A DNA stretch of 63,266 nucleotides from a virus. The stretch spans positions 1 through 63,266 of the IMG/VR virus record IMGVR_UViG_3300045970_000244; one strand, 5' to 3'. This document shows, in pieces, positions 1 to 63,266 of the stretch (positions are counted from its first letter, which is position 1; each line of letters begins with the position of its first letter). The notes beneath the pieces are model-generated. The model had not been told where the DNA came from and ran no database searches. It was given only the letters and a program-made list of their open reading frames with translations. A program made the position numbers and the translations under genes.

Positions 1-127
1 TAGATGTAGTTTGTCGCGCTTGTCGGATACGTCGCCTTAATGACTAGCCCATATGTGACACCAGAAGTGATTGTGACATTGGCGAAGTTAAAGTAAATCC
101 ACTGCCCACCACTTGTTGAGCCACCGG
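1..127. repeat. Terminal direct repeat (left copy), circular contig overlap
   Basis: The first 127 bases are identical to the last 127 (63140-63266). The repeat lies inside a protein-coding frame that continues cleanly across the join. 127 is a common assembler k-mer length, so this is best read as the overlap of a circular assembly rather than a biological terminal repeat. It implies either a circularly permuted or a cohesive-ended virion molecule. Confidence 0.95.
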
Positions 128-2285
128 CTTTAGTAATCGTGGATGGATCTATGGTATTGGTTGCGGTGGCGACAACTGTTCCATTTGGAAACCCGGCCGA
201 GGTCTGTTGAAGTTCACAACTGAGAGCGTAACCAGATGGGATCGTTCCCACTTGCCAAGCTCTAAAGCTTGCAGTTCGCAGCCGGTTTGAGGTCGCGAGA
301 AAGGTTTGGCCAGCATACGCTTGCGTGGTGTCTACTTTTAGCTGCGCACCTGTGTTTGGGCCAGCATAGTTTGAAACGGTTATACCTTGAAAGTTTGTTA
401 CATCGCAAATCTCGTAGAGGTGAGCGCGGTCTACAGAGTCGGGGTGAACCATGTCGGCAGCAATGAGAACATGGTTGTCGTTCGATGGGTTTACCACCAA
501 ACGATGCGGGGTTTTGTACCACGACACATATCCGGATGCTGACCATCCGTTATAAAGAGATGGAACCAAATTGCTGATTGCGTAGCTGGTGAAACTTGGG
601 GTCCCAGTGAGTACGTTTGCGGAATATCCGATTCTGGTTGTACCATTGGTGATATCACCAAACACAACATATGCTTTGCCAGAAGAGGTCACTCGGGCAT
701 CCATGATGTACTGAGCGGTGTTGAGGCTGCTTACGTTAACGGTCGTTCCCGTCAAATTGCCTTGATCCCAATACGTGTACCGCACCCAAGTGCTGTTGTC
801 AGAGACAAACAGATGAACTCGGTGAGCGGAGCCGGTGCCGGTAATGAACATGCTGGGTGGAAGAGTCCACAGTGCGACTACGTTCACGCCTGCACCTAGA
901 TATGTTGTGGTACTTCCGACCCACGAGAAGAATTTGGGTTGTAATGAATTACCACTGTAATCATTTGTGATGGCAACAAACGAGGCATCAACGGGGTCAA
1001 TACCAACAATACTTACTATGTCGACTGAACCACTGGCATGAATTTGACCCATGCCGCCGCCAGCGTTGTATTGGAAATCGGTGAAGGATGATGCACCAAC
1101 TGAAAGGTCACACTGAATGGCCCAAACTTCAGAGTATGTTCCGCCGCTTTTGCCGTATGTTGAAACTATTCGTCCGTTGTTTGCAACGGCCAACTGATTT
1201 GAGTTTTGATAGTTGAAATTGCCCTGAGCATTTTCATACTGAGCGTAGCCTTGTACGCCAGCGGAAGTTTTACTTCCAAGCTCAGAAAATGTCTTGCCGT
1301 AATCAGAAGACCCAAACCAATGCCACAAAGAGTTGTTTGACGCCTGTTTCTCAAGAACCCGAACCAAAACATATTGCCTATTGAGTGAGATGGCTGCATC
1401 GGTCTTGAGAATAGTTCCAGCAATGCTACCGCTGATCTTCGATAGGAAGTTCTCTCCCGGCAAGCGAATGGTCGATGGCTCGTAGATGCCAACATCAGCA
1501 ATAGAGACAGACTCAAACGTAGCTGCCACACCGCCGAGTTCAAACTGATAATCGAACGGTTCAATTCGAAGTTGTGCCGGGTATTCCGATGCCGACAGGC
1601 CCATCGAAAGATCGAGCGAGTTCGTGTTCGTCAGAACCAAAGTTGTCTCATCTGCGCCAGAACTGTAGGTGCAGCTTGACACCGGGAACAGTTCAAGAAT
1701 GTTCGTGGTAGCGTTGAAGATTGAGACAAGTTTTGGTTGCGTGAGAGCGCCGTCAGGGTAAACGAGTTTCGATACCTTGACCTTCTTGCTTCCTGTTGAG
1801 GTGAACAGGTTGGTCACATCACCCTGAATCTTGAACGTGTTTGAGGATACAGCCGTAGGTTTCGGAGCGATCTGAATGAGCGACGCAACGATGATGCCTT
1901 CAGCCGAAGACACCTTGGCCGACACGGCGCCGGAACGTGAATAGGTTCCGCTGAGATTCGATCCAGAAAGCTGAAGTTTTGATCCAGAGACAATGGTGTT
2001 TGAAAGAGTGCCGCGCCCAGTGGCGTTGAAGTCGTCCCACATCTGGCCCGGTGCTGTGGCGAATGCCGCCCCGAGTTCTCGTGCGGTCAAACCACCCAAG
2101 AGGTCAGTGCTCCCACCACCTCCACCGCCGATGTCGCCGTTGACGATTGCGGCGTAAAGTTGCTTGTTCAGTCCTTTGGCCGTGACGTAGATTTTGGTGT
2201 CGTTGATGAGTTGCGAATCGGTCCCGCCTGCGGAAGCCAATTCAGCCGAACTCTTCACATCTTCATTTTGAATTTTGCCAGCCAT
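1..2285 (-). CDS. Large tail fibre / receptor-binding protein, N-terminal 761 residues (continues at 63139)
   Basis: The ATG at 2285 follows a GAGGTGAAAG ribosome site. The frame has no stop down to base 1 and continues at 63139 to the stop at 61768, giving about 1218 residues on the circle. The first 75 residues look like a fibre base with a Gly6 linker. Around residues 326-333 there is an Asp-box-like motif (SSDYGKTF), as in sialidase-type beta-propellers. Later residues, with an NTIDPST stretch and alternating aromatic strands, look like a beta-sandwich carbohydrate-binding domain. It is the last gene before three small fibre genes and is presumably the host-recognition protein. The exact fold is inferred. 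Confidence 0.85.
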   Translation of the reverse strand, partial: MAGKIQNEDVKSSAELASAGGTDSQLINDTKIYVTAKGLNKQLYAAIVNGDIGGGGGGSTDLLGGLTARELGAAFATAPGQMWDDFNATGRGTLSNTIVSGSKLQLSGSNLSGTYSRSGAVSAKVSSAEGIIVASLIQIAPKPTAVSSNTFKIQGDVTNLFTSTGSKKVKVSKLVYPDGALTQPKLVSIFNATTNILELFPVSSCTYSSGADETTLVLTNTNSLDLSMGLSASEYPAQLRIEPFDYQFELGGVAATFESVSIADVGIYEPSTIRLPGENFLSKISGSIAGTILKTDAAISLNRQYVLVRVLEKQASNNSLWHWFGSSDYGKTFSELGSKTSAGVQGYAQYENAQGNFNYQNSNQLAVANNGRIVSTYGKSGGTYSEVWAIQCDLSVGASSFTDFQYNAGGGMGQIHASGSVDIVSIVGIDPVDASFVAITNDYSGNSLQPKFFSWVGSTTTYLGAGVNVVALWTLPPSMFITGTGSAHRVHLFVSDNSTWVRYTYWDQGNLTGTTVNVSSLNTAQYIMDARVTSSGKAYVVFGDITNGTTRIGYSANVLTGTPSFTSYAISNLVPSLYNGWSASGYVSWYKTPHRLVVNPSNDNHVLIAADMVHPDSVDRAHLYEICDVTNFQGITVSNYAGPNTGAQLKVDTTQAYAGQTFLATSNRLRTASFRAWQVGTIPSGYALSCELQQTSAGFPNGTVVATATNTIDPSTITKAGGSTSGGQWIYFNFANVTITSGVTYGLVIKATYPTSATNYI

Positions 2286-2293
2286 CTTTCACC

Positions 2294-2542
2294 TCAGTAA
2301 GAGTAAACCGCCACCAAATCTTGGCCCGCTTTTGGGGCCGTCGTCATCGTAATACTGGTACCACTTCGAGAATAATCCGAAACGAGCAGTCCGTCACGGA
2401 ACAGAGAGAAGGAACCCGTGGTCGGAGTGTGAGCCAGAGTGAACGCGGTATTTGTGCCGTTGATTGAACCTGAAGGCGTTTCCGCCACCATCGTTCCACC
2501 ACCGCCACCAACCACTGAAAACTTTGACGTTACTCTTGCCAC
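2294..2542 (-). CDS. Small fibre-associated protein (82 aa), free-standing copy of fibre C-terminal module
   Basis: After a short Gly-rich leader, the protein is essentially one beta-rich module beginning ETPSGSINGTNTAFTL and ending in a Y-x-Y terminus. The same ending (GD/QD-L-x-V-x-Y-x-Y) closes the two fibre genes just upstream. Modules of this type are common at the ends of phage fibre proteins. The stop codon lies 8 bases before the start of the large fibre gene, so the two are co-translated. It may act as a connector or cap subunit of the fibre; this is inference. Confidence 0.75.
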   Translation of the reverse strand: MARVTSKFSVVGGGGGTMVAETPSGSINGTNTAFTLAHTPTTGSFSLFRDGLLVSDYSRSGTSITMTTAPKAGQDLVAVYSY

Positions 2543-2558
2543 GGGTTCCTCAGCTCAA

Positions 2559-3842
2559 TTAATACGCATACTTGACGAGAAGGACATCGCCGGCCACGAG
2601 CGCCGCCGCACCACCGGTGCAGAGATCTCCGCCAGTCTTGAACGTCAAGCGGGTTTTACCACCAGCGCCGCCGGTCAACGAAAGGTCATAATCCACACCT
2701 TCCGTCTGTACGATGCCTGAGATCACGAGGTCAAGGCTGTTCGCCTTAACGACCTGCGCCAAGTCAATGTACTGAGCGGTCACGTCGCCGGAGACAAGGG
2801 TTTTGCTTTCCTTGTTCCATGAGAACGTGCCCTGCTTGCCCGAAAGAGCGGAGTTGACAGCCGACACGCTCGGTGCCTGATCCGTTTCCGAACCAGCGAG
2901 GGTGTTAAGGACTGCCGCCGTTTTCGCGCGCGCCGCCGTGAAATACTGTGCCGTGCCTTCTGCAACGTCGCTCGTGGTGAGAACCACAACTCCGACCTGC
3001 CCGTTGACAGAGGTGACTTCGTTGCTGTTCAGCGACTTGAACCACTTGCCGTCGGCTCCGTAGATCACGAAGTCGCCAACTGCGAAGGTGATCGCCCCGT
3101 TGCCGAAGTTGCGAGTTCCAGCCACCGTCACTTCATAAACGTCGCCAGCATTGCCGGTTCCGTCAGAGAGCGAAGGCGTGTTGGTCGAGGCATTGTACTG
3201 CCCCTGAAGTTCCATCACGGTGTTCGGCAATTGCGATGCCGGAATTTTACCACCACCATCAAGGGTTGCGACACCGCTGTTCGCGCCCTTCTCCGATGAG
3301 CTGATCTTCGCGCCGAGAGCGGTATTCACCGCCGCGACAGAAGGAGCTTGGTCGGTTTCGCTGCCAGCCAACGTGTTCAGAACGGCTGCGGTCTTCGCGC
3401 GAGCTGCTGTGAAATACAGGTTCGCGCCTTCAGACACGTCGCCAGTGTCAAGGGTCACTGAACCGGTCTTGCCGGCCACGCTCTGCACCGGAGCCGCCGC
3501 CGAAGCGCGTCCCGTGGTGAAGTAAAGGTTCGTGCCTTCAGCGATGTCCGAAGTCGTCAGGACGACGACGCCCGTCGCACCGTTCACCGATGAAACCGGC
3601 GAGCTGGCCGAGATCAACGATAGAACGTAGGATTTGCGCGTCAGGCCGTTGTTGGTGGTTGGATCGGCGGCCACTTCTGGTACCGATGCGAACTCAACGA
3701 CGTCTGACGAATTGACGCGAAGGACGTTAATGTCTGCGGTTCCGGCAGCGTTGCGGCTGCGGAGCCATCCACCAGAAAGAAAGCGAAGCAGTTCATCGGT
3801 GATCTGGTTTACGCCGATGAACTTTGTTGTTAATTTAGCCAT
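2559..3842 (-). CDS. Tail fibre protein (427 aa) with internal repeats
   Basis: The protein has two long near-identical segments: SVNG-x2-GVVVLTTSD-x-AEGT followed by an LYFT/QYFT-x2-RA block and a TLAGSETDQAPSV block, roughly residues 83-175 and 278-345. Between them lies a segment resembling the collagen-free shaft repeats of phage fibres (TLDGGGKIPASQLP). The C-terminus carries the module ending VLLVKYAY that is shared with its neighbours. Shaft repeats of the same kind (LYFT-x2-RA, QSVAG-x-TG) recur in the 830-residue fibre at 57452-59944. Confidence 0.85.
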   Translation of the reverse strand: MAKLTTKFIGVNQITDELLRFLSGGWLRSRNAAGTADINVLRVNSSDVVEFASVPEVAADPTTNNGLTRKSYVLSLISASSPVSSVNGATGVVVLTTSDIAEGTNLYFTTGRASAAAPVQSVAGKTGSVTLDTGDVSEGANLYFTAARAKTAAVLNTLAGSETDQAPSVAAVNTALGAKISSSEKGANSGVATLDGGGKIPASQLPNTVMELQGQYNASTNTPSLSDGTGNAGDVYEVTVAGTRNFGNGAITFAVGDFVIYGADGKWFKSLNSNEVTSVNGQVGVVVLTTSDVAEGTAQYFTAARAKTAAVLNTLAGSETDQAPSVSAVNSALSGKQGTFSWNKESKTLVSGDVTAQYIDLAQVVKANSLDLVISGIVQTEGVDYDLSLTGGAGGKTRLTFKTGGDLCTGGAAALVAGDVLLVKYAY

Positions 3843-3857
3843 GAGATCTCCTGAAGG

Positions 3858-4643
3858 TTAATAAAAGTAACTTACTCTCAACTGGTCATTCGCCGCTAAC
3901 AGCGCCTCAAGCCCTAGACCGGTCCAACTGAGTTGGTTTCCGCTTACTACGAAGTCCGTTCCATAGACTTGAGCAATACCGCCGATCATGTCCACGGTGA
4001 CCGCCGTGGGCTGAATCGGAACGTCGGGCAGCGTAATGGCCTTGTTGGTTATATCGGCTGCCAAAAGGATTGGGTAAATCGTTTTCGGTGTGATGCTGGA
4101 CCCACCGCCGCCTCCACCACCGCCGCCAGAACCACCGGTCGTGAGGTAAGCAACATAAGGGACTTGGCCTGTTTGCGGGATGCTCCCTACGGCAAATTTG
4201 ACCGCCTTGGAAGCGCCAGAATCGATCAGCGTGAAGTCGGCAACCACCTTCTGCACCACGTCAGCAAATACGATGAGCGAATCCTGATTCACCGGTACGC
4301 CGGTGAGAACGAACGTGTCGTTAATGCCGTCAACCGTGCCGATGGGCGTTTCTTGCTTGAGTCCAATTCCGTTGATTGCGGCGTCGAGCTGAGTGAGTTG
4401 CGTTTGGACCGTCGTGCCAACAGCGAAAACATGACCCGTTGGGTCTGCTGGAATCAGGGCGGCCGTCAGGGCCTCAAACCATTCAATCCATTTTCCGGTA
4501 AGCCAGAACAGCCAGTTCATGTATTGGAACGGAGGTTTTTCACCGGCGACCCAACCAGTAAATGCCTGCGGAGAAGGCGGCTCAACGACTTTTGAGTTAC
4601 TGCCGTCTGTCCAATTTAGAAACTTCGTCGGTTTGATCGCCAT
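3858..4643 (-). CDS. Tail fibre / baseplate-proximal fibre adaptor (261 aa)
   Basis: The N-terminus (KPTKFLNWTDG...WVAGEKPPFQYMNWLFWLTGKW) is typical of the baseplate-attachment end of phage fibres. The middle holds an ETPIGTVDGINDTFVLTG module and a run of nine glycines. The C-terminus again ends in an NDQLRVSYFY-type module. The gene lies directly downstream of the baseplate genes, so it probably joins the fibres to the baseplate wedge. Confidence 0.8.
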   Translation of the reverse strand: MAIKPTKFLNWTDGSNSKVVEPPSPQAFTGWVAGEKPPFQYMNWLFWLTGKWIEWFEALTAALIPADPTGHVFAVGTTVQTQLTQLDAAINGIGLKQETPIGTVDGINDTFVLTGVPVNQDSLIVFADVVQKVVADFTLIDSGASKAVKFAVGSIPQTGQVPYVAYLTTGGSGGGGGGGGGSSITPKTIYPILLAADITNKAITLPDVPIQPTAVTVDMIGGIAQVYGTDFVVSGNQLSWTGLGLEALLAANDQLRVSYFY

Positions 4644-4666
4644 AATCGCTTTCCTCTATCCTAACC

Positions 4667-5272
4667 TCATTGCGACGGATTATTAAATATCAGACTCGCG
4701 AACGTACCGCCTACGGCAGAATCGTTCACGTCGCCGAACCCACCATCGGTTTGCGCGCCACCGGCAAAAGCGAAGGCACCCAACCCGTCGTATACCGCCA
4801 AATCAACCAAGCTGATCCCCGCGCCCAGCGTGTCAATGATTATTTGCTCGACCAACGGGTAAAGGGCCGGGTCGAGTGTCGTTCCGCCAACGCCAAACGC
4901 GACAGCAGCGGGGTACATCTCCTTGAGTTGCACAACTTGTGCAGAAAACAAGAGTTGCACCAGAGTAATCATCGTGTCGATAGTGGTGTCAGAATTGTTT
5001 TTGGCGATCGTGCCAAGCAAAAATATAAGATACTGCGCGTCAGAGAGGCCGCCCCGGGTGATGCCAATAATCTCACCGAGGTTGTCGAGCTGCTTTCCAA
5101 CGGAGCTGTAAAGCTGACGGCCGGCGTCCAGCGCGTAAATCGCACTCTCAAGGTCTTGCGCTGGGTCGACAAACGCGGCAATAAGCGCCGCGAGACGTGG
5201 CTTGTCCTTGTACTGCTGCATCAAGCGGAACAAGGCGTCGGCTGTGTGCGTGTCAATTCTGCTGGCTAACAT
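4667..5272 (-). CDS. Baseplate wedge-type protein, DUF2612-like (201 aa)
   Basis: A compact protein following baseplate J in the order seen in simple myovirus baseplates. Residues 40-85 (AIYALDAGRQLYSSVGKQLDNLGEIIGITRGGLSDAQY) match the characteristic region of DUF2612-type wedge proteins: a helix, LDxLGxxIG, R-GLSDxxY. The C-terminus is Gly/Ala-rich. It probably bridges the J protein and the fibre adaptor. Confidence 0.75.
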   Translation of the reverse strand: MLASRIDTHTADALFRLMQQYKDKPRLAALIAAFVDPAQDLESAIYALDAGRQLYSSVGKQLDNLGEIIGITRGGLSDAQYLIFLLGTIAKNNSDTTIDTMITLVQLLFSAQVVQLKEMYPAAVAFGVGGTTLDPALYPLVEQIIIDTLGAGISLVDLAVYDGLGAFAFAGGAQTDGGFGDVNDSAVGGTFASLIFNNPSQ

Positions 5273-5281
5273 CGCCTACCC

Positions 5282-7132
5282 TCACACATAGTTCACCGTC
5301 ACGATGATGCGGAAGCTCTCGAACGCGGCCTGCTGCGCGGCTTGGAGCTGGATGTTGGAGTTGGTGACCGGGTTCGGCGCGATGCCGAAGGCCAAACTGT
5401 ACGAAACAATCCCGGGTACGTCGTTGAACGCGCCAACCAGACCGTTTGAGCCGAAGCCCACGATTGTGCCGCCAATCGGGATAGCGTTCCCGATGCCGAG
5501 GATGTCGCTCTGGATAGTCCCTACTCCGTCCGGTGGGAATAAGCTCTGTTTCACGTTCAAGGTGATGGCCACGTAGACCGGCATCTGTGTCGGCCGCGAG
5601 AACTTGATGGTGTACGGCTGCCCGAATCGGTCCGTGATGATGACGCTCTGATTGCCGTAGGTCTCGATGCCGGCCGGCTTGCTCTCGTAAATTGCTTGGG
5701 CGATGTCGTTGTCCGAGCCGCCAGCCACGACGATCTCAAAAGCCTTGCCCGGGCGCGTGAACTCGACTGCGGACCCCACAGGGTTGCCGGTCTTGGTCAG
5801 CGTGTTGGTCGTAATGACCGTAAGAGGCTGAGCCTGCCCGCCGGTGGCTCCGTTGAAATCGATGGTAAACCCAGCGATCCAATCGCCGATGACCAGCACT
5901 TCCTCGAACTCGGTGAGTAAGTTGATGGCGGCCTGAATGGTGGCGGCCGTGGCGCTGAACGGAATCAAGGCCGTGGTGCCCGGGGCGAGCTGTAAGCGAA
6001 AGTTTCCGGCGTCGGGCACGTCGGCGAAAAACAGCGTCTGCTCGGCGGCGATGTTCAGGTTCTCAAACCCGATGGCGGCCGAAACACCAGAAACCAACCT
6101 GACCTTCTCGACGATGCTCTGAAGTGGCCCGTTGGCCTCGGTAGCCAGCAAGGTCAACCGGCGCTGTAGGGCTTCGGTATCAGTTTCAATATTTGTGCCA
6201 ACAATGACGTCTAGCGGGTTATTTACACCCGTCCACCCAGAAACCGGCGTTACGATCTCCGTCAGGGTTCCTGCTGGCGCTGGGATGGGGCCGTTTTCCG
6301 CACAGATTGCCGCCGAGACGGCCTTTGCCACCGACCCGAGGGTTGTGGCTACAATCTGCACATTGACCGCTGTGGCGCCCGTCTGGAGCGTATTCGAGGC
6401 CAACGTAAAGAGGTTTTGTTTCTGGGAACCAGAGCTCGGGTTGGCTCCCGTGGGCGTGCCAGCACCGAACGTGATCGAAAAACCGGAAGTGTACGCCCCG
6501 CTGACCACGACGTCCGTGTACGGATAGTTGTTGTTCGTGAGGTCGTGCAGCGCGCGAATGGCGGATTGAACGTCGCCAGAGGTGGCGTCAAAATTGAGGG
6601 GTGTCGTGTCGAGAGTCACGCCGGAGGGTGCAACGATACGTAACACCATGGAGCCGCTGTTCGGAACCGACGTAAAGTAGATGCTCTGCACCGCGTTGAC
6701 TGCGGCGAGGATGGTCGCGTCCGCCGTGATCTGGAAGTTCTTCGTTGATCCCGGCACTCGCGCCAGAGAGCCAATGGGAACGATGGTTCCGGCGTCGCCA
6801 TAAAGTTCAAGCCCGTTGATGCCGGCCTCTGTGGGAGAGGTTTTGCTTGGCGTTGCCCCGAGGCGCTTCAGTCCGTTCAGGGCGAGGATGTTGTCAACCG
6901 AGGTGCCCTCGGCTCCACCCGGGTACTGTGATGCGTAGACGGCCTCGGCGAGCTGCCACAAAAGGGCCTCGCGCTCCGAGAAGATTCCGACAAGCTGGCC
7001 CAAAACCGACTCACCAAGCAGGTTCAGGTTCGTGCCGAAGGCCACGCGGAGACTGTCTTCAATCTCGCCCTTGATGACCTGCTGCTGTTTCGCAATGAAG
7101 CCACTCACCGTAAGGCCGTATTCAGTGCTCAT
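5282..7132 (-). CDS. Baseplate J-like wedge protein with two inserted repeat domains (616 aa)
   Basis: The N-terminal 140 residues (helical, then PGGAEGTSVDNILALNG and GTIVPIGSLARVPGS) and the region around 260-350 are typical of baseplate J / gp47-type wedge proteins. Two insert domains interrupt the fold, about residues 149-258 and 365-457. They resemble each other (VPNSGSMVLRI versus VPDAGNFRLQL; YTSGFSITFGAG versus WIAGFTIDFNGA). The family is usually shorter, and the excess is these inserts. It overlaps the gp25-like gene by an ATGA. Confidence 0.85.
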   Translation of the reverse strand: MSTEYGLTVSGFIAKQQQVIKGEIEDSLRVAFGTNLNLLGESVLGQLVGIFSEREALLWQLAEAVYASQYPGGAEGTSVDNILALNGLKRLGATPSKTSPTEAGINGLELYGDAGTIVPIGSLARVPGSTKNFQITADATILAAVNAVQSIYFTSVPNSGSMVLRIVAPSGVTLDTTPLNFDATSGDVQSAIRALHDLTNNNYPYTDVVVSGAYTSGFSITFGAGTPTGANPSSGSQKQNLFTLASNTLQTGATAVNVQIVATTLGSVAKAVSAAICAENGPIPAPAGTLTEIVTPVSGWTGVNNPLDVIVGTNIETDTEALQRRLTLLATEANGPLQSIVEKVRLVSGVSAAIGFENLNIAAEQTLFFADVPDAGNFRLQLAPGTTALIPFSATAATIQAAINLLTEFEEVLVIGDWIAGFTIDFNGATGGQAQPLTVITTNTLTKTGNPVGSAVEFTRPGKAFEIVVAGGSDNDIAQAIYESKPAGIETYGNQSVIITDRFGQPYTIKFSRPTQMPVYVAITLNVKQSLFPPDGVGTIQSDILGIGNAIPIGGTIVGFGSNGLVGAFNDVPGIVSYSLAFGIAPNPVTNSNIQLQAAQQAAFESFRIIVTVNYV

Positions 7133-7503
7133 GTCAACGCTCCCGCGTAATCAACGGTGCCAGTGGTGGTCTGGGCGCTGAACGCAATCTCAAGTTTTCG
7201 GTTCACAAAATCAGGCTTAAAGGCATAGGTGTTCAACTGGATGACCCCGGGCGTGCCCAGAATCTGGTTAATGAACAGCGCGTCGATCTTGCTCTGATCC
7301 GGATTTTTCACCAATATCTGTTGGAAATACGGCAGTCCGATCGTGTTGTCCATGAACCACTCACCCAAAAACGACCGCAACCGCTGAAGGATGTGCTGCC
7401 GGATGGCTTCGGTGCTTTCGGTCAGGACCAAGTCGCCGTCGACGATCTTGAGATCGAGGTAGTTTGGAGAGCCGCCGTCAAGATCAAGTGCGATGTCACT
7501 CAC
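7129..7503 (-). CDS. gp25/gp46-like baseplate wedge protein (124 aa)
   Basis: I place the start at a GTG (7503) that overlaps the upstream stop as GTGA; the frame is open further upstream but covers the neighbouring gene. The sequence (TESTEAIRQHILQRLRSFLGEWFMD...GLPYFQ) is characteristic of gp25/Mu gp46/XkdS-type lysozyme-like wedge proteins that initiate sheath assembly. Its neighbours are the baseplate J protein downstream and a small unknown protein upstream. Confidence 0.85.
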   Translation of the reverse strand: MSDIALDLDGGSPNYLDLKIVDGDLVLTESTEAIRQHILQRLRSFLGEWFMDNTIGLPYFQQILVKNPDQSKIDALFINQILGTPGVIQLNTYAFKPDFVNRKLEIAFSAQTTTGTVDYAGALT

Positions 7504-7742
7504 GCGATAGTTCCTGTTCCGGCTCCGGGACCGCTTACGCCGCCGCCCGGGACCACTCCCGACACCGAAGCGACCTGCACCGTAATCTGGGCGTTGGCCT
7601 TGATGTCGTCGTAAATAAGCTGCATGATGCCTTCCCACATCGCCTTGAGCTGGTTATCGCTCACTGGCGCGCCGGGCGCTGGCTGCTGGCTCTTGACGAA
7701 TGCTGCAATCTGGTCTCCTACGGGAGTTGGATTCAGCGCCAT
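7500..7742 (-). CDS. Small baseplate-region protein of unknown function (80 aa)
   Basis: The ATG overlaps the stop of the spike gene (TAATG) and the stop overlaps the wedge gene start (GTGA), so it is translationally coupled on both sides. An N-terminal helix-forming half is followed by a Gly/Val/Pro-rich tail (VVPGGGVSGPGAG). I do not recognise a family. Its position suggests a baseplate accessory role. Confidence 0.65.
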   Translation of the reverse strand: MALNPTPVGDQIAAFVKSQQPAPGAPVSDNQLKAMWEGIMQLIYDDIKANAQITVQVASVSGVVPGGGVSGPGAGTGTIA

Positions 7743-8458
7743 TAGCCTTTCAGTGCCTCCAGCTTGGTTTTCAGCTCGTCAATATCGGTCTTCAGCGTCG
7801 TGTACTGAGAAAAAGAGTTCAGCTTCATCGGGCCGAAGATCGTGTTCGTTGTGTCCTTGCTCAGAGTATCACTCAACGTACTCAGTTTGTCAGTGATTTG
7901 AACCAGAAGGGCAAGGACTTCGTCGCCGCCGACCTTGGCGAACTTGAATTTTCCGGGCTTCTTTACGGTAATCTCTGCCGCCCCGTTGTGAAGCACCATG
8001 TCGGCCGCAGCGCCGCTCAGAGGTGCGGCCTTTGCGTACAATCCCGGGATGAACACGGCGTCGCTCAGATCATGCCTGCGCGGGTCCGCCGGGTCGACCA
8101 TTCCGCCCGTCTGTGCCCAAGTGTCCAAGCTGCGTTCCGAGAACACCGCCAGCCCCGTGTCCCCTACGGCGATAGGGAGCTTCACCCAATAGTCAGCACC
8201 GCGCGGGTGAACCACCGGCACGTCCTGAATCACTGGCAGGGGCTTGAGCGAGCCGTCTTTGTACTTGCGCTGGAGCAAAGGTTGGATGTCGCACATGGCG
8301 TTGCCCTTGAGCGCGACGATCTTCGCGGGCATGGCCGTGTGGACGTCGTAGAGCATGGAGTCGATTGCGTCGCGCATCACAACGTCGAGGGGAAGGGTTT
8401 CGTTCGCGGTGTCGTCTGTGTTGGGGTCGAACGGGTCGTCGTAAATTGTCTCGCTCAC
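7742..8458 (-). CDS. Baseplate spike protein, gp138/gp5-like (238 aa)
   Basis: The GTG start at 8458 overlaps the hub stop. Residues 22-120 (RDAIDSMLYDVHTAMPAKIVALKGNAMCDIQPLLQR... and PIAVGDTGLAVFSERSLDTW) match the OB-fold N-terminal domain of gp138-type spikes. A short beta-strand segment (VLHNGAAEITVKKPGKFKFAKVGG cut by turns) and a C-terminal coiled coil follow. It should form the trimeric membrane-piercing tip on the hub. Confidence 0.8.
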   Translation of the reverse strand: MSETIYDDPFDPNTDDTANETLPLDVVMRDAIDSMLYDVHTAMPAKIVALKGNAMCDIQPLLQRKYKDGSLKPLPVIQDVPVVHPRGADYWVKLPIAVGDTGLAVFSERSLDTWAQTGGMVDPADPRRHDLSDAVFIPGLYAKAAPLSGAAADMVLHNGAAEITVKKPGKFKFAKVGGDEVLALLVQITDKLSTLSDTLSKDTTNTIFGPMKLNSFSQYTTLKTDIDELKTKLEALKG

Positions 8459-9321
8459 GCGACGCCCTCCCGCGACCCTGCGATTTGCGTGTTCTGCTGC
8501 GGGTACGCTTGGGTCGGGCTGATTCTGACGGCTTCGGCGGTGACGCTCCAGTCTTGAGCGTGTGTATCACCCTTGAAGGTGGCGCGCTTGATCTTGAAGT
8601 GCCCGTTGATGTTTTCGCTGACGAGTTTCACGGCACAGTCAGGCATGAGCTTCGGGTTCAAGAGCGACCGGAACTCAATCCCACTTTCTTTTTGCGACGG
8701 GATTCCAAGCAGGCCGGTGTCTTTGGTGAGTAGGACGGCCTCTTCGCCCAAGTGCGCCTTGAGAGGGATGATCTGCAAGTACCCGTTTTGGACGTTCCAG
8801 CCGAGAGGTTGGCGCTTCATGATGGCGTCCATGATGGACTTCACCGTTCCCGAAAACGCAACACCCGAGTTGTAGGTCATGTTTTCAATGCCCATCACGG
8901 TGCCAATCGGAACGCCCAGAGCGCCTGCGAGGTCTTTGATGATCTCCATGTATGATGTGCCGGCCGGGTAAGACTTGTCGAAGTGCGCGTTGGTCAGCTT
9001 GCGCTCGGCATCGCCGCACTCGAACGTGGTGATGATGTCCGGGCCCTTGCGCTGAGAGAGCGTTCGGTTGACGTCGCCGTAGTAGAGGATTTCGAGCATA
9101 CCCTCGTACCCGGCTTCCAGTTTCACGGTCAAACCCTTGCGCTGAAAGTCCGCGCGCGTCTGTGGGTTCAGGTTATAGATGTCGATTTTGGCTTTGTTTG
9201 AAGACGAGGCCGAACTTTTATCTAAGTCGAACGTGGTTCTCAGGCTGGTGAAGCGTTTTCCTTCTTCGCCCTGATAACCTACAGTGACGGCCCAAGTGCG
9301 TTGAAAAAATGAGTCACTCAT
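8455..9321 (-). CDS. Baseplate hub protein, gp27/gpD-like (288 aa)
   Basis: The N-terminal part (TTFDLDKSSASSSNKAKIDIYNL and KGLTVKLEAGYEG...IYYGDV-type strands) is characteristic of hub proteins of simple contractile tails, including the Pam3-type hub. Its place between the plug protein and the spike supports this. It would form the trimeric hub that carries the spike. It overlaps both neighbours by four bases. Confidence 0.8.
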   Translation of the reverse strand: MSDSFFQRTWAVTVGYQGEEGKRFTSLRTTFDLDKSSASSSNKAKIDIYNLNPQTRADFQRKGLTVKLEAGYEGMLEILYYGDVNRTLSQRKGPDIITTFECGDAERKLTNAHFDKSYPAGTSYMEIIKDLAGALGVPIGTVMGIENMTYNSGVAFSGTVKSIMDAIMKRQPLGWNVQNGYLQIIPLKAHLGEEAVLLTKDTGLLGIPSQKESGIEFRSLLNPKLMPDCAVKLVSENINGHFKIKRATFKGDTHAQDWSVTAEAVRISPTQAYPQQNTQIAGSREGVA

Positions 9322-9644
9322 GCACCCACCGGGTCAGCGTAAAAAAACGTGTGCGTGTTGCCAAAGGCGTACCGCCCCGGCTGCGAGCCCTTGTTGGTGT
9401 CGTCTGAGATGAACAGCGTGCCCGGAGGGATTGCCGCCATCACGTACTGGCCGGTCATGTCGCGTTCAAGCAGTACGGGAAGGCCGATCAGGATGGGGTT
9501 GTTCGACGGGTCGGCGATGTCCAGAATCCACCTGTCCATGCGCAAGTTGTAACGGAACCGCAACGTGTAAACCACGCCCGAGAGCGTGATCTTGAACCGG
9601 TACCAAGGGAAGTCGTTACGCGCCGGTATCAAGAGAAAGTTCAT
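9318..9644 (-). CDS. Baseplate plug protein, Pam3 gp18-like (108 aa)
   Basis: A small all-beta protein with the pattern typical of the Pam3-type plug family: FRYNLRMDRWILDI, then NPILIGLPVLLERD, then LFISDDT. The order Dit-like, plug, hub, spike, gp25, J is the order of minimal contractile baseplates. It probably sits in the tube end and plugs the baseplate. Confidence 0.75.
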   Translation of the reverse strand: MNFLLIPARNDFPWYRFKITLSGVVYTLRFRYNLRMDRWILDIADPSNNPILIGLPVLLERDMTGQYVMAAIPPGTLFISDDTNKGSQPGRYAFGNTHTFFYADPVGA

Positions 9645-10363
9645 CCTCCCTGCCCCACAGTCTTCCTCAAATATTTCTGACCTTGCTTGAACTGTGTAAC
9701 CGAGCCCGGTTCAGCCTCTTGCTTGCCACCGTTCAACTCCTCGGGCGAGAGGTCAGAGTTGTTGTACTTGCCGATGTTCACGGTCTGCGGTTTGACGATC
9801 TTGAGCTTGACGAGCTGGAGCGTGAAAACCAACGTCTGCCCCGTGGCTGCGTCGCGCGGCACACTGATCGACTTGATGACCATCGAATCGTACCGGTTGA
9901 GCGTCGTGAGAACGTCAAACGGCTTGCGCTCCTCTTGGAGCTTGAGGAGTTGCGCGTAAGCCTGAACAGATGGGCTCTCAGACTTCTTGAGAGCGTTGAA
10001 CAGCGCCATTCCCACGCCGGCCGCGACGATTCCAATCGGAGGGATGAAGTGCGAGGCCACTGCTGTGAGCGCCGAGTTGATGACCGAGATTGGCGTGTCG
10101 GTGATGATGCCCTGAATCTCAAGGGCCTGCTGCTTCAGGATGATGTGGTCGGAAACCGTGCCGCCGTCTTCCAGTTCGAACTCGGTTGGCGGGCTCTCGC
10201 GCGAGTGGGTTTCCTGCGTGGTGCAGTCGATCTCGATGACGGTCTTGTTCTCTCGGATGATCTGGACCTTCTTGCCCTTGCCAGAAATCAGGTTGGTCAG
10301 GGCCGAACCCGCTGCGCTTGCGACCCCAACACCTCCGAGACTGCTCAAGCTGGGTAAGCCCAT
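9641..10363 (-). CDS. Dit-like baseplate/tail protein (240 aa)
   Basis: Residues 60-130 (FELEDGGTVSDHIILKQQALEIQGIITDTP) match the N-terminal domain of Dit-like phage tail proteins. A strand-rich second half (SMVIKSISVPRDAATGQTLVFTLQLVKLKIV, split) follows. Located between the tape measure and the plug. It likely forms the ring joining the tube to the baseplate. Confidence 0.75.
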   Translation of the reverse strand: MGLPSLSSLGGVGVASAAGSALTNLISGKGKKVQIIRENKTVIEIDCTTQETHSRESPPTEFELEDGGTVSDHIILKQQALEIQGIITDTPISVINSALTAVASHFIPPIGIVAAGVGMALFNALKKSESPSVQAYAQLLKLQEERKPFDVLTTLNRYDSMVIKSISVPRDAATGQTLVFTLQLVKLKIVKPQTVNIGKYNNSDLSPEELNGGKQEAEPGSVTQFKQGQKYLRKTVGQGG

Positions 10364-11850
10364 CAGTAAGCTACCGCCGTTCCTGTGCTGCGTCGGGTTT
10401 CGCGCATCATGCGGTCAAGGTGTTCGCGGACACCCTCTTTGACCTTGTTGCCGACTTCTCCCGGGTTTGTGCCGGCCGGTACGTTCACCGTGATCGGAGC
10501 CTCTACGCTATACGATGCACCGGCTTGATTGTTCACTACAGACGAAAGCGCCGTACCAGCGTCGGTCGCTGGGATGCCGAACTTAGACTCAACGGGAGCT
10601 CCGTCGTTCGCCCCGAAGAACCCAGCCACCTTATCGAACGCGCCGGAAAACGTGCCCTTGATAGCGTTCCAAGAGCGCGCGATCAGCTCGATGGTGGTCT
10701 TCACGATGTCGAGCGCCTTGATCCACTCCCAAAACTGCTGGAGCCACGTGGGCTGGCCGTTGAGGATTGCCCAGAGCTCATGAATGACGAGAATCACCGA
10801 GCCGACCACCGCCAAGATGGTGAGGAATGGCAACCCCACGACGACCTGAAGCGCAGCGACGGCCTCCGTGATGAAGGTAAACACCTTGGCCACCGTCGTC
10901 AGGACGGTAATCACGCTGCCGACGACCTTCATGAGCATGGTGATGCCGATGACCAAGCTCACCACTGCCATCACGGTCGACATGATGTTCTTCTCGAACC
11001 CGAACGCCTTGGCGAACCTGACGACTTCTTCGGTGAGGTACTTGAACGCCTCCCAAAGAAAACCAGCGCCAAACGCGACGTCCTCCAGCCACTTCGTGAA
11101 GTTCAACTGCACGATGTCCCGGTTGACGACGAAAAACTTGATCATGTCGTTGATGATGTACTTGAACAGCGGCGCGACCTCGGCACCAATGGTGGCGCCC
11201 AAAGCCTTGAACAGCGTCCAAAGTTTTTTCAGCGTGTCGCCGAAATCCTTGAGTGCCCTCACCTTGTCTTCGCTCAATATCAGGCCAAGTTTTTCGGCCT
11301 CGGTCATCTGGTCTCTGATTGCCTTTGAGCCCTCGGCGATCCACCCGGCCATTCTTTGTGAGCCGCGCCCAAGCAACTGCTGGCTTAAAGCGACGCGCTC
11401 GATGGGGTCTTTGGTGGCCTTCATTCGGTCGGAAAGTGCAAGAAGAACCTGTTGGGAGTTCTTGAACCCGGCGATCTGATCTGGCGAGAACCCGGCCTTG
11501 GCAAAGGCCTCTTGCGCTTGGGCAGACCCTTGGCGCGCCATGTACAGGTTTCGCGTCAGGCGGGTGAGGCCGGTTGAAAGTTCTTCTTGACTTACGGCGC
11601 TCTGGCCTGCTGAAAACGCGAGCTTTTGGAAGGATTCAACTGTGATGCCGGCGCCCAAGGCTGCTACGTGCAACTGCTCACCGAAGTCCGCCATGCGCTC
11701 GGTCATGTGGAACAGGCCCTTTACGACTTCGACTGTGGCGAGAAAATTGAGGCGGTTCTTGATGGCGTCAAGGCGGTTTTCAACCGACTTTAGCTTGTCG
11801 GTTTCGATGTCGAAGCCCCACTTGGTCAGCATTGACCGCATCGTGTCCAT
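10363..11850 (-). CDS. Tape measure protein (495 aa)
   Basis: The ATG overlaps the stop of the frameshifted chaperone extension (TAATG). The protein is long and helical, with an N-terminal coiled region. A hydrophobic block around residues 290-385 has several membrane-like segments (VMAVVSLVIGITMLMKVVG, FLTILAVVGSVILVIHELW). This is standard for tape measures. The length is short for the family and implies a tail of the order of 70 nm. Confidence 0.9.
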   Translation of the reverse strand: MDTMRSMLTKWGFDIETDKLKSVENRLDAIKNRLNFLATVEVVKGLFHMTERMADFGEQLHVAALGAGITVESFQKLAFSAGQSAVSQEELSTGLTRLTRNLYMARQGSAQAQEAFAKAGFSPDQIAGFKNSQQVLLALSDRMKATKDPIERVALSQQLLGRGSQRMAGWIAEGSKAIRDQMTEAEKLGLILSEDKVRALKDFGDTLKKLWTLFKALGATIGAEVAPLFKYIINDMIKFFVVNRDIVQLNFTKWLEDVAFGAGFLWEAFKYLTEEVVRFAKAFGFEKNIMSTVMAVVSLVIGITMLMKVVGSVITVLTTVAKVFTFITEAVAALQVVVGLPFLTILAVVGSVILVIHELWAILNGQPTWLQQFWEWIKALDIVKTTIELIARSWNAIKGTFSGAFDKVAGFFGANDGAPVESKFGIPATDAGTALSSVVNNQAGASYSVEAPITVNVPAGTNPGEVGNKVKEGVREHLDRMMRETRRSTGTAVAY

Positions 11851-12451
11851 TACTTAGGGTGCTCCATTAGCCATTGTTCCATCTCCGCTTTGATGTCCAA
11901 GGCCTCGTGTGAGTCCATTAGGTCGTCGATCGACCACACAAACTGCACGTTGTGAAGTGTGTCCAGCCCAGCAAGAACCGGCCGCCAGATTGTCCAGTCG
12001 ACGTTGTTTACGCCGGCTTGGTATCCGCTGCTCTGGGTTGCAGTCCTCGGAGGCCGAGTACGGCGCCGAAAAAATTTCCATACTGCACCTCCAGCTGGGC
12101 AGCGAGAACCTTGAAGAGATGGTCCAGACGACCTTCGTAGTGTGTATTGAACAGCACCTTCTTGCCGTCGCACAGGAGGTTGTCCCGGGCGGTCAGTTCC
12201 TCGATGATGTCAAGAACTTCGTTCTCATCAAATTGGTTGGTCAAGGCTTCAACGGCCATCGCTAGAACATTGGTGTCAACTTGCCGATCAAGCAGGTTGC
12301 CTTCGCCCTTGGCCGCCGACACCGCGAGCGCAAGCGGTTTGCCGACGATCTTCGAAAGGCGAAGCAGCATCCTGAGTGCGGGCTTGGCGCCGAACTTCTG
12401 AAATTCGTACTCATGCCCGTCGATTGTTTTTTTGATCAGCTCCATCGACAT
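11850..12451 (-). CDS. Tail assembly chaperone, -1 frameshift product (GT-like)
   Basis: Reading starts at 12451 and slips -1 at AAATTTT (12071-12077). It then continues as FRRRTRPPRTATQ through DWTIWRPVLAGLDTLHNVQF to the stop at 11850, adding about 74 residues. The added part has a conserved-looking WSIDDLMDSHEALDIKAE helix. The stop overlaps the tape-measure ATG. The frame and spacing match the G/GT arrangement of lambda and many myoviruses. The shift itself is inferred from sequence. Confidence 0.85.
12008..12451 (-). CDS. Tail assembly chaperone, unshifted form (147 aa)
   Basis: A helical protein between tube and tape measure that matches phage tail assembly chaperones (FGAKPALRMLLRLSKIVGKPL; LTARDNLLCDGKKVLFNTHYEGR). 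It is the G-like product that ends normally at 12008. A slippery heptamer near its 3' end diverts a fraction of ribosomes into the -1 frame (see 11850-12451). Confidence 0.85.
   Translation of the reverse strand: MSMELIKKTIDGHEYEFQKFGAKPALRMLLRLSKIVGKPLALAVSAAKGEGNLLDRQVDTNVLAMAVEALTNQFDENEVLDIIEELTARDNLLCDGKKVLFNTHYEGRLDHLFKVLAAQLEVQYGNFFGAVLGLRGLQPRAADTKPA
12071..12077 (-). promoter_or_regulatory. Programmed -1 frameshift slippery site AAATTTT
   Basis: On the minus strand the codons read GGA AAT TTT TTC, so A AAU UUU fits the X XXY YYZ rule. Both tRNAs can re-pair after a one-base slip. The -1 frame is open from here to the base before the tape-measure start. A GC-rich stretch (CGGCGCCGTACTCGGCC) follows that could form a stimulatory structure. 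Confidence 0.85.
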
Positions 12452-12454
12452 TTA

Positions 12455-12883
12455 TTAATTTCCCCCGATGAACACGTCGAGTTCGTTGGTCTCAAGAACC
12501 CAAGTACGGGTGCCAACCTCTTTTGCGAACGGTGCCGGAGCAAACTTCTGAATCCAAGCCGTCGCCGCGCCGAACGCCGTGCGCCCCGAGCCGTCTCTAC
12601 CTAAAACGGGTACGACGCCCTTGTTGCTCGATTCGTCGAGCTGGGCATAGGCCGAGAGGTCGTCGTTGCTGCGCGAACTCTGCATCAGCACGATGGTGAC
12701 CTTGCCCGACTTGTTGTTGGACTTGGCCCGGGTGCCTTCACCGTCCACGCCGACCTTCAGATTGTAGGCCTGCTCATTGCGCTCCACCGTGATGTACTCG
12801 CCATCGGCAAAGCCGGTGATGATCTTACCGCCCACGATGAGCGAGAACTGCTTGGGGTCATAAGTTGTTACCAAGTTCGACAT
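12455..12883 (-). CDS. Tail tube protein, DUF3277-like (142 aa)
   Basis: The start (TYDPKQFSLIVGGKIITGFADGEYITVER) and the KSGKVTIVLMQSSRSNDDLS block are the hallmark of tube proteins that pair with DUF3383 sheaths. It lies immediately downstream of the sheath, with 12 bases between the genes. Hexameric rings of this protein would form the inner tube. Confidence 0.88.
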   Translation of the reverse strand: MSNLVTTYDPKQFSLIVGGKIITGFADGEYITVERNEQAYNLKVGVDGEGTRAKSNNKSGKVTIVLMQSSRSNDDLSAYAQLDESSNKGVVPVLGRDGSGRTAFGAATAWIQKFAPAPFAKEVGTRTWVLETNELDVFIGGN

Positions 12884-12895
12884 GTGCGCTCTCCC

Positions 12896-13933
12896 TTACA
12901 CCGTCACGGTGCCTTGAATTTGTACGAAGTGCAACGCGCCGGCAAGCCGACACGACCACTTGCAATCGCCGAGGATTCGATTCGCCCGGTTGGCTTGGGG
13001 CTGGTCGAGCACCTTCGGCATGGTGATAACAATCGACGACTTGTCGATCAATCCGTTGCTCACGCCCTGATTCAGCGTCTCGCGGATGCGGTTCTCGATG
13101 AGGGCCACACCTTGATCCGTGTAGGGCACTTTGTCCACGCTCACCAACTGGCTGAACACGTTGTTCTGCATGGTGCTCTCAAGCCAGTCGATGCCGATGA
13201 CGACGTCGATGAACTTGCCCGAGGCCATGGTGCCTTCTTCGGTGATGGGCACGCCGCCAACGGTTTCGTAGATGTTGGCGTTCTTACCGGGATTCCCGGG
13301 AGTGCCGATGACGTAGTTACGAGCCGAGGCCGTCAGCGTGTCGGGCGTGATGCCCACGAGGGTCTTGAACTTCCAAGTGGACGAGCCCGGGATCTTCGGC
13401 AGTTCGCCTCCAACCCAAGCGGCGTCTGGTCCCTGAGCGGCGGTGGCCGAGTAGATCAGCGCCGTGCGGCCGTAACTTGAAGCCTTGAGGTCGCTGGCGA
13501 CGTCGTCCGTGGCCGAGGTGATGACTGCTGCGTCGGCCGAAGCCGCGATGAAAATCTTTTTCTGCGTCTCAACCCAAGCGGCGCACTCTTCGATGTCGGC
13601 CTTCACCTTTGAGCACAGCACGAGGCCGTACCAGATGTTCGATGCCGCGAGGATCGCGTTGAGGCCAGCGGTGAGTGCTAGGGCCGTGTACTTGCCGATG
13701 CCCACCTGAGTAGGGCGCAGCGCCTGACTGAATGCCTTGCTGGCGTGAATGTACTCAGGATCGGTTACGAGGAACCCGTCGCTCAACATGCCGGCCACGT
13801 CGGTGTAGTACCGGACGACTTCGGCAAAGCGGTTTGCGGTTCCAACGATCAGAGGGATACCGAACCCCTGCTGCGGCACAGCCTGCGTCTGCTGGCTGAT
13901 CTGTATACTGACGATTTGGTCTAAGGCGCTCAT
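12896..13933 (-). CDS. Contractile tail sheath protein, DUF3383-like (345 aa)
   Basis: The N-terminus (SIQISQQTQAVPQQGFGIPLIVG), a YTDVAGMLSDGF segment and the C-terminal half (IDWLESTMQNNVFSQLV...IRETLNQGVSNG) are typical of DUF3383 sheaths. The protein is compact, like those of short simple myoviruses. This gene is the main reason to call the phage contractile-tailed. Confidence 0.9.
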   Translation of the reverse strand: MSALDQIVSIQISQQTQAVPQQGFGIPLIVGTANRFAEVVRYYTDVAGMLSDGFLVTDPEYIHASKAFSQALRPTQVGIGKYTALALTAGLNAILAASNIWYGLVLCSKVKADIEECAAWVETQKKIFIAASADAAVITSATDDVASDLKASSYGRTALIYSATAAQGPDAAWVGGELPKIPGSSTWKFKTLVGITPDTLTASARNYVIGTPGNPGKNANIYETVGGVPITEEGTMASGKFIDVVIGIDWLESTMQNNVFSQLVSVDKVPYTDQGVALIENRIRETLNQGVSNGLIDKSSIVITMPKVLDQPQANRANRILGDCKWSCRLAGALHFVQIQGTVTV

Positions 13934-13949
13934 GGTTTCCCCCTAAAAT

Positions 13950-14501
13950 TTAAGGCACGGTCGAATCGTTTTCGTCCGTCCCCTTCTCGTGTTCAACCTC
14001 GGAGTGCATCTGAACAGTTTCAATGCTCCCGAGATCTTCGGTTACGTTCGCTGCCACGCCGAATTGGACGTCCAAATTTGATCTGCCTTCATACCCAGTA
14101 TTCAACAATAACGAGATGTCGGCAACACTTCCTATTACCCAGACGGCAATTCCGGCCTTTCGCAACTCGGCTTGTATTGCCCGTTGCTCCAAGGCACTCT
14201 GCCACAGCGCAAGCCAGTTGTAAGATTGTTCCTGATCGACGGCATACGCTTTGAAACTCACCACCATCTTTCGGACGCCGCCGATGTTCACTTTACTTCC
14301 ACCAATGTTTTGCATTGAGTCATCACCGCTTTTGACTGACGGTGAGGTCAGCTTCATGCTCAGGTAGGGCAGCTCCGGGCGCGGGGCATCGGCCTCGGTC
14401 GGCTCCTCAACGATGGCTACGAGCTTGGTCACGGACTGCATCTGGGCGATGAGCGCCTTGCGAATCGCGACGAAGTCGATGGGGAAGCTCACTGGGCTCA
14501 T
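13950..14501 (-). CDS. Tail terminator / neck protein (183 aa)
   Basis: I choose the ATG at 14501, which overlaps the upstream stop as ATGA; the frame is open for 23 codons upstream but inside the previous gene. The size, the position before the sheath and the central pattern (PELPYLSMKLTSPSV...YNWLALWQSALEQ) agree with phage neck terminator proteins. It would cap the tail tube at the head side. Confidence 0.65.
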   Translation of the reverse strand: MSPVSFPIDFVAIRKALIAQMQSVTKLVAIVEEPTEADAPRPELPYLSMKLTSPSVKSGDDSMQNIGGSKVNIGGVRKMVVSFKAYAVDQEQSYNWLALWQSALEQRAIQAELRKAGIAVWVIGSVADISLLLNTGYEGRSNLDVQFGVAANVTEDLGSIETVQMHSEVEHEKGTDENDSTVP

Positions 14502-14908
14502 TGCTGTTGCCCCTTGGCGCGCTTGCCGGTGTCTATTCGAGCGATCCGGGCCCGAGTGTACGAGCCCCAATCCTCGACCTTTTGAACTTGGTACTGGATG
14601 CCGGTGCGCTCGATGCGGTCATTAAGCCGCAGGGTGGAGCCTTCTTCGGAAACCTCGGTTTCAAGTCCGTTCTCGTCGTAAATTGTGTCGTCCATGATGA
14701 ACAGCCAGAAGTTCTCCCGCGTGCGCTCACCCTCGGGCACGATCAACAGGTCAAACCCCTGCACAGGTTGCACGTTGGCCTTGAACCAGAAGGTGCTCTC
14801 GTTGTTTTCAACGGGCTTACCAGAAACATATCGCACAACGCCCTCGCGCGCGGCCTTCAGCAGTTCGTCCCCGGTGATGATCTGCGGTCTGCCCTGCATC
14901 TTAATCAT
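14498..14908 (-). CDS. Head-tail connector/neck protein (136 aa)
   Basis: A beta-rich small protein (STFWFKANVQPVQGFDLLIVPEG...STLRLNDRIERTGIQYQVQKVEDWG) in the connector block between the gp10-like and terminator genes. It is coupled to both by ATGA overlaps. The pattern resembles head-closure proteins. The family assignment is by order and size rather than by a clear motif. Confidence 0.6.
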   Translation of the reverse strand: MIKMQGRPQIITGDELLKAAREGVVRYVSGKPVENNESTFWFKANVQPVQGFDLLIVPEGERTRENFWLFIMDDTIYDENGLETEVSEEGSTLRLNDRIERTGIQYQVQKVEDWGSYTRARIARIDTGKRAKGQQQ

Positions 14909-15396
14909 GCGGCTATTACCACCTTGAACGTCACAGAGCGGAGCATCAGGCCGGTGTTGATCAAGCTGACAGGGGCGAGGCCTTCGCGTACCTTGGCGGC
15001 GGCCGTGGCCGGGGCGATCCGTGGCGGAACGTCGCTTTTGATCTTGTTCTGGAGCAAAACTTGAATTCGGAAGCCCATTGCTTCAAGGGCTTTCTCAACG
15101 GTCCAGCCCTTGGTCATGATGTTGTTCATCATCTCGTTGCGCCACTTGTTCAGCAGCTCACCGTTTTCGTCAATGGTGGAACGGAGCCAACTGCGCTCGG
15201 GAGAGTACTTGGTGCCGAACTCGGTCCACAAACCTACCTCAACAACCGTAGGCGGGTTTGCACCCTCGGTGTAGTGGCCGGCGTCTTCGTGCAGGCCGAT
15301 GGTCACGTATGACCGCTTGGCCTTTGCAATGTGCTTGACGAACTCTTTTACCTTGTCGTCGCCGGTTGTCTTGGTTGAGATGCGGGAACGTATCAC
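14905..15396 (-). CDS. HK97 gp10-like / tail completion protein (163 aa)
   Basis: The GTG start (15396) overlaps the upstream stop. The sequence contains the characteristic block IGLHEDAGHYTEGANPP, then EVGLWTEFGTKYSPERSWLRSTID. It ends with an SLINTGLMLRSVTFKV segment, as in gp10-like neck proteins. It probably joins the head-closure complex to the tail terminator. Confidence 0.8.
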   Translation of the reverse strand: MIRSRISTKTTGDDKVKEFVKHIAKAKRSYVTIGLHEDAGHYTEGANPPTVVEVGLWTEFGTKYSPERSWLRSTIDENGELLNKWRNEMMNNIMTKGWTVEKALEAMGFRIQVLLQNKIKSDVPPRIAPATAAAKVREGLAPVSLINTGLMLRSVTFKVVIAA

Positions 15397-15854
15397 TCGC
15401 CGCCTCCTCCGCCGGTGTCATCTTTTGCGTGCTGGGTCCACGGGGCGATCTGCTCGTTCTCCATCTGGTGTTTGGTGAAGTCGGGCGGAATGCGGTCTTC
15501 GTCCTTGACGGCCATGTTGTGGTCGGTCTGGGAGATGCCGCCAGCGTAAGGCGTCATGTCTTCGGTGGCCATGCGTTGGCGCAGGTCTTCTTTCATCTTG
15601 CGGTAAGCCTCGACCTTTTGGCTCAGGCTCAGGCGAACTTGTCCTACGCTCTCGTCGCACAGGCGCGCGAAGTGAACGGCAATGGCCTCGCAACATCGTA
15701 TGGCCGAACCGTATGGCGAGTTGTTGCACTGCTTGATGAGGAACTTGATCTCTTCGTCCTGAAGGAGAGGGTCGTCGGGGCGGGTGTCGCCACAGAGGAA
15801 GCGGACTTGGTCTTTGAGTGATTTTTCTGGATTGCCGCTGTAAGACCACGCCAC
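15393..15854 (-). CDS. Head-tail adaptor, gp6-like (153 aa)
   Basis: The GTG start is preceded by AGGAGG at good spacing. The helical N-terminal domain (SLKDQVRFLCGDTRPDDPLLQDEEIKFLI and RCCEAIAVHFARLCDE, split) is the standard gp6-like connector fold that binds the portal. A Gly5 tail ends the protein and overlaps the next gene. Confidence 0.85.
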   Translation of the reverse strand: MAWSYSGNPEKSLKDQVRFLCGDTRPDDPLLQDEEIKFLIKQCNNSPYGSAIRCCEAIAVHFARLCDESVGQVRLSLSQKVEAYRKMKEDLRQRMATEDMTPYAGGISQTDHNMAVKDEDRIPPDFTKHQMENEQIAPWTQHAKDDTGGGGGE

Positions 15855-15870
15855 TGAAGGCCTCCTCAGT

Positions 15871-16143
15871 TTACCGGTGCGAGGAGAGGTGAATCTTCAA
15901 CGCTCGCTCGGTTTTAAAATCGCGGCCACACTTGCCGCACTTTGCAACGGGATCGGCTGGTACGGCGACCTTTGTCGCCTGAGCTATCTGCTTATCCGAG
16001 GCGTCGTCGATCCACTTGATCCAGCCGAGGTTCAAGTTGGCGACCAGCGCCGGGTAACTCCAAGAAAGAGCTTCGGGGACGGGCTGACCTACGCCAACCC
16101 GTTCCCCGTTGCTCAGCACTAGTTCACGACAGGCTATGTACAC
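15871..16143 (-). CDS. Small head-region protein with C-terminal C2H2 zinc finger (90 aa)
   Basis: The true start is a GTG at 16143, with TAGGAG placed just after the capsid stop; the open frame upstream lies inside the capsid gene. The last 25 residues hold C-x2-C-x12-H-x3-H (CGKCGRDF...IHLSSH), a textbook C2H2 finger. The N-terminal part (VYIACRELVLSNGERVGVGQPVPE) looks like the small beta domain of head-connector accessory proteins. Its function is unknown; it may bind DNA or a connector. Confidence 0.75.
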   Translation of the reverse strand: MYIACRELVLSNGERVGVGQPVPEALSWSYPALVANLNLGWIKWIDDASDKQIAQATKVAVPADPVAKCGKCGRDFKTERALKIHLSSHR

Positions 16144-16159
16144 CTTGCCGGTTCTCCTA

Positions 16160-17116
16160 TTAGGACAGGAGGCCCTGCAGGAAGCAGCCGAGGTCGGTAG
16201 CGACGACTTTCTGGTCGAACGCCATCTCGCCCTCAACGCGATCTGCCTTCAGGTGTTCCATGCGGAACGTCATGATGCGGCCGCCCTGCGCGCCAGCTCC
16301 GAAGAGCCCCTGCCACGCGAACGTGTAGCCCGCTGAGGGCTGCATGATCGACGGTGCCGGGTTGGCATAGCAAAGCAGTGCGCAGTTCTTCACGAGGAAG
16401 TCCATGGATGCGGCTGCACCCTCGGCTGCCGAATCCTGAACGGCCTGCATGACGAGGAACTTGTCCACGCCAAACAGAGCTGCCAAGAGGTCCTCGGTGA
16501 TGATACCGCGCTGCGTGTACTTGATACGATCAAGCACGGCCGGGTTGTTCTTGAGCGCCTGAAACACGTCGTACGTGATCGCGAGCGTGTTCGGAGCGAA
16601 CCCCGTCTTGCTCTTGATCTCGGCCTTCTTGTTGTCGACGTCGAGCATCGGGTTTGAGCCCGAAGCACTCCACTTGGTCGAGGGCGTGAAGTCAGCGGCA
16701 CCATTCCAGAGGCCGGCTTTCACGTACTTCGACATGAACAGGATCTCCCTGCGGAGAAGCTGTTGCTGGGTGACAAACAACGTCGCGTCGCGATCCATGT
16801 TGAGTGGGTCGTCGGCGTTCTGACGAGTCTGATCGTCGATGTCCTTGTGCACCGCCCAGATGTCGCAGAAGTAGTTCCCGCCCGCGTCGACGCCGAACCC
16901 GCTGCCTGACGATTCACTGGCAGGGGCGCGTTTCTTCGACTGGGTCTGGAACCAATACTTCTTCTCGTACTGGAAGTACAAATCGGACTGTTTCATTACC
17001 GGCACAATCGGAAACACCTTGTCCGCGACAAAGTCTGCCGCTTTCTGGATGTAGGCGATGCTGATGTTGGTCAGCGGCCGGTTGACGTGGACATCACTTC
17101 TTGTAGGTTGTGGCAT
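16160..17116 (-). CDS. Major capsid protein (318 aa)
   Basis: The start PTRSDVHVNRPLTNISIAY and FVADKVFPIVPVMKQSDLYF is typical of a large family of HK97-fold capsid proteins. The C-terminal half carries MTFRMEHLKADRVEGEMAFDQKVVATDLGC, also typical. Scaffold and decoration genes lie upstream and connectors downstream. The SDVHVN motif recurs in the 788-residue protein at 18789-21155. Confidence 0.92.
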   Translation of the reverse strand: MPQPTRSDVHVNRPLTNISIAYIQKAADFVADKVFPIVPVMKQSDLYFQYEKKYWFQTQSKKRAPASESSGSGFGVDAGGNYFCDIWAVHKDIDDQTRQNADDPLNMDRDATLFVTQQQLLRREILFMSKYVKAGLWNGAADFTPSTKWSASGSNPMLDVDNKKAEIKSKTGFAPNTLAITYDVFQALKNNPAVLDRIKYTQRGIITEDLLAALFGVDKFLVMQAVQDSAAEGAAASMDFLVKNCALLCYANPAPSIMQPSAGYTFAWQGLFGAGAQGGRIMTFRMEHLKADRVEGEMAFDQKVVATDLGCFLQGLLS

Positions 17117-17128
17117 CTGTCAGCCTCC

Positions 17129-17506
17129 TTATGCTTTCACGCCGTCACGGAGGAGCTTCACGGCAACAACGTCGCCAGAAACGCCCGCTTCGAGTGCGCG
17201 CGCATAGATATACGCGCCGGTTATGGCGACAATGAGCTTACCGTTGGCATCGCCCGAGAGCTGGTCATCGACCGCTACCGTGCCACCCAACAGCGCCTTG
17301 CTGACGCCTGATTCCATGATCTCCGCAGCTTCACCCGAGATGGGCTTGTTCTGCAGAATCCCATGTGCGCTTGCGCCGGCACCTGCCGACACGATCGACG
17401 GAACACCGCTCACCGCTGCCACTGTGACAGCCGTGAACTGCTTCGCCGAAAGGTCTGCACCTGCCGGGAGCACACCAAATTTACGGCCCGGAATTTCGTA
17501 AGCCAT
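17129..17506 (-). CDS. Capsid decoration / stabilising protein, DUF2190-like (125 aa)
   Basis: A small beta-rich protein with alternating Ala/Gly/Val (LSAKQFTAVTVAAVSGVPSIV...SGVSKALLGGTVAVDDQL), located just before the capsid gene, where decoration proteins usually lie. The start overlaps the scaffold stop as TAATG. It should trimerise on the capsid surface. Confidence 0.75.
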   Translation of the reverse strand: MAYEIPGRKFGVLPAGADLSAKQFTAVTVAAVSGVPSIVSAGAGASAHGILQNKPISGEAAEIMESGVSKALLGGTVAVDDQLSGDANGKLIVAITGAYIYARALEAGVSGDVVAVKLLRDGVKA

Positions 17507-18525
17507 TAGATGCCTCCTTTACGGTTCTTCTGGTGTTCAGCGTACAGTTTGCGGCCTTCGTCAGAAGTGATGAAGTCCGTGTACGCCTGTTCTTTTGAGA
17601 TCGTTCCACCAGACTTCTTGACGATTCCGTCAACGGCGGCGTCGATCTTGCCCGAGATGTCAGCGCCGGCATTGCCAGTCTGATCCGAGCCAGTTTCCTC
17701 GAACAGCTTGCCCTTCTCGGCTTGCTTGTCCAAGGCTTCGAACTGTTTGCACACGCGGTCAAAATCCTCTTTACCGGCTTTGTCGGCCAGTTTCAGGGTC
17801 TTGACGAGCTCTGCTTTGTCCAGAGCGATGTGCTTGAATTCCTCAGCTTTCGCCACGATTTCTTTCTCGCGACCCGAGGCTTTGAGCTCGGTGATCTCTT
17901 TTTCCAGACTTGCGGCCTTGGTTACCGCTTCCATCTGGGTCTTGAAGATCGCTTCGACTTCAGGGCGGAGCTTCTCAGGAACCGCCGCGAGGTCGATGGT
18001 TCCATCAGACTTCATGATGATTCCCATATCTCCCTCCCCTTCTTTCTTTACAGGTTCAGTTGTTTTGCCGTCGGTCTTAGCAATCCGTGCCTCAGCGTCG
18101 GGATAACCCTTGCCTAGTTTCCGAACATGGGACTTGACGGCTTTCATGTAAGCGTCCATGCCTGCGGAATGAGCGGATTCCTTCTCCTCGTCCGACGCTT
18201 CGGGCAGTGAGCCCTCTACGCCAGCCTTGGAACCTTTGTCGACTTCCCCTTCGTCGCCCTCTTCTTCTTCTTCGTCTTCGGTGAGGCCGGCTTTGCCAGC
18301 GCCTTCCGTTCCGGGCTCGTCGTGGGGAGCGCCCTCGCTGATCCCGATGCTCTCAAGCACCTGATCGACGAGTTCGTCGGTAATTTCTTCTTTGAACGGG
18401 GCGAGAATACGCGCCACCGCTTTGAGGGCTGCCTGCGCCTGTGGGCTCAGGGCCGGGGCCGCTGCTGGGTTTGCTGCTGGCGCTCCGGCGGCCGGCGCTG
18501 GTTTCGTGGGGTCTACTGTGGGCAT
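17506..18525 (-). CDS. Scaffold protein (339 aa), possibly with an extended 400-aa form
   Basis: A strong AAGGAGG lies six bases before the ATG at 18525, which I take as the main start. The same frame is open from a GTG at 18708 without a clear ribosome site. That extension (EVSLVPRGANKKKFIIFKS) resembles sequences found next to prohead proteases. The body is Ala/Pro-rich, then strongly acidic (EDEEEEEGDEGEVD), then coiled coil, which suits a scaffold. It lies between the protease-like gene and the decoration protein. Confidence 0.75.
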   Translation of the reverse strand: MPTVDPTKPAPAAGAPAANPAAAPALSPQAQAALKAVARILAPFKEEITDELVDQVLESIGISEGAPHDEPGTEGAGKAGLTEDEEEEEGDEGEVDKGSKAGVEGSLPEASDEEKESAHSAGMDAYMKAVKSHVRKLGKGYPDAEARIAKTDGKTTEPVKKEGEGDMGIIMKSDGTIDLAAVPEKLRPEVEAIFKTQMEAVTKAASLEKEITELKASGREKEIVAKAEEFKHIALDKAELVKTLKLADKAGKEDFDRVCKQFEALDKQAEKGKLFEETGSDQTGNAGADISGKIDAAVDGIVKKSGGTISKEQAYTDFITSDEGRKLYAEHQKNRKGGI

Positions 18526-18788
18526 GGGAGCCTCCTTCGCTGTGGCAATGTAAGCCTTGAGAACAGCCTCAACCTTTGCCATTTGCTCGGGTGTGACGGA
18601 TTGAATGGCTTCGAGCGCCGACTTGAAGATGATGAACTTCTTCTTGTTCGCGCCTCGGGGCACCAAACTGACTTCGGCTGGTTCAAGACTGTGTAAACGT
18701 CGTATCACTGAAATTGATCTCGCTTATTCCCAAGTTGCACGATTAACAAGAATCGCGCAAGCCGAAACGGTCGAATACTTCCTTTGCT

Positions 18789-21155
18789 CTAGGCAGGGTT
18801 TTGCCCATCACGAAGCCCAAACCCGCCCACACTGAACGCCTGATACTCGCCTTCGAGCACCTTTTGCCACTCTTTTGCGTCCTTGATTTTGATGCCCAGC
18901 ACCCACGATCCCTTCTTGATCTTCTGCGGCCCGTACTGCCCGCCTTCAAGCTCCATGTCGACCGGGGCGATGTAACTCTCAACAGGTTCGGCTTGTATCG
19001 CCCGCCCGTGCCCAGAGCCCACAACCCGCGATTTCTGCAAATATATGTGCGCTGCGCTCTCAATATCATCGGCAGACATCCAATCTTCTTGAGAGTCGAC
19101 CTCGTCGGGAGCGAGCACCACACCGTAGACGACTTGCTTGTGCTTGTCGGCCTTGATGATAGGGACCTGTCTCAAGTCTTTGGAATCTGCCTTCTTTACC
19201 GGCTTTGACCAGTGCGAAATATTGTACCGAAACCCACTGGAGGTCTTTCCCCCACTTATTCCTGCTTCACGCATGAGGGATTCGTGAACGTGCTTGGCTT
19301 GTGCGCTTGGGAGCCCAGAGGAAACACGCTTTGCCCCTTGCGCTGCCGCTGCCGAATACAACGAGCGGTACATCTCTTTACCGAGCCCTTTACCCTGAAA
19401 CTCATCCTCTAGATCCGTTTCCCCTATGTGGAGGGTGTCTCCGAGGACGATCCCATTCCCGATTCCAACCGTCTTCCCTTCTGAATCCTTTATTTTAACG
19501 CGAACCGCCGGGCTGTCGCGTTCGTCTTCCGAGAGGTCGAGCCCCAAATCTTTCCCGGTCAGATGCTCAACTTGCATTGTGGTTTTGGTTGCGTTGTCTT
19601 CAGTGTCCGTGGTCTCGCGCTCCCACTTGTCCCACGCCGCCTTGTGTTCGTCCTTGGCCTTCTGAAACTCGCGCCCGGTCTTCTCTTCGTGGGCCTGAGC
19701 CTCTTGATGAATCTCATGAACCCGCTGGTCGGTGGGGTTCTTGTCGGCCTCTTCTCGCGCGTTGCGTTCGGCGGTCTGAGCCTTGTGCCATTCGCGACGT
19801 GTTTCCTTCATTTTCTTTTGCGCTGAATCAACGACTTTCATGTGCGGGCTGAGCTCTCCCTTGCCCTTGCTCTCTCCACCGCCAGACCCGAATCGCCCTT
19901 TCTCGTCGCGCGACACCTTGCTCTCGTCCCAATCGCCGGCCTTGCTCACTGCCATGCCTGCGCTGCGGGAGTAAGGCTTGTCGCCTTCGAGCTTTGTTTG
20001 GTGATAGCGCACCTTCTGCTCAAGGGTCTGTCGGGCCTTCATCGCGGCCTTCATGTTGTTGTGGGCCTGCTCATCTTTCGGGTTCTTCTCGTAGGATTCG
20101 CGAGCCTTCTTCTCTTCTGAGTGGGCGTCCTTCAGGCTTGCTTGGGCCGTCATCAGGTGGTCGGCATGTGCCTCGCGTGGGGTCGAGTAGTGCTTGCCGC
20201 CAGATTCACCACCGCCAGAGCCAAAGCGTCCGCGCTCGTCGCGGGGATGTTTTGATTCTTCAAAGGATTCCTCTTTGCTCACGGCGTCGGTCCAGTACTC
20301 GCCCAGAGTTTCAAACGCGAGCTGCGCGTCTTCGGACAGCGGCTCCTTCTCGCTCACGCGCTCGAATATCTGCCGGTACACGAGCTTGGCGCCCTTGGCG
20401 ACTTGGCCCTCGTTGGTTTCGAACCACGTCATGACGAGTTCCTTGGGGTACTCGGTCAGTTCTTCCGGGCCCTCGTAAAGCATCTCGCCGCCGTCTTTGA
20501 GAACCCGGGCGATCTCTCCCAGAATCTCCTTCGGCTGAACGTTCTCCATGTCATGCAGGGCGTTGACTACGCGCACACCCTTGGCCACCCTCTCGGGGAA
20601 CGGGAGGCCCAAGCCGAGGTCATGGATCAGTGTCCCATGATCATACGGATAGATGTCGATGCCGATGTGTCCGGGCTCTCGGCAGGAGGAGCATCCGAGG
20701 TCAAGCATGAGCGATGGTTCGCTCTGCGCTTGCCGGACTTGGTCTTGCTCACCGCTGAAAGCCGCGTCCCCGCGCAAAATCTTGCCGTAGTGGTCGGCGT
20801 CGACGTCAAGGCGGGCCTTGGCCGTGATGCTGGCAACCATCGGGTCAATATTTCCGTTGGCGAACTCGTAATCGGTTCCTTCGATTCTCTGCTGCAAAGC
20901 GAGAACGTCAGCAAAAGCGTCGTCATCAACAATGCGGTCAGCCTTAGTAGCCTTGACAATCTTGTTCCTCTTCTTTCCGAGCGGTTGGTTTACGTGAACG
21001 TCAGAGCCGGCGGGCTGGGCCTTCTTGCACTTGGCGGCCTTTGCTTTGCCTCCAGCCGACGCGCGTGAAGCGCGAAAGAGCTGCGACATCATCCAGTCTG
21101 GTAGGTACGCTTTCGATTTCTTGTGCAGGGCCTCAAGGTATCCGGGTGTCGCCAT
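18789..21155 (-). CDS. Multidomain virion protein: SAM methyltransferase-like, GNAT-like and XkdF protease-like domains (788 aa)
   Basis: Residues 51-58 carry SDVHVNQP, as at the capsid N-terminus. Residues 148-235 have a class I methyltransferase-like motif I (LMLDLGCSS...GIDIYP) and a late VLKDGGEMLYEG strand. Two linkers (around 301-317 and 411-429) share a RDE(R/K)GRFGSGGGES motif and are followed by charged coiled coils. Residues 548-645 contain a GNAT-like acetyl-CoA loop (QGKGLGKEM). Residues 660-785 (VVYGVVLAPDEVDSQEDWMS; YQAFSVGG) match XkdF-type prohead protease. No such fusion is standard. Catalysis by any domain is untested. Confidence 0.8.
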   Translation of the reverse strand: MATPGYLEALHKKSKAYLPDWMMSQLFRASRASAGGKAKAAKCKKAQPAGSDVHVNQPLGKKRNKIVKATKADRIVDDDAFADVLALQQRIEGTDYEFANGNIDPMVASITAKARLDVDADHYGKILRGDAAFSGEQDQVRQAQSEPSLMLDLGCSSCREPGHIGIDIYPYDHGTLIHDLGLGLPFPERVAKGVRVVNALHDMENVQPKEILGEIARVLKDGGEMLYEGPEELTEYPKELVMTWFETNEGQVAKGAKLVYRQIFERVSEKEPLSEDAQLAFETLGEYWTDAVSKEESFEESKHPRDERGRFGSGGGESGGKHYSTPREAHADHLMTAQASLKDAHSEEKKARESYEKNPKDEQAHNNMKAAMKARQTLEQKVRYHQTKLEGDKPYSRSAGMAVSKAGDWDESKVSRDEKGRFGSGGGESKGKGELSPHMKVVDSAQKKMKETRREWHKAQTAERNAREEADKNPTDQRVHEIHQEAQAHEEKTGREFQKAKDEHKAAWDKWERETTDTEDNATKTTMQVEHLTGKDLGLDLSEDERDSPAVRVKIKDSEGKTVGIGNGIVLGDTLHIGETDLEDEFQGKGLGKEMYRSLYSAAAAQGAKRVSSGLPSAQAKHVHESLMREAGISGGKTSSGFRYNISHWSKPVKKADSKDLRQVPIIKADKHKQVVYGVVLAPDEVDSQEDWMSADDIESAAHIYLQKSRVVGSGHGRAIQAEPVESYIAPVDMELEGGQYGPQKIKKGSWVLGIKIKDAKEWQKVLEGEYQAFSVGGFGLRDGQNPA

Positions 21156-21157
21156 GT

Positions 21158-22129
21158 TTATTCTTCCTCGCTCTCTTCTGGTTGCGCGTCTTCCAGCCTC
21201 TGTGCTGAATTGCCAAAGTCAAGCTCCATGCCGCAAAAACAATGCGGGTGGCTCTCGGTTGGGACGTCAACTTGTTCTCCGTTCGGTAGTGTCCAAAATT
21301 CGTCCAAGGGCACCGCGACACCATCCATGGGTTCACAGATTTCGCACGGGGCTCCATCCACGATCCAGACCTTACGAGCGGTTCCCCGATCAATAAGGCT
21401 CTGGTCTGCGGCCTGCCGCCACACGGCTAGCTGCCCTTGGTTTGTGGCGAGTCTGGTTTCGGTGCGGGCGATCATCATGGCGCGGTACTGCAGCAGGTCG
21501 TCCATCTTCTTGGCGGCGTATGCCTGCTGGTTTGCGGCCGGGATGTCCTTACCCTGCATTCCCCGAACATAATTTTGGTACGCTGCTGTGAGCCGTGTTC
21601 CGAGGCCGATTGTGCCCTTGATCTCGGCTGCCACTTGGCGCGGCGTGAGGGCTTCGTTCATGGAGCGCGCGACCTGTTGCTGGATGAGTTCCTGTGTTGA
21701 TTTTTTTGCGTCGGTTATCCACTCGCCGGTGCGCTTGTCCACGAAGTTCCTGATGGACGGGTTCTTCATGTCGAACCGGAGCTCGTTCTTCACGGGAGGA
21801 GGCAACCTCTCCAAGCTGAATCCAGCCGCTGAGGTCAGCGTGCCCGCGAGAGTGCGGCGCGCGGGGCCCATGTCCTCGTGCATGTCGTCCCACGGGATGA
21901 TGGCCATGATCTTGCTTGGGTCGCCGGAAATCCAGAACTCTTCAATCTTCGCTGCGCTGACTCGTTTTTTGAACGTGCTGTATCCGTGAACGAGGTCCAC
22001 TCGGACGGCGCCGGCCATGTTTTTACTCAGGTTGGTCAGACGCGTGTACGTGCGGGTCTTGGCCCACTTGCTCTTTGGGGCTGCTTTGAGGATAGAGGTG
22101 CGTGGCTCAGAGTGAACCCACATCACCAT
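21158..22129 (-). CDS. Phage head morphogenesis protein, Mu gpF-like (323 aa)
   Basis: I choose the ATG at 22129, which overlaps the upstream stop and has AAAGG upstream. The region IARTETRLATNQGQLAVWRQ and the terminal EICEPMDGVAVPLDEFWTLPNGE with HPHCFCGMEL (Cys/His-rich) are typical of gpF/SPP1 gp7-like minor head proteins. It follows the portal, as in Mu-like head modules, and likely acts inside the procapsid. Confidence 0.85.
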   Translation of the reverse strand: MVMWVHSEPRTSILKAAPKSKWAKTRTYTRLTNLSKNMAGAVRVDLVHGYSTFKKRVSAAKIEEFWISGDPSKIMAIIPWDDMHEDMGPARRTLAGTLTSAAGFSLERLPPPVKNELRFDMKNPSIRNFVDKRTGEWITDAKKSTQELIQQQVARSMNEALTPRQVAAEIKGTIGLGTRLTAAYQNYVRGMQGKDIPAANQQAYAAKKMDDLLQYRAMMIARTETRLATNQGQLAVWRQAADQSLIDRGTARKVWIVDGAPCEICEPMDGVAVPLDEFWTLPNGEQVDVPTESHPHCFCGMELDFGNSAQRLEDAQPEESEEE

Positions 22130-22422
22130 TGAACCTTTCCGTCGCGTACCCAGCCGTGGAACTTGCACTGGCTCTTGATCTCGCGGCCGTCAGCCAACTT
22201 GAGCGCGCCGGTACAGTCGATGATCGGCGAAACCGTCACCGTGGCGATGTCGTCAGATGACTTTGACCAGATTGCCCCGCTGCCAAACAACGACGGGGCC
22301 GTAAAGCTCACGGCGATAGAGTGCCCGCGCTCGCACACGGGGCAGTCGAACATGAGCACGTTGTCGGCGCGTTCAGCGAACTTGACGAACTGCCCTTTAA
22401 GCTCGCGGAGAGATTTTTCCAT
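22123..22422 (-). CDS. Small zinc-ribbon-like protein, DUF6527-like (99 aa)
   Basis: Four cysteines in two pairs (FDCPVCERGH and later IIDC...SQCKFHGW) suggest one zinc-binding site. The end CKFHGWVRDGKVQW resembles the conserved end of DUF6527 phage proteins. It sits between the portal and the head morphogenesis gene. Its role is unknown. Confidence 0.65.
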   Translation of the reverse strand: MEKSLRELKGQFVKFAERADNVLMFDCPVCERGHSIAVSFTAPSLFGSGAIWSKSSDDIATVTVSPIIDCTGALKLADGREIKSQCKFHGWVRDGKVQW

Positions 22423-22432
22423 GGCGTCCTCC

Positions 22433-23950
22433 TCAGACGTTCAGGGTCAGTTGCCGGGCCGCTGCTGCGCGCATGGCGGACTGTTGTTCCGTGTCACCTG
22501 TGGCGTTGGTCACTATCGGTGTCGCGGGCTGGCCGTTCACGGGAGTGGTGTCCCCTGAGTTTGCGCCTTGGGGCCGCTGTTTGTCGTCATACGGGATTTC
22601 AACCTGCTTGACGAACTCGTCGGTCGTCTTGCGCGGCGGTGCCACTACTTGGCTTACGGTGCGCAGAGGGTCGATCGGTTCCGGGAGCCCTGCAATCTTC
22701 ATCAGGTACTTCTCAAGCTCACCGTCAGTGGACGGGAACAGCGGATACCCGGCCGACGCCAACGACGAGATGTACGCGCCCAAGTCCTTCAGGTCGATGG
22801 TCTCAAGGTCGCCGTGCACGAGCGTTGGGTAGTCAGTCACCTCAAAGTCGTTCAACTCGAACAGACGCGGTATCGCAAACCGGTTGAACACGTCCGCGAT
22901 GATGTCGAGGAACGCGCCAATGGCCACACTGAACAGCTCGGTCTTGCTCGACTGGAGCGCGAACGAGCCCACGTTGCTGTGCCCGATCAGGATGAAGTCG
23001 GCCAGAGCCGTCATGGCGATGCGTTGGTCGTAACGCTGAATAATCTTGTCGGTGTCGAACTGACGTTGGCCGCCGGTGCTCAACAGCTTCAACTCATACA
23101 TCAGCTTGCCGTTGGTGTCGTAGGCCATGGGGAACACGATGCCCTCTTGTTCGTCGCGACGGATATTCGTGACGATCTCCTTCAGGTTCTGGAGGATCGC
23201 CTTCTGCCCGGCGTTCGCGCCGGATGACAGCAACTCAGGTGGAACCAGCGCCACGGGCAAGCCCGCAAGATCGCGCTCAATGCCGATGGCCTCGATGTTC
23301 TCGATGTTCTTCTTCATGTACCAAGGGCGGTACGCGCCACGCAGGATGCTGCGACCCTCGGGATTGTTCTTGTCGATGGCCGTGCGGAACAGGAGCATCT
23401 TCTCAATCGGGATCTCGGTCAGGTAGTAGTGCGGCGGGGCCAACTGCTGCACGCCCTTGATGCCGCCGTGATCGTCGAACAGCCAGCGGTAGATGGTGTC
23501 CTGTGAGCGGAGGGGAATCTTGCGCCAGCCAATGCGGCCGTCAGCGTGTTTTGACTTCATCCACCCGGGCCCGCTCTGCCCGCAGCGGCGCTTGTAAACG
23601 ATCTCGTGCGCGCTGTACCCGTACTGGAGCATGGTGAGGATTTCGCTAATCGTGTCGGTCCACGACTGCGACATATCGTTCATACAGCTTTCAAGAAAGT
23701 CCGCTGCCTCTTTGTCGTAAGGCTGCTCTGAGGCGGGCTTGGCTCGCCACTGAACTCCACGACAGAGCATGGTGATGGCGAACAGAACGGCGTTCACCGT
23801 GGGGTCGTTGTTGGCCATCTCTTTGTAGATGGCAACCCCTTTCCATCCGACTAATTCTCGAAGGAATTCCTCGTAGACGAACCCGGAGAACCTTTTGAGG
23901 CCGGAGGCTCCGACTTCTCTCATGTCAAGTATGCGAGTATCTTGTTCCAT
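22433..23950 (-). CDS. Portal protein, DUF935-like (505 aa)
   Basis: Typical portal segments include NDPTVNAVLFAITMLCRGVQW, DTISEILTMLQYGYSAHEIVYK and RSILRGAYRPWYMKKNIENIEAIGIERD (split). A VGSFALQSSKTELFSVAIG region near residue 325 is another. The length suits the DUF935/Mu gp29 group. It lies between the large terminase and the head morphogenesis gene and would form the dodecameric DNA channel. Confidence 0.9.
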   Translation of the reverse strand: MEQDTRILDMREVGASGLKRFSGFVYEEFLRELVGWKGVAIYKEMANNDPTVNAVLFAITMLCRGVQWRAKPASEQPYDKEAADFLESCMNDMSQSWTDTISEILTMLQYGYSAHEIVYKRRCGQSGPGWMKSKHADGRIGWRKIPLRSQDTIYRWLFDDHGGIKGVQQLAPPHYYLTEIPIEKMLLFRTAIDKNNPEGRSILRGAYRPWYMKKNIENIEAIGIERDLAGLPVALVPPELLSSGANAGQKAILQNLKEIVTNIRRDEQEGIVFPMAYDTNGKLMYELKLLSTGGQRQFDTDKIIQRYDQRIAMTALADFILIGHSNVGSFALQSSKTELFSVAIGAFLDIIADVFNRFAIPRLFELNDFEVTDYPTLVHGDLETIDLKDLGAYISSLASAGYPLFPSTDGELEKYLMKIAGLPEPIDPLRTVSQVVAPPRKTTDEFVKQVEIPYDDKQRPQGANSGDTTPVNGQPATPIVTNATGDTEQQSAMRAAAARQLTLNV

Positions 23951-23964
23951 GCTTTTACGTTACC

Positions 23965-25464
23965 TCATCGCCATTTGCTCGGGCCAGTGAAACTTATCGG
24001 TGCCCAGTCTGTCGGCATCCCTTCGTTCAAACGTGTCAGGGCTTGCGACGTGCTGTCAATCTGGTCGTCGTGTGCGCCGTTGGGAAACACGGCCCACTCT
24101 TCAACGTAGTCATGAATCCACGGGGCAATGCTCGGGTCCGGCAGTATCACATTGCCGGCCTCTATGCTTGGCGTCACGGCTTGGGCTCGTGCGAGCTTGG
24201 CGCCACGGGGTCTGATGGGGATCATGCCGGGGATCTTGTTGCGGAGCGTGTCGATCATCGCAGCGCCGTTGGCGGCCTCTTCGACGAGCTTGGCGTGCGC
24301 GGCGGGCCACTTTGCCGTCAGCGTCATGATGGCCATGATGGTCTCGGTGAACGTGAGCCGGGCCCTCACCTGATCCAGCAGATATTTGTTCGCGCCGATC
24401 TTCCCCCAAACCTGCCCAACAACAAAGTCTGTTTGCGGGCCGTCTTTGAAGGTCAAATCCCACGACTGAATGATCTGGTCGAACGCGCTCGTGGCCGGGG
24501 CTTCGCGGTAGTACTTCCACCACCCGCGCTTGATTAAGGTGCCCTCCTCTGGTGACGGGCGCTGCTGGTAAAGCGAAGACCACACGCGCCGTGAGGCCGC
24601 TTTGATCTTGCCCATGTCCTCTAAGCTGAACACAGAGGGCCACAGGGGTTCGCCTATCTTGCGCGGGTCTTCGTCGTTGGAGTCGTCTTCCCTGATGGCT
24701 GGGAACGACAGCACCGTCCATTGGTCGGCCTGCGGGTCGTCCTTGGCGAGCTTGAGGAGCCGGCCGGCGAGGTCGTCTTCGTGCCAGCGGGTCATGGTGA
24801 GCAGGATTCGCGCGGGCGTGCCGTCAGCGGCGTCCTTCAGCCGGGTGCGGGCCGTGGACATGAACCAGTCAAACTGATGCTGCCGGAAGGTTTCGCTGGA
24901 CGCTTCCTTCATGTTTTTCACCGGGTCGTCGATGATGAACGTGTTGGCCGTCTTACCCGTGAGCGATCCGCCCACGCCCACGCTGTGATACTTGCCCTTT
25001 CGGTTGACGATCTCAAAGACCTCAGTGTTACGGGCCCAGTTGCTGTCGCGCCCATCCGAGAGCTTCACGTCCGGGAACAAGGCGCGGTACTTCTCGCTGT
25101 CGATGATGCGCTGTACGTCTCGGTTGAACTGCGCCGTGAACTGCCACCCGTACGACGCCGCGATGATGTTGTGGTCCGGGTCCTTCCCGAAGATGTACGC
25201 GGGCAGGTGCCGGCTCACCATCTGTGACTTACCGATCTGCGGCTGCAGGAAGATCATCAGCCGGGTAATCTCTCCCTTTACGAATCTCTCCAGATACCGC
25301 GCTATCAGCCTGTGATGCCAGTTGATCTTGAACTCGGGCATCGTGTACTTGGCGAACGATAGGAAGTTCTCGCGCCCGAACGAGGCGACCTTCTCACTGG
25401 TGAGGTCGTGCCACGTGGTGAGCTCGTTATTTCTGGTGTTCAATAACTCTGGGCTTGCTTCCAT
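23965..25464 (-). CDS. terL: Terminase large subunit (499 aa)
   Basis: The ATPase has a Walker A-like QPQIGKS (residues 74-80) and a Walker B TFIIDDP (about 175-181). The nuclease domain shows SWDLTFK around residue 332 and a terminal HDDQIDS. Length and motif order are normal for the family. It overlaps the small subunit by 38 bases. It cuts and pumps DNA through the portal. Confidence 0.93.
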   Translation of the reverse strand: MEASPELLNTRNNELTTWHDLTSEKVASFGRENFLSFAKYTMPEFKINWHHRLIARYLERFVKGEITRLMIFLQPQIGKSQMVSRHLPAYIFGKDPDHNIIAASYGWQFTAQFNRDVQRIIDSEKYRALFPDVKLSDGRDSNWARNTEVFEIVNRKGKYHSVGVGGSLTGKTANTFIIDDPVKNMKEASSETFRQHQFDWFMSTARTRLKDAADGTPARILLTMTRWHEDDLAGRLLKLAKDDPQADQWTVLSFPAIREDDSNDEDPRKIGEPLWPSVFSLEDMGKIKAASRRVWSSLYQQRPSPEEGTLIKRGWWKYYREAPATSAFDQIIQSWDLTFKDGPQTDFVVGQVWGKIGANKYLLDQVRARLTFTETIMAIMTLTAKWPAAHAKLVEEAANGAAMIDTLRNKIPGMIPIRPRGAKLARAQAVTPSIEAGNVILPDPSIAPWIHDYVEEWAVFPNGAHDDQIDSTSQALTRLNEGMPTDWAPISFTGPSKWR

Positions 25465-26026
25465 CGCCTTCGATTTCTTGCAGAAACTTCTGCATCTCCA
25501 AAATCTCTTTCATCTTCTCGGCCGGGGTAAGCTGGTCAACGCGCCTGACTTGAATCGGCGAGCCCTCGCCATCGCCGCTTACGCTCATGGTGCGCGCGTC
25601 GCGGAAGCCGTGCAGGTTCTTCAACATAAAAATCAGCGCCGCCGGGTTCCCTTGTGCTGGCTCGTACTCCCTGCGCATGAGCATTTGCCCGGTGTCGGGG
25701 TCACGCATGGGCCGCCCCTCGGAATCCACCAGCGGGGTTTCGCTCTTGATTCTACGGAGCAAACCGGCTGCTTGCATCTTGGCGAGGTTCTCCCAAAACC
25801 GGAGCGACAGGCTCAGTCCTTTTTGTTTGGCCTCCATGAACTCTGGGTATTCATGTAACCACTCGTAAAGTTTAGATTTACCTGTCAGCGTGATCGCCCC
25901 GAACGACTCAAACGAGTTGCCCTCGCCCATGTGTTTGATGAGCTGGTCGCACCACTCTTGTCGGAACGGTGTCGGTTTGCGTCCGACCTTGAGTTTGTCT
26001 TCTGGGTTTTTCCTTGGGGTCGCCAT
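25427..26026 (-). CDS. terS: Terminase small subunit (199 aa)
   Basis: I choose the ATG at 26026; an in-frame TTG four codons upstream is possible. The N-terminal half has a helix-turn-helix-like region (NSFESFGAITLTGKSKLYEWLHEYPEFMEA) as in small terminases that bind the packaging site. The C-terminus is helical and charged. It is the first gene of the leftward late block. Confidence 0.8.
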   Translation of the reverse strand: MATPRKNPEDKLKVGRKPTPFRQEWCDQLIKHMGEGNSFESFGAITLTGKSKLYEWLHEYPEFMEAKQKGLSLSLRFWENLAKMQAAGLLRRIKSETPLVDSEGRPMRDPDTGQMLMRREYEPAQGNPAALIFMLKNLHGFRDARTMSVSGDGEGSPIQVRRVDQLTPAEKMKEILEMQKFLQEIEGDGSKPRVIEHQK

Positions 26027-26457
26027 TTGTTTTTCCAATGTATCAGAGCTGGTTCAGCTTTCACACTGGATTGAATTTGCCGAGAGGTCAACCGATTACA
26101 CAGGGAAGAGGCGGGGACCGGTCAGAAGCATAACTGCCGATCCCCGTGCCCGAAGGCTCCCTAATGGCTGAGTTCAGTTTGCAAGAGCCGCCGACGTGAC
26201 GGAAGCCCTTGTGTCACATGACAGAAGGTTTTGTGTCAGTTCCGGGGCGGTAACTTCCGTGTAGGCCATTCCCCGGATGGATGAGCGACGTCAACCACTG
26301 AGTTCCGGCGCCCACTATAACCGAGCCTATATTATAGTCCCCGGGGCTTGGTGCATTATTGCACTTTTGTTGCGGTTTTCTTGCGTTTTGCTTGGGCGAT
26401 ATACTGTTTAGATTAATGATTCTCAGGCGTTAACACTCTTATATCATAATATATATT
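26027..26457. promoter_or_regulatory. Noncoding region before the late operon (candidate late promoter and operators)
   Basis: No gene is supported here. On the minus strand TATAAT (26336-26331) could be the -10 of a late promoter without a good -35. The -35 area instead overlaps the palindrome GTGCATTATTGCAC (26351-26364). The -10 lies in an inverted repeat (CTATAA...TTATAG, 26315-26337). TTGTGTCA occurs at 26209 and 26231, 22 bp apart, and the first copy forms TGTCACATGACA. An imperfect hairpin (CGGGGAcCGGtCAG / CTGCCGaTCCCCG) spans 26112-26146. Confidence 0.5.
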
Positions 26458-26826
26458 CTATGCGTTTTGCGGCGGGTAGGACCACTTGTTTTCCTTCGCC
26501 CAGTCCAAGGCCATCAGCGCCACGAGGCAGATGAGCTCCGGCGGATTGATGCCCAGCTCGAACTCAAAGTTGCTGTCGCCAAAGAACTCGGCCTTGACCA
26601 CGTAGTCCCAACGGCGGTCGTGGGTGTGGTAGCAGTGGCTCAGGTTGAGCGTGATGCCCTTGGTGCGTAGGACCTCGATAACGCGCAAGGCGAGGTTCAT
26701 GTCTGAGCTGTAGTGCGGCACGAACGCTCCGGACAGGGTTTCGCGGAACTCGTCGTCGAGCATGGACGGTTGCACCTCGACGTTGAACACCCGCCACGCT
26801 ATGTCTGCGTCAAGATCGCGGCTCAT
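26458..26826 (-). CDS. Phage ABA sandwich domain-like protein (122 aa)
   Basis: A small mixed alpha/beta protein (DADIAWRVFNVEV..., NLALRVIEVLRTKGITLNLS..., PELICLVALMALDW) similar to the widespread phage ABA-sandwich proteins of unknown role. It is the last gene of the early leftward block and is coupled to the upstream gene by ATGA. Confidence 0.6.
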   Translation of the reverse strand: MSRDLDADIAWRVFNVEVQPSMLDDEFRETLSGAFVPHYSSDMNLALRVIEVLRTKGITLNLSHCYHTHDRRWDYVVKAEFFGDSNFEFELGINPPELICLVALMALDWAKENKWSYPPQNA

Positions 26827-27125
26827 GCGTCAATCCCCGGTACAGTGTTTTCAAGGTCTTGCAGCAGGAGCAACGCCGCATAGCGCAAGTTCTTCAGGTA
26901 GACCTGCGTTGGCTGGTCGTGGGTGTCGCGCTTGATCTCGTCGTTGAGTTCGTTGATTTTGCTGCGAAGCCGGTCCTTGGATTCGGTGTAACCGCGCAGG
27001 AAGGCTGACCTCAAAAACCCGGCCGCCAGTTCAACGTGCTTGGTTTCGGTCGTAACCTGCGATGCCCCTTGATCTTTCAGGAACGAGAGTAACCCAAGGG
27101 CTTCTTCCGTCGGGTTGAATGCCAT
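26823..27125 (-). CDS. Hypothetical helical protein (100 aa)
   Basis: A largely helical protein (VELAAGFLRSAFLRGYTESKDRL..., LKNLRYAALLLLQDLE) with no motif I recognise. The ATG is followed by good coding sequence, and the stop overlaps the next start. Part of the early leftward operon. Confidence 0.7.
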   Translation of the reverse strand: MAFNPTEEALGLLSFLKDQGASQVTTETKHVELAAGFLRSAFLRGYTESKDRLRSKINELNDEIKRDTHDQPTQVYLKNLRYAALLLLQDLENTVPGIDA

Positions 27126-27176
27126 AGGCGCCTCCTCAACTACAGGATGACCGCAAACCCTTGAGATTGGAAGCAG

Positions 27177-27482
27177 TTATTTTGAGGTGACGACGCTCTG
27201 GTGCGCGCTCAGCAGAGTAGTCAGGTGAGAGATGTTCCGGCGGATGGCTTGGTGAGTTGGGTTGCTGCACACCGCGCGGCACGGCGCCGGGCACTGGGTT
27301 TCGCGGCAGTTGTCACGGTCGAGGACTCCCCTCATGTTGGTGATGGCTTCGCGAATCAATTTACAGTCGTAGCACTCACACCGCTGGAGCCCGACCTGAA
27401 TGGTAATGTCGTCGATGGGCTTGATCTCCTTGCCTGCTACGGAGATTCGGGCTTTCTTCGTTTCGTAAGTCTTTGAACTCAT
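27177..27482 (-). CDS. Cysteine-rich protein (101 aa)
   Basis: Eight cysteines, including CECYDC and then CRETQCPAPCRAVC, suggest one or two metal sites. I do not recognise a family. It lies in a run of small early genes whose products often target host processes, but nothing in the sequence shows a function. Confidence 0.65.
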   Translation of the reverse strand: MSSKTYETKKARISVAGKEIKPIDDITIQVGLQRCECYDCKLIREAITNMRGVLDRDNCRETQCPAPCRAVCSNPTHQAIRRNISHLTTLLSAHQSVVTSK

Positions 27483-27500
27483 GAATCTATTGCCCTTATC

Positions 27501-27746
27501 TTACGCAGGTTCAATCACAGTTGTGATATTCCGCCATTCTTCAAGAAACTCTGCCGGCAAGTCGCTGCCGTGGACGTATTTCATCACGTCCCACTTTTGT
27601 TGAAGCACTGGTACTGAGAGAATCATGATACCCTCTGTCGCACCGAGGACCAGATGCTGAAACCAGCGCAGGGACGAGGTCGGTTTCTCAACCTGAGTGT
27701 AAACCGGCTCGCCCATCGCCAAACCGTCAGATTTGCCCTCAGTCAT
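27501..27746 (-). CDS. Hypothetical protein (81 aa)
   Basis: The ATG at 27746 overlaps the upstream stop (ATGA); the open frame further upstream lies within the preceding gene. The sequence has alternating hydrophobic strands (GIMILSVPVLQQKWDVM) and an acidic helix. No family recognised. Confidence 0.65.
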   Translation of the reverse strand: MTEGKSDGLAMGEPVYTQVEKPTSSLRWFQHLVLGATEGIMILSVPVLQQKWDVMKYVHGSDLPAEFLEEWRNITTVIEPA

Positions 27747-28081
27747 GCGATGCCCTCTGGGCTGACACCAGCGGTAGGGCTGACCCCTTCGGACGTCAGG
27801 GCTGGGCGGTCCGGCATGGATTCGGGCAATACGTCGAAGCCCTTGAACCCCATAACGACATACTCCGGGTTGATGCGGTACTCGTTCAGGTACAGGATGT
27901 AAGAAACCTCCGCCTTGACGGCCTTGCCCGTGTACTTGAGCGTTTTGTCGTCCCACTCCTTCAGGATCAGCGTGTCGTACCGCCGGAACCCTCGGTCGTC
28001 CTTCCTGACCTCAAAGGTCTTGTCGCCGGCGAGGATAGCCCGAAAGAATCTTGGCAATATTCTCAGTTCGTGTGTCTTCAT
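27743..28081 (-). CDS. DUF3850 / ASCH-like (PUA-fold) protein (112 aa)
   Basis: The start at 28081 follows the upstream stop directly (TGACATG). The pattern KTHELRILPRFFRAILAG, KTFEVRKDDRGFRRYD, LILKEWD and VSYILY is that of DUF3850, a PUA/ASCH-like fold that usually binds RNA or modified nucleotides. The C-terminal tail is Pro/Ser-rich. Substrate unknown. Confidence 0.8.
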   Translation of the reverse strand: MKTHELRILPRFFRAILAGDKTFEVRKDDRGFRRYDTLILKEWDDKTLKYTGKAVKAEVSYILYLNEYRINPEYVVMGFKGFDVLPESMPDRPALTSEGVSPTAGVSPEGIA

Positions 28082-28082
28082 G

Positions 28083-28274
28083 TCACTCCTCGTCCTTTCC
28101 GTTGAGTTCGTTTTGCACCCGCTGATAGATCTGCCTGAGCTTGGTCTGCTGCCCCGGCAACAGGTTACAGAATAACTTCCGGCTGATGTCGATGACAAAG
28201 CCTTTCTCGGCCTCGTTCATGGGCGCCCCGTCGAAGTTCTTCAGCATCCAGTCCATCATGTCTTGGTCGTTCAC
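28083..28274 (-). CDS. Hypothetical helical protein (63 aa)
   Basis: I place the start at a GTG (28274) overlapping the upstream stop as GTGA; earlier codons would sit inside the previous gene. The peptide (DMMDWMLKNFDGAPMNEAEKGF..., TKLRQIYQRVQNELNG) is helical and of unknown function. Confidence 0.6.
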   Translation of the reverse strand: MNDQDMMDWMLKNFDGAPMNEAEKGFVIDISRKLFCNLLPGQQTKLRQIYQRVQNELNGKDEE

Positions 28275-28600
28275 TTCCACTTGCCTCGCTTCAAGAACAC
28301 CACACACCGGCGCTCCCAAGGGCCGGCCGAATGCGTTCCGGTGTACCCGGGGTAAGGTGACGTCGTGCATCGAAAATGATCGCGGTCGAAAACATCAGTG
28401 ATGATCTGCTCTGCCTGTTTCATCCCGAGCGTCACAACCCGGTCGCCTACCTTGGGCTCCCAAAAATACCGCGTGCGGAGCTTGTGGAAGGTCAACACTC
28501 CAACCGCCAAAGCCAAGCGCAGCCCGACGATTCCCAGAACGACGATGATCGCGACGTCGAACAGCCGTTTCCAGTTTCCGACAAGCCAGTCCACGGCCAT
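28271..28600 (-). CDS. Single-pass membrane protein (109 aa)
   Basis: Residues 14-38 (FDVAIIVVLGIVGLRLALAV) form a membrane helix. A soluble tail follows, with WEPKVGDRVVTLG and a Cys-containing end (RRCVVFLKRGK). An inner-membrane protein of unknown role in the early operon. Confidence 0.65.
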   Translation of the reverse strand: MAVDWLVGNWKRLFDVAIIVVLGIVGLRLALAVGVLTFHKLRTRYFWEPKVGDRVVTLGMKQAEQIITDVFDRDHFRCTTSPYPGYTGTHSAGPWERRCVVFLKRGKWK

Positions 28601-28602
28601 GT

Positions 28603-28773
28603 TTACGCTCCTTTGGGCGTGACTTTAGGTTTAACTAAAGCTGCGCGCAAAACCGACAGTTTGTGCGAGGCCATTGCCTTTGGGTTCGCCCTCTCGATGC
28701 GTTCCCTCTCCGCCAGCTTGTCGATGCACTGTTTGAGGTACTTCATCCTGTTTTTCTTCAACGTCTTGCCCAT
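28603..28773 (-). CDS. Small basic protein (56 aa)
   Basis: A short gene that I read directly from the sequence: the ATG at 28773 follows AAGGAA at seven bases, and the frame runs MGKTLKKNRMKYLKQ... to ...VTPKGA, with its TAA two bases before the next ATG. It is Lys/Arg-rich with a helical middle (DKLAERERIERANPKA). Function unknown. Confidence 0.7.
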   Translation of the reverse strand: MGKTLKKNRMKYLKQCIDKLAERERIERANPKAMASHKLSVLRAALVKPKVTPKGA

Positions 28774-28880
28774 AAATTCCTTTCAATAAAGTTGGTGCGG
28801 CGGGCCGAAGTTTGGGCATGACCCCGTGGCTTCCGTAAGCCCTTTGCACGGGCACCCGCCGCTTTGCCGTATCTGTGCTT

Positions 28881-29156
28881 TTACGTGGAACTGTAATACG
28901 GCTTCCCCACGTGCTCGCGACCGGAATCAATACCGGCTGCCATGATCTCTCTTCTAAGCCCTTCCGGCGTATACACCGGCGCGTGATTGTAATCATGGTC
29001 GGGAACTTCTGCCGCAGCGTTGCCTTGGCTTTCCCTGTGTGTCGCTCCACACTTCACGAGCAAAAGACGGCGGGCCGGGGAAGGTCGCTTCATTCGCTGT
29101 ACGTTACCCCGGTCTCTGACATACGCCACGAGCTTACCCGCCGTCTTCATCTTCAC
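28881..29156 (-). CDS. Hypothetical basic protein (91 aa)
   Basis: The GTG start overlaps the upstream stop (GTGA); an ATG two codons later is an alternative. The protein is Arg-rich (RDRGNVQRMKRPSPARRLLLVK) and ends with TPEGLRREIMAAG...GKPYYSST. No family recognised. The 107 bases after it hold only a short GGCTTACGGAAGCC hairpin. Confidence 0.55.
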   Translation of the reverse strand: MKMKTAGKLVAYVRDRGNVQRMKRPSPARRLLLVKCGATHRESQGNAAAEVPDHDYNHAPVYTPEGLRREIMAAGIDSGREHVGKPYYSST

Positions 29157-29707
29157 ATGCCCATCGCTGGGACACTCGTCAGGTTCGGGCCATCGGCGGC
29201 CGAACGTGCCGTTTTTTTGTTAGTCTGTTCCTTGATGTCCTCGGCGACCTGCTCACCAAGGGTCTTCTTCACCTCGGCGATTCCTTCGACCGTCGTTTCC
29301 GAACCAAGGTGGCTCTGAATCCCTTCAACCTGCCCGAGCGACATCTCACGTTGCAACTCGTGAACTTCCATCACGCGCTCGTCAACTTTCTTCCCGTCGT
29401 GGAAGTACGTCACGCTCTTTGAGTTCCAGTCGTACACGGCTTCGCATTCAAGGGTTTGGCTGTCGCGGCCGTTGTGTGCCACGCGGAGGATCGCCTTGAT
29501 CTTCTCCTGCTTTGACTTCTTGGCGGTGTCGTGGGTTTCTTTTACTTTCGCGAACTCTTGGTCCAACTCCTCAACTTCTGAGTTCAAGGCGCCGGCTTCC
29601 TTTACCAGCTTGGCCAGTTCAGGCTCTTGTAGTTCGACGCGAATCTCCCGCGTCACTGTGCGCCGTTCGATGTCTTCGGTTGGCGCCGACTTTGTTTTCT
29701 CTGTCAT
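29153..29707 (-). CDS. Hypothetical coiled-coil protein (184 aa)
   Basis: The ATG at 29707 follows a GGGGAC ribosome site; the frame extends upstream, but that stretch crosses poor coding sequence. Residues 25-75 are an acidic/basic coiled coil, followed by a strand-rich segment (TLECEAVYDWNSKSVTYFHDGKKVDER, split) and another helix. No family recognised. Confidence 0.65.
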   Translation of the reverse strand: MTEKTKSAPTEDIERRTVTREIRVELQEPELAKLVKEAGALNSEVEELDQEFAKVKETHDTAKKSKQEKIKAILRVAHNGRDSQTLECEAVYDWNSKSVTYFHDGKKVDERVMEVHELQREMSLGQVEGIQSHLGSETTVEGIAEVKKTLGEQVAEDIKEQTNKKTARSAADGPNLTSVPAMGM

Positions 29708-29845
29708 CTCTCGTCCCCTATTCGTGTTGCTGTTTTCAGGAACCGGTGGGCCAGTTCCATGACCTGCAAAGACGGCCTTGTAAGACCGCAACCCACCGAT
29801 ACTGCAATTCCGGCACACGCAACTATTGAGCGCCGGAAAGTTTTC

Positions 29846-30241
29846 TCACTCCACTCCGAATGCGTCAGCGATTTCCAAAAGCGTCGGACGCATGTGGTGA
29901 AACTGCTCTTGAAGCTCAAACTTCGTGATCTTGGTTTTTGCCACGCCGAACAGAATATCCTCAATCTCGACTTGGATCGTTTCTTGGGCCTTCAACTGCT
30001 GTTTTTCGCTGAACTCAGCCATCGCCTTGTCGTGCGCGGCCTTCTGTTCAACTGTCATTTTGTCCAGCGCGATGTCCGACGAGGGCGCGGCCTCCGTCAA
30101 GGAGTTAAACTTGCGGAAGTGCTTGGCGATCTTCGTGTACACCTTCAGGTCTTTTATGGTCGTTCCGCGACCCGGTGCGGGCGCCTCCATGATCTGTGCT
30201 ACCAAGTCACACTGCTGTCGTTTCAATTCAACTGTTGCCAT
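29846..30241 (-). CDS. Hypothetical helical protein (131 aa)
   Basis: Begins with ELKRQQCDLVAQIMEAP and ends with FELQEQFHHMRPTLLEIADAFGVE; mostly helical. It overlaps the previous small gene by 14 bases. I see no catalytic motif. Gene order (near SSB) hints at a replication/recombination accessory role, without direct evidence. Confidence 0.65.
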   Translation of the reverse strand: MATVELKRQQCDLVAQIMEAPAPGRGTTIKDLKVYTKIAKHFRKFNSLTEAAPSSDIALDKMTVEQKAAHDKAMAEFSEKQQLKAQETIQVEIEDILFGVAKTKITKFELQEQFHHMRPTLLEIADAFGVE

Positions 30242-30452
30242 TGTTTTTCTCCTTCGTTTTGTTGAGTTTCTCTATTAATGCATCGGCCAATTCGACCGCG
30301 CCAGCGATTAGTTCTGTTGGTAAGTGGTGTGCACCGGGGATGGAGTTTGCCGCCAGCCCCTGCATCGCCATCGCCGCGAACAATTCTCTTTTTGTCAGTC
30401 CGCCAGTGTGTCCGTTTTGCGTCGTTGGAAACGCCGGTTCTTCGTTTCTCAA
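30228..30452 (-). CDS. Small conserved-looking phage protein (74 aa)
   Basis: Likely TTG start at 30452, eight bases after GGGAGGAT and overlapping the upstream stop (TTGA). The segment LTKRELFAAMAMQGLAAN...LADALIEKLNK is a pattern seen in many small phage proteins of unknown role. The frame is also open from a TTG at 30473. Confidence 0.6.
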   Translation of the reverse strand: MRNEEPAFPTTQNGHTGGLTKRELFAAMAMQGLAANSIPGAHHLPTELIAGAVELADALIEKLNKTKEKNNGNS

Positions 30453-30544
30453 TGCACGATCCTCCCGAACCAAATCCCGATGCTGAAGAAGATGAACCCA
30501 AATGCGAACACCAACAACAACGTCACTCTGTCTTGCGTTTTCAT
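30449..30544 (-). CDS. Membrane micro-protein (31 aa)
   Basis: A very short gene: MKTQDRVTLLLVFAFG then FIFFSIGIWFGRIVH, that is, a single membrane helix with a charged N-terminus. The ATG at 30544 follows the SSB stop by one base, so translation can be coupled. Function unknown. Confidence 0.5.
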   Translation of the reverse strand: MKTQDRVTLLLVFAFGFIFFSIGIWFGRIVH

Positions 30545-30545
30545 G

Positions 30546-30914
30546 TCAAAACACCGGCAAATGTTCTTCGCCTTCGGGCTGGGCCTCTGGCGCGGGCTGT
30601 TCTTTTGCGTTCGAGCGCAGCACCTGTCGCGCAACAACTTCCGTTGAGGTGCGGGTCTGCCCGTCCTTGTCGTACTGGCGCGTCTGAATCTCACCCTCTA
30701 CGAACACGCCGTCGCCCTTTTGCCACGTGGCCATCTCTTCGGCCGTCTTACCGAACCCTACAACGCGGTGCCAAGTCGTCTCGTAGGTGCCGTCTTTCTT
30801 GCGCTTCGACGTGGCTATGCTCGCGTTCGCCCAAGTGGTGCCAGAGTTCGTAGTGCCGCTCTTGGCGGGCTGCCCAACGCGGCCCACGAGAACGACCATG
30901 TTAGTTGTTAACAT
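30546..30914 (-). CDS. ssb: Single-stranded DNA-binding protein (122 aa)
   Basis: An OB-fold SSB: MVVLVGRVGQPAKS, NASIATSKRKKDG, WHRVVGFGKTAEEM and KGDGVFVEGEIQTRQYDKDGQ (split), followed by an acidic C-terminal tail ending HLPVF. I choose the ATG at 30914 with AAAGGGG upstream; 30899 is an alternative. It lies beside RecT and the RecE-like exonuclease. Confidence 0.88.
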   Translation of the reverse strand: MLTTNMVVLVGRVGQPAKSGTTNSGTTWANASIATSKRKKDGTYETTWHRVVGFGKTAEEMATWQKGDGVFVEGEIQTRQYDKDGQTRTSTEVVARQVLRSNAKEQPAPEAQPEGEEHLPVF

Positions 30915-31239
30915 CGGGCGCCCCTTTCTCTGCGGAAGCCCGGAGTTCTTCTTCACGGAGCTGTGCGAACTTTGTGCGCACTCCGTTCACTGTGGCCTCT
31001 TCAATCTCTTTGGTTGGGCCGGCGATCTGGTTACCCAGCGTGACCGTCGCCGCGATCAGTGCGTCGTACATCACGTTGAGCATGACCGTGAGGTGTTCGG
31101 TCTTTGCACCCGGAAGACGGCGCTTCATGTCGGCTAAGGTGATATTGAACCCCTTGACGATCTCCTGACAGAACCCGTTGGCGGTCGTATCGACCACGTC
31201 TTTCCACTCTTGTTTTTTCCCTAGCAATTTATTCAGCAT
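30901..31239 (-). CDS. Hypothetical helical protein (112 aa)
   Basis: I choose the ATG at 31239 just after the upstream gene; the frame is open earlier, inside that gene. Helical with a central hydrophobic helix (LTVMLNVMYDALIAATVTLGN). No family recognised. Located in the recombination block. Confidence 0.65.
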   Translation of the reverse strand: MLNKLLGKKQEWKDVVDTTANGFCQEIVKGFNITLADMKRRLPGAKTEHLTVMLNVMYDALIAATVTLGNQIAGPTKEIEEATVNGVRTKFAQLREEELRASAEKGAPDVNN

Positions 31240-31240
31240 C

Positions 31241-31495
31241 TCAGTTCCCCTTCTCGTTGAGTCGCCCGTTTTCTTGGGCAATCTGTTTTACGCGGGCTTC
31301 GATTTCTGCTATCCGCGCTTCGTTGTATAAAAACTTCATGAGTAAGGCCCGGCGTTCAGCGTAAGTGGTGCGCTTTGCCTCATCAGGTGAAGGCAGGTAG
31401 GACGCGATCAGTCGAATCTGCTCGTCGTCGGTCAACATACTGAAGATTCTCTGCGCCTCAGCCCTACGCCGAAAGCCCTCGTACCTATTATTCAC
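31241..31495 (-). CDS. Hypothetical helical protein (84 aa)
   Basis: The GTG start at 31495 overlaps the upstream stop (GTGA). The sequence up to residue 84 is helical and charged (EAQRIFSMLTDDEQIRLIASYL; MKFLYNEARIAEIEARVKQI). No motif recognised. The open frame upstream overlaps the HNH-like gene and is disregarded. Confidence 0.6.
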   Translation of the reverse strand: MNNRYEGFRRRAEAQRIFSMLTDDEQIRLIASYLPSPDEAKRTTYAERRALLMKFLYNEARIAEIEARVKQIAQENGRLNEKGN

Positions 31496-31779
31496 TTGCG
31501 CACCAATCGTTTCCGCCCAAGCTGTTCGACTATCTCCCAGCCGAGGTCGTTGAGTTTCAATTCCAGCACTGGGAACCTCTCGCACATCTGCGACCATCCG
31601 ACGGCATGTTGGGTAATGTGGTGAAGACGACACATTGAGATTAAATTGCTCACGGCATCGCCTCCACCACTCCCCCGGCTCTGAATGTGACAAGCGTCCC
31701 CCGGACGCCGACAGATCACACACGGAGCACCACTAATTGATTTGAGTAGGCTGCGATCCCTGAGCCTGTACTTTGCCAT
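31492..31779 (-). CDS. HNH-like nuclease, DUF968/NinG-region type (95 aa)
   Basis: Cysteines and histidines are arranged CVICRRPGDACHI...SRGSGGGD...NLISMCRLHHITQH, the core of small phage HNH/DUF968 nucleases that sit in recombination regions. I choose the ATG at 31779, within the end of recT. It could process recombination intermediates. Confidence 0.7.
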   Translation of the reverse strand: MAKYRLRDRSLLKSISGAPCVICRRPGDACHIQSRGSGGGDAVSNLISMCRLHHITQHAVGWSQMCERFPVLELKLNDLGWEIVEQLGRKRLVRK

Positions 31780-32854
31780 CGGTAAGGTACGCCTTGTTGA
31801 GTTCATCGGCCAAAGAAGAACTTGGCGCTGTCCCGACGGCGTCTCCGTCCCATTCGATGATTCCGATCCCGGAAAGGATGTCTGGGAACATGTCTTTCAG
31901 CGCCCAACTTCTTGCTCGCATTTGCAACATTCTCTTTGGGTATGACTTCCAAACGTCTTTCCCCCAAAGTCCGGCGCGTTTGGCGTCTTCCACTGAAAAA
32001 TCACGAACGATTGGGTCAAATCCCGTGCGCTTGAGGGTACATTCTGCGTATTTTGGACTTAAGTCTTCATTATGGAAAAACACTTCCTTGATCGACTCTA
32101 AAAGACCGGATTTCATGACCAAAGACAGCGGTAAATCCCCAAATAGGCTCGGCGTCCCATTAATGACCGCTATCTTTCCAACAGAGGACATTGGAGGAAG
32201 ACCAAGTTCTCGACAAATTTGAAGAGCAACCAATATTTTTTCCGGTGAATTCAGTCCTCGCGGCATCAGTCCGCTTCTGTGATACGCCGTAGCGAGCCGA
32301 AACTCTTCTTCAAGGGTTGAGCCAACTAGGACGCCATTGTCCTTGGCTTGTAGGGCGGTAGGTCTGGGTTGAGTCGTCGCCGGTAGATTGCTCGTTGCTC
32401 GCGCTGTCTCGTGTTCACGCAAGTTCGACACGCTCGTTGATTCTTTCGCGCTACCAGATTCGCTCCGCTCAGCGGATGTCCGGCCGGGCAATGCGTCTTC
32501 TTCTGATAATGGTGTCGGCCCTTCTGTATTTTGTCGCCCGCGTTGTCCTTGTGCGTCCCCAGAAAGAGGTGTTCCGGGTTCACGCACGCTGGGTTGTCGC
32601 ATTTGTGGCAGACCAGAAGTTTTCCCAGTATCGCTCCCTTGAAGTGGAGATACGAGAGGCGATGTGCAAGATGAAGCCTCTTTCTCCCTTCCCCGATTAC
32701 TCCGTACCCCTTGTTGGTTTTGGCCGCTATCCACTGCCAGCATCCCTCCGTTTTGCGCACCTTGCTCCAAAATCGTTCCGTCAGTTTCATAGTCTTCCCA
32801 CTTCATGTCGTTTGCGATCTGGGCTTCACTTTTGTTTTCCGTTTTGTTTTCCAT
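31733..32854 (-). CDS. recT: RecT-family single-strand annealing protein (373 aa), carrying a nested HNH gene in another frame
   Basis: From about residue 180 the sequence is RecT-like: [67 protein letters not shown]. The ATG at 32854 has GAGGA upstream. Residues of about 22-176 are Ser/Thr/Gly/Gln-rich and coincide with an HNH endonuclease gene read one base out of phase (32326-32790), yet the recT frame stays open. No good start lies between the HNH gene and the RecT core, so read-through of the insert appears necessary. Pairs with the RecE-like exonuclease. Confidence 0.8.
32326..32790 (-). CDS. HNH homing-type endonuclease nested in recT (154 aa)
   Basis: A full HNH_3-type endonuclease: [56 protein letters not shown] and [15 protein letters not shown]-terminal second Cys set ([19 protein letters not shown]) follows. 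It lies on the same strand as recT in the next frame and entirely within it. A weak GGAAG precedes the ATG. No flanking space remains for a group I intron. Confidence 0.85.
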
Positions 32855-33069
32855 TGTTCCGTTTCCTCTGTGGCCCGAAGCCGCACCCGTAAGGCAAGAA
32901 TTTGGTCAAACAGAAAGGTAATCTGCGTCCAGACGTGGGTTTCCGTCAACGGGGCTCCAAACTGTGTCTGGAACTCCTCGTGCATTGCCTTTCTCTCTGC
33001 CTCCAACTTGCTCACGTATCCGCCTCGGTCTATGGTTATTTGGGGTGCCCCGGCGGACGCGGTGCTCAT
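32803..33069 (-). CDS. Hypothetical protein (88 aa)
   Basis: The frame is open from 33162 (TTG); I choose the first ATG, at 33069, without strong ribosome-site support. The sequence GGYVSKLEAERKAMHEEFQTQFGAPL...ITFLFDQILALRVRLRA is helical and ends in a basic tail. It overlaps the recT start by 52 bases. Confidence 0.55.
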   Translation of the reverse strand: MSTASAGAPQITIDRGGYVSKLEAERKAMHEEFQTQFGAPLTETHVWTQITFLFDQILALRVRLRATEETEQWKTKRKTKVKPRSQTT

Positions 33070-33180
33070 AACATCCAAGCCCGCCGGAGCGATGTCTGGG
33101 CTCACTATCAATAGTCTGTTGAGACTGAACCCAAACCTACAAACGCCCTTGCAATAAAGCAAGGTATTATATTTATTTTT

Positions 33181-34083
33181 TCATTCTTCGTCGAAGTCTG
33201 GGACCGACACCCATTCCGGGACCGTCACTGGAATCGCCCTCTCCGGGTAAGATGGCCAGATGTTCACCTTTAAACACTCAGCGTAACGCTTGGTGAGCAT
33301 CGCCCTCCATTGCTCGGCCGGCGCCAGACAACCCATATCGAGCGGGTAAATCATGATGCCGTAGGGCGGTTCCTTCTCGATTGCCACGATGGTCGAAGCC
33401 TCTGACTTGCTGATCCCAGCGACGCGCAAACAGTGAACATAGTGCGCCGCTTGGAGCGCGTACCACGGTGAGCGCGGGTGATTACTGAAGATGGCGTTCG
33501 TCATGTGCCCCGGGCGCGCGTCGATACTCGTCTTGAAGTCCACCAGAAACCCCTCCTTGCTGATGAAGTCGGGCCGGCACTTCAGCTTGACGCCGGTTTC
33601 CGGGTCTTCAACAACGAGCGAGGTTTCGCGCACGCCGCCCATGAGCATCTTGCCCAAAAGGCGGTGCGAGCTTATGGCCTCCAAAACACCGATGAGCATC
33701 CGTTCTTCTTCCTCACTGACGAACACGGCGTCACTCGGTTGGGCCGCAAGCCAGTTCTTTTTGGCTTCACGGGCCTCAGCCGATTGCGTGCTGTCGCGAC
33801 CGTCCTTGGTCTTGCCGACGAACACGGGCACGCGCTTCATCTTCTTGAGAAGTTCGGGCCCGATCTGCAATGCGAGGTGTACCAGAGAACCAGCCTTCAT
33901 CGCGTCCGTCGGTTCCTTCTTGTTCGTTTTGCTCAGCAGGTAATGTCGTGGGCTTCGGTAAAGTTCATAGAGATCGCCGGAGCGCAGAGCGTCGATGGCG
34001 TCGTACATCTCGTACGATAAGCCGCTGATGAGCTTGCCAACCTCGGGCTTGAACGCCTCGGTGGTTTCAACAGTGGGCTCCAT
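33181..34083 (-). CDS. RecE/RecB-like PD-(D/E)XK exonuclease (300 aa)
   Basis: The motifs are those of the phage exodeoxyribonuclease VIII-like family: YRSPRHYLLSK near the N-terminus, AGSLVHLALQI, KCRPDFIS and LVDFKTS (D...DxK), then YALQAAHYVHCLR. The order exonuclease then RecT on one transcript is a classic recombination pair: 5' end resection followed by strand annealing. Confidence 0.85.
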   Translation of the reverse strand: MEPTVETTEAFKPEVGKLISGLSYEMYDAIDALRSGDLYELYRSPRHYLLSKTNKKEPTDAMKAGSLVHLALQIGPELLKKMKRVPVFVGKTKDGRDSTQSAEAREAKKNWLAAQPSDAVFVSEEEERMLIGVLEAISSHRLLGKMLMGGVRETSLVVEDPETGVKLKCRPDFISKEGFLVDFKTSIDARPGHMTNAIFSNHPRSPWYALQAAHYVHCLRVAGISKSEASTIVAIEKEPPYGIMIYPLDMGCLAPAEQWRAMLTKRYAECLKVNIWPSYPERAIPVTVPEWVSVPDFDEE

Positions 34084-34429
34084 CGCTGGCCTCCTTGTAA
34101 GTGCCGTCTGCGATCGCCTTGTGCGTCATTATGGTGTCGAGCTCTGTCTTATCGTTCGAGTGATCCTTCCCGCACGGGCACATCATCGCGTCGAACCGCC
34201 CGGGGCTGAAAACTTCCATCGTGGCGCGCACGGTCTGGTTGATGGTCTGGAGCCGTGTGTTTTCCAGCTCCAAGGCCCGAATACGCCGTTGACGAGTCTC
34301 CAGCTCCTCGTGTAGTATCCGGCGCTCATTGTTGAGCAGCACAATCTCGTTGCTCAACGGGTGACTGACCTTCAATACCCGAATCGTTTTTTTCCGTTTC
34401 ACTTTGACCTTCCGTTTTGCCTTCTTCAT
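34067..34429 (-). CDS. Basic coiled-coil protein (120 aa)
   Basis: A very basic start (KKAKRKVKVKRKKTIRVLK) is followed by a long coiled coil (LLNNERRILHEELETRQRR, LENTRLQTINQ) and a short Cys/His cluster (CPCGKDH). It may bind nucleic acid. It overlaps the exonuclease start by 17 bases. Confidence 0.65.
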   Translation of the reverse strand: MKKAKRKVKVKRKKTIRVLKVSHPLSNEIVLLNNERRILHEELETRQRRIRALELENTRLQTINQTVRATMEVFSPGRFDAMMCPCGKDHSNDKTELDTIMTHKAIADGTYKEASDGAHC

Positions 34430-34432
34430 GGC

Positions 34433-34657
34433 TCATTGTTCCTTTCTGTTTGATGATGAAAAATCGTTCGCCTTAGTGCACGTCAGGAAGTGGCTCACGT
34501 GGAACCCCTCGCTCACCAAGTCCGCATACGGCTGCCCAGAGAAGTCCTTCTTGACCTCGTACACGGCGGCTCGGGCGTCCAACGGCATGGTCTTGCCGGC
34601 CTTTGTCTTAAGAAAGATGATGGGCTTACCGCAGCCCTTGCACGGCACGGTATTCAT
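34433..34657 (-). CDS. Small zinc-finger-like protein (74 aa)
   Basis: The ATG at 34657 overlaps the upstream stop (ATGA). The N-terminus has CKGCGKPIIFLKTKAGKTMPLD, a short zinc ribbon half-site with a strand pattern seen in small phage proteins, and later SHFLTC supplies further ligands. Function unknown. Confidence 0.7.
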   Translation of the reverse strand: MNTVPCKGCGKPIIFLKTKAGKTMPLDARAAVYEVKKDFSGQPYADLVSEGFHVSHFLTCTKANDFSSSNRKEQ

Positions 34658-34926
34658 GGTGCCACCGCCCGGCTCTCCTTGAGATTCCACTCGCCCTCAA
34701 GGAACCGAACCTTCTCTGGTGAAACCATCCTGATTCGCCCGTTATCCAGCTCAACGATGCCGACAGTCTCGCAGTTCCCCGTGGGATTCGGCGCTTTCGA
34801 GTACCTTGAACCCCAACGGTGAAAAATCGCTGCCCTCGTCGTGACCGCCCACTTGTCCGGCGCCCCGTCAACCGGGAGTTTGATCTGCACCTCAACCTTT
34901 CGGAATACGTGCTTTGGTGTGCTCAT
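34654..34926 (-). CDS. Hypothetical beta-rich protein (90 aa)
   Basis: Strand-rich, with VFRKVEVQIKLPVDGAPDKW, GNCETVGIVELDNGRIRMV and PEKVRFLEG. Coupled to both neighbours by ATGA overlaps. I do not recognise the family. Confidence 0.65.
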   Translation of the reverse strand: MSTPKHVFRKVEVQIKLPVDGAPDKWAVTTRAAIFHRWGSRYSKAPNPTGNCETVGIVELDNGRIRMVSPEKVRFLEGEWNLKESRAVAP

Positions 34927-35123
34927 TGAAGCGACCCGCCTTTCAAACCGCGCTCGAATGCGGCCGTGTACCCGTCGTAGAATGCCTTATGAAGCCCGAG
35001 GGGCATCTGCTTCAGCATCCCCTTGAGCATAGCTCCTGCCATTCTCCCAAGCGCCCTTCCGACGTCGCGCGCGATGAGTTTCTCGGCTTTAGTGACTCGT
35101 TGTTTTTTCTTCTCAGCCTTCAT
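34923..35123 (-). CDS. Small basic helical protein (66 aa)
   Basis: I choose the ATG at 35123 with AAGGGT upstream rather than the TTG at 35132. The sequence KAEKLIARDVGRALGRMAGAM...PLGLHKAFYDGYTAAFERGL is amphipathic and basic. Function unknown. Confidence 0.6.
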   Translation of the reverse strand: MKAEKKKQRVTKAEKLIARDVGRALGRMAGAMLKGMLKQMPLGLHKAFYDGYTAAFERGLKGGSLQ

Positions 35124-35128
35124 GGTGT

Positions 35129-35392
35129 TCAACCCTTCAGCTCAGAGAGCATCTTCTCAATGACGTCGTGCAGGGTTTCGCTTCGCACCTTCTCTTCGCG
35201 AACCTTGATGCGTTCCGAATTGAGCAGCGTCTTCATGTCGTCGCAGGTTCTAGTCAGGCGCTCGACCTGCTCCTTCAGCGTAAGATTCTGCTTATCGCTT
35301 TCCTCGGCTTTGAGCTTCCAGCTTTCGCCTTCTGCTCTCAGCTTCGAGATGGCCTCTTCGTTCGTGATTGGGGTCTGTTCCGTGTCTGTCAT
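35129..35392 (-). CDS. Coiled-coil protein (87 aa)
   Basis: Almost entirely a charged coiled coil (EEAISKLRAEGESWKLKAEE, LKEQVERLTRTCDDMKTLL). No other motif. It overlaps the next start by three bases of shared context. Function unknown. Confidence 0.65.
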   Translation of the reverse strand: MTDTEQTPITNEEAISKLRAEGESWKLKAEESDKQNLTLKEQVERLTRTCDDMKTLLNSERIKVREEKVRSETLHDVIEKMLSELKG

Positions 35393-36009
35393 GTTCGTTC
35401 CTTCCTGTTTTTTCCGTTTATATGAGCCCGCTCATGCGAGCCTTCCGCACTTCGCGATACAAATCGACTTGGAGCCGCATCAAACTGCCCATTTGCTTTG
35501 CGCAGTTGCACGCGGCGTTTACCTCTTCTGGTGTTGGCTGTTTCTCCGTCCCAACAGCGGCGGCGGATTTCATCAAGCCGTTCAAGTGCTTTACTGAGTC
35601 TCCGATTAAGTTCGTTGACCGTGAGATTTCCACGACGGCACTCTCGGATAACTCCGCTGAGTCCGTAGGCTGGATGCCAGCGATTGACTCGTGACTGATA
35701 CCACTCTCGCTGCTTTCGTTTTCGCTCTGGGTCTGCCTTTGCACGTTCGTGTCTCCTTCGGTTGTACTGTTTTCGAAACTCTTCTCCTCGGCTCCAATGT
35801 TTCCGAGCCCACTTTGCGCGCTCTCGCTCTGGGTTTCTCCAGTATTGTGCTCTTTTTCGGGCTCGGGATTCGGCGAGGCTGCTATGATACCGCTGATGCG
35901 CTCTTCGAGCCGCTTGAGCCTTTCTTCTTTCGACAGATTCTTTGCTGCGCCACGCGCCCGAGTACCAGACGCGCTCGCCTTCAGGGATTCGAGGTGTTCG
36001 TTTGCGCAC
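35389..36009 (-). CDS. Candidate overprinted Arg-rich protein (206 aa), HNH-linker-like
   Basis: The frame opens at a GTG five bases inside the 35418-36014 gene and stays open past its stop. The product has regularly spaced aromatic-basic blocks (AQYWRNPERERAKWARKHW, EFRKQYNRRRHERAKADP, KQREWYQSRVNRW), like the linkers of phage HNH or endonuclease VII-type proteins. It lacks a clear catalytic HNH. It uses rare Arg codons and has no own ribosome site, so it may be a shadow. Confidence 0.35.
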   Translation of the reverse strand: MRKRTPRIPEGERVWYSGAWRSKESVERRKAQAARRAHQRYHSSLAESRARKRAQYWRNPERERAKWARKHWSRGEEFRKQYNRRRHERAKADPERKRKQREWYQSRVNRWHPAYGLSGVIRECRRGNLTVNELNRRLSKALERLDEIRRRCWDGETANTRRGKRRVQLRKANGQFDAAPSRFVSRSAEGSHERAHINGKNRKERT

Positions 36010-36014
36010 TTCAT
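35418..36014 (-). CDS. Hypothetical early protein with conserved-looking C-terminus (198 aa)
   Basis: A strong GGAGGGAGG lies just before the ATG at 36014. The N-terminus is basic and helical (LSKEERLKRLEERISGI), the middle is a long Ser/Glu/Thr/Gln-rich disordered stretch, and the C-terminus (KHLNGLMKSAAAV...PEEVNAACNCAKQMGSLMRL) resembles a recurrent phage protein ending. A second frame (35389-36009) is open over the same DNA. In the sample I checked (35701-35760), this frame has more G/C at third positions. Confidence 0.65.
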   Translation of the reverse strand: MKCANEHLESLKASASGTRARGAAKNLSKEERLKRLEERISGIIAASPNPEPEKEHNTGETQSESAQSGLGNIGAEEKSFENSTTEGDTNVQRQTQSENESSESGISHESIAGIQPTDSAELSESAVVEISRSTNLIGDSVKHLNGLMKSAAAVGTEKQPTPEEVNAACNCAKQMGSLMRLQVDLYREVRKARMSGLI

Positions 36015-36604
36015 GGCCTCCCTCCGTTCCAATTCAACCCCGGGTAAAGAACAGGCCAGAGCTTCATGGGTGGTTGCAATTGGTTTCTCGGGTAGATGTA
36101 GATCGGGTGGCCAGCCTTCTTGTTCTTACTCACCCGGGCCTTGCGCTTGATTACCTCGCCAAGCTCAAACCCGGTGATGAACAGCAAGCTCGGGAACAGG
36201 CACACGATCACGTTGACGTAGTATTTTTCTTCTTTCAACTGATCCTGATTGACCACGAGGTTCCAAAACTGCGGGTCTGGTTCGCGGCAGCTCTTGGTTT
36301 CAATGTGCGAGCCGTTGTCGTTGGTCGCGTTCAACTTATTGTAGTCTTCTGTGTAAATCAGGTTCACGCGAGCGACACTCCCGTACAGGAGCCACACTGC
36401 GAGTTCACCGGCAACGCCGGCCGCGTGCCACTTGTTTTCAGCGTCTGCGGTCTTTGATGTCCAGCCCTGTTTTTTACCGTTGTTGTTGCGTTGCGCGCCC
36501 ATCTTCTCACACCAAGTCGCCTCACCCGGACCGATGTTCACCGGGCACCAGTGCGGGTTCTCCTGCCAGAACATCTTGTAGTTGTCCAAGGTCATCAGGC
36601 TCAT
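36011..36604 (-). CDS. Putative restriction-like (PD-(D/E)XK) nuclease (197 aa)
   Basis: The core GELAVWLLYG..., DNGSHIETKSC and YYVNVIVCLFPSLLFITGFE resembles a small type II restriction-like fold: a helix with E, then a strand with E-x-K, then a hydrophobic strand. A D/E upstream of HIETK would complete the site. The N-terminus has WCPVNIGPGEATWCEKMGAQRN. Its role may be in replication or host DNA breakdown. Confidence 0.55.
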   Translation of the reverse strand: MSLMTLDNYKMFWQENPHWCPVNIGPGEATWCEKMGAQRNNNGKKQGWTSKTADAENKWHAAGVAGELAVWLLYGSVARVNLIYTEDYNKLNATNDNGSHIETKSCREPDPQFWNLVVNQDQLKEEKYYVNVIVCLFPSLLFITGFELGEVIKRKARVSKNKKAGHPIYIYPRNQLQPPMKLWPVLYPGLNWNGGRP

Positions 36605-36804
36605 GCTTCACCGGCCGGTCTCAGTGCCCAACGTGCAAGGGCAACGCTGATCTCTTTGACGGCCTCGTCGCTGGCGTCATCGATGGTCACAGTTCGGCCG
36701 TCAGCCTCAATCACTCGGGTCATCGTGTGGTGCTCAGGCCCAAAGGTCAGGCTCTTGAGAAAGGCACGGCAGTCGTCAGGCTTGCGGAGGCCCCACTGTT
36801 TCAT
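36601..36804 (-). CDS. Hypothetical small protein (67 aa)
   Basis: The ATG at 36804 overlaps the upstream stop (ATGA); the frame is open earlier, inside the loader-like gene. The sequence (KQWGLRKPDDCRAFLKSLTF, TRVIEADGRTVTID, AVKEISVALARWALR) suggests a strand-helix domain. No family recognised. Confidence 0.6.
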   Translation of the reverse strand: MKQWGLRKPDDCRAFLKSLTFGPEHHTMTRVIEADGRTVTIDDASDEAVKEISVALARWALRPAGEA

Positions 36805-37421
36805 CGCGATTTGTCCTCCAGCGCCTTGAGTTTCTGATCTACGAGCGCGCCTACGCTCTGCGGCCCGACCAACTGCGGCCCTTGGCGGCTGGCGGCAAAA
36901 GAACAATCCGGCAGGAGCCGGCGGGCCTCGTCCACTCCGAGCCGACCGGATTCAACAGCCTTGCGCAAAACGCGCTCTTGCCCGGCCTTGTCGTGTCCCA
37001 AGGTCACCGTCCACTTGGTAGGCACACCGTTGCTTCGCGCGGTCACTAGGAGCTGTGAGTATTTTTCTTTGAAACTCATGCGAGCCGCAATCGGGTCGCC
37101 GTTGCAGATCAGCGGCAGGGCGGCCTCGTAAAACGCCTTTGAGACTTCCTCCGTCCAACAGGCCGACGAATCCTCCGTCATTGGACAGAGCGCCCAAGCC
37201 TGCTCGATTCCGGGCCGGCCGTCGTCCAACCGCTCGATGATCTCTGCGATGGTCGGGAACCTCTTGATCTCCAGCCGGCAGCGGCGCAAGGCTCCCAAAA
37301 CCTGTTGCGCCGGGAAGCGCATTAAGTCCTCGGCCATCATCACTGCGGCAGCCGGTGAAACCCGGGCACCGCTGATCTCCGCCATCGCCTTCAATGTTTC
37401 GATGATTTCACTTGTCGACAT
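36801..37421 (-). CDS. Helicase-loader / replication P-like protein (206 aa)
   Basis: The N-terminal helical domain (PAAAVMMAEDLMRFPAQQVLGALRRCRLEI, split, then RFPTIAEIIERL) is characteristic of phage replication proteins acting with DnaT/lambda P-like loaders. It follows the initiator-like gene, as in many phages without their own polymerase. The C-terminus (VDEARRLLPDCSF) is disordered. Confidence 0.65.
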   Translation of the reverse strand: MSTSEIIETLKAMAEISGARVSPAAAVMMAEDLMRFPAQQVLGALRRCRLEIKRFPTIAEIIERLDDGRPGIEQAWALCPMTEDSSACWTEEVSKAFYEAALPLICNGDPIAARMSFKEKYSQLLVTARSNGVPTKWTVTLGHDKAGQERVLRKAVESGRLGVDEARRLLPDCSFAASRQGPQLVGPQSVGALVDQKLKALEDKSR

Positions 37422-38223
37422 TCAACCCGTTCCCTTTCGACGCCATGTGCTTTGCGGCGTAGTCCCACGAGTTCATGTTGCTTTGCGTCTGGTCAACTTG
37501 GTTTGCCTCCGAGCGCATCACGGGGCGGCCCCGAGCCCACTGTGTCCTCATCGCCTCGGCGTCGTGCAGGAGCAGCCCTATAGGGTGACACTTCTCAACG
37601 AAAAACGACTTATTGTGCTTCAGGTAAAAACTGACAACCTCGGGCGCCTCATTGCCGAGCCGCTTGCCGAGCTGTGCGATTTGCCCGTTCACCGTTGCAT
37701 TGCGCACGGGCTTGGTCTTGTACCGCTGGAAGTACGCACTCTGGTAAGAATCCCATATCGCGCGGTTCAGGGCTGTGGCAGGCGTTTGCTTGGCCTCGGG
37801 TTCTACAGGGCTTTCCCCTTCAAACATGGCTGATTGAGCCGGTCCTTCTTCATTTTGTTTGGGCAACAAGCGCCCCAGCTCATCGCGCGGGCGTTGGGCT
37901 GAAACCTTCCCACCTTTGGCTCCGGCCTTTCTGCGAATTTTGATAAGCTCCATGGCTTCGGCAAAATATTTCTCGCTGCCCTTGATGTAGATTCCTGTTT
38001 TACGCCGTTCGGCAAGTCCAACTTCAATGAGGCTGTCGCAAAGGCCAAACCGCGTCCAGTCCTCCTCTGAAATTAAGTCTCTCTCAGGAACCCAGAACCG
38101 CTTGGCGATTCGGAGGGCCTTAGCTATAACCCCGGCCGCTTTCTCCTCGTCATCACCCAAAATCCGCGTCAGTTTCTGAAACCGCCGGTCCTCCCAAAGA
38201 CCGTCGTCCAATAAGATAATCAT
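37408..38223 (-). CDS. Replication initiator-like protein (271 aa)
   Basis: The N-terminal 95 residues read as a winged-helix domain (DDGLWEDRRFQKLTRILGD, AAGVIAKALRIAKRFW, VGLAERRKTGIYIKGSEKYF). The AKGGKVSAQRPRDELG linker and a C-terminal helical block (NRAIWDSYQSAYFQRYKTKP) follow. This is the usual form of phage replisome-organiser proteins. It is the first gene leftward of the noncoding region that may hold the origin. Confidence 0.7.
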   Translation of the reverse strand: MIILLDDGLWEDRRFQKLTRILGDDEEKAAGVIAKALRIAKRFWVPERDLISEEDWTRFGLCDSLIEVGLAERRKTGIYIKGSEKYFAEAMELIKIRRKAGAKGGKVSAQRPRDELGRLLPKQNEEGPAQSAMFEGESPVEPEAKQTPATALNRAIWDSYQSAYFQRYKTKPVRNATVNGQIAQLGKRLGNEAPEVVSFYLKHNKSFFVEKCHPIGLLLHDAEAMRTQWARGRPVMRSEANQVDQTQSNMNSWDYAAKHMASKGNGLNVDK

Positions 38224-38329
38224 CCCAAATCCCCCCTATGCCACTAAGCAAAGTGCCCTTCTGCTGGTGCTTCCTCGGGTTTTGCTTGGTCCCCTAAATC
38301 TAAGCTGTAAAGTCGTTAAGGCTTGTTTT

Positions 38330-38370
38330 CCTTGGTAGTCGTTCCTCCTACCAAGGGGCCTTTTGTCTTT
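38330..38370 (+). terminator. Hairpin followed by T-rich run (terminator or attenuator candidate)
   Basis: A nine-base-pair stem CCTTGGTAG/CTACCAAGG with a nine-base loop is followed by GGCCTTTTGTCTTT on the plus strand. No plus-strand gene ends here, so it may act on a leader RNA or be an operator rather than a terminator. Confidence 0.4.
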
Positions 38371-38662
38371 GCTGTTTCCCCGTTTTGGTGACACGTATCC
38401 TAACGAGGGAAAACCCCCAAGGCGACGCTCACCACGGCCGAGGACGGCCGCCGTGACACCTGTGCAAGTGACAGCCTGCACATGGTTCCGCGAGACTTGA
38501 CGGACGCTGCACGTCCGAACCCTCAGTGCTCTCGCAGAAAGGTCTTACGACCCCTCGCATCCACACTCGGCGCCGTGAGGTCCCTGTGGCGCCACTTCAA
38601 CTCTCCCCACGGTCGTTTGCATTACCCCTGAGAAAGCCTTACTGCCGGCGTAAAAAAAAATA

Positions 38663-38745
38663 ACCCCTCTCAGACCTTTTACGGTCTGCACGGCCAAGTG
38701 CTTGCTTCGGTAGATTAATGGTTGTGGAAGCGGCCCGAGAGGGGT
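38663..38745. ncRNA. Candidate structured RNA or DNA element (multibranch fold)
   Basis: A nine-base-pair closing helix (ACCCCTCTC with GAGAGGGGT) encloses an inner perfect hairpin (CAGACC-TTTTAC-GGTCTG) and a possible second one (GCTTC...GAAGC). The 83-nt element is not a tRNA: no T-loop is present. Whether it is transcribed is unknown. Confidence 0.35.
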
Positions 38746-38987
38746 CGACACGCTGCCCTGTTCCCAGAGAGCGTGCAAAATTGTTTTCTATCGACAAACT
38801 CATAATCTACCTTTTGCTCGCCAGTGCCTTGGCCGACCCACACAAACAAGCCGCTTTGTTTCGTTGAGGAAAGGTTTCGCTTATTTTTTACAGAAAAAAA
38901 AGGTTTTTTTTTGGCCAACGCCATTTTTTTTTCAAAGTCACAAATACAGCTTGCACTCCGATGGCTTACGGACGTAAGTTTTTTTGC

Positions 38988-39602
38988 ATGGAAGCCATAA
39001 AAGCAGAGAAAATCAAAATCGTGCCCCTGAAAGACCTCAAACCCAACCCGTTGAACCGCAACAAGCACCCGCCCGAGCAAATCGTCAGACTTATAGAGAT
39101 AATTCGCTACCAAGGGTTCCGCAACCCCATCGTCGTGAGCAACCGTTCCGGCTTGGTCGTGACTGGCCACGGTCGTCTGGAAGCCGCTAGGGCCATGGGT
39201 CTTGAGCGAGTGCCGGTGATTTTTCAGGACTACGAGGACGAGGATCAGGAGTACGCCCACGCCATCAGCGACAACGCCATCAGCATGTGGGCCGAGCTGG
39301 ACACAGCCGGAATCAACGAAGACCTCGCGCGCATGGGCCGCGAGTTCAGCCTTGAGCAGCTTGGTATGCGCAGTTTTACACAGGAGATCCCCGGGATGCC
39401 CGGCGGCGGCCACTCAGAGCTCCGCGACGACCTTCCGAATGTTGACATCCAAGGGTCCGTGAACAACCGCACTGAAATTTTGGTCATCACGTTTGCCGAC
39501 CCCGAAAAATACGCTGAGGTGCAACGCCAGTTGGGGCTCCGGCCCACACAACGCACCATCACCTATACCGAAATCGTCGACAAGTGGGAGCTGCCGACAT
39601 GA
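38988..39602 (+). CDS. ParB/Srx-domain protein 1 (204 aa), start of hypermodification cluster
   Basis: The sequence KIVPLKDLKPNPLNRNKHP, VRLIEIIRYQGFRNPIVVSN and LVVTGHGRLEAARAMGL is a ParB/sulfiredoxin-fold domain with the GHGR active-site-like motif. I choose the ATG at 38988; nine codons upstream are also open. The C-terminal part (ITFADPEKYAEVQRQL) resembles the tails of ParB proteins found with phage DNA-modification genes. Its stop overlaps the radical SAM start (ATGA). Exact role unknown; a target-site or nuclease/ATPase function is inferred. Confidence 0.85.
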   Translation: MEAIKAEKIKIVPLKDLKPNPLNRNKHPPEQIVRLIEIIRYQGFRNPIVVSNRSGLVVTGHGRLEAARAMGLERVPVIFQDYEDEDQEYAHAISDNAISMWAELDTAGINEDLARMGREFSLEQLGMRSFTQEIPGMPGGGHSELRDDLPNVDIQGSVNNRTEILVITFADPEKYAEVQRQLGLRPTQRTITYTEIVDKWELPT

Positions 39603-40864
39603 GCGAGTACATGAGCCCGCGTTGGAGCGGTGAGGTAAGCGATTGCTCCATGCCTATGACTTTCGATACTTACGACCGCTGCACCTACGGGTGCCTGTAC
39701 TGCTTTGCGGTTTACCAGAAAATCAACAGCAAGGGCCCGAACTACTGGCTTGAGCAGCCTGACTTCGTGAACCCCGAACGCATCAAGGCGATGTTCCGGC
39801 TTGAAAAACCCACACAGTTCGAGAAGTACATCCGCGACCGGATGACCATGCAGTGGGGCGGCATGGCTGACCAGTTCGACGAGAACGAGCGCGAGCACGG
39901 CGTCACGCTGGAGCTCCTGAAGTTCTTCCGGGAGATCAAGTACCCGATCTGTTTTTCGACCAAGGCGACGTGGTTCACCAAGGACGACCGCTACATGTCG
40001 CTCATCAAGGACGCCGACCACTTCAACTTCAAGTTCAGTATTATCAACCTCGACCCGGTGCGGGCCGCCGTCATGGAGGAGCGCGTGGATTCCCCACAGG
40101 AACGCCTCGCGGCCATGAAGCGCCTGAACGACATCAACCCCAAGGGAGGCGTCACCCTCAGACTGCGGCCGTTCATCATCGGCCACACTGACCGGCGCGA
40201 CGAGTACCTTGACCTGATCCGTGCGGCGCACGCCTCTGGCGCGTCGGCCGTGACTACGGAGTTCTACTGTGTTGAGGCCCGACTGAAACCCTCTGAGCGG
40301 TGGCGCTACAACCGTGTGTCCGAGCTCTGCGGGTTCGACGTGTTCGAGTTCTACCAGAAGCACAGCACCGGCTCCGGCTACATGAGGCTCAATTATGAAG
40401 TCAAGAGGCCTTACGTCGACAAGATGAAGGCCCTCTGCGACCAACTCGGGATGCGCTTTTACGTCAGCGATGCCCACCACAAAGAGAAGTGCTCGAACGG
40501 CTCCTGCTGTGGCCTTCCTCCGTCATGGAATTACTCACGAGGCCAGTTCACCGAGGCCCTGCTGATCGCCAAAGAGAAGGGAACCGTGCGCTGGTCTGAC
40601 ATCAGCGGCAAGATGGACCACCTCAAGCAGATCAATTACGCCCGGGCCGAGGGCTTCAATACGGCGAACGTCATGAACCGAGCCACGCGCGGCCGGCAAA
40701 CCCTGTACGATTATTTGCAAGAAATCTGGAACACGCCGAACAACCTGAAGTCACCGTACAAGTACTTCGGCGGAATCATGAACCCAACGGGCACGGACGA
40801 AAATGGCGACGTGATTTACGAGTACCGGCCTAAGCCCTGTCCTTCATCAACTCAGCCAGAATAA
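39599..40864 (+). CDS. Radical SAM enzyme (421 aa)
   Basis: C28-x3-C32-x2-C35 (DRCTYGCLYCFAVY) is the iron-sulfur cluster motif, with surroundings like the spore photoproduct lyase branch (TYDRCTYGC). A second Cys group (EKCSNGSCCGLP, near residue 300) could hold another cluster or ligand. In known thymidine hypermodification pathways, radical SAM isomerases rearrange the amino acid attached to the base. Its end overlaps the end of the opposing kinase gene by 35 bases. Confidence 0.88.
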   Translation: MSEYMSPRWSGEVSDCSMPMTFDTYDRCTYGCLYCFAVYQKINSKGPNYWLEQPDFVNPERIKAMFRLEKPTQFEKYIRDRMTMQWGGMADQFDENEREHGVTLELLKFFREIKYPICFSTKATWFTKDDRYMSLIKDADHFNFKFSIINLDPVRAAVMEERVDSPQERLAAMKRLNDINPKGGVTLRLRPFIIGHTDRRDEYLDLIRAAHASGASAVTTEFYCVEARLKPSERWRYNRVSELCGFDVFEFYQKHSTGSGYMRLNYEVKRPYVDKMKALCDQLGMRFYVSDAHHKEKCSNGSCCGLPPSWNYSRGQFTEALLIAKEKGTVRWSDISGKMDHLKQINYARAEGFNTANVMNRATRGRQTLYDYLQEIWNTPNNLKSPYKYFGGIMNPTGTDENGDVIYEYRPKPCPSSTQPE

Positions 40865-41384
40865 ACCCCGCCGCGTTACTGATGTCCGCCTGACACTCGT
40901 TGGTGAGCTGGTGGACGTCTTCAGGGTTCAAGTTTTTCTTGATGTTGGAGATCTTCGTTTTGCGCCCCTTGAGAAAGGTTTCGGTCTGGGTATCGTTCCG
41001 GGCTTTGTGGCGCGCGGCTTTGGTTTCTTCCGTGCACTCCAACACGAACACCTTGATATCCAGTCTTTCGGCACACCAGCTTAGAAAGCTCAGATTGCCG
41101 AGCCGGTCTCCTTCAAAGAAGATGTTCCACTCGCGCGAATTGAATATGAGCTGGTCGATGTAGAGCTGCACCTGCGGCTGGGCCGCCATGCTGAACTTGT
41201 CCGTGCCGCAAAACGTGTCGCCGTCGTTGTAGAACCCGAGAACGATGATCTTCTCGTCCATGTGTTTCGTTCCGTGAACCAAGCCGCTCTTGAAGGGCAT
41301 CCCGGGCGATAACCGGCGCATCATCTCGCGTACGATGGTTGTTTTACCGGAGGCGGGCTCACCAATCATAGCAACAATTTTCAT
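40830..41384 (-). CDS. P-loop kinase, candidate 5-hydroxymethyl-dU DNA kinase (184 aa)
   Basis: The Walker A is G-x4-GKT (GEPASGKTT, residues 8-16), followed by a small nucleotide-kinase fold (NIFFEGDRLGNLSFLSWCAE, VFVLECTEETKAARHKAR). It directly follows the aGPT-Pplase-like gene (ATGA overlap), the usual arrangement in phage hypermodification loci, where this kinase phosphorylates 5-hmdU in DNA. The match to that kinase group is by context and motif, not by search. Confidence 0.8.
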   Translation of the reverse strand: MKIVAMIGEPASGKTTIVREMMRRLSPGMPFKSGLVHGTKHMDEKIIVLGFYNDGDTFCGTDKFSMAAQPQVQLYIDQLIFNSREWNIFFEGDRLGNLSFLSWCAERLDIKVFVLECTEETKAARHKARNDTQTETFLKGRKTKISNIKKNLNPEDVHQLTNECQADISNAAGFILAELMKDRA

Positions 41385-42520
41385 GTGTCAATCTCCTTGT
41401 TGAAGTCGTTTTCAAAACAGGGCCAGTCCCGGTGCATCATGATGACTTGCCCGGTCAGGCGATAGTGGTTCTGTTTGCGTGGGACCAAACCCGGGTCGCG
41501 CGGGTTGTCCTCAATCCGAAGGTGCGGCGGTAAGTACCAGCGGCGCGCGTCCCAGAACAGGCTGAAGTCCTCAGCGCCGGCCCAAGCCTCCTCGGCGGTC
41601 TTTATCCGGTTGTAAAACATGTCCATGTAGACGTTCGGGTACCGGCGGTTTTCGCGGTGCCAGCTCTTGTAACAGCACAGGGTTGATTCCAGCGTGAAGT
41701 ACCCGACGTCGCGCTCATCGATGTCCGGGTTGCCGGTCAGGCGCATTCGCGCGGCGTTCAGGAGCAGGTGCCCCTCGGCCTTGAGCCAGTCGATGATCTC
41801 TTTGTTGTAACCACGGAAGGCCGGATTCAGCGTGTCGTGCCAGTCGAGGTCGTCGCGGCCGTTGACCTTACACAGCCCGTTACGGTGAGACTTTGAGCCG
41901 TCGATGTCGTCCAGAAAGAGTTGGTCGCAGTCGATGTTCAGGCCCATGATGCGCAAGTACTCAAGATAGGAAAACGTCGAGAGCCGGCCGAACAACTCGA
42001 ACCCCATGACGTGCCGCCACACACGGCGGAAGTTCTCGTCCTCGTCGGCGGTGTTTGCGAGCTCGCCCTCGAATAATTCTGTTTGACTTTTGCCGCGCAA
42101 GTTCAGCTTGTAGCTCATCACACACTTCTCAAATTGGTTCTTGACATAGCGGCGGTCAGTGTCCCACCCGAGCTTTGGGTAATTCTCACGGAACCAGCGC
42201 GAGAGCTTGTCGATGTTCAGCACCTTGAAGTCAGGGAACCGCTTGAAGATCGTCCAAGTGGTGACGGCGTGCTGGCACAGCCCGTTGATGTACGCGAACC
42301 AGTACCGCTGCTCCTTGTCGAGTTTCTGCGTCTCCACGATGTACGGCATCATCTGGTACACGGCGCCCGGGTGAGATCGGTACTTCAGGTGGAACTCGTA
42401 AAAACGTAAGAACGTCTCTCTTCGGTACTCTGGGAGGCGAAAGTCCATCCCCTTCTCAAGTTCCGTGACCTCGTGCGGGGCGCCACGTCCGGCGCTGTGA
42501 GGGCTACTTTGGTTGAACAT
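41381..42520 (-). CDS. aGPT-Pplase / amino acid:DNA transferase-like helical protein (379 aa)
   Basis: Long helical pattern with FLRFYEFHLKYRSHPGAVY, RYWFAYINGLCQHAVTTWTIF, SYLEYLRIMGLNIDCDQLF and TLCCYKSWHRENRRYPNVYMD. This matches the alpha-glutamyl/putrescinyl thymine pyrophosphorylase / 5-hmdU kinase helical family. In known systems this protein swaps the pyrophosphate on 5-hmdU for an amino group donor. I choose the ATG at 42520, inside the end of the PLP gene. Confidence 0.8.
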   Translation of the reverse strand: MFNQSSPHSAGRGAPHEVTELEKGMDFRLPEYRRETFLRFYEFHLKYRSHPGAVYQMMPYIVETQKLDKEQRYWFAYINGLCQHAVTTWTIFKRFPDFKVLNIDKLSRWFRENYPKLGWDTDRRYVKNQFEKCVMSYKLNLRGKSQTELFEGELANTADEDENFRRVWRHVMGFELFGRLSTFSYLEYLRIMGLNIDCDQLFLDDIDGSKSHRNGLCKVNGRDDLDWHDTLNPAFRGYNKEIIDWLKAEGHLLLNAARMRLTGNPDIDERDVGYFTLESTLCCYKSWHRENRRYPNVYMDMFYNRIKTAEEAWAGAEDFSLFWDARRWYLPPHLRIEDNPRDPGLVPRKQNHYRLTGQVIMMHRDWPCFENDFNKEIDT

Positions 42521-43601
42521 ATTCGTTGATCCTCGTAGGGAAGGCACCAAGCCTCGGAGCAAGCAGGGCACGCATGTTCTCGGCGCGGGGTTTGGACCCG
42601 ACGATCCAGAACACGCTTTTGTGGTTGAGGAGGGCCGGAAGTTTTTCGCAGACGTAGGTCATCATTTTGCCTTCATACGTCGGGTGAAACTCGATCCCCT
42701 TGTAGGAAAACGGCACCTCGGTCTGGTAGTCGACGTACCCAGTGGTGTGCAGGTCATGGTGGATCAGCTCGTAAAGGGGCTCGTCCACGGTGGCTTCATA
42801 CTCAGATTGCACGTCAGGGTGTGAAATATAGTCGCGCTTGAACAGCCGGGTCGGGAGGCCCGCCACCCGCGAGATGATCTCAAGGCGCTCCTCGATCAAC
42901 TGGAGCTTGGGCGGCCCGATGCCGATCAGGTACACGCGTTTCAGGTTCTTCGGCCGAAAGCGCGCGAGCCCGTAAAGAATGCTCACCGTCGAATTGCATG
43001 AGCCAGACGGGATGACCAGAGTTTCCATGTCGTCAGGCAGGTTACGAACCTGTTCAGAACCAATGAAGTGAAACCGCTCGATCCGCCCGCCCGGGTGGCT
43101 ATGGTGGTCAAGTGTGATGCCGTACTCAAGGTAAAAGTATTGTGAGAGCTCGGGGTCGGTTTCCTTGAGGTCGCGCACCTTCTTTTGCAGAACGGGGTTG
43201 TAGGCGATGTTCGGGTTGATGGCAAACCGGGCTCCGAACCACGTGGCCATGGCGACGTTCTCGTGCCGGATGGCGGCGTCGGTGTTCGTGGCGCCGATGA
43301 CGTGCAAGCTCTTGAGCCCATAGTGTGCCGCGATTGCCGAGCCCATCGGGAGCTGCGGTGACTTCACGGAGGTGCCGGAGATCATTCCCACGGCGCCGGG
43401 CTCCTTCAGGTACTCGGTCACGAGCCAGATACACTGCCGTAACTTGCTGCCGTTGATGCCGCCGTAGCCCAGAGGAGCGAATTTGTCCTCCCGCTTGAAT
43501 CGGAGGTTGCCAACCCCTTCAACCGGAGTGAGGTCGAAAATACGCTCCTCCCAGCGGGATTCTGAGCGATCAAGACTGAGTGTCTGGAAGATTGTTTCCA
43601 C
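42504..43601 (-). CDS. Fold-type-II PLP-dependent enzyme, ACC deaminase/D-cysteine desulfhydrase-like (365 aa)
   Basis: The block FKREDKFAPLGYGGINGSKLRQ places the likely Schiff-base lysine in NGSK, as in the GNKxRKL motif of this family. ISGTSVKSPQL and the phosphate-binding loop PSGSCNSTVS follow in the expected order. I prefer a GTG start at 43601 with GGGAG upstream; a TTG at 43649 is open too. In a modification pathway it would act on the amino acid attached to the base. It overlaps the TET gene. Confidence 0.82.
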   Translation of the reverse strand: METIFQTLSLDRSESRWEERIFDLTPVEGVGNLRFKREDKFAPLGYGGINGSKLRQCIWLVTEYLKEPGAVGMISGTSVKSPQLPMGSAIAAHYGLKSLHVIGATNTDAAIRHENVAMATWFGARFAINPNIAYNPVLQKKVRDLKETDPELSQYFYLEYGITLDHHSHPGGRIERFHFIGSEQVRNLPDDMETLVIPSGSCNSTVSILYGLARFRPKNLKRVYLIGIGPPKLQLIEERLEIISRVAGLPTRLFKRDYISHPDVQSEYEATVDEPLYELIHHDLHTTGYVDYQTEVPFSYKGIEFHPTYEGKMMTYVCEKLPALLNHKSVFWIVGSKPRAENMRALLAPRLGAFPTRINEYVQPK

Positions 43602-44475
43602 ACTTCTCCCAAAGAGGATCGCCGGTTTTGCGGCGCTTGGCTTGCTCAAGCTCCTCTTGCGCAGATTTGCAGCGAATCATGGCCTCGCGATAGTAGTAAA
43701 CGATAGTACAGCGTTGGGCGTCGGGCGTGAGCGGTACGATCTGCGTGTTGCCGTGCCACTCGTGAGGGTCGAACAACAGGAGGTCATAAGTGTCGAGCTT
43801 GACGGCAATTCGCCAGTTGGGCAGCACGAGGTCACCGCCCTTGTAAGCGCCCTGCCTGATGGCCGAGATGCAACTGAACCCTTGGGCGAGGTCACCGGCG
43901 TCTTTGTGGCAAGCCGTTCTGAAGTTCTTGTTCACCGTCATGGTGGTGAAGGCCGTGTCAGGAATCAAGAAGTCAGGGGCCGTCCGCCGTGCGTAGTCCT
44001 TCTGGTACTCGTACCGGTCGGGAACGTGCTCGGCAAAGAGGCGGTCTACCTGTTTGACCATCGGCATCAGGGCGTTGAACTTCTCCGGGTGCTGAAGGTT
44101 CCAAGCACAGGCCCGGCAGTAAGGCATCCTGACGGTGCGCTCAAAATAACCGATGATTCCAGAGTACACGCCCCAACCCTTCGGCACGCGCTGGGTCTGC
44201 GACCGGGTGCCGTCTTTGCGCATCCGGCCCTCGCTCTCAATGCCGGCGGCCGTGCCACGGTTGTCGGAGTTCTCGTAGTACCCGTGAAGCACAGACCATG
44301 CGTTCTGAACCAGCAGCGGTGAGAGGGCTTGTTTCAGGAGTACGGCCAGAGGCGAACCATCGGGGCGCTCGACGCGCGTGGTTTCAGTGAGCAGGACGTC
44401 GTAGTCCCGCTCGTCCACGAACCTCATTCCCCAATCTTCGCTATTGGGCTTTGACGGTAGCCTTATGAGCTTCAC
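43570..44475 (-). CDS. TET/JBP-family 2-oxoglutarate/Fe(II) DNA dioxygenase (301 aa)
   Basis: The core is diagnostic: VNKNFRTACHKDAGD with H190-x-D192, then GAYKGGDLVLP, DLLLFDPHEWHGN with H241 as third iron ligand, and RCTIVYYYRE with R255 as likely 2-oxoglutarate ligand. The length is normal for phage TET/JBP proteins. The first half has ENSDNRGTAAG. It should oxidise the methyl of thymine or 5-methylcytosine in DNA. The GTG start overlaps the ParB2 gene by 35 bases. Confidence 0.9.
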   Translation of the reverse strand: MKLIRLPSKPNSEDWGMRFVDERDYDVLLTETTRVERPDGSPLAVLLKQALSPLLVQNAWSVLHGYYENSDNRGTAAGIESEGRMRKDGTRSQTQRVPKGWGVYSGIIGYFERTVRMPYCRACAWNLQHPEKFNALMPMVKQVDRLFAEHVPDRYEYQKDYARRTAPDFLIPDTAFTTMTVNKNFRTACHKDAGDLAQGFSCISAIRQGAYKGGDLVLPNWRIAVKLDTYDLLLFDPHEWHGNTQIVPLTPDAQRCTIVYYYREAMIRCKSAQEELEQAKRRKTGDPLWEKCGNNLPDTQS

Positions 44476-45190
44476 GCACTATCCCCAACAGAGTGTCCGA
44501 TATATTGTCCGTGCCGCGCACGGTTTGCAACGCTTCGACCATTGAAACGAAGTCCACGTAATCGTCCATCGTGAAAAACAACTGAAGCTGTTTAACCTGC
44601 GTGGAGCCAGAGGCCATAGTTTTTTCTGGCATCATTCCGGTGTTCGGCGAACCGATGTCAGCCGGGGCCGGGATTGATCCGTCTGTCGGCGAAACAAACG
44701 TCGCGGCCAACTGCGAGAAGTCAACCTCCGGGAAGTGAAAGTTGGAAACCATGTCCTCGTAAGGGATGTCGTTCTCGCGCATAAACTGCGCCAACGAATC
44801 CTTGGTCAGTTTGCCGTACTGAGAGGCCGCCGCAAGCACCTTGCGCTTGGCTTCGGCATAGCTTTCGGCTTCGACCACAGCGACCGGGATTTCGGGAATC
44901 GTCCAGCCCTCGATGGCCTTCATCTGGTTCAGGGTGAACACGCGCTGGTGGCCGTCGATGATGAAAAACTTTCCTTTGTCCTTCCAGACGTGGACAACGA
45001 ACGAGAAACCGAAATCGCCGAGCGTCTTACGCAGGGCCTCGTACTCGGTGCGTTCAAGGTGTTTGAGTGAGCCCTGAAACGGCTCTAATTTTTCGAGCGG
45101 GAGGGTCTGGCTGCCCTTCACGGTGATCTCAAGGGTTTTGCCCGCGATTTTACGCCGGGGCGCGCGTTCTTTGGTCGTTTCTGTTGTCAT
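44441..45190 (-). CDS. ParB/Srx-domain protein 2 (249 aa)
   Basis: The sequence LPLEKLEPFQGSLKHLERTE, FVVHVWKDKGKFFIIDGHQR and AVVEAESYAEAKRKVL is a ParB/Srx-like domain with a DGHQR motif. It is the first gene of the leftward modification operon (GAGGAAATCAAC before the ATG). Its sequence is clearly different from ParB 1. The C-terminal LQLFFTMDDYVDFVSMVEAL suggests a strand-helix tail. May target or license the enzymes; unproven. Confidence 0.85.
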   Translation of the reverse strand: MTTETTKERAPRRKIAGKTLEITVKGSQTLPLEKLEPFQGSLKHLERTEYEALRKTLGDFGFSFVVHVWKDKGKFFIIDGHQRVFTLNQMKAIEGWTIPEIPVAVVEAESYAEAKRKVLAAASQYGKLTKDSLAQFMRENDIPYEDMVSNFHFPEVDFSQLAATFVSPTDGSIPAPADIGSPNTGMMPEKTMASGSTQVKQLQLFFTMDDYVDFVSMVEALQTVRGTDNISDTLLGIVREAHKATVKAQ

Positions 45191-45191
45191 G

Positions 45192-45220
45192 TTGATTTCC
45201 TCTCATCGCGATCATAATGG
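45192..45220 (+). promoter_or_regulatory. Candidate rightward promoter of the accessory early operon
   Basis: TTGATT, then 17 bases, then TAATGG gives a reasonable sigma-70-like promoter. Downstream are T-tracts and two copies of TTTTTTAAAGG (45245 and 45270). A three-codon reading frame (ATG AAC CCA TGA at 45292) overlaps the start codon of the first gene as ATGA. Confidence 0.45.
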
Positions 45221-45299
45221 GTTCCGAATGGATAGAGCAAGGGGTTTTTTAAAGGTTTTTTTCCTTGGTTTTTTTAAAGGGCGGGCCTAAAATGAACCC

Positions 45300-45491
45300 A
45301 TGACCACCAACCAAATCTCAGACATGAAAACGCAGATAGCCAAGGCGACCCGGGCGCAACTTTTGAAGGCCCGCAGCATGAACGAGATGGTCTGCCTCGA
45401 TGCTGAACAGCATGCCGATGTACGGGCGGACGCCCTGATCTGGATTTCCAACATTGACACCGCGCTAAAGACACGGAAGGAGGGAATATGA
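45300..45491 (+). CDS. Small helical protein (63 aa)
   Basis: First gene of the rightward accessory operon. Helical (TTNQISDMKTQIAKATRAQLL and DVRADALIWISNIDTALK). Its ATG overlaps the stop of a three-codon leader frame. No family recognised. It is followed by a coupled gene (ATGA). Confidence 0.6.
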   Translation: MTTNQISDMKTQIAKATRAQLLKARSMNEMVCLDAEQHADVRADALIWISNIDTALKTRKEGI

Positions 45492-45802
45492 AAACGAAAA
45501 CTGATAAGCGCCAGCAGTTTCTGGACTGGGTGAATCGCACATTCAGGCCCGAGAGCGCGAAGCACCCGGTCGCTTTTAAGACCGCTGACGGCCGGTACGT
45601 CGTCACGTCGGAGTGTTCCGCCATTTACCCGAAGGATGAGCAGGACGAAGTGGTTTCGATCTCGCTCCCGGTGGTCGACTATTATGGTGAGTACCGAGGC
45701 GGCTACGCTTGGATTCATCCCAAAATTATTCGGAAGGCCCAAGAGATGCGGCTCCACATTGAGTGGGAGAACGCCGCCTGCATTAACATCTACGAGGAGT
45801 AA
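45488..45802 (+). CDS. Hypothetical protein (104 aa)
   Basis: Mixed alpha/beta (QQFLDWVNRTFRPE, ADGRYVVTSECSAIYPKDE, YYGEYRGGYAWIHPKII). Good coding sequence with an ATGA-coupled start. No recognised family. Confidence 0.65.
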   Translation: MKTKTDKRQQFLDWVNRTFRPESAKHPVAFKTADGRYVVTSECSAIYPKDEQDEVVSISLPVVDYYGEYRGGYAWIHPKIIRKAQEMRLHIEWENAACINIYEE

Positions 45803-45806
45803 AACC

Positions 45807-46523
45807 ATGAGAACCACTATGTTGACCGTTTTTCTGATGTTCCTCAGTGCCCCGGCCATCGCCGGGATGTACCACGAGGCCGACGTCATGGAGGCTCTGA
45901 CCAAGGGCCGGATGTGCGACAGCAGTGTGGTCGGGGACCGCCTCATCAACTTCGACGAGGACGTAACCGAGGACATGCTGTTTGAGGCCGTCACCCGCGA
46001 GTGCAGCAAAGAGCTGATCGAGAAGTTCATGCTCAGGATGAACCGGGGTCAGTTCCTCAAGGTGCAGAAGATGTTCGCGGACGCCATCAAGGTGCCGGAC
46101 TTCCGGTGGAACGATGACCGTGGCAACCACTTTGCGTACGCGGCGGGCGTGTTGTTTGCACAGGCCGAACTCGGGTGCACGAAAAAACAGGTGACAGAAT
46201 ACTGCCCGTTCCGCGACAACCTCCAGAAGACCTTCGACGAGCTTGAGGCCAAGGGTAAGGCAGAGGCCGCAGCCCGCCCCAAGAACAAGATTCCCGACGA
46301 CTGGTGCCAGATGCTCAATCAGCGCGACCGGGCCCAGCGGGAGATCGCCAAGCAAAAGGAGATCGCCAAGATCAGCGGTGCCTTCGACAAGTCTGAGGCC
46401 TACCGCTGGGGTCAGGAGCTTTACAACGTGAATCAAGAGCTTGCCCCACGCGAAGCCATCTACAAGAAGAATACCGGCGGCAAGAAACTGAACCTTGACC
46501 TCTGTCCCGCAACGATTCGCTAA
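45807..46523 (+). CDS. Secreted (periplasmic) protein with signal peptide (238 aa)
   Basis: The ATG at 45807 follows GAGGAG and begins MRTTMLTVFLMFLSAPAIAG, a clear Sec signal peptide with an A-x-A cleavage site. The mature part is helical and carries several Cys (CDSS, CSKE, CTKK, YCPF, WCQM) that could form disulfides. It is unusual among small early cytoplasmic genes. It may alter the cell envelope, for example block superinfection; inference only. Confidence 0.75.
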   Translation: MRTTMLTVFLMFLSAPAIAGMYHEADVMEALTKGRMCDSSVVGDRLINFDEDVTEDMLFEAVTRECSKELIEKFMLRMNRGQFLKVQKMFADAIKVPDFRWNDDRGNHFAYAAGVLFAQAELGCTKKQVTEYCPFRDNLQKTFDELEAKGKAEAAARPKNKIPDDWCQMLNQRDRAQREIAKQKEIAKISGAFDKSEAYRWGQELYNVNQELAPREAIYKKNTGGKKLNLDLCPATIR

Positions 46524-46554
46524 CCAAACCCGATAACCCATAAGGAGTACACGT

Positions 46555-46986
46555 ATGGAAAAATCGAAACTCGGAAACAAGAAGCCCCAAGTCAAACCGC
46601 CCGTCTTCGGTGATCGCGACAGGAAGGTCACCATGCGCAACGCCGTTGCCGACGCCATCAACAAGCTCGTCGGGCAGCTCAAGCAGAAGGAGATTGAGAT
46701 CGCGCCGATGAAGCGCCGCCTCGCCTTCCTGCGCACGGAGCTGGCACGCCTCAACCGGGCCCCGGGAAGCAACAAGCCCGGCCCCGCGCCCAAAAAACCC
46801 GGCCCGAAACCCACGACGAAGAAGGTCGCCAAGAAGGCCGGCCCCAAGAAGGGCACCAAGCCCAGCCCGAAAGCGATGGCCGCGCTGAAGCTGTACTGGG
46901 AGAAAAAACGGGCCGAGAAAGCCGCAAAGGCCGTTGCGACACCGCCCGCTGCACCAGAAGCAAACAACGGAAACAAAGCAGCTTGA
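46555..46986 (+). CDS. Histone H1-like basic protein (143 aa)
   Basis: The N-terminal half is a helical coiled segment (AVADAINKLVGQLKQKEIEI and RLAFLRTELARLN). The C-terminal half is a Lys/Pro/Ala repeat (KPGPAPKKPGPKP, KKVAKKAGPKKG) like eukaryotic histone H1 or bacterial H1-like tails. Likely binds DNA. A strong hairpin follows its stop. Confidence 0.7.
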   Translation: MEKSKLGNKKPQVKPPVFGDRDRKVTMRNAVADAINKLVGQLKQKEIEIAPMKRRLAFLRTELARLNRAPGSNKPGPAPKKPGPKPTTKKVAKKAGPKKGTKPSPKAMAALKLYWEKKRAEKAAKAVATPPAAPEANNGNKAA

Positions 46987-46996
46987 TTTTTGCTGG

Positions 46997-47036
46997 TCAC
47001 GGTGGCTGGACGAACACGGTCACCGTGATTTCCTTT
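46997..47036 (+). terminator. Intrinsic terminator after the H1-like gene
   Basis: A perfect eight-base stem TCACGGTG (46997) with CACCGTGA (47021) is followed by TTTCCTTTTG. It lies just after the stop at 46986 and before the next transcription unit. The inner CACGGTcACCGTG is itself palindromic. Confidence 0.65.
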
Positions 47037-47214
47037 TGAACCACTCGGAACAAAAGGCCCTTTATTTTTCCAAAGATTTTCCTTTTATTTTGCTAAAGAA
47101 TGAGCTAAAACTAAGGGCACAAGTGCAACTTCTGCACGAGAACGGTTGGCGAAGCTCCGGCCCATGACTGTCGCTAAAACCGGTAACGCAAATGGGCCAA
47201 CAGGAGCAATCCAC

Positions 47215-48303
47215 ATGAAGCAAGGTAAGAGCTTGATTGAGCTCGCACAAGCCCTCGAAGACATCAAAACCAACGCCAAGGACTTCTTGGTGCCCACCGC
47301 CCGCCTTAAAATGACCGAAGACAACCAGATCGAGTTCGCCAACGGCAAGACCAGCACGCTGTCGCCGAATGCGTACTCGCACGGGCAGATCGCCACGTAC
47401 AGCGGCGTGCCCAAGGCGTACTACGACAAGCTGATGAGCGAGAACCCGAAGCTGCTCACCAAGAACGTGAACCACGGGTTCGAGAAACAGGCCTCGACCA
47501 TCGGCAAGAACGGCAAGCCCGAAACCCGGCTGATTCGCGCCTATGGCGACAATGTTCGCGCGTTGTTGTCGTCGTCGTATCGCCGGCTGGACAGTTACGA
47601 CTGCTGCCAAGCGGTGCTCCCGGTGTTGCACGATGGCAAGTTCGAGGTCGTCAGCTCGGACATCACCGAAACACGGATGTACCTCAAGGCACTGACGCCA
47701 AAACTCACCGCTGAGATCAAGAAGGGCGACATGGTTCAGTACGGGCTCGTCATCAGCAACTCAGACGTCGGGGCAGGTTCGCTTCGCGTGGAGCCGCTGA
47801 TTTACCGACTGATCTGCACCAACGGCATGATCTCCAACACGGCGATCAAGAAGTTCCACGTTGGGCGCAACATGGCGGCCGGCGATGATGTGCTTGAACT
47901 CCTCAGCGACAAGACGATGGCCCTCACGGACAAAGCGTTCTGGGCGCAGATTCAGGACATCGTGCTCGCCTCAATGAAGCCCGAATTGTTCGAGTTCGAG
48001 GTGAACCGGCTCCGCGAGGCCGCCGATCAGCGCATCAAGAATGCCGACATCCCTGAAGTGGTCGAGCTGACCATGAAGGCCGTGAACGTGGACGGCGAAG
48101 GCACGAAAAACAACATCATCCAGTACCTTGCGAATGGTGCGGACGGTGCGGGCCTGACCAAGTGGGGTCTGGTAAACGGCATAACCTATGCCGCCCAAGA
48201 CGAGAAGATTGGCTACGACAAGAGCATCGAGCTGGAACGGGCCGCCTCCAAGATTTTGGAGTTGAACCCGAACCAGTGGCGCCGCATCGCTGAAGTGGCA
48301 TAA
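47215..48303 (+). CDS. DUF932 / TIGR03299-like protein (362 aa)
   Basis: Segments such as SPNAYSHGQIATYSGVPKAYYDKL, RALLSSSYRRLDSYDCCQAVLP, GLVISNSDVGAGSLRVEPLIYRLICTNGM (split) and KFHVGRN match DUF932 phage/plasmid proteins of unknown role. I choose the ATG at 47215 with AGGAG upstream; 47164 is possible. A promoter region with CCTTTATTTTTC precedes it. Confidence 0.8.
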   Translation: MKQGKSLIELAQALEDIKTNAKDFLVPTARLKMTEDNQIEFANGKTSTLSPNAYSHGQIATYSGVPKAYYDKLMSENPKLLTKNVNHGFEKQASTIGKNGKPETRLIRAYGDNVRALLSSSYRRLDSYDCCQAVLPVLHDGKFEVVSSDITETRMYLKALTPKLTAEIKKGDMVQYGLVISNSDVGAGSLRVEPLIYRLICTNGMISNTAIKKFHVGRNMAAGDDVLELLSDKTMALTDKAFWAQIQDIVLASMKPELFEFEVNRLREAADQRIKNADIPEVVELTMKAVNVDGEGTKNNIIQYLANGADGAGLTKWGLVNGITYAAQDEKIGYDKSIELERAASKILELNPNQWRRIAEVA

Positions 48304-48363
48304 GTGAAACTCAGGGGCCTCGGGCGCAAAGCCCGGGGCCTCACCCTTTCTACGGAGGTCAGT

Positions 48364-48672
48364 ATGACTCTGAAAAAACCAAGGTACACACCTTCCCCGT
48401 GGCGCGTTAACTGCATTGACGGAAGATGGCCGGGAGGCGAACCGCTTGTCCGATATGAGATCGTGGACGCTGTTCAATCTGAGTGGCACTGGAATGAGCG
48501 ACTCATCACGGCTGCACCACTTATGCACAAAGCACTCGATAGCTCGAAGCGAACTCTTGAGACAGTCCTCCCGGTGCTTCAGTTCACCAGTTCTGGCGCG
48601 TACGCAACGATCAAGGAACTTATTGAGGCCATCGAAGCAGCCTTGAAAGAGGCAGAAGGGCGGACAAAATGA
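48364..48672 (+). CDS. Hypothetical protein (102 aa)
   Basis: GGAGGT precedes the ATG. The RYTPSPWRVN start followed by WNERLITAAPLMHKAL and ATIKELIEAIEAAL is a common layout of small phage proteins of unknown function (PSPW...APxM). The same layout recurs in the gene at 50474-50752. Confidence 0.7.
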   Translation: MTLKKPRYTPSPWRVNCIDGRWPGGEPLVRYEIVDAVQSEWHWNERLITAAPLMHKALDSSKRTLETVLPVLQFTSSGAYATIKELIEAIEAALKEAEGRTK

Positions 48673-48866
48673 ATCCGAGCGAGGTCAAGGTTCTTTGCCC
48701 GAAGTGCTCACGCTTAGTTCCGATGCGCGGATATAACCCAGAGAAGCACCTCTGCTCCGTCTGCCTGCTGCCCGAGGCCCCGCCAGAGGTCTACTCCGAG
48801 CTGGACAAGATTGTACGGGAGGAACTCAGCCGGAGTCTCTTAAAGCCAAAGCGGAGGCGAAAATGA
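48669..48866 (+). CDS. Zinc-ribbon protein (65 aa)
   Basis: Two Cys pairs (CPKC...CSVC) with a turn GYNPEKHL between them give a small zinc ribbon, followed by a basic C-terminal tail (KPKRRRK). Start coupled by ATGA. Confidence 0.7.
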   Translation: MNPSEVKVLCPKCSRLVPMRGYNPEKHLCSVCLLPEAPPEVYSELDKIVREELSRSLLKPKRRRK

Positions 48867-49252
48867 GTTACATCGATATCCAAAAGATGTTGGTCCGCGT
48901 TCATCGAGTGGTTTTGGTTCCCGAGGGATGCAATTGGCGACGAATGCACGCGCACCCGGACGGGACTCGGAGGGTCTGTAAGTGGCACTACCGGGAGAGT
49001 TACAAGGCCCTGTTCGACCTCCTTCATGAGATCGGCCACCTTGAGACGATGACCAAAAGCATGGGCCGCACGATCAGCGAGATCAAGGCAACGGAGTGGG
49101 CCGTAGACCGACTTCGCTCTCTCGGGATTACAGTGAAGCGGCGGTACGTTCATGACTACAAGAAGTACATCACGATGACTCACGACCGCGCCAAGCGCCG
49201 GGGTCTGAAGGCAAAGATCTCCAGCACACTGATTTTGAGGGAGGAAAAATGA
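48863..49252 (+). CDS. Hypothetical basic protein (129 aa)
   Basis: Helical and basic (YKALFDLLHEIGHLETMTKSM; WAVDRLRSLGITVKRRYVHDYKKYI, split). A HEIGH motif occurs but no other metalloprotease features support an enzyme. Coupled by ATGA on both sides. Confidence 0.6.
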   Translation: MSYIDIQKMLVRVHRVVLVPEGCNWRRMHAHPDGTRRVCKWHYRESYKALFDLLHEIGHLETMTKSMGRTISEIKATEWAVDRLRSLGITVKRRYVHDYKKYITMTHDRAKRRGLKAKISSTLILREEK

Positions 49253-50157
49253 AACGCCTACACTTCGAGCAGGTTCTGGAGCAATTCCCAAAGTTCGGAA
49301 GATTCGAGATGAACCTGAAAGCCAAGGAGAGCGCCAAGTACCCGCTTTCGGTGTTGGCGAGCATTCAGGAGAGGGTGGAGCAGAATTACCCGGACGGGAT
49401 TCCGAGCGGTGACTTCGGAACGGTGATGACGCCACGGTTTTCGTCTTACTGGATTTACTTCCAGATCACCGGGCGACCCATCTACAAGATGGCCCGGGAG
49501 TTCTCGCACGAACTTTCCAAGGTGAAGCTCGACGTCGCCACGGGGAACATCCCTTACGGGCTGCCAATGTTTTGCGTTGAATTCCCAGAGGACATGCGCT
49601 TCGACTTGGGCGATGAGAAGTTTGCCCATTGCGTTTACATCTTCACCACGGAGGAGCGAGGAACCACCGACGATGGGACGTTGGCCAAGCGGTACATCCA
49701 ATTTACCATCCCGCTGTACGACAAGGACGGCAACCTGACCCTTGAGATACAGGAGTTCGGTGTTCCGGTGACTGATCTCGCTCAGACGTTTGAGCAGGCC
49801 GCCGAGAGGGCTCACGGACACAGCACCATCAACCACATGAATCGCGACTTCGTAAACTTCTGCCTGAATTGCTTGCTTTATATCTGCTCTGGCGACCCAG
49901 ACCTGCGCGACAATCGCGCGCAAAAACCGCCGCAGACTCGCAAAGCCAAGCAGCTCCGCAAGTGGCACCGCGAGCACAACACCCTCGACGTCATGCTGGT
50001 GGGCTACAACTTCAAGAAACCCATAACCTACAACGTCGGCTCGACAACGGTTTCGGGTCACTTCCGATGGCAGCCCTACGGCACTGGGCGGCAGCAAGTG
50101 AAGCTGATCTGGATTGACGCCCACGAACGACACTTCAAACAGGAGCAGAGCGCATGA
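49249..50157 (+). CDS. AcrVA2-like protein (302 aa)
   Basis: The C-terminal region (FCLNCLLYICSGDPDLRD, GHFRWQPYGTGRQQVKLIWI) matches the conserved end of the AcrVA2-like family, whose founding member inhibits Cas12a by acting on its nascent chain. The middle (YGLPMFCVEFPEDM, FAHCVYIFTTEE) also fits. Family members are widespread in phages and few have been tested, so an anti-CRISPR role here is only possible. Confidence 0.65.
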   Translation: MKRLHFEQVLEQFPKFGRFEMNLKAKESAKYPLSVLASIQERVEQNYPDGIPSGDFGTVMTPRFSSYWIYFQITGRPIYKMAREFSHELSKVKLDVATGNIPYGLPMFCVEFPEDMRFDLGDEKFAHCVYIFTTEERGTTDDGTLAKRYIQFTIPLYDKDGNLTLEIQEFGVPVTDLAQTFEQAAERAHGHSTINHMNRDFVNFCLNCLLYICSGDPDLRDNRAQKPPQTRKAKQLRKWHREHNTLDVMLVGYNFKKPITYNVGSTTVSGHFRWQPYGTGRQQVKLIWIDAHERHFKQEQSA

Positions 50158-50477
50158 GCGATATAGTGGTAAGACCAATGACCGATGAAGACCTCGAACG
50201 AATGATGATTCAGGAGCAACTTGATCGAAGTGAGCACGAGCTGACGGAGGATGACCTAGCGCCGCTGCATCGGTACGTCCAGAACCGGATCGAGCCGGGC
50301 GACTTTCTGATGGCCGTACTCTGCAACGACTTGAAGGAGGCCTGTGGCCGGGCCGACAGTAGGAACCGTAGACGGATTTTTGAGTACGTCAGTTGGCTTT
50401 GGAACGAGGCGCCGAGCACTTGTTGGGGATCGCCTGCGAAGGTGGCAGCGTGGCTCTCACGAGGAGATGCCGCATGA
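50154..50477 (+). CDS. Small phage protein (107 aa)
   Basis: RYVQNRIEPGDFLMAVLCNDLKEACGRAD, then FEYVSWLWNEAPSTCWGSPAKVAAWL (each split in the fold), is a pattern repeated in many phage small proteins of unknown role. Coupled by ATGA overlaps. Confidence 0.7.
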   Translation: MSDIVVRPMTDEDLERMMIQEQLDRSEHELTEDDLAPLHRYVQNRIEPGDFLMAVLCNDLKEACGRADSRNRRRIFEYVSWLWNEAPSTCWGSPAKVAAWLSRGDAA

Positions 50478-50752
50478 CACGCTGGAAACTCGTCATCGAC
50501 AACACAACGCCGGTGCACCAGTTCGTCATTCGCGAGGTGACAGACCCTCCGTACATCGGGATTGAGATTGCGCGCGTCAACCCGGGGAACATCGTCTACC
50601 GCGAGAAGCATGGCAAGCTGATCGCCGCCGCGCCGGCCATGTTCGATCTTCTCCAGAGGCTGACGCATTACTTTGATGGCTTAGAGGGCCCGTACAGCGA
50701 CATGAAGCGGGACATCGTTGATGTTCTACATCTCGTCGAGGAGGAAGCATGA
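50474..50752 (+). CDS. Hypothetical protein (92 aa)
   Basis: The ATG at 50474 overlaps the preceding stop. Strand-rich first half (WKLVIDNTTPVHQFVIREVTD), then EKHGKLIAAAPAMFDLLQRL, like the gene at 48364. Unknown role. Confidence 0.6.
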   Translation: MTRWKLVIDNTTPVHQFVIREVTDPPYIGIEIARVNPGNIVYREKHGKLIAAAPAMFDLLQRLTHYFDGLEGPYSDMKRDIVDVLHLVEEEA

Positions 50753-51069
50753 GAAGAGTGCGCCCGCTGACGCTCTACGAGTTCAACATCATCACGCGCG
50801 ATTTTGAAAGGCACGTTTGCGCGGCCGAGTGCGCTCCCCAGTACGTCAACGACGACAGCTTCGGCACCCGTTGGCGTTGCCGCTCCGACGATCACGATTG
50901 CTACGGCTACGACAAAAGAAAGAGCGCCAAACTGCGTGGCGTCTGTGACTTGGAGCGAGAGATTCACGAGTTGCAGAAATTGCTTATAACCATGAGAGGG
51001 CCGGACACGGCCGAGGAGAAAGAATGCGAAACATCGAACTCAGCGCAGCCGAACTCAACATCCTGCTGA
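50749..51069 (+). CDS. Hypothetical protein (106 aa)
   Basis: Contains a Cys cluster (HVCAAECAPQYV and WRCRSDDHDCYGYD) and a C-terminal helix (CDLEREIHELQKLLITM). Its last 46 bases overlap the next gene. No family recognised. Confidence 0.55.
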   Translation: MRRVRPLTLYEFNIITRDFERHVCAAECAPQYVNDDSFGTRWRCRSDDHDCYGYDKRKSAKLRGVCDLEREIHELQKLLITMRGPDTAEEKECETSNSAQPNSTSC

Positions 51070-51251
51070 ACGCCTTGGACGAACTCCACGGCACACAGCG
51101 GAGGATGGCCACAACCGTTGGCCTTGTTGATCCCGAGCAGGTACGGCGAGGGATGGAGATGGTGATGGTCTTGCGCGCCAAGCTCGGCGTTTTGGCGTTG
51201 ATCGAAACAGCTCAAAAGCCGCCAGAGGAGGGCCAACATGAACGGACTTAA
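51024..51251 (+). CDS. Small helical protein (75 aa)
   Basis: ATG with AGGAGAAAG upstream inside the preceding gene. Helical (LSAAELNILLNALDELHGT; VRRGMEMVMVLRAKLGVLAL). No family recognised. Confidence 0.6.
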   Translation: MRNIELSAAELNILLNALDELHGTQRRMATTVGLVDPEQVRRGMEMVMVLRAKLGVLALIETAQKPPEEGQHERT

Positions 51252-51567
51252 AGAGTTCCTAGACGTAAAGCTCTTGTCAGCCAAGTTGAAGGCCGCGTGG
51301 CAGGCAAAGTACGGCATCGAGGTCATCGAAGTAGATCAGTGGACTTCAACGGGCGACATCGAACAGCAGATCTTCAGCGTTGTTTCAATTTTCCCTGCGG
51401 CAATCCACGGCGGAGACAGCGAGGCCGCCCGTGAGCTAGGCATCGACATGTTCAAGATGAAACGGGTAAGGGCAGAGGATTCGCCACCCATGGCTCGCGT
51501 GTGGTACGTAGAAGGTGACGACGGATATTGTAAATTTTGGAAGGCCACACATGACAGTTCAGACTAA
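51238..51567 (+). CDS. Hypothetical protein (109 aa)
   Basis: Mixed alpha/beta (LSAKLKAAWQAKYGIEVIEVDQW; QQIFSVVSIFPAAIHGGD; VWYVEGDDGYCKFW). It overlaps both neighbours by about 15 bases. No family recognised. Confidence 0.6.
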   Translation: MNGLKEFLDVKLLSAKLKAAWQAKYGIEVIEVDQWTSTGDIEQQIFSVVSIFPAAIHGGDSEAARELGIDMFKMKRVRAEDSPPMARVWYVEGDDGYCKFWKATHDSSD

Positions 51568-51727
51568 GAAGAAAGCGAAACCCACGAAGAAGGCCGAGCC
51601 CAAAGCCGCCCCGGTCGTCGGCGAGAAGGCCCTCGACAAGCGAATCAACACGCTGATGAACGACCCAGACCTCAAGGATAGTGACTTTGTTCTCTGGCTC
51701 AAGAGCCGAAGCGCCAAGAAAGGCTAA
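51551..51727 (+). CDS. Small basic protein (58 aa)
   Basis: ATG at 51551. A Lys-rich N-terminus (TKKKAKPTKKAEPK) is followed by a short helix (DKRINTLMNDPDL). May bind nucleic acid. A T-rich CCTTTATTTTTC motif follows its stop. Confidence 0.55.
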   Translation: MTVQTKKKAKPTKKAEPKAAPVVGEKALDKRINTLMNDPDLKDSDFVLWLKSRSAKKG

Positions 51728-51805
51728 AGTCCTTTATTTTTCTCTTGGCGCCGCACAGGGTTTTCCTGTATGTGTCTGTCTATGGACACGAAAGGAAAAA
51801 CCAAA

Positions 51806-52015
51806 ATGCAAGTTCAGACTACGAAACCCGACCTCACTCCGCCGATGGCGGTTCTCAACCCCAAGCGCACCTTCACCACGGACATCGACGCGGCGCTCCT
51901 TGACCGCGTTACAAAAAAACGCAAGGCCCGCCGGATCAAGATGTGCCAGATCGTCGAGTGGGGCCTCCGCATGTGGGAAGCCGAGATCGAAAAACAAGAA
52001 GGCAAAAAACGCTAA
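51806..52015 (+). CDS. Small DNA-binding-like protein (69 aa)
   Basis: The ATG at 51806 has AAAGGA at good spacing. FTTDIDAALLDRVTKKRKARR then KMCQIVEWGLRMWEAEI suggests a strand-helix-helix (ribbon-helix-helix-like) fold, so it may be a small regulator. It is coupled to the resolvase-like gene by TAATG. Confidence 0.55.
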   Translation: MQVQTTKPDLTPPMAVLNPKRTFTTDIDAALLDRVTKKRKARRIKMCQIVEWGLRMWEAEIEKQEGKKR

Positions 52016-52557
52016 TGGCTGGTGATGGACCTGCCGCCGGGCGCGAAGCGGGCCTCTTCTTTGAGGAGGTCTTCGAGCGTCAGGCGCACTCCAATGGTCT
52101 ACTGGTTCTCAAGAACCCGCCCGGGGCGCAATACTGCGGCAAGGGGCGGCTCCGAGTTATCTTCAACAATCTTGACTACTTCCTCGGAACGCAGGCCGGC
52201 CGCGTAGCCTTCGTTGACTGTAAATCGTATGAAAAACACTACTTTACCTACTCAGAGATCAACATCCGGCCAAAGCAGCTCGAACGCGCCGTTCTCCTGA
52301 ACGAGCACCAGATCCCGGCCGGGTTTGTCGTTTACTTTCGCAAGACGGGCGAGATCGTCTACTTCACAGGCTCCCAGATTGCTTTAAAGGGCCCTAAGAC
52401 GCGCTTTACGGCGGATGAGGGGCTTCGGCTGGGTCGGCTTGAACAGTTTGATCTCCGGGCTGTTCTGAGCGAATTTCACCCTATCGGGAAGGCCCGTACA
52501 CAGGCCGCCATCGCGTTCGGCAGACTGGACACTGTTCGTTCTCGACCTGAACGCTGA
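52015..52557 (+). CDS. RecU-like Holliday junction resolvase (180 aa)
   Basis: NLDYFLGTQAGRVAFVDCKSY supplies the D...DxK nuclease core, followed by INIRPKQLERAVLLNEHQIPAGFVVYF (split), as in RecU-type resolvases. The start (EAGLFFEEVFERQA) also fits. It ends within the opposing zinc-ribbon gene (77-base overlap). It could resolve junctions made by the RecE-like/RecT pair or trim DNA before packaging. Confidence 0.75.
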   Translation: MAGDGPAAGREAGLFFEEVFERQAHSNGLLVLKNPPGAQYCGKGRLRVIFNNLDYFLGTQAGRVAFVDCKSYEKHYFTYSEINIRPKQLERAVLLNEHQIPAGFVVYFRKTGEIVYFTGSQIALKGPKTRFTADEGLRLGRLEQFDLRAVLSEFHPIGKARTQAAIAFGRLDTVRSRPER

Positions 52558-52696
52558 ACCCACACCCGTAACAATAGTTGAACAGGATCGTTGGCTGAAT
52601 CCCGCGCTTGTCCGGCTTTTGGTTGGCCATGTCCCGGGCCTGCTGGTCGGTAAGGTATGGGAACTTGCGCTTCAGGGCTTTCCAGTCATCGCTCAC
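52481..52696 (-). CDS. Zinc-ribbon protein (71 aa)
   Basis: GTG start overlapping the upstream stop (GTGA). YCYGCG and CPVCRTRW give a zinc ribbon; the N-terminus (KALKRKFPYLTDQQARDMAN) is helical. It is the last gene of the leftward late block and overlaps the end of the RecU-like gene. Function unknown. Confidence 0.65.
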   Translation of the reverse strand: MSDDWKALKRKFPYLTDQQARDMANQKPDKRGIQPTILFNYCYGCGFSVQVENEQCPVCRTRWRPVYGPSR

Positions 52697-52920
52697 CGGC
52701 CCTCGATGTCGCGGAGTTTGTCGCTTTCCTCGTTGGCGGCAGTATTTTGGCCCTCAACGGTCTTGCGGGCGGCCTCAACCTCAGCCTGATTGGCGGAGTC
52801 TTGCGCACGCTGAAACCACGGCAGGAGTGTCCGCTTGAGGAAGTACAGCGCAATCACGCCCAGCAGCGCCCCGCCAACGTACAGGATGATCTTCCAAGTG
52901 GCCGGCAGAGCTAGTGACAC
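52693..52920 (-). CDS. Inner-membrane spanin-like protein (75 aa)
   Basis: One N-terminal membrane helix (WKIILYVGGALLGVIALYFL) is followed by a charged, probably coiled-coil periplasmic part. This fits an i-spanin beside the lipoprotein gene. The GTG start overlaps the lipoprotein stop by ten bases. Confidence 0.6.
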   Translation of the reverse strand: MSLALPATWKIILYVGGALLGVIALYFLKRTLLPWFQRAQDSANQAEVEAARKTVEGQNTAANEESDKLRDIEGR

Positions 52921-53486
52921 AGCAGGTTGCTCCTTCCGGCGTCAGAGTATTCGATTTCACAGGTGGAGCCCCAAGTCGAAAACCCGCTGTCTATCGGTAA
53001 ACGCTCATAACCGGGTGCCGTGATGAAGATCTTTGCGATCCCACGGTACTTGGTGACGCGCTCTAAACCGGTGCCATCGGTCCACTTGATGGTAAGCAGC
53101 GCCATAACCTCGCCATCCTGCGCTTTGCTCCACGCCTTGGCGCCGAAGAAGTCAGCCCATTTTATGGTCACGACCGAACCGCTTGATGCGCTGTATTGTT
53201 TGTGAATGTCGCGGTAATAGACGTCTGCCTCTGCCCCGATTATGGTCTTGCCCTTTGGGGCAATGAGGTTCCAACCGGAGGTAATTGGTGAACCGGCGGT
53301 GAAGAAACAGGCGTCCATACCACGACCGGGAACCGCGCCACACGCGGTATTGAGCAGGGCGTAGTCCCCGGAATCAAAAGCGTCGGGGCTTGGATCGACC
53401 TTTGTGGGCCGACCCGAGCACCCGATGGCGAACGCCACGATGAAGAGCACGAAGGATAGGAACCCGAGCGTTCGCGGATTGATCAC
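52911..53486 (-). CDS. Lipoprotein (191 aa), possible outer-membrane partner of the spanin
   Basis: A GTG start gives a signal with lipobox FAIGC around residue 23. The mature protein is beta-rich with several Cys (CGAVPGRG, CFFTAG, CEIEYS, LLCH), longer than usual o-spanins. Location inside the lysis block suggests a spanin or surface-exclusion role. I cannot decide between them. Confidence 0.65.
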   Translation of the reverse strand: MINPRTLGFLSFVLFIVAFAIGCSGRPTKVDPSPDAFDSGDYALLNTACGAVPGRGMDACFFTAGSPITSGWNLIAPKGKTIIGAEADVYYRDIHKQYSASSGSVVTIKWADFFGAKAWSKAQDGEVMALLTIKWTDGTGLERVTKYRGIAKIFITAPGYERLPIDSGFSTWGSTCEIEYSDAGRSNLLCH

Positions 53487-53487
53487 G

Positions 53488-53697
53488 TTATTTCTGCTCC
53501 ATGTCTGGCAACGCGGGCTTGCCGGGGAACAGCTTTCCGTAGCCGAACTTCAGACCATTCTGTACGGCCTGAAATACGCCATTGGCCTTGACTTGCGGGA
53601 TGTAGCTAAGGGCTTCGCTCATCAGCCACAGGCCCATGAACACGGCTGCCCCACCGGGGCCGCTCACGAACGTCCAAACATTCATCACCATTTGCAT
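53488..53697 (-). CDS. Holin candidate (69 aa)
   Basis: A short protein with a hydrophobic segment (VWTFVSGPGGAAVFMGLWLM) and a basic C-terminal half, immediately before the endolysin-type gene in transcription order of the cassette. Such small proteins with GPGGAAVF-like segments occur beside endolysins. The topology is uncertain. Confidence 0.6.
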   Translation of the reverse strand: MQMVMNVWTFVSGPGGAAVFMGLWLMSEALSYIPQVKANGVFQAVQNGLKFGYGKLFPGKPALPDMEQK

Positions 53698-53709
53698 GTC
53701 AGTTCTCCT

Positions 53710-54159
53710 TTACACCAGACCGTACTTGCGTAGGTTCTCGGTGTTTAAAGCGAGGTACTTCTGTGTACCGTTGACCTCGGCTCCAAGCCAAAGTGCCTTG
53801 ACCGGCGCCTGCCGCCAGTCGAGATGCAGTCCCCCAAGCTCCTTGCCTTCGAGCTTCCAGTTGGGGTAAAGGCCAATCCCACCAAATTTGAACCGCGTGG
53901 CGGCCATGTAAAGATCGAACAGTTCGGCGCGCGACTTCCCGGGGAACATGATGTCTGCGGCCTGACCGATGTAGTGCTGAGAGCCCTTGACGTGAATCCC
54001 GCCGGTGCCGCACGTCACCAATATGGCCGTGCCGATGTGCTCCCTGTAGGCGTCAAGCTCGTACAGGAACCACTTCTCCATTTTGTCGGGATTGCCCCAG
54101 TTCTCGGTCCGTCGAAAAAATTTGAGCCCCGTCCAGTCCTCTTCGGTCATTACGGGCAT
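53710..54159 (-). CDS. Endolysin, peptidase M15-like (149 aa)
   Basis: The zinc site S60-x-H62-x6-D69 (SQHYIGQAAD) and H112-x-D114 (LHLDWR) are those of M15_3/VanY-type L-alanyl-D-glutamate or D-Ala-D-Ala peptidases. The length is that of simple phage endolysins with no binding domain. It lacks a signal peptide, so it needs the holin. Confidence 0.85.
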   Translation of the reverse strand: MPVMTEEDWTGLKFFRRTENWGNPDKMEKWFLYELDAYREHIGTAILVTCGTGGIHVKGSQHYIGQAADIMFPGKSRAELFDLYMAATRFKFGGIGLYPNWKLEGKELGGLHLDWRQAPVKALWLGAEVNGTQKYLALNTENLRKYGLV

Positions 54160-54169
54160 CGGAATCCTC

Positions 54170-54505
54170 CTAGAACACGGCGGCTTCGACGGCCAGAACT
54201 CCCTTGGGTTGTGCGATGCTTCTTTTGGTGCCTTGATCGATGGTGATCTTGATGTCCTGACTGTCGCCGGGTTCCAATGCTGCTGTATCGGTCTTCGTCA
54301 GCGAGCACTCAAGTTCTCCTCGGTCGGAAGATTTTACCGTTGCGCTCTTGGTCAGGGTCGTGTTGTCTGCGTTCTTGAACGAGACAGACGCCGCCGTCAG
54401 ACCGGTCAACGGAAACACTTTGCCGGTGTTTTTGTCCAAGATGGTGATGACAAGGTTGATGTCAGAACCTTGGACGATGGTAGCCAATTTGTTCACGGGG
54501 CTCAT
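54170..54505 (-). CDS. Beta-sandwich fibre-associated protein, BppU-N-like (111 aa)
   Basis: Strand-rich (ATIVQGSDINLVITILDKNTG, AASVSFKNADNTTL, GELECSLTKTD) as in the upper-baseplate BppU N-terminal domain. It lies between the endolysin and the next fibre-like gene. Probably structural. Confidence 0.65.
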   Translation of the reverse strand: MSPVNKLATIVQGSDINLVITILDKNTGKVFPLTGLTAASVSFKNADNTTLTKSATVKSSDRGELECSLTKTDTAALEPGDSQDIKITIDQGTKRSIAQPKGVLAVEAAVF

Positions 54506-54996
54506 GGAATATCCTCCTGAATGTCGATTCTTGCTTCAAGTGCCGTCGCATCAAGCTCGGCCACAATCTCTTCGCTCCCAACGCCGACCATTACTTCAAG
54601 TGCTAGGGCCTCAAGTTCGGCGGTGATCTCCAACCCTTGGGCAACAGCAACAGAAAGTTGTCCGCTGATTTCAAGTTCGGCAATGACTTCGACCTTGTTT
54701 TCAATGGTTGTTGGCGTGAGGTCGGCAGGGAGTTGAAACGAAATTCGCTTGTCGGCGACGTGGACTTCTGTTGGCGAGAAGATTCGCGCGATCCACTCGC
54801 CCTCTGGGTCTGAGGTTGTCGTTGGTAGGGTGGCCTCATACAAGCCTTGAAAGCCCGGCTCCGTCATCTCAGCCATGGGCAGGGTGGCCGCTATGCTCAA
54901 ATCTGGGCGAAGCACGCGGCAGAAGACGTCCGTAAGGCCGGACACCATGTTCTTCGATTCGTAGCAGATTCTGAACGGCACCCCAAGATTTGCCAA
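54502..54996 (-). CDS. Fibre/appendage structural protein (164 aa)
   Basis: The start is a TTG at 54996 with AAGGGG six bases upstream. The N-terminal strands (GLTDVFCRVLRPDLSIAAT, GLYEATLPTTTSDPEGEW) form a beta-sandwich-like domain. The C-terminus has three repeats of an AELE/VAELD motif (VEVIAELEISG, LEITAELEALA, EIVAELDATA). Role in the appendage inferred from context. Confidence 0.6.
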   Translation of the reverse strand: MANLGVPFRICYESKNMVSGLTDVFCRVLRPDLSIAATLPMAEMTEPGFQGLYEATLPTTTSDPEGEWIARIFSPTEVHVADKRISFQLPADLTPTTIENKVEVIAELEISGQLSVAVAQGLEITAELEALALEVMVGVGSEEIVAELDATALEARIDIQEDIP

Positions 54997-55021
54997 TCTT
55001 TCCCCTTTTGCTCCATCCTAC

Positions 55022-55074
55022 CTGAAGTTGGCCGAGAGGCCCAACAGTAGAACCCCTCGGCCCAAGCACTTCAG
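55022..55074 (-). other. Intercistronic two-stem hairpin
   Basis: A seven-base outer stem (CTGAAGT/ACTTCAG) and a seven-base inner stem (GGCCGAG/CTCGGCC) fold the 91-base gap between two fibre genes. No T-run follows on either strand, so it is more likely an mRNA processing or stability element, or one affecting the weak TTG start downstream, than a terminator. Confidence 0.5.
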
Positions 55075-55087
55075 ACGTTGAGCAATA

Positions 55088-56236
55088 TTAGACCGCCATG
55101 CCGCCGGAGTATACCCGGTCGGACAACGCCTTCAGGCTGTCGGTTCCAGTTGCGAACCCGGTGCCCTTCACCAGACCGAGGTCGGTCAGGGCGTTGCCTA
55201 CGGCCGTCTGAATTGCCAGTTGCAGGGTGTTGGCGGCGGCCAACCCGATGGTTCCATCGCCGATTTTGTCGGTCTGGACCTTGATCGCGTCCTGCACTGC
55301 CTTCGCTGCCGCAAGGCCATACGAGGCACTGTTGATTTTCGTCTGGATGTCCGTGGTCTGCGTCAGAACGCTCTGCGCTGTCGTCTCAAGGGCGAACCCG
55401 CTTGCCGAGACGTCCGTTTCGAGCGTGGCTGCACGACTCTGATTGAACGGGCTGCTGCTCACGGCGTACACGAACTCAAACAGCAACTCTTCGATCACTG
55501 CGGTCGAGGCCACAACGAGGTCGATGTGGTAAACGCCGAGAGCGTCGCGAACAGCCGGGGCCGTTCCGCCGCTGTAGCCGGTTAACATCGCACCGCGATC
55601 GGTTCCCGAAACGTTCTTCAACGAAACGAGGATCGACTGTGAATCCGGGTCTGCCATCTGCCCTTGGGCGTTGAAGATGCGGACAGGGATTCGGTACGTC
55701 TTCGAGCCGGAGGTCGGAACGACGAGGTCGTCGGGAATGTCAGCCGAAAAACTGACATTGTTCTGAATTGAACCGACGGCGCTCTGAACAGACGCGATGG
55801 CCGACATGATCGACGCAAGGCTGTTCGGACCAGTTTCCAAGTCACCCTTGACGGCCGTGATCTTGGTGTTGCTGTCCAAGCCGGTTGACTTGATCGAGGC
55901 GATTTCTGTGTCCTGAGTACCTAAGTGAGTATTGATGTCCTCAAAAGTCAGGTCAGATATCTTCTCCTTGTAGGCGGCGGGAGCTGGTTTTGTCGCAGAA
56001 TTGATAACGGCTTCGACCGTATCCCCGACAACCGCGCCCCAACCAGTGAGGGTTGAAGCAGCAATGTCAACGTAGTAAATGCCGGGTGCGTTCGTGGCGT
56101 CGAGTTCTGAAAGCGTCAGGGCAGAGCCGCCGACCGCTTTCGGTACTTCGTTTACATAAATCTGAGCCTTTACGTTCGCTAGTCCTGTGGTGAACTCTCT
56201 CGACGAGTACAGTATTCTAATCGTTTTCAGTGCCAT
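55088..56236 (-). CDS. Fibre/appendage protein (382 aa)
   Basis: The N-terminus (YSSREFTTGLANVKAQIYVN...LTLSELDATNAPGIYYVDI) is a beta-sandwich like that of the next small genes. The middle has a long helical coiled part (SIMSAIASVQSAVGSIQNNV), then YRIPVRIFNAQGQM and GVYHIDLVVASTAVIEEL strands. The end is helical. Likely a trimeric appendage shaft. Confidence 0.65.
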   Translation of the reverse strand: MALKTIRILYSSREFTTGLANVKAQIYVNEVPKAVGGSALTLSELDATNAPGIYYVDIAASTLTGWGAVVGDTVEAVINSATKPAPAAYKEKISDLTFEDINTHLGTQDTEIASIKSTGLDSNTKITAVKGDLETGPNSLASIMSAIASVQSAVGSIQNNVSFSADIPDDLVVPTSGSKTYRIPVRIFNAQGQMADPDSQSILVSLKNVSGTDRGAMLTGYSGGTAPAVRDALGVYHIDLVVASTAVIEELLFEFVYAVSSSPFNQSRAATLETDVSASGFALETTAQSVLTQTTDIQTKINSASYGLAAAKAVQDAIKVQTDKIGDGTIGLAAANTLQLAIQTAVGNALTDLGLVKGTGFATGTDSLKALSDRVYSGGMAV

Positions 56237-56251
56237 TTTAGCTCCTTGTTT

Positions 56252-56554
56252 TTAGGTTGTTCGTCCAGAGGACATTGCAACATCAGATTCAGTATCCTCG
56301 ACATCAAAGAACTCATCCGTGACCTTGTCGGATTCTGTGTACACCGCAAGGCAATGACGTTTTGTTGGAAGTCCGCCGCTCCAAATATATCGGTAGAAAC
56401 CTGCGAAAACTTCACTGAGTGCCGTTGACGGCAGCAAAACTTCCCCGGTGTGTCCGTCGTACACAGTCACCGTCACACTGAGTCCAGAGACCGGAAGCCC
56501 TAGCTGAATTTTTCGGTAAACCAAAGGGATGTCGTCGTTGATCTGAACGATCAT
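56252..56554 (-). CDS. Small structural beta protein (100 aa)
   Basis: All-beta pattern (DIPLVYRKIQLGLPVSGLSVTVTVYDGH, split; LSEVFAGFYRYIWSGG), similar in layout to the 111- and 164-residue proteins nearby. Probably an appendage subunit. Coupled by ATGA. Confidence 0.6.
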   Translation of the reverse strand: MIVQINDDIPLVYRKIQLGLPVSGLSVTVTVYDGHTGEVLLPSTALSEVFAGFYRYIWSGGLPTKRHCLAVYTESDKVTDEFFDVEDTESDVAMSSGRTT

Positions 56555-57042
56555 AGGCCGACCTTTCCAGCTTGAATTTTCAAATAGAGCTTATAAGGCG
56601 AAACCATTGACAGATCACCAAGCGTCTCTTTGTCGAGCACCTGTTTGGGCAGGGTTCCGGCCATCTCAGTGCAGATTTCCGAGGCCGAAGACGCCCAACG
56701 GTTCACGGCAGGGATAGGAATGTTGAACAGTTTCCAGATCAAAGCCCGCCACATGAAGTAACAAAACGCGCCGTAATCGTAGTTTTGGCCGTCGTACTGC
56801 GGAATGAGCCCCTCGTAAATGCGTTCTTCTTCTTCAAGGGGCAAAGGGATCTCGACCGTGTACACTATTTTTGCTGACCCAGACGAAAACCTCTTGAGCG
56901 ATTCCATGTGAACGCCAAGCAAGTTCGAGTGAAACACGAGAAAGTCGTCGAACACGATGGCGAAGTGGCTCACCGGCTCATTCAATCCCCAGCGGATGAG
57001 GACCGAGAGGGGAGCTGAACTCTTCGTCCAAATGAGCTTCAT
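56551..57042 (-). CDS. Permuted papain-like (YiiX/NlpC-type) hydrolase (163 aa)
   Basis: H26 in SHFAIVFDD, then a strand region, and C124 in SSASEICTEMAG give the permuted His-then-Cys order of YiiX/NlpC-like enzymes. The length fits a single domain. It sits among fibre genes rather than in the lysis block, so it may act during infection or on the host wall or lipids. Substrate unknown. Confidence 0.7.
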   Translation of the reverse strand: MKLIWTKSSAPLSVLIRWGLNEPVSHFAIVFDDFLVFHSNLLGVHMESLKRFSSGSAKIVYTVEIPLPLEEEERIYEGLIPQYDGQNYDYGAFCYFMWRALIWKLFNIPIPAVNRWASSASEICTEMAGTLPKQVLDKETLGDLSMVSPYKLYLKIQAGKVGL

Positions 57043-57455
57043 GTGCGCGCCATCCCCAAGTAGTCTTGTATTTTGTGACGGAAGTCTGTGATTTTCGATT
57101 CAGTGACAACGACGCCGTCTGGAACAATATTCGCCACCTCATCGAGAGCGACGTAAAGTGAGCCAGAAAGCAAAGCAGCTTGAACGTCGGCGGTCACTAG
57201 CATCACCTGTTTGACCTGAGCAAGCGTCAGGCCAGAAACGATGTTCGAAGCGCCGTACTCTGCCATGAGGTTCTTACCGAAGTCCATTGCAGAAAGAACT
57301 CTGGTCTTGACGTAGCCAACCATGTCGGCCTGCGGGCTCGGTGTTCCTCCGTTGAAAAACGCCTGAAGCGCCGCCTTCTCGTAATCCGTCATCGCGGCCG
57401 TTGCGGCGTCAAACTCAACCTGCGTTCTGATGATCTGCCCGTTTATGTTGATCAT
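57039..57455 (-). CDS. Hypothetical fibre-cluster protein (138 aa)
   Basis: Helical (FDAATAAMTDYEKAALQAFFNG, LTLAQVKQVMLVTADVQAAL, TDFRHKIQDYLG). Between the papain-like and the long fibre genes with ATGA overlaps. It may be a fibre chaperone; no motif proves this. Confidence 0.55.
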   Translation of the reverse strand: MININGQIIRTQVEFDAATAAMTDYEKAALQAFFNGGTPSPQADMVGYVKTRVLSAMDFGKNLMAEYGASNIVSGLTLAQVKQVMLVTADVQAALLSGSLYVALDEVANIVPDGVVVTESKITDFRHKIQDYLGMART

Positions 57456-59944
57456 GCGACCTTCTCAATCTTCAGGACTGCCCCAGCGCGAATCGAAACG
57501 GCCGTGCCGGTTTCTGACCTGATTTGAATTGCCACGGTTCCAGCGACCGAAACCGTGAATGCACCACGCCCCGTATTGACGGCGTCCGCGTTGGCCGTTG
57601 CTGCAGCCGTCGATGTGACGTTGGTCGTCGCCGTGAGCTGTTGATATTGGAACGTAGCCGTTGTTCCATCGGCGGCCTGACCCAACCACCAACGACCAAA
57701 GCACTGTGACAACGTGGCCGTGACAGCACCAATACGAATGCCCCAACCGGTGGTAGTGTTCGTGGTCTGCATCAGAGCGTCGAACTCCCACTTGTAGACG
57801 CCGGGCTGAAGAATAGGTGTGATGAGTTCGGTGACGTTCGCATACGTCGTGGAAGTGGAGCTCTGGACGATTGTCGTGACTTCGGAAACGTTTCCGTCGA
57901 GCTTGGCCTTATCTGCTCCGCTCATTAACCCAGAGGCACCACCAGAGACCGCATCTGGGATGATGTCGCTCCCACCAGTGACGTGATTAGCGGCGTGAGC
58001 AGTTGGCGTGCGGGCGTCGGAGAGCCGTGAATCATTACCTTGGCAAACGGTGCTCACCGCCGATCCGAACGGAATTTCAGAGGCGAGGTGCTTTGAGGCC
58101 GCCGTCAACGAGGCATACCCGCTGGCCGCACCCTTGCTGGCGGCGTTTTCGGGAGTGAACCCGAGCGCGTTTTGCTTGGCGTTCCAAGTTGTTTTCTCGG
58201 TGTCAGTGACGAACCTGAATGATGCCGACTGAGTGATGTTCGCGGGATTCGTCGTATCTACGTTCAGGACGTTGCCCAGACCGATGGCGAGCCTGTCCAA
58301 GTTCTGCCACGTCTTATCTCCACGCCAATATTGGGCCGTGCTCCCTGCTGTGATCGAACCCTCTTTAGCGTTAAGGGCAGTCTGTGTGGCCGTGGATATG
58401 GGCTTACTGAGATCGGTCGTGTTATCGACGTTTCCGAGGCCAACAGAGGCTTTGTCGTGGGCTTGCCACGTCTTGTCGCCCCTCCAGTATTGCGCGGTTG
58501 TCCCGGCAGCGATGCTTGCCTCTTTGCCGTTCAACGCCGTTTGGGTCGCGGTGGAGATGGGCTTGTTCAGATCAGTGGTGTTGTCGACATTTGCAAGACC
58601 TACGGCCGTCTTATCGAGGAGCTGCCATGTTTTGTCCCCGCGCCAGTATTGGCTCGTGGCTCCCGCTGTGATGCTGGCTTCTTTCCCGTTGAGAGCTGTC
58701 TGGGTCGCTGTGGAAATTGGTTTGCTCAAGTCGCTCGTATTGTCGACGCTTCCCAAGCCAACGTCTGCCTTCGCGAGTACGACCGCGCCCGTTCTTCCGG
58801 CTACGCTCTGAACAGGTGCGGCGGCGGCTGCTCTTATGTTCGTGAAGTAAAGATTTGTGCTGCCCTCTGGGACGGCGTCAGTGCTGCCCGGGCTCGGCGA
58901 GATTTCGATATAGGCCGAACCGCTCCATCGATAAGTTTTGTTTGAGTCCAAGGCGACGTAGATTTTTGCGTTCTCACCGGTGCCCGGGAATGCCGCAAGG
59001 TTTGCGAACTCCAACACGTCATCAACGAACGACGGCAAGTAGATCGCCGCGATCTTCGAGGTTGCATCGAGCGGGCAAACCCCGCTGGCTGCGCCCTTCT
59101 CCGAGGCATTGAGCTTCAAGCTCAAAGCTGTCTGAGTTGCGGTCGAGACCGGCTTGTTCACGTCCGAAGTGTCGTCGACGTTTCCAAGGCCAACGGCGCT
59201 CTTGTCTAGAGTTTGCCAAGACTTATCACCGCGCCAATATTGAGAGGTGGTTCCGGCGACAATCGTCGGCTCTTTCGCATTCAGTGCGGTCTGGGTGGGC
59301 GTTGAAATCGGCTTACTGAGGTCGCTGGTGTTGTCGACGTTCGAAAGCCCAACTGCGGCCTTGTCTAAGGCGGCCCAGATCTTGTCCCCGCGCCAGTATT
59401 GAGCCGTGGTGCCCGAAGCGATGGCGGATTCTTTGCTGTTCCAAGTGGTTTTTTCGGCGTCCGAAACAAAACGGTGCGTGGCGTCTTGGGTGATGTTCGC
59501 CGGATTACTGGTGTCTAGGTTCGGCACGCTTGAGAGGCCGACGGCCGCTTTGTCCAAAGTCTGCCAGCTTTTGTCGCCGCGCCAATACTGGCTCGTCGTT
59601 CCGGCCGAGATCGCGGCCTCCTTCGCGTTCCAAGCCACCTTCTCGGCATCTGTCACAAAGCGATGTGTCAGGTCTTGTGTGATGTTCGACGGGTTTGTGG
59701 AATCTGCGTTCGGTACGTTGGAAAGACCGATGTCGGCCTTGGTGAGAACGACGTCCACGCTGAGGGCGTGACCGTTGACCGTCCGCGAGACAGGCACGGC
59801 TTCGGTCGAGGCCAAGAACTCAACCTCAGCAAGAGTGTCGCCGTCTTTGCGCCAAAAGGTTCCGTCCGGCTTAATGTAGAGGCCGACGGTGCCAGCCGGA
59901 GGATTGATTGTTGGGACTTCTTTTGTCAAAACTAGATCGCTCAT
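57452..59944 (-). CDS. Long tail fibre protein with repeated YWRGDK shaft units (830 aa)
   Basis: Six copies of YWRGDK-x-W separated mostly by a 53-residue unit (VGLxNVDNTxDLxKPISTATQTALNxKE), with variants using NPANITQ-x3-RFV. The middle contains DDVLEFANLAAFPGTGENAKIYV and LYFTNIRA-type blocks found in other fibres. The C-terminal 110 residues are a beta-rich head (TVIVQSS-type strands, WEFDALMQTTNT). The repeats are also tandem repeats in DNA. Confidence 0.88.
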   Translation of the reverse strand: MSDLVLTKEVPTINPPAGTVGLYIKPDGTFWRKDGDTLAEVEFLASTEAVPVSRTVNGHALSVDVVLTKADIGLSNVPNADSTNPSNITQDLTHRFVTDAEKVAWNAKEAAISAGTTSQYWRGDKSWQTLDKAAVGLSSVPNLDTSNPANITQDATHRFVSDAEKTTWNSKESAIASGTTAQYWRGDKIWAALDKAAVGLSNVDNTSDLSKPISTPTQTALNAKEPTIVAGTTSQYWRGDKSWQTLDKSAVGLGNVDDTSDVNKPVSTATQTALSLKLNASEKGAASGVCPLDATSKIAAIYLPSFVDDVLEFANLAAFPGTGENAKIYVALDSNKTYRWSGSAYIEISPSPGSTDAVPEGSTNLYFTNIRAAAAAPVQSVAGRTGAVVLAKADVGLGSVDNTSDLSKPISTATQTALNGKEASITAGATSQYWRGDKTWQLLDKTAVGLANVDNTTDLNKPISTATQTALNGKEASIAAGTTAQYWRGDKTWQAHDKASVGLGNVDNTTDLSKPISTATQTALNAKEGSITAGSTAQYWRGDKTWQNLDRLAIGLGNVLNVDTTNPANITQSASFRFVTDTEKTTWNAKQNALGFTPENAASKGAASGYASLTAASKHLASEIPFGSAVSTVCQGNDSRLSDARTPTAHAANHVTGGSDIIPDAVSGGASGLMSGADKAKLDGNVSEVTTIVQSSTSTTYANVTELITPILQPGVYKWEFDALMQTTNTTTGWGIRIGAVTATLSQCFGRWWLGQAADGTTATFQYQQLTATTNVTSTAAATANADAVNTGRGAFTVSVAGTVAIQIRSETGTAVSIRAGAVLKIEKVA

Positions 59945-60201
59945 AGAACTCTAACCCTTCCATTGACGACGAGACGCCCGCCGGCTGCTATCGTCAGACG
60001 CTGAAACAAAATCATCTGCCTGTGCAGAGGAACGGTGTATGTGCCTTGAATGTAGTCCGGTGGCAGGCTGCCGCTGGACGTTCCGGGCGCCGTGTCTCTG
60101 GCCTCAACGATTGCGGCCTTGACGCTGGCCGATGAAAACCCTGCCGGAGCGTCAGAAAATGTGATTTCTTCGGCATCGAGAATCTTATTTGACGCGCCCA
60201 T
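59941..60201 (-). CDS. Small fibre-region protein (86 aa)
   Basis: ILDAEEITFSDAPAGFSSASVKAAI resembles a common short fibre segment; the C-terminus is beta-rich (QRLTIAAGGRLVVNGRVRV). GCGAGGA lies before the ATG. It is coupled to the long fibre by ATGA. Probably a fibre linker. Confidence 0.65.
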   Translation of the reverse strand: MGASNKILDAEEITFSDAPAGFSSASVKAAIVEARDTAPGTSSGSLPPDYIQGTYTVPLHRQMILFQRLTIAAGGRLVVNGRVRVL

Positions 60202-60260
60202 CGTTCCTCGCTGTAGCCTTCAGTCTACCGGCCTATGGTGGCGCTGTAAAACGGCAAGTT

Positions 60261-60494
60261 CTACCGTGAAATCTCTTTACGCAGCGCGATTATCTCGGTC
60301 TGAAGCGACTTTACCTGTGTCTCGACAACATCCCGCCAGTATTCATTGAGTTCGTGAATCTGCTGGAACAGGAACAGGTCAGCCGGACGAAGCTCTGATG
60401 GCAGGTCGTGCTTCCGGCACCAGTAAACAAAGGCCATGCACGCCTTGCGCTGTTCCTCAGAATCCCACTTGATTGTTTCTAGGAACTCGTTCAT
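60261..60494 (-). CDS. Small helical protein (77 aa)
   Basis: Helical (SEEQRKACMAFVYWCRKHDL; LFQQIHELNEYWRDVVETQV). Overlaps the upstream membrane protein gene by ATGA. No family recognised. Confidence 0.6.
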   Translation of the reverse strand: MNEFLETIKWDSEEQRKACMAFVYWCRKHDLPSELRPADLFLFQQIHELNEYWRDVVETQVKSLQTEIIALRKEISR

Positions 60495-61045
60495 TGGCCC
60501 TTCTTTCTTAGGCTTATGGCCTTTCCAATCTCTTCCAGCCCGGATTCGATCAGCTTGATCTTCCCAAACGCCTGAACGACGTCCTCGTTTACCTTCTGGA
60601 CGGCTTTGTACAGGGTCTTGGTGCCAACCACAATGGCCGCGATCTTCTCCTCAACCGTGGGCAGCCTCTCAAGCCTCGGGGCCAGTTCCGACATCTTCTG
60701 GTAGGTGAAGTCAACCTTCGGAATGATTGAAATCACGTCGGCGTTCATCTCGTGGACCTTAGTCGTGAACTCAACGAACAGCTCAGAAGTCTTGGTTTGG
60801 GTCTTGGCCGATTCTTCTTGAACGGCTTTGTGGACGTCGCGCAGTTCGTCTTTCACCACCTCGAACTCTGTGGCGATGTGGTCGATGCGCTGGTGCATAC
60901 GAATGTGAGCATTTGCATTGTCGTTGTATGTTTTCTTCAGGAAGTAAAGCACTGCGACGCCCAAGAAGGTCAGGATCGAGGTCGACCCACCGAGCATCCA
61001 CCAGAGAATGGAGTTGTTGATCAGAATGCCGTCTTCGTGCGCCAC
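60491..61045 (-). CDS. Membrane-anchored coiled-coil protein (184 aa)
   Basis: One N-terminal membrane helix (ILWWMLGGSTSILTFLGVAV) is followed by about 150 residues of coiled coil with no other domain. The GTG start follows the upstream stop closely. Could be a spanin-like or structural membrane protein; its place among fibre genes is unusual. Confidence 0.6.
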   Translation of the reverse strand: MAHEDGILINNSILWWMLGGSTSILTFLGVAVLYFLKKTYNDNANAHIRMHQRIDHIATEFEVVKDELRDVHKAVQEESAKTQTKTSELFVEFTTKVHEMNADVISIIPKVDFTYQKMSELAPRLERLPTVEEKIAAIVVGTKTLYKAVQKVNEDVVQAFGKIKLIESGLEEIGKAISLRKKGQ

Positions 61046-61047
61046 GT

Positions 61048-61758
61048 TTATGCCTTCAGTCTCACCCTAGCAAACGGGTGGTTCTCTCCAAAGGGAATAG
61101 AAAGCATTTTGCCCACGGTGCCGTAGGTGTCGTTGAACTTCTTTCGCCAAAGGGCCAGCGCCGGGTCGATCTTCGGGCCGCGTGCCACCCAAGACATGAG
61201 CAAGGTCATCATCTTTCCGCTGATGTCGTCGCTCTTGGTGTCGAGCTTGATGTGTTGGGTGAGGAGCCACTCGTCCAAATTTGAGAGAGGTTCTTTGGAG
61301 CTGCACCGGTAAAAGGCCGGGATGCCCACAAACTTCCCGTGCCATGCCGACCACTTATGCCTGATCCAAGCAAAAGGGCTTCCAATTTGGAACGGCATCG
61401 GCTCGTTGTTATAGCTCCAATTGTGCTCCGAGCCGTACTTCAGGATCATCTCGGCGTGCGAGGTGTGCATCAGGAACGACGCCGCGCACACGCCAACGTA
61501 GTCATCTCGGCTTTCGAGGTCTGTTTTGGTTGGTGATCGCTTCAGGAGGCCGTACTCCTTCATGCATGGCTGGACGGTTTGGCAAAAGCGAGAAACATCC
61601 TCTGAGGTGATTTCGCCAAGCTGGTAGAGGATTCCGTAAAAGAGACCGGCGTGTAAAAGTCCATTCCCCGTTGAATCAATAGAAGGATCGCGATCCCGAG
61701 TCACAAGACCGCGATCCATGTAGTGTTCGATGATCTCAGTCTTGAAACCTTCCAACAC
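61048..61758 (-). CDS. Unknown helical protein, possible alpha/alpha-barrel (236 aa)
   Basis: AAGGAG precedes several possible starts; I use the GTG at 61758 (TTG at 61755 also fits). Blocks DSTGNGLLHAGLFYGILYQL, SRDDYVGVCAASFL and NNEPMPFQIGSPFAWIRHKW suggest a helical enzyme-like fold such as a glycosidase-type barrel. I cannot assign it. It lies next to the receptor-binding protein. Confidence 0.6.
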   Translation of the reverse strand: MLEGFKTEIIEHYMDRGLVTRDRDPSIDSTGNGLLHAGLFYGILYQLGEITSEDVSRFCQTVQPCMKEYGLLKRSPTKTDLESRDDYVGVCAASFLMHTSHAEMILKYGSEHNWSYNNEPMPFQIGSPFAWIRHKWSAWHGKFVGIPAFYRCSSKEPLSNLDEWLLTQHIKLDTKSDDISGKMMTLLMSWVARGPKIDPALALWRKKFNDTYGTVGKMLSIPFGENHPFARVRLKA

Positions 61759-61767
61759 CAAACTCCT

Positions 61768-63266
61768 TTACGCCTTAGAGAACTGGTGCATGTACCCTTG
61801 GATGCTTGAGTTGTCCCGAGTTGACACCCTGCCGAGCGTTGCCCTGAACTGAGGCTCCGTTCCCGGCGTTGTGAGGTTCAGCTTCAGCTTCAGGATCTGG
61901 TCGTAGCTATCCACCACGGCTTGGTTGTTGAAGCGCGGGATGTAGGCGGGCTGGATAAAGTTCTGACCAGCGGTTGGGCCTGATTGGCCAACCCGGTACT
62001 CGCCCAGAATCTCTGTCCCAAGGTTCATAATGCCGGTGATCGGAGGCTGAGATTTGTAGCCAGAGAAGGCAAACGAAGTTGTCCCCTGAGCAAACTTCAC
62101 ATCGCTGATTTTTCCATAAAATTGGTAAGCCGGATTTGACACTGCGCCAAGACATAATCCCGCAGAGCTGGCTGTTGCGGTTACAGTTTGTTGCGATGAG
62201 TAAGATGTCACCTCAGTGAACGTCGTGAACGGGCTAGTCTCTGCTCGATAAAGACGACAAGTGGTCCCGTCGTATACGACTCGAACTTTGTGGGGCGTTA
62301 AGGGCTCAGTCTTATCATTGGCTTGGATGGTAGCGGTAGGTGCGTTTCCACTTGAAATAACAAATGACAAATACCCGCTACTCAGAAAACCCCAATGCCA
62401 AGCAGTTCCGATGGTATTATAGGTCGAAAGTATGACCTGCGCGGTAGGCTGTGCTCCGGGAGAAGTCAGGCCACTCAGATGAATCATTGCTTCCATCACG
62501 AATGGTTTCCCCACTACCAAATTATAAATGCTACAGTTATTATACAGGACGTATTGGTTTGAACCGTTGAAGCTCATGCTTCCGTTTTGAAAATTCGCAT
62601 CAGGTACGTTTACGGTAGGCGTCCCAGCATAATTTGGAGTGACATTGGAAAAACCGCTTCGATCCTCCGCTCTGTTTGCAGCGTCCACGACACCAGTGGT
62701 TACGTTGATTCTTGCACATTCCACGCTTCCCGGAGCTGTGGTGAACACGAGATTCGGATCATACTGACTCGGCGCATACCCCGCAATCACAGGAGAAGTG
62801 AGAGCCGACTGGGTTCCACCGTTACCGAAACTCAATACGCGACGGAACGGATGGCCGACATAAGGACGATCTGCATCAGCACTCATCAGTGGCGTCCTTC
62901 GACTTACAATCGCCGCAGTCGTGCTGTCAATCAGTTCGATCTGTGTCTCTTGGTCGTGAATATTTTGACCAGTCCATGAAACAGTCGAATGAAGAGCCTG
63001 ACCAACGTGCGTGACGTACTCGCCGTTGATTTCGAACAGCAGGTCGTGCGTACCACCCAAGTTGGCCCATGCCAAGGTTCCGGAGTTGTAGATTACAGCA
63101 CTGCCCGATGCGTACGCGCTGGTGTTTGACGCATGAAGATAGATGTAGTTTGTCGCGCTTGTCGGATACGTCGCCTTAATGACTAGCCCATATGTGACAC
63201 CAGAAGTGATTGTGACATTGGCGAAGTTAAAGTAAATCCACTGCCCACCACTTGTTGAGCCACCGG
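61768..63266 (-). CDS. Large tail fibre / receptor-binding protein, C-terminal part
   Basis: Continuation of the gene starting at 2285. The beta-sandwich started at the join continues to about LLFEINGEYVTHVG. Residues equivalent to about 963-1128 (PFVMEAMIHLSGL, VRVVYDGTTCRLYRAE, FYGKISDVKFAQGT) form a LamG/concanavalin-like lectin domain. The extreme C-terminus (FRATLGRVSTRDNSSIQGYMH) is beta-rich. This half probably binds host glycans. Confidence 0.88.
   Translation of the reverse strand, partial: GGSTSGGQWIYFNFANVTITSGVTYGLVIKATYPTSATNYIYLHASNTSAYASGSAVIYNSGTLAWANLGGTHDLLFEINGEYVTHVGQALHSTVSWTGQNIHDQETQIELIDSTTAAIVSRRTPLMSADADRPYVGHPFRRVLSFGNGGTQSALTSPVIAGYAPSQYDPNLVFTTAPGSVECARINVTTGVVDAANRAEDRSGFSNVTPNYAGTPTVNVPDANFQNGSMSFNGSNQYVLYNNCSIYNLVVGKPFVMEAMIHLSGLTSPGAQPTAQVILSTYNTIGTAWHWGFLSSGYLSFVISSGNAPTATIQANDKTEPLTPHKVRVVYDGTTCRLYRAETSPFTTFTEVTSYSSQQTVTATASSAGLCLGAVSNPAYQFYGKISDVKFAQGTTSFAFSGYKSQPPITGIMNLGTEILGEYRVGQSGPTAGQNFIQPAYIPRFNNQAVVDSYDQILKLKLNLTTPGTEPQFRATLGRVSTRDNSSIQGYMHQFSKA
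63140..63266. repeat. Terminal direct repeat (right copy)
   Basis: Exact copy of bases 1-127. The coding frame of the large fibre gene reads through it in phase: the codon first base at 63141 corresponds to position 2 on the left side, which agrees with the ATG at 2285. Confidence 0.95.

Follow-up and report, generated by a model that had tools for sequence, protein, structure and literature searches.

The window, the 63,266 nt of virus record IMGVR_UViG_3300045970_000244, contains seven intact, uninterrupted ORFs (38988-45190) that profile matches and invariant catalytic residues mark as a DNA hypermodification cluster, as the sequence-only reading had proposed. The five minus-strand genes very probably encode a post-replicative pathway of thymine hypermodification, and the plus-strand pair, a ParB protein and a radical SAM enzyme (rSAM), looks like a second starting unit and not a late step of the minus-strand operon; we give this two-starter explanation as a whole an even chance. 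All seven genes are adjacent, as previously described, but they do not form one operon: they make up two converging units, minus-strand ParB2-TET/JBP-PLP-ADDT-kinase and plus-strand ParB1-rSAM, which meet where the 3' ends of the rSAM and kinase genes overlap by 35 bases.

38988..39602, plus strand: ParB1, with a ParB/Srx-like N domain (alternative ATG upstream at 38961)
39584..40864, plus strand: rSAM, spore-photoproduct-lyase (SPL)-like fold, Radical_SAM, CX3CX2C
40830..41384, minus strand: P-loop kinase, 5hmdU DNA kinase type, with GEPASGKT as its Walker A motif
41381..42520, minus strand: ADDT (aGPT-PPlase2), amino acid:DNA transferase, PF18724, phrog_3271
42504..43601, minus strand: fold-type II PLP enzyme, NGSK with Lys69, phrog_3650
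43570..44475, minus strand: TET/JBP 2-oxoglutarate/Fe(II) dioxygenase, Tet_JBP
44441..45190, minus strand: ParB2, ParB-like, phrog_498, linked by profile to ParB1

Scans of the window for promoters and terminators gave counts no higher than those from shuffled sequence. Since the best coverage in a nucleotide search of phages was 4%, no near relative appears to have been described.

Judged by profiles and residues, the ADDT, TET/JBP, PLP and 5hmdU-kinase-type assignments hold, as does that of the rSAM, and the motifs read earlier from the sequence (HxD...H in TET, Walker A in the kinase, CX3CX2C in the rSAM and NGSK in the PLP enzyme) were all verified. The ADDT exceeds the Pfam cut-off for PF18724 (1e-23), the family of M6 gp51 (1e-46), and matches phrog_3271 among PHROGs (1e-80). 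The kinase falls below the cut-off for every Pfam family (best relevant one, Ploopntkinase3, 9e-5), and the curated HMUDK model gave no match to it in the Pfam search; a profile built from it picks up M6 gp54 (6.5e-13), which is a '5-hmdU DNA kinase' in Pfam (HMUDK, 8e-18). Kinase and ADDT can thus be placed in the hypermodification families to which they had been provisionally assigned. Conserved in the kinase are G8, G13, K14, G60, D62, E91-G92, R125 and R129; kinase and ADDT both keep the same invariant catalytic residues in the groups linked to TET, to thymidylate-synthase-type enzymes (TS) and to rSAM. The dioxygenase exceeds the cut-off for Tet_JBP (PF12851, 1e-19), keeps H190, D192, H241 and R255 invariant among 13 relatives, and matched TET2 and Naegleria Tet in a PDB sequence search, which returned no match for the PLP enzyme or ADDT. 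The PLP enzyme matches phrog_3650 (1e-110), has an invariant Lys69 in its NGSK motif, is 44% identical to the PLP protein of Ackermannviridae (ViI-like phages), and has a fold nearest to D-cysteine desulfhydrase and ACC deaminase. Its start was refined to GTG 43601 (the mechanical ORF extends to TTG 43649) because relatives start there and a GGAG lies upstream; that of ADDT was refined to ATG 42520, with the mechanical ORF extending to 42571.

Pseudomonas phage M6 (5-NedU) and Salmonella phage ViI (5-NeOmdU) share with the window the ADDT/aGPT-PPlase2, the 5hmdU DNA kinase and a fold-type II PLP enzyme, and in both phages a TS-like enzyme makes 5hmdUMP before replication. A TS-type hydroxymethylase (PF00303 search and TS profile) and a cytosine-C5 methylase were both sought in the window and not found, in agreement with the post-replicative start suggested before. 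With both absent, the minus-strand operon reads as an M6/ViI-like route that TET begins after replication, and lacking the TS-like hydroxymethylase it is better regarded as a variant than as a member of that group. We infer every reaction of the pathway from sequence: TET would oxidise the thymine methyl to 5-hydroxymethyluracil in finished phage DNA, the kinase would phosphorylate this base, ADDT would let an amino acid displace the phosphate, and the PLP enzyme would trim the adduct, most likely in the manner of its 44%-identical ViI relative.

Operons of TET, ADDT and kinase, many with the same PLP enzyme, are already known and common in viral contigs, so the sequence-only reading was right that this style had precedents; the new part is the rSAM with its ParB. 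ParB, TET, ADDT and kinase lie adjacent in the window at 40830-45190, with the PLP gene inserted among them. The same four (ParB, TET/JBP, aGPT-PPlase2 and 5hmU kinase) are adjacent in Mycobacterium phage LilMcDreamy, which, unlike the window, showed neither a PLP enzyme of this family nor an rSAM. They are likewise adjacent in Rhodococcus phage Tonitrus, whose description names no PLP enzyme or rSAM and gives the fifth gene as hypothetical (PMC11955845). Viral contigs (L125-L135) carry TET-PLP-ADDT-kinase in the window's order, with PLP enzymes 53-64% identical to ours but no rSAM in the records tested. The full seven-gene neighbourhood was not seen elsewhere, TET together with rSAM occurring in the window alone among all loci seen.

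The window rSAM is full length with a TIM-barrel-like core, exceeds the Pfam cut-off for Radical_SAM (4e-7), and has the cysteines of its family, in which C33/C37/C40 (CX3CX2C) together with C21, C229, C308 and C309 are invariant across 74 sequences. Its nearest solved fold is SPL (Z 19.9 over 265 residues, 13% identity; next enzyme, Z 16.4), itself an rSAM enzyme acting on thymine in DNA, although the cysteine set and C-terminal part differ and SPL repairs the base and does not decorate it. A search against PDB sequences gave weak chance matches only, and tblastn against 50,697 phage records gave none; the family comprises at least 141 viral stretches. The related gene clusters, about 100, come mostly from viruses and genomes of oxygen-free habitats, and the cellular genomes with an rSAM are nearly all those of gut, rumen or other anaerobes, whereas isolates carrying TET infect aerobes. 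The rSAM-ParB systems of anaerobe phages, for example a Bacteroides fragilis S82 prophage region, have rSAMs about 50-57% identical to that of the window together with ParB, kinase and ADDT. They differ from the window in having no TET, TS or PLP, and often include a SAM synthetase and a GNAT, or a TAGT-like glycosyltransferase (GT) instead. No description of this system turned up in open-licence papers searched for phage rSAMs linked to ParB or hydroxymethyluracil. Among 295 surveyed genomes from the B. fragilis order there was one true rSAM carrier, the one already known, the other matches being weak and to different rSAM proteins, and no TET above cut-off; carriers in this order are too rare to weigh.

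Each putative starting enzyme is directly preceded by a ParB gene, ParB1 lying 5' of rSAM with a 19-base overlap and ParB2 5' of TET with a 35-base overlap. The claim of two ParB proteins stands on Pfam for ParB1 (ParB_N, 1.5e-7; phrog_498, 3e-31), while for ParB2 the assignment comes solely from PHROGs (phrog_498, 3.5e-11) and from a profile link with ParB1 (3e-32 with the ParB1 profile, 3e-85 with its own). A ParB lies within 3.5 kb upstream of rSAM in 85/88 loci, upstream of TET in 49/85 and upstream of TS in 0/10. Each ParB presumably keeps its starting enzyme on the DNA.

The co-occurrence of the three candidate starters was examined with the window set aside, in loci that are often short or near-duplicate, so that the counts do not represent independent events. 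TET and TS are each absent from all 103 rSAM loci, and none of 65 TET loci and 12 TS loci has an rSAM, which leaves the window as the sole locus seen with both TET and rSAM. Searches of whole records gave the same picture: PF12851 was found in 0/44 rSAM records (4/4 known TET records detected as control), PF00303 in 0/44 (one known TS record detected), the TET alignment in 0/31, and the rSAM alignment in 0/46 TET, PLP or TS records (10/10 known carriers detected). In a sample centred on the kinase, 53 loci had TET and 26 had no starter in view, and neither rSAM nor TS occurred in any. Among the 103 rSAM loci, 51 have ADDT and kinase, 27 have a GT without ADDT or kinase, 13 have neither, none has a PLP enzyme, and 33 have a phage SAM synthetase nearby; 9 of the 11 aligned GTs match TAGT, the 'TET-Associated Glycosyltransferase'. 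In the ParB-rSAM operons, then, rSAM stands in place of TET or TS beside ADDT and kinase or beside a TET-associated glycosyltransferase.

This distribution, the anaerobe carriers and the SPL fold favour an oxygen-independent start over a late-step isomerase. Within its family the rSAM is probably a starting enzyme; that it serves as an alternative starter in the window phage has a chance slightly short of even. As a tentative mechanism, a ParB-loaded rSAM, SPL-like and acting on DNA pyrimidines, may turn the thymine methyl in polymerised DNA into a hydroxymethyl or equivalent handle without O2, as an anaerobic counterpart of TET/JBP, and its product would enter the same kinase/ADDT/PLP line. 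Two starters could therefore allow protection of the phage DNA in both oxic and anoxic hosts. Several points weigh against the two-starter explanation: the reaction of the rSAM family is read from context and fold, a hydroxylation would be an unusual reaction for an rSAM enzyme, 13 rSAM loci have no known decorating enzyme, and the window alone combines TET and rSAM, so that the function elsewhere may not carry over. Moreover, rSAM enzymes are oxygen-sensitive, and their presence in anaerobes is thus expected whatever the role.

TET/JBP requires oxygen, and TS-type hydroxymethylases require folate chemistry and act before replication. If true, an rSAM start on finished DNA in phages of gut and rumen anaerobes would be a new route to modified DNA. 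It would also account for the working of kinase/ADDT and glycosyltransferase modules in anaerobes and predict that gut viromes contain a class of modified DNA not yet seen. Having two putative starters and a single downstream line common to them, the window phage would be a natural test, its pairing of aerobic and anaerobic starters resembling organisms with aerobic and anaerobic ribonucleotide reductases.

The strongest rival, which we consider unlikely, is late tailoring by the rSAM as in M6, where gp53 is presumably the rSAM isomerase in 5-NedU synthesis: TET would make 5hmU, kinase and ADDT would act on it, the rSAM would isomerise the adduct and the PLP enzyme would finish it. The M6 set gp51-gp54 is ADDT, PLP enzyme, SPL-like rSAM and kinase, which the window would match with TET replacing TS, and PA0069 is the nearest NCBIfam model for both rSAMs, a likeness that also counts against two starters. 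An hhalign comparison of the rSAM family with gp53 (79%, 175 columns over the core) likewise favours this rival. Against it, sequence kinship is seen only at the level of the rSAM core, blastp gave short fragments around the Cys motif alone, and the window rSAM belongs to another subfamily; the window PLP enzyme is of the ViI kind and not the M6 kind, the rSAM has its own ParB on the opposite strand, and no TET-PLP or TS-PLP locus carries an rSAM of this type. Since at least 27/103 rSAM loci have neither ADDT nor kinase, the enzyme does not appear bound to an amino-acid adduct as substrate, and together with the 13 loci that also lack a GT and the missing PLP enzyme this speaks against the isomerisation after amino-acid transfer assumed in the sequence-only reading.

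Less likely still, ParB1-rSAM could direct a separate modification, at another base or site and unrelated to the ADDT line, giving two independent modifications. Its position on the other strand and its own ParB fit such a division, a second ParB might point to a second choice of site, and the nearest relatives of the window rSAM comprise two loci of the GT type and one of the ADDT type; yet the window shows no decorating partner beside it, be it a GT, a GNAT or another, and ADDT and kinase, the usual partners of the family, are already in the window.

Finally, TET might act on 5-methylcytosine (5mC), host- or phage-methylated, with cytosine then decorated, a reading that we hold improbable: to our knowledge 5mC is the only substrate of phage TETs with published activity, Burke et al. 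reportedly described such systems in 2021 (work cited in PMC11404850), and in Melnitz phages TET and kinase go together with an HhaI-like methylase, but the lack of a C5 methylase in the window favours T as the oxidation target, and in M6 and ViI these same ADDT and kinase families work on 5hmdU.

The window, 63,266 bases long, is a single IMG/VR virus record and carries structural genes of the contractile-tailed phage type (terminase, portal, major head, tail sheath and baseplate), and genes for RecT and exonuclease VIII. All seven genes that the sequence-only reading had grouped into one hypermodification cluster were found intact, arranged as two converging units, five minus-strand genes against two on the plus strand:

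45190-44441, minus strand, ParB2, first in transcription order
44475-43570, minus strand, TET/JBP protein (TET), second
43601-42504, minus strand, fold-type II PLP enzyme (PLP), third, start corrected
42520-41381, minus strand, aGPT-PPlase2 amino acid:DNA transferase (ADDT), fourth, start corrected
41384-40830, minus strand, kinase, last
38988-39602, plus strand, ParB1, overlapping rSAM
39584-40864, plus strand, radical SAM enzyme (rSAM), 3' of ParB1

The PLP and ADDT start codons were revised using relatives and ribosome-binding sites. Every neighbouring minus-strand pair overlaps, by 4 to 35 bases, and the ends of rSAM and kinase overlap by 35 bases on opposite strands. Matches to ADDT, Tet_JBP, Radical_SAM and ParB_N exceed Pfam cut-offs, and ParB2 was assigned by a PHROGs match and profile linkage to ParB1. 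The kinase scores under Pfam cut-offs; its profile recruits gp54 of Pseudomonas phage M6 (6.5e-13), named 5-hmdU DNA kinase in Pfam. The PLP protein, with a fold of the D-cysteine desulfhydrase/ACC deaminase type, matches phrog_3650 (PHROGs, 1e-110) and shares 44% identity with the one that ViI-like phages encode. Key residues are intact in TET (H190, D192, H241, R255), kinase (Walker A, GxD, EG, R125, R129), PLP (catalytic Lys69) and rSAM (C33, C37, C40, with C21, C229, C308 and C309 also invariant).

The minus-strand operon is of an already known kind. The phage isolate LilMcDreamy shares its ParB, TET, ADDT and kinase, and the ParB, TET-like, aGPT-PPlase2 and 5-hmU kinase set of Rhodococcus phage Tonitrus has been described as a thymidine hypermodification system (PMC11955845). 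With the window PLP as query, 45 viral loci were found, most pairing PLP with TET, commonly in the order TET-PLP-ADDT-kinase, and seven with a thymidylate-synthase-type hydroxymethylase (TS); the ADDT query retrieved TET-ADDT-kinase operons lacking PLP. Neither TS nor a C5 methylase is present in the window. In M6 and ViI, 5hmdU in DNA is phosphorylated by the 5hmdU DNA kinase before further modification (PMC6449724); in the window, TET acting on finished DNA would supply 5hmU, after which this order of steps would apply.

At two loci (L118, 6835-9003; L119, 122-2290), a PLP-type domain appears, from the translation by eye, to be fused in frame N-terminal to ADDT, supporting a direct functional link between both enzymes. 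Directly 3' of TET, three loci (L104, 2006-2788; L115, 2012-2749; L127, 2008-2778) encode a conserved protein, ~250 residues long, that bears a Rossmann methyltransferase-like motif; the protein has no Pfam match in L115 and a weak KsgA-like match in L127. In public records H23, H24, H42 and H155, some labels look like misannotations: SNF2 DNA repair protein or queuine tRNA-ribosyltransferase for phage TET/JBP proteins, and terminase small subunit for 5hmU-type kinases.

The window rSAM had no relative by tblastn among 50,697 phage records. Relatives at ~50% identity are encoded in 141 viral stretches, and bacterial and archaeal genomes contribute 23 further loci; neighbourhood profiles of 103 loci (viral share, the best 80 of the 141 stretches) revealed a stereotyped operon running from ParB through decorating genes and rSAM to terminase. 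The decorating genes are a small ADDT and kinase, often with GNAT, or else a glycosyltransferase (GT): ADDT and kinase occur in 51/103 loci, kinase only in 12, GT without ADDT or kinase in 27, and none of the three in 13. SAM synthetase (MetK) lies nearby in 33/103. Eleven GTs, one belonging to a TET locus and the other ten to rSAM loci, were aligned, and nine of them match PF20691 (TET-Associated Glycosyltransferase).

The enzymes proposed to start modification exclude one another in these profiles, whose locus sets are biased by seed searches and include many short loci: TET or TS is found in 0/103 rSAM loci, and rSAM in 0/65 TET and 0/12 TS loci, counts that are not independent since some loci are near-identical copies. 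A kinase-centred scan, in which loci were not selected by starter, yielded 79 new loci, with TET in 53, rSAM and TS in none, and no starter in view in 26, which mostly end too soon upstream. On whole records, possibly incomplete contigs in which absence does not equal absence from the virus, PF12851 matched 0/44 rSAM records (TET controls, 4/4), PF00303 0/44 (one TS control positive), the TET alignment 0/31 rSAM records, and the rSAM alignment 0/46 TET, PLP or TS records (known carriers, 10/10). Among all sequences examined, only the window combines TET and rSAM.

The simplest account is that the rSAM family substitutes for TET or TS as an oxygen-independent starter on finished DNA, by a chemistry that we infer. 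The rSAM-locus kinase and ADDT retain the residues that their relatives linked to TET and TS have, suggesting that the same kind of hydroxymethyl substrate should be needed, and rSAM is the sole redox enzyme common to the rSAM loci. ParB accompanies rSAM in 85/88 cases, TET in 49/85 and TS in 0/10, a TET-like, TS-unlike pairing expected if rSAM works on DNA. Where a host is named, the rSAM carrier almost always comes from the gut, rumen or cecum, from termites or from a similar source (carriers include Bacteroides fragilis S82, Prevotella, Phocaeicola, Clostridia, Lachnospiraceae, Selenomonas ruminantium and Methanobrevibacter), except a hot-spring Bacteroidetes/Chlorobi MAG and one Patescibacteria MAG. 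Hosts of TET-bearing isolates (Pelagibacter, Nonlabens, Caulobacter, Stenotrophomonas, Synechococcus, Methylophilales, actinobacteria) are all aerobes. The rSAM structure model (pLDDT 88) is nearest in fold to spore photoproduct lyase (SPL; Z 19.9, next enzyme 16.4); a likeness of fold shows no function, but SPL works on thymine in DNA.

The earlier view of the window rSAM as an M6-like isomerase, acting after amino-acid transfer, is possible, a broadly similar but distant rSAM being present in M6, but it leaves rSAM loci lacking ADDT unexplained. Possibly the window rSAM makes a separate modification. With rSAM as starter, its step would be followed in the family by either kinase/ADDT or glycosyltransferase, and in the window phage rSAM would join TET as a second starter, feeding the same downstream line.

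In L027 (837-1874) and ~30 other rSAM loci, a phage-encoded S-adenosylmethionine synthetase adjoins the operon. L014 (2958-8207) lacks TET and encodes consecutively ParB2, a glutamine-amidotransferase-like protein (GATase_6 match slightly below cut-off), ADDT, GNAT, kinase, rSAM and ParB1; the amidotransferase may provide a further tailoring or ammonia-supply step. In L031, a second SPL/PA0069-like radical SAM protein adjoins the family rSAM (4894-5757 and 6932-8167), so that this modification locus encodes two distinct rSAM enzymes. The L012 rSAM locus (3986-9242), with two ParBs, a glycosyltransferase, and kinase-like and sugar-nucleotidyltransferase-like genes, possibly directs a modification based on sugar, for which it would supply the precursor itself. 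Two ParB-ADDT-kinase-GNAT-rSAM operons (L175, L176) with equal match scores lie ~54 kb apart on one 77,994-base Clostridia MAG contig, perhaps as a terminal repeat or assembly duplicate.
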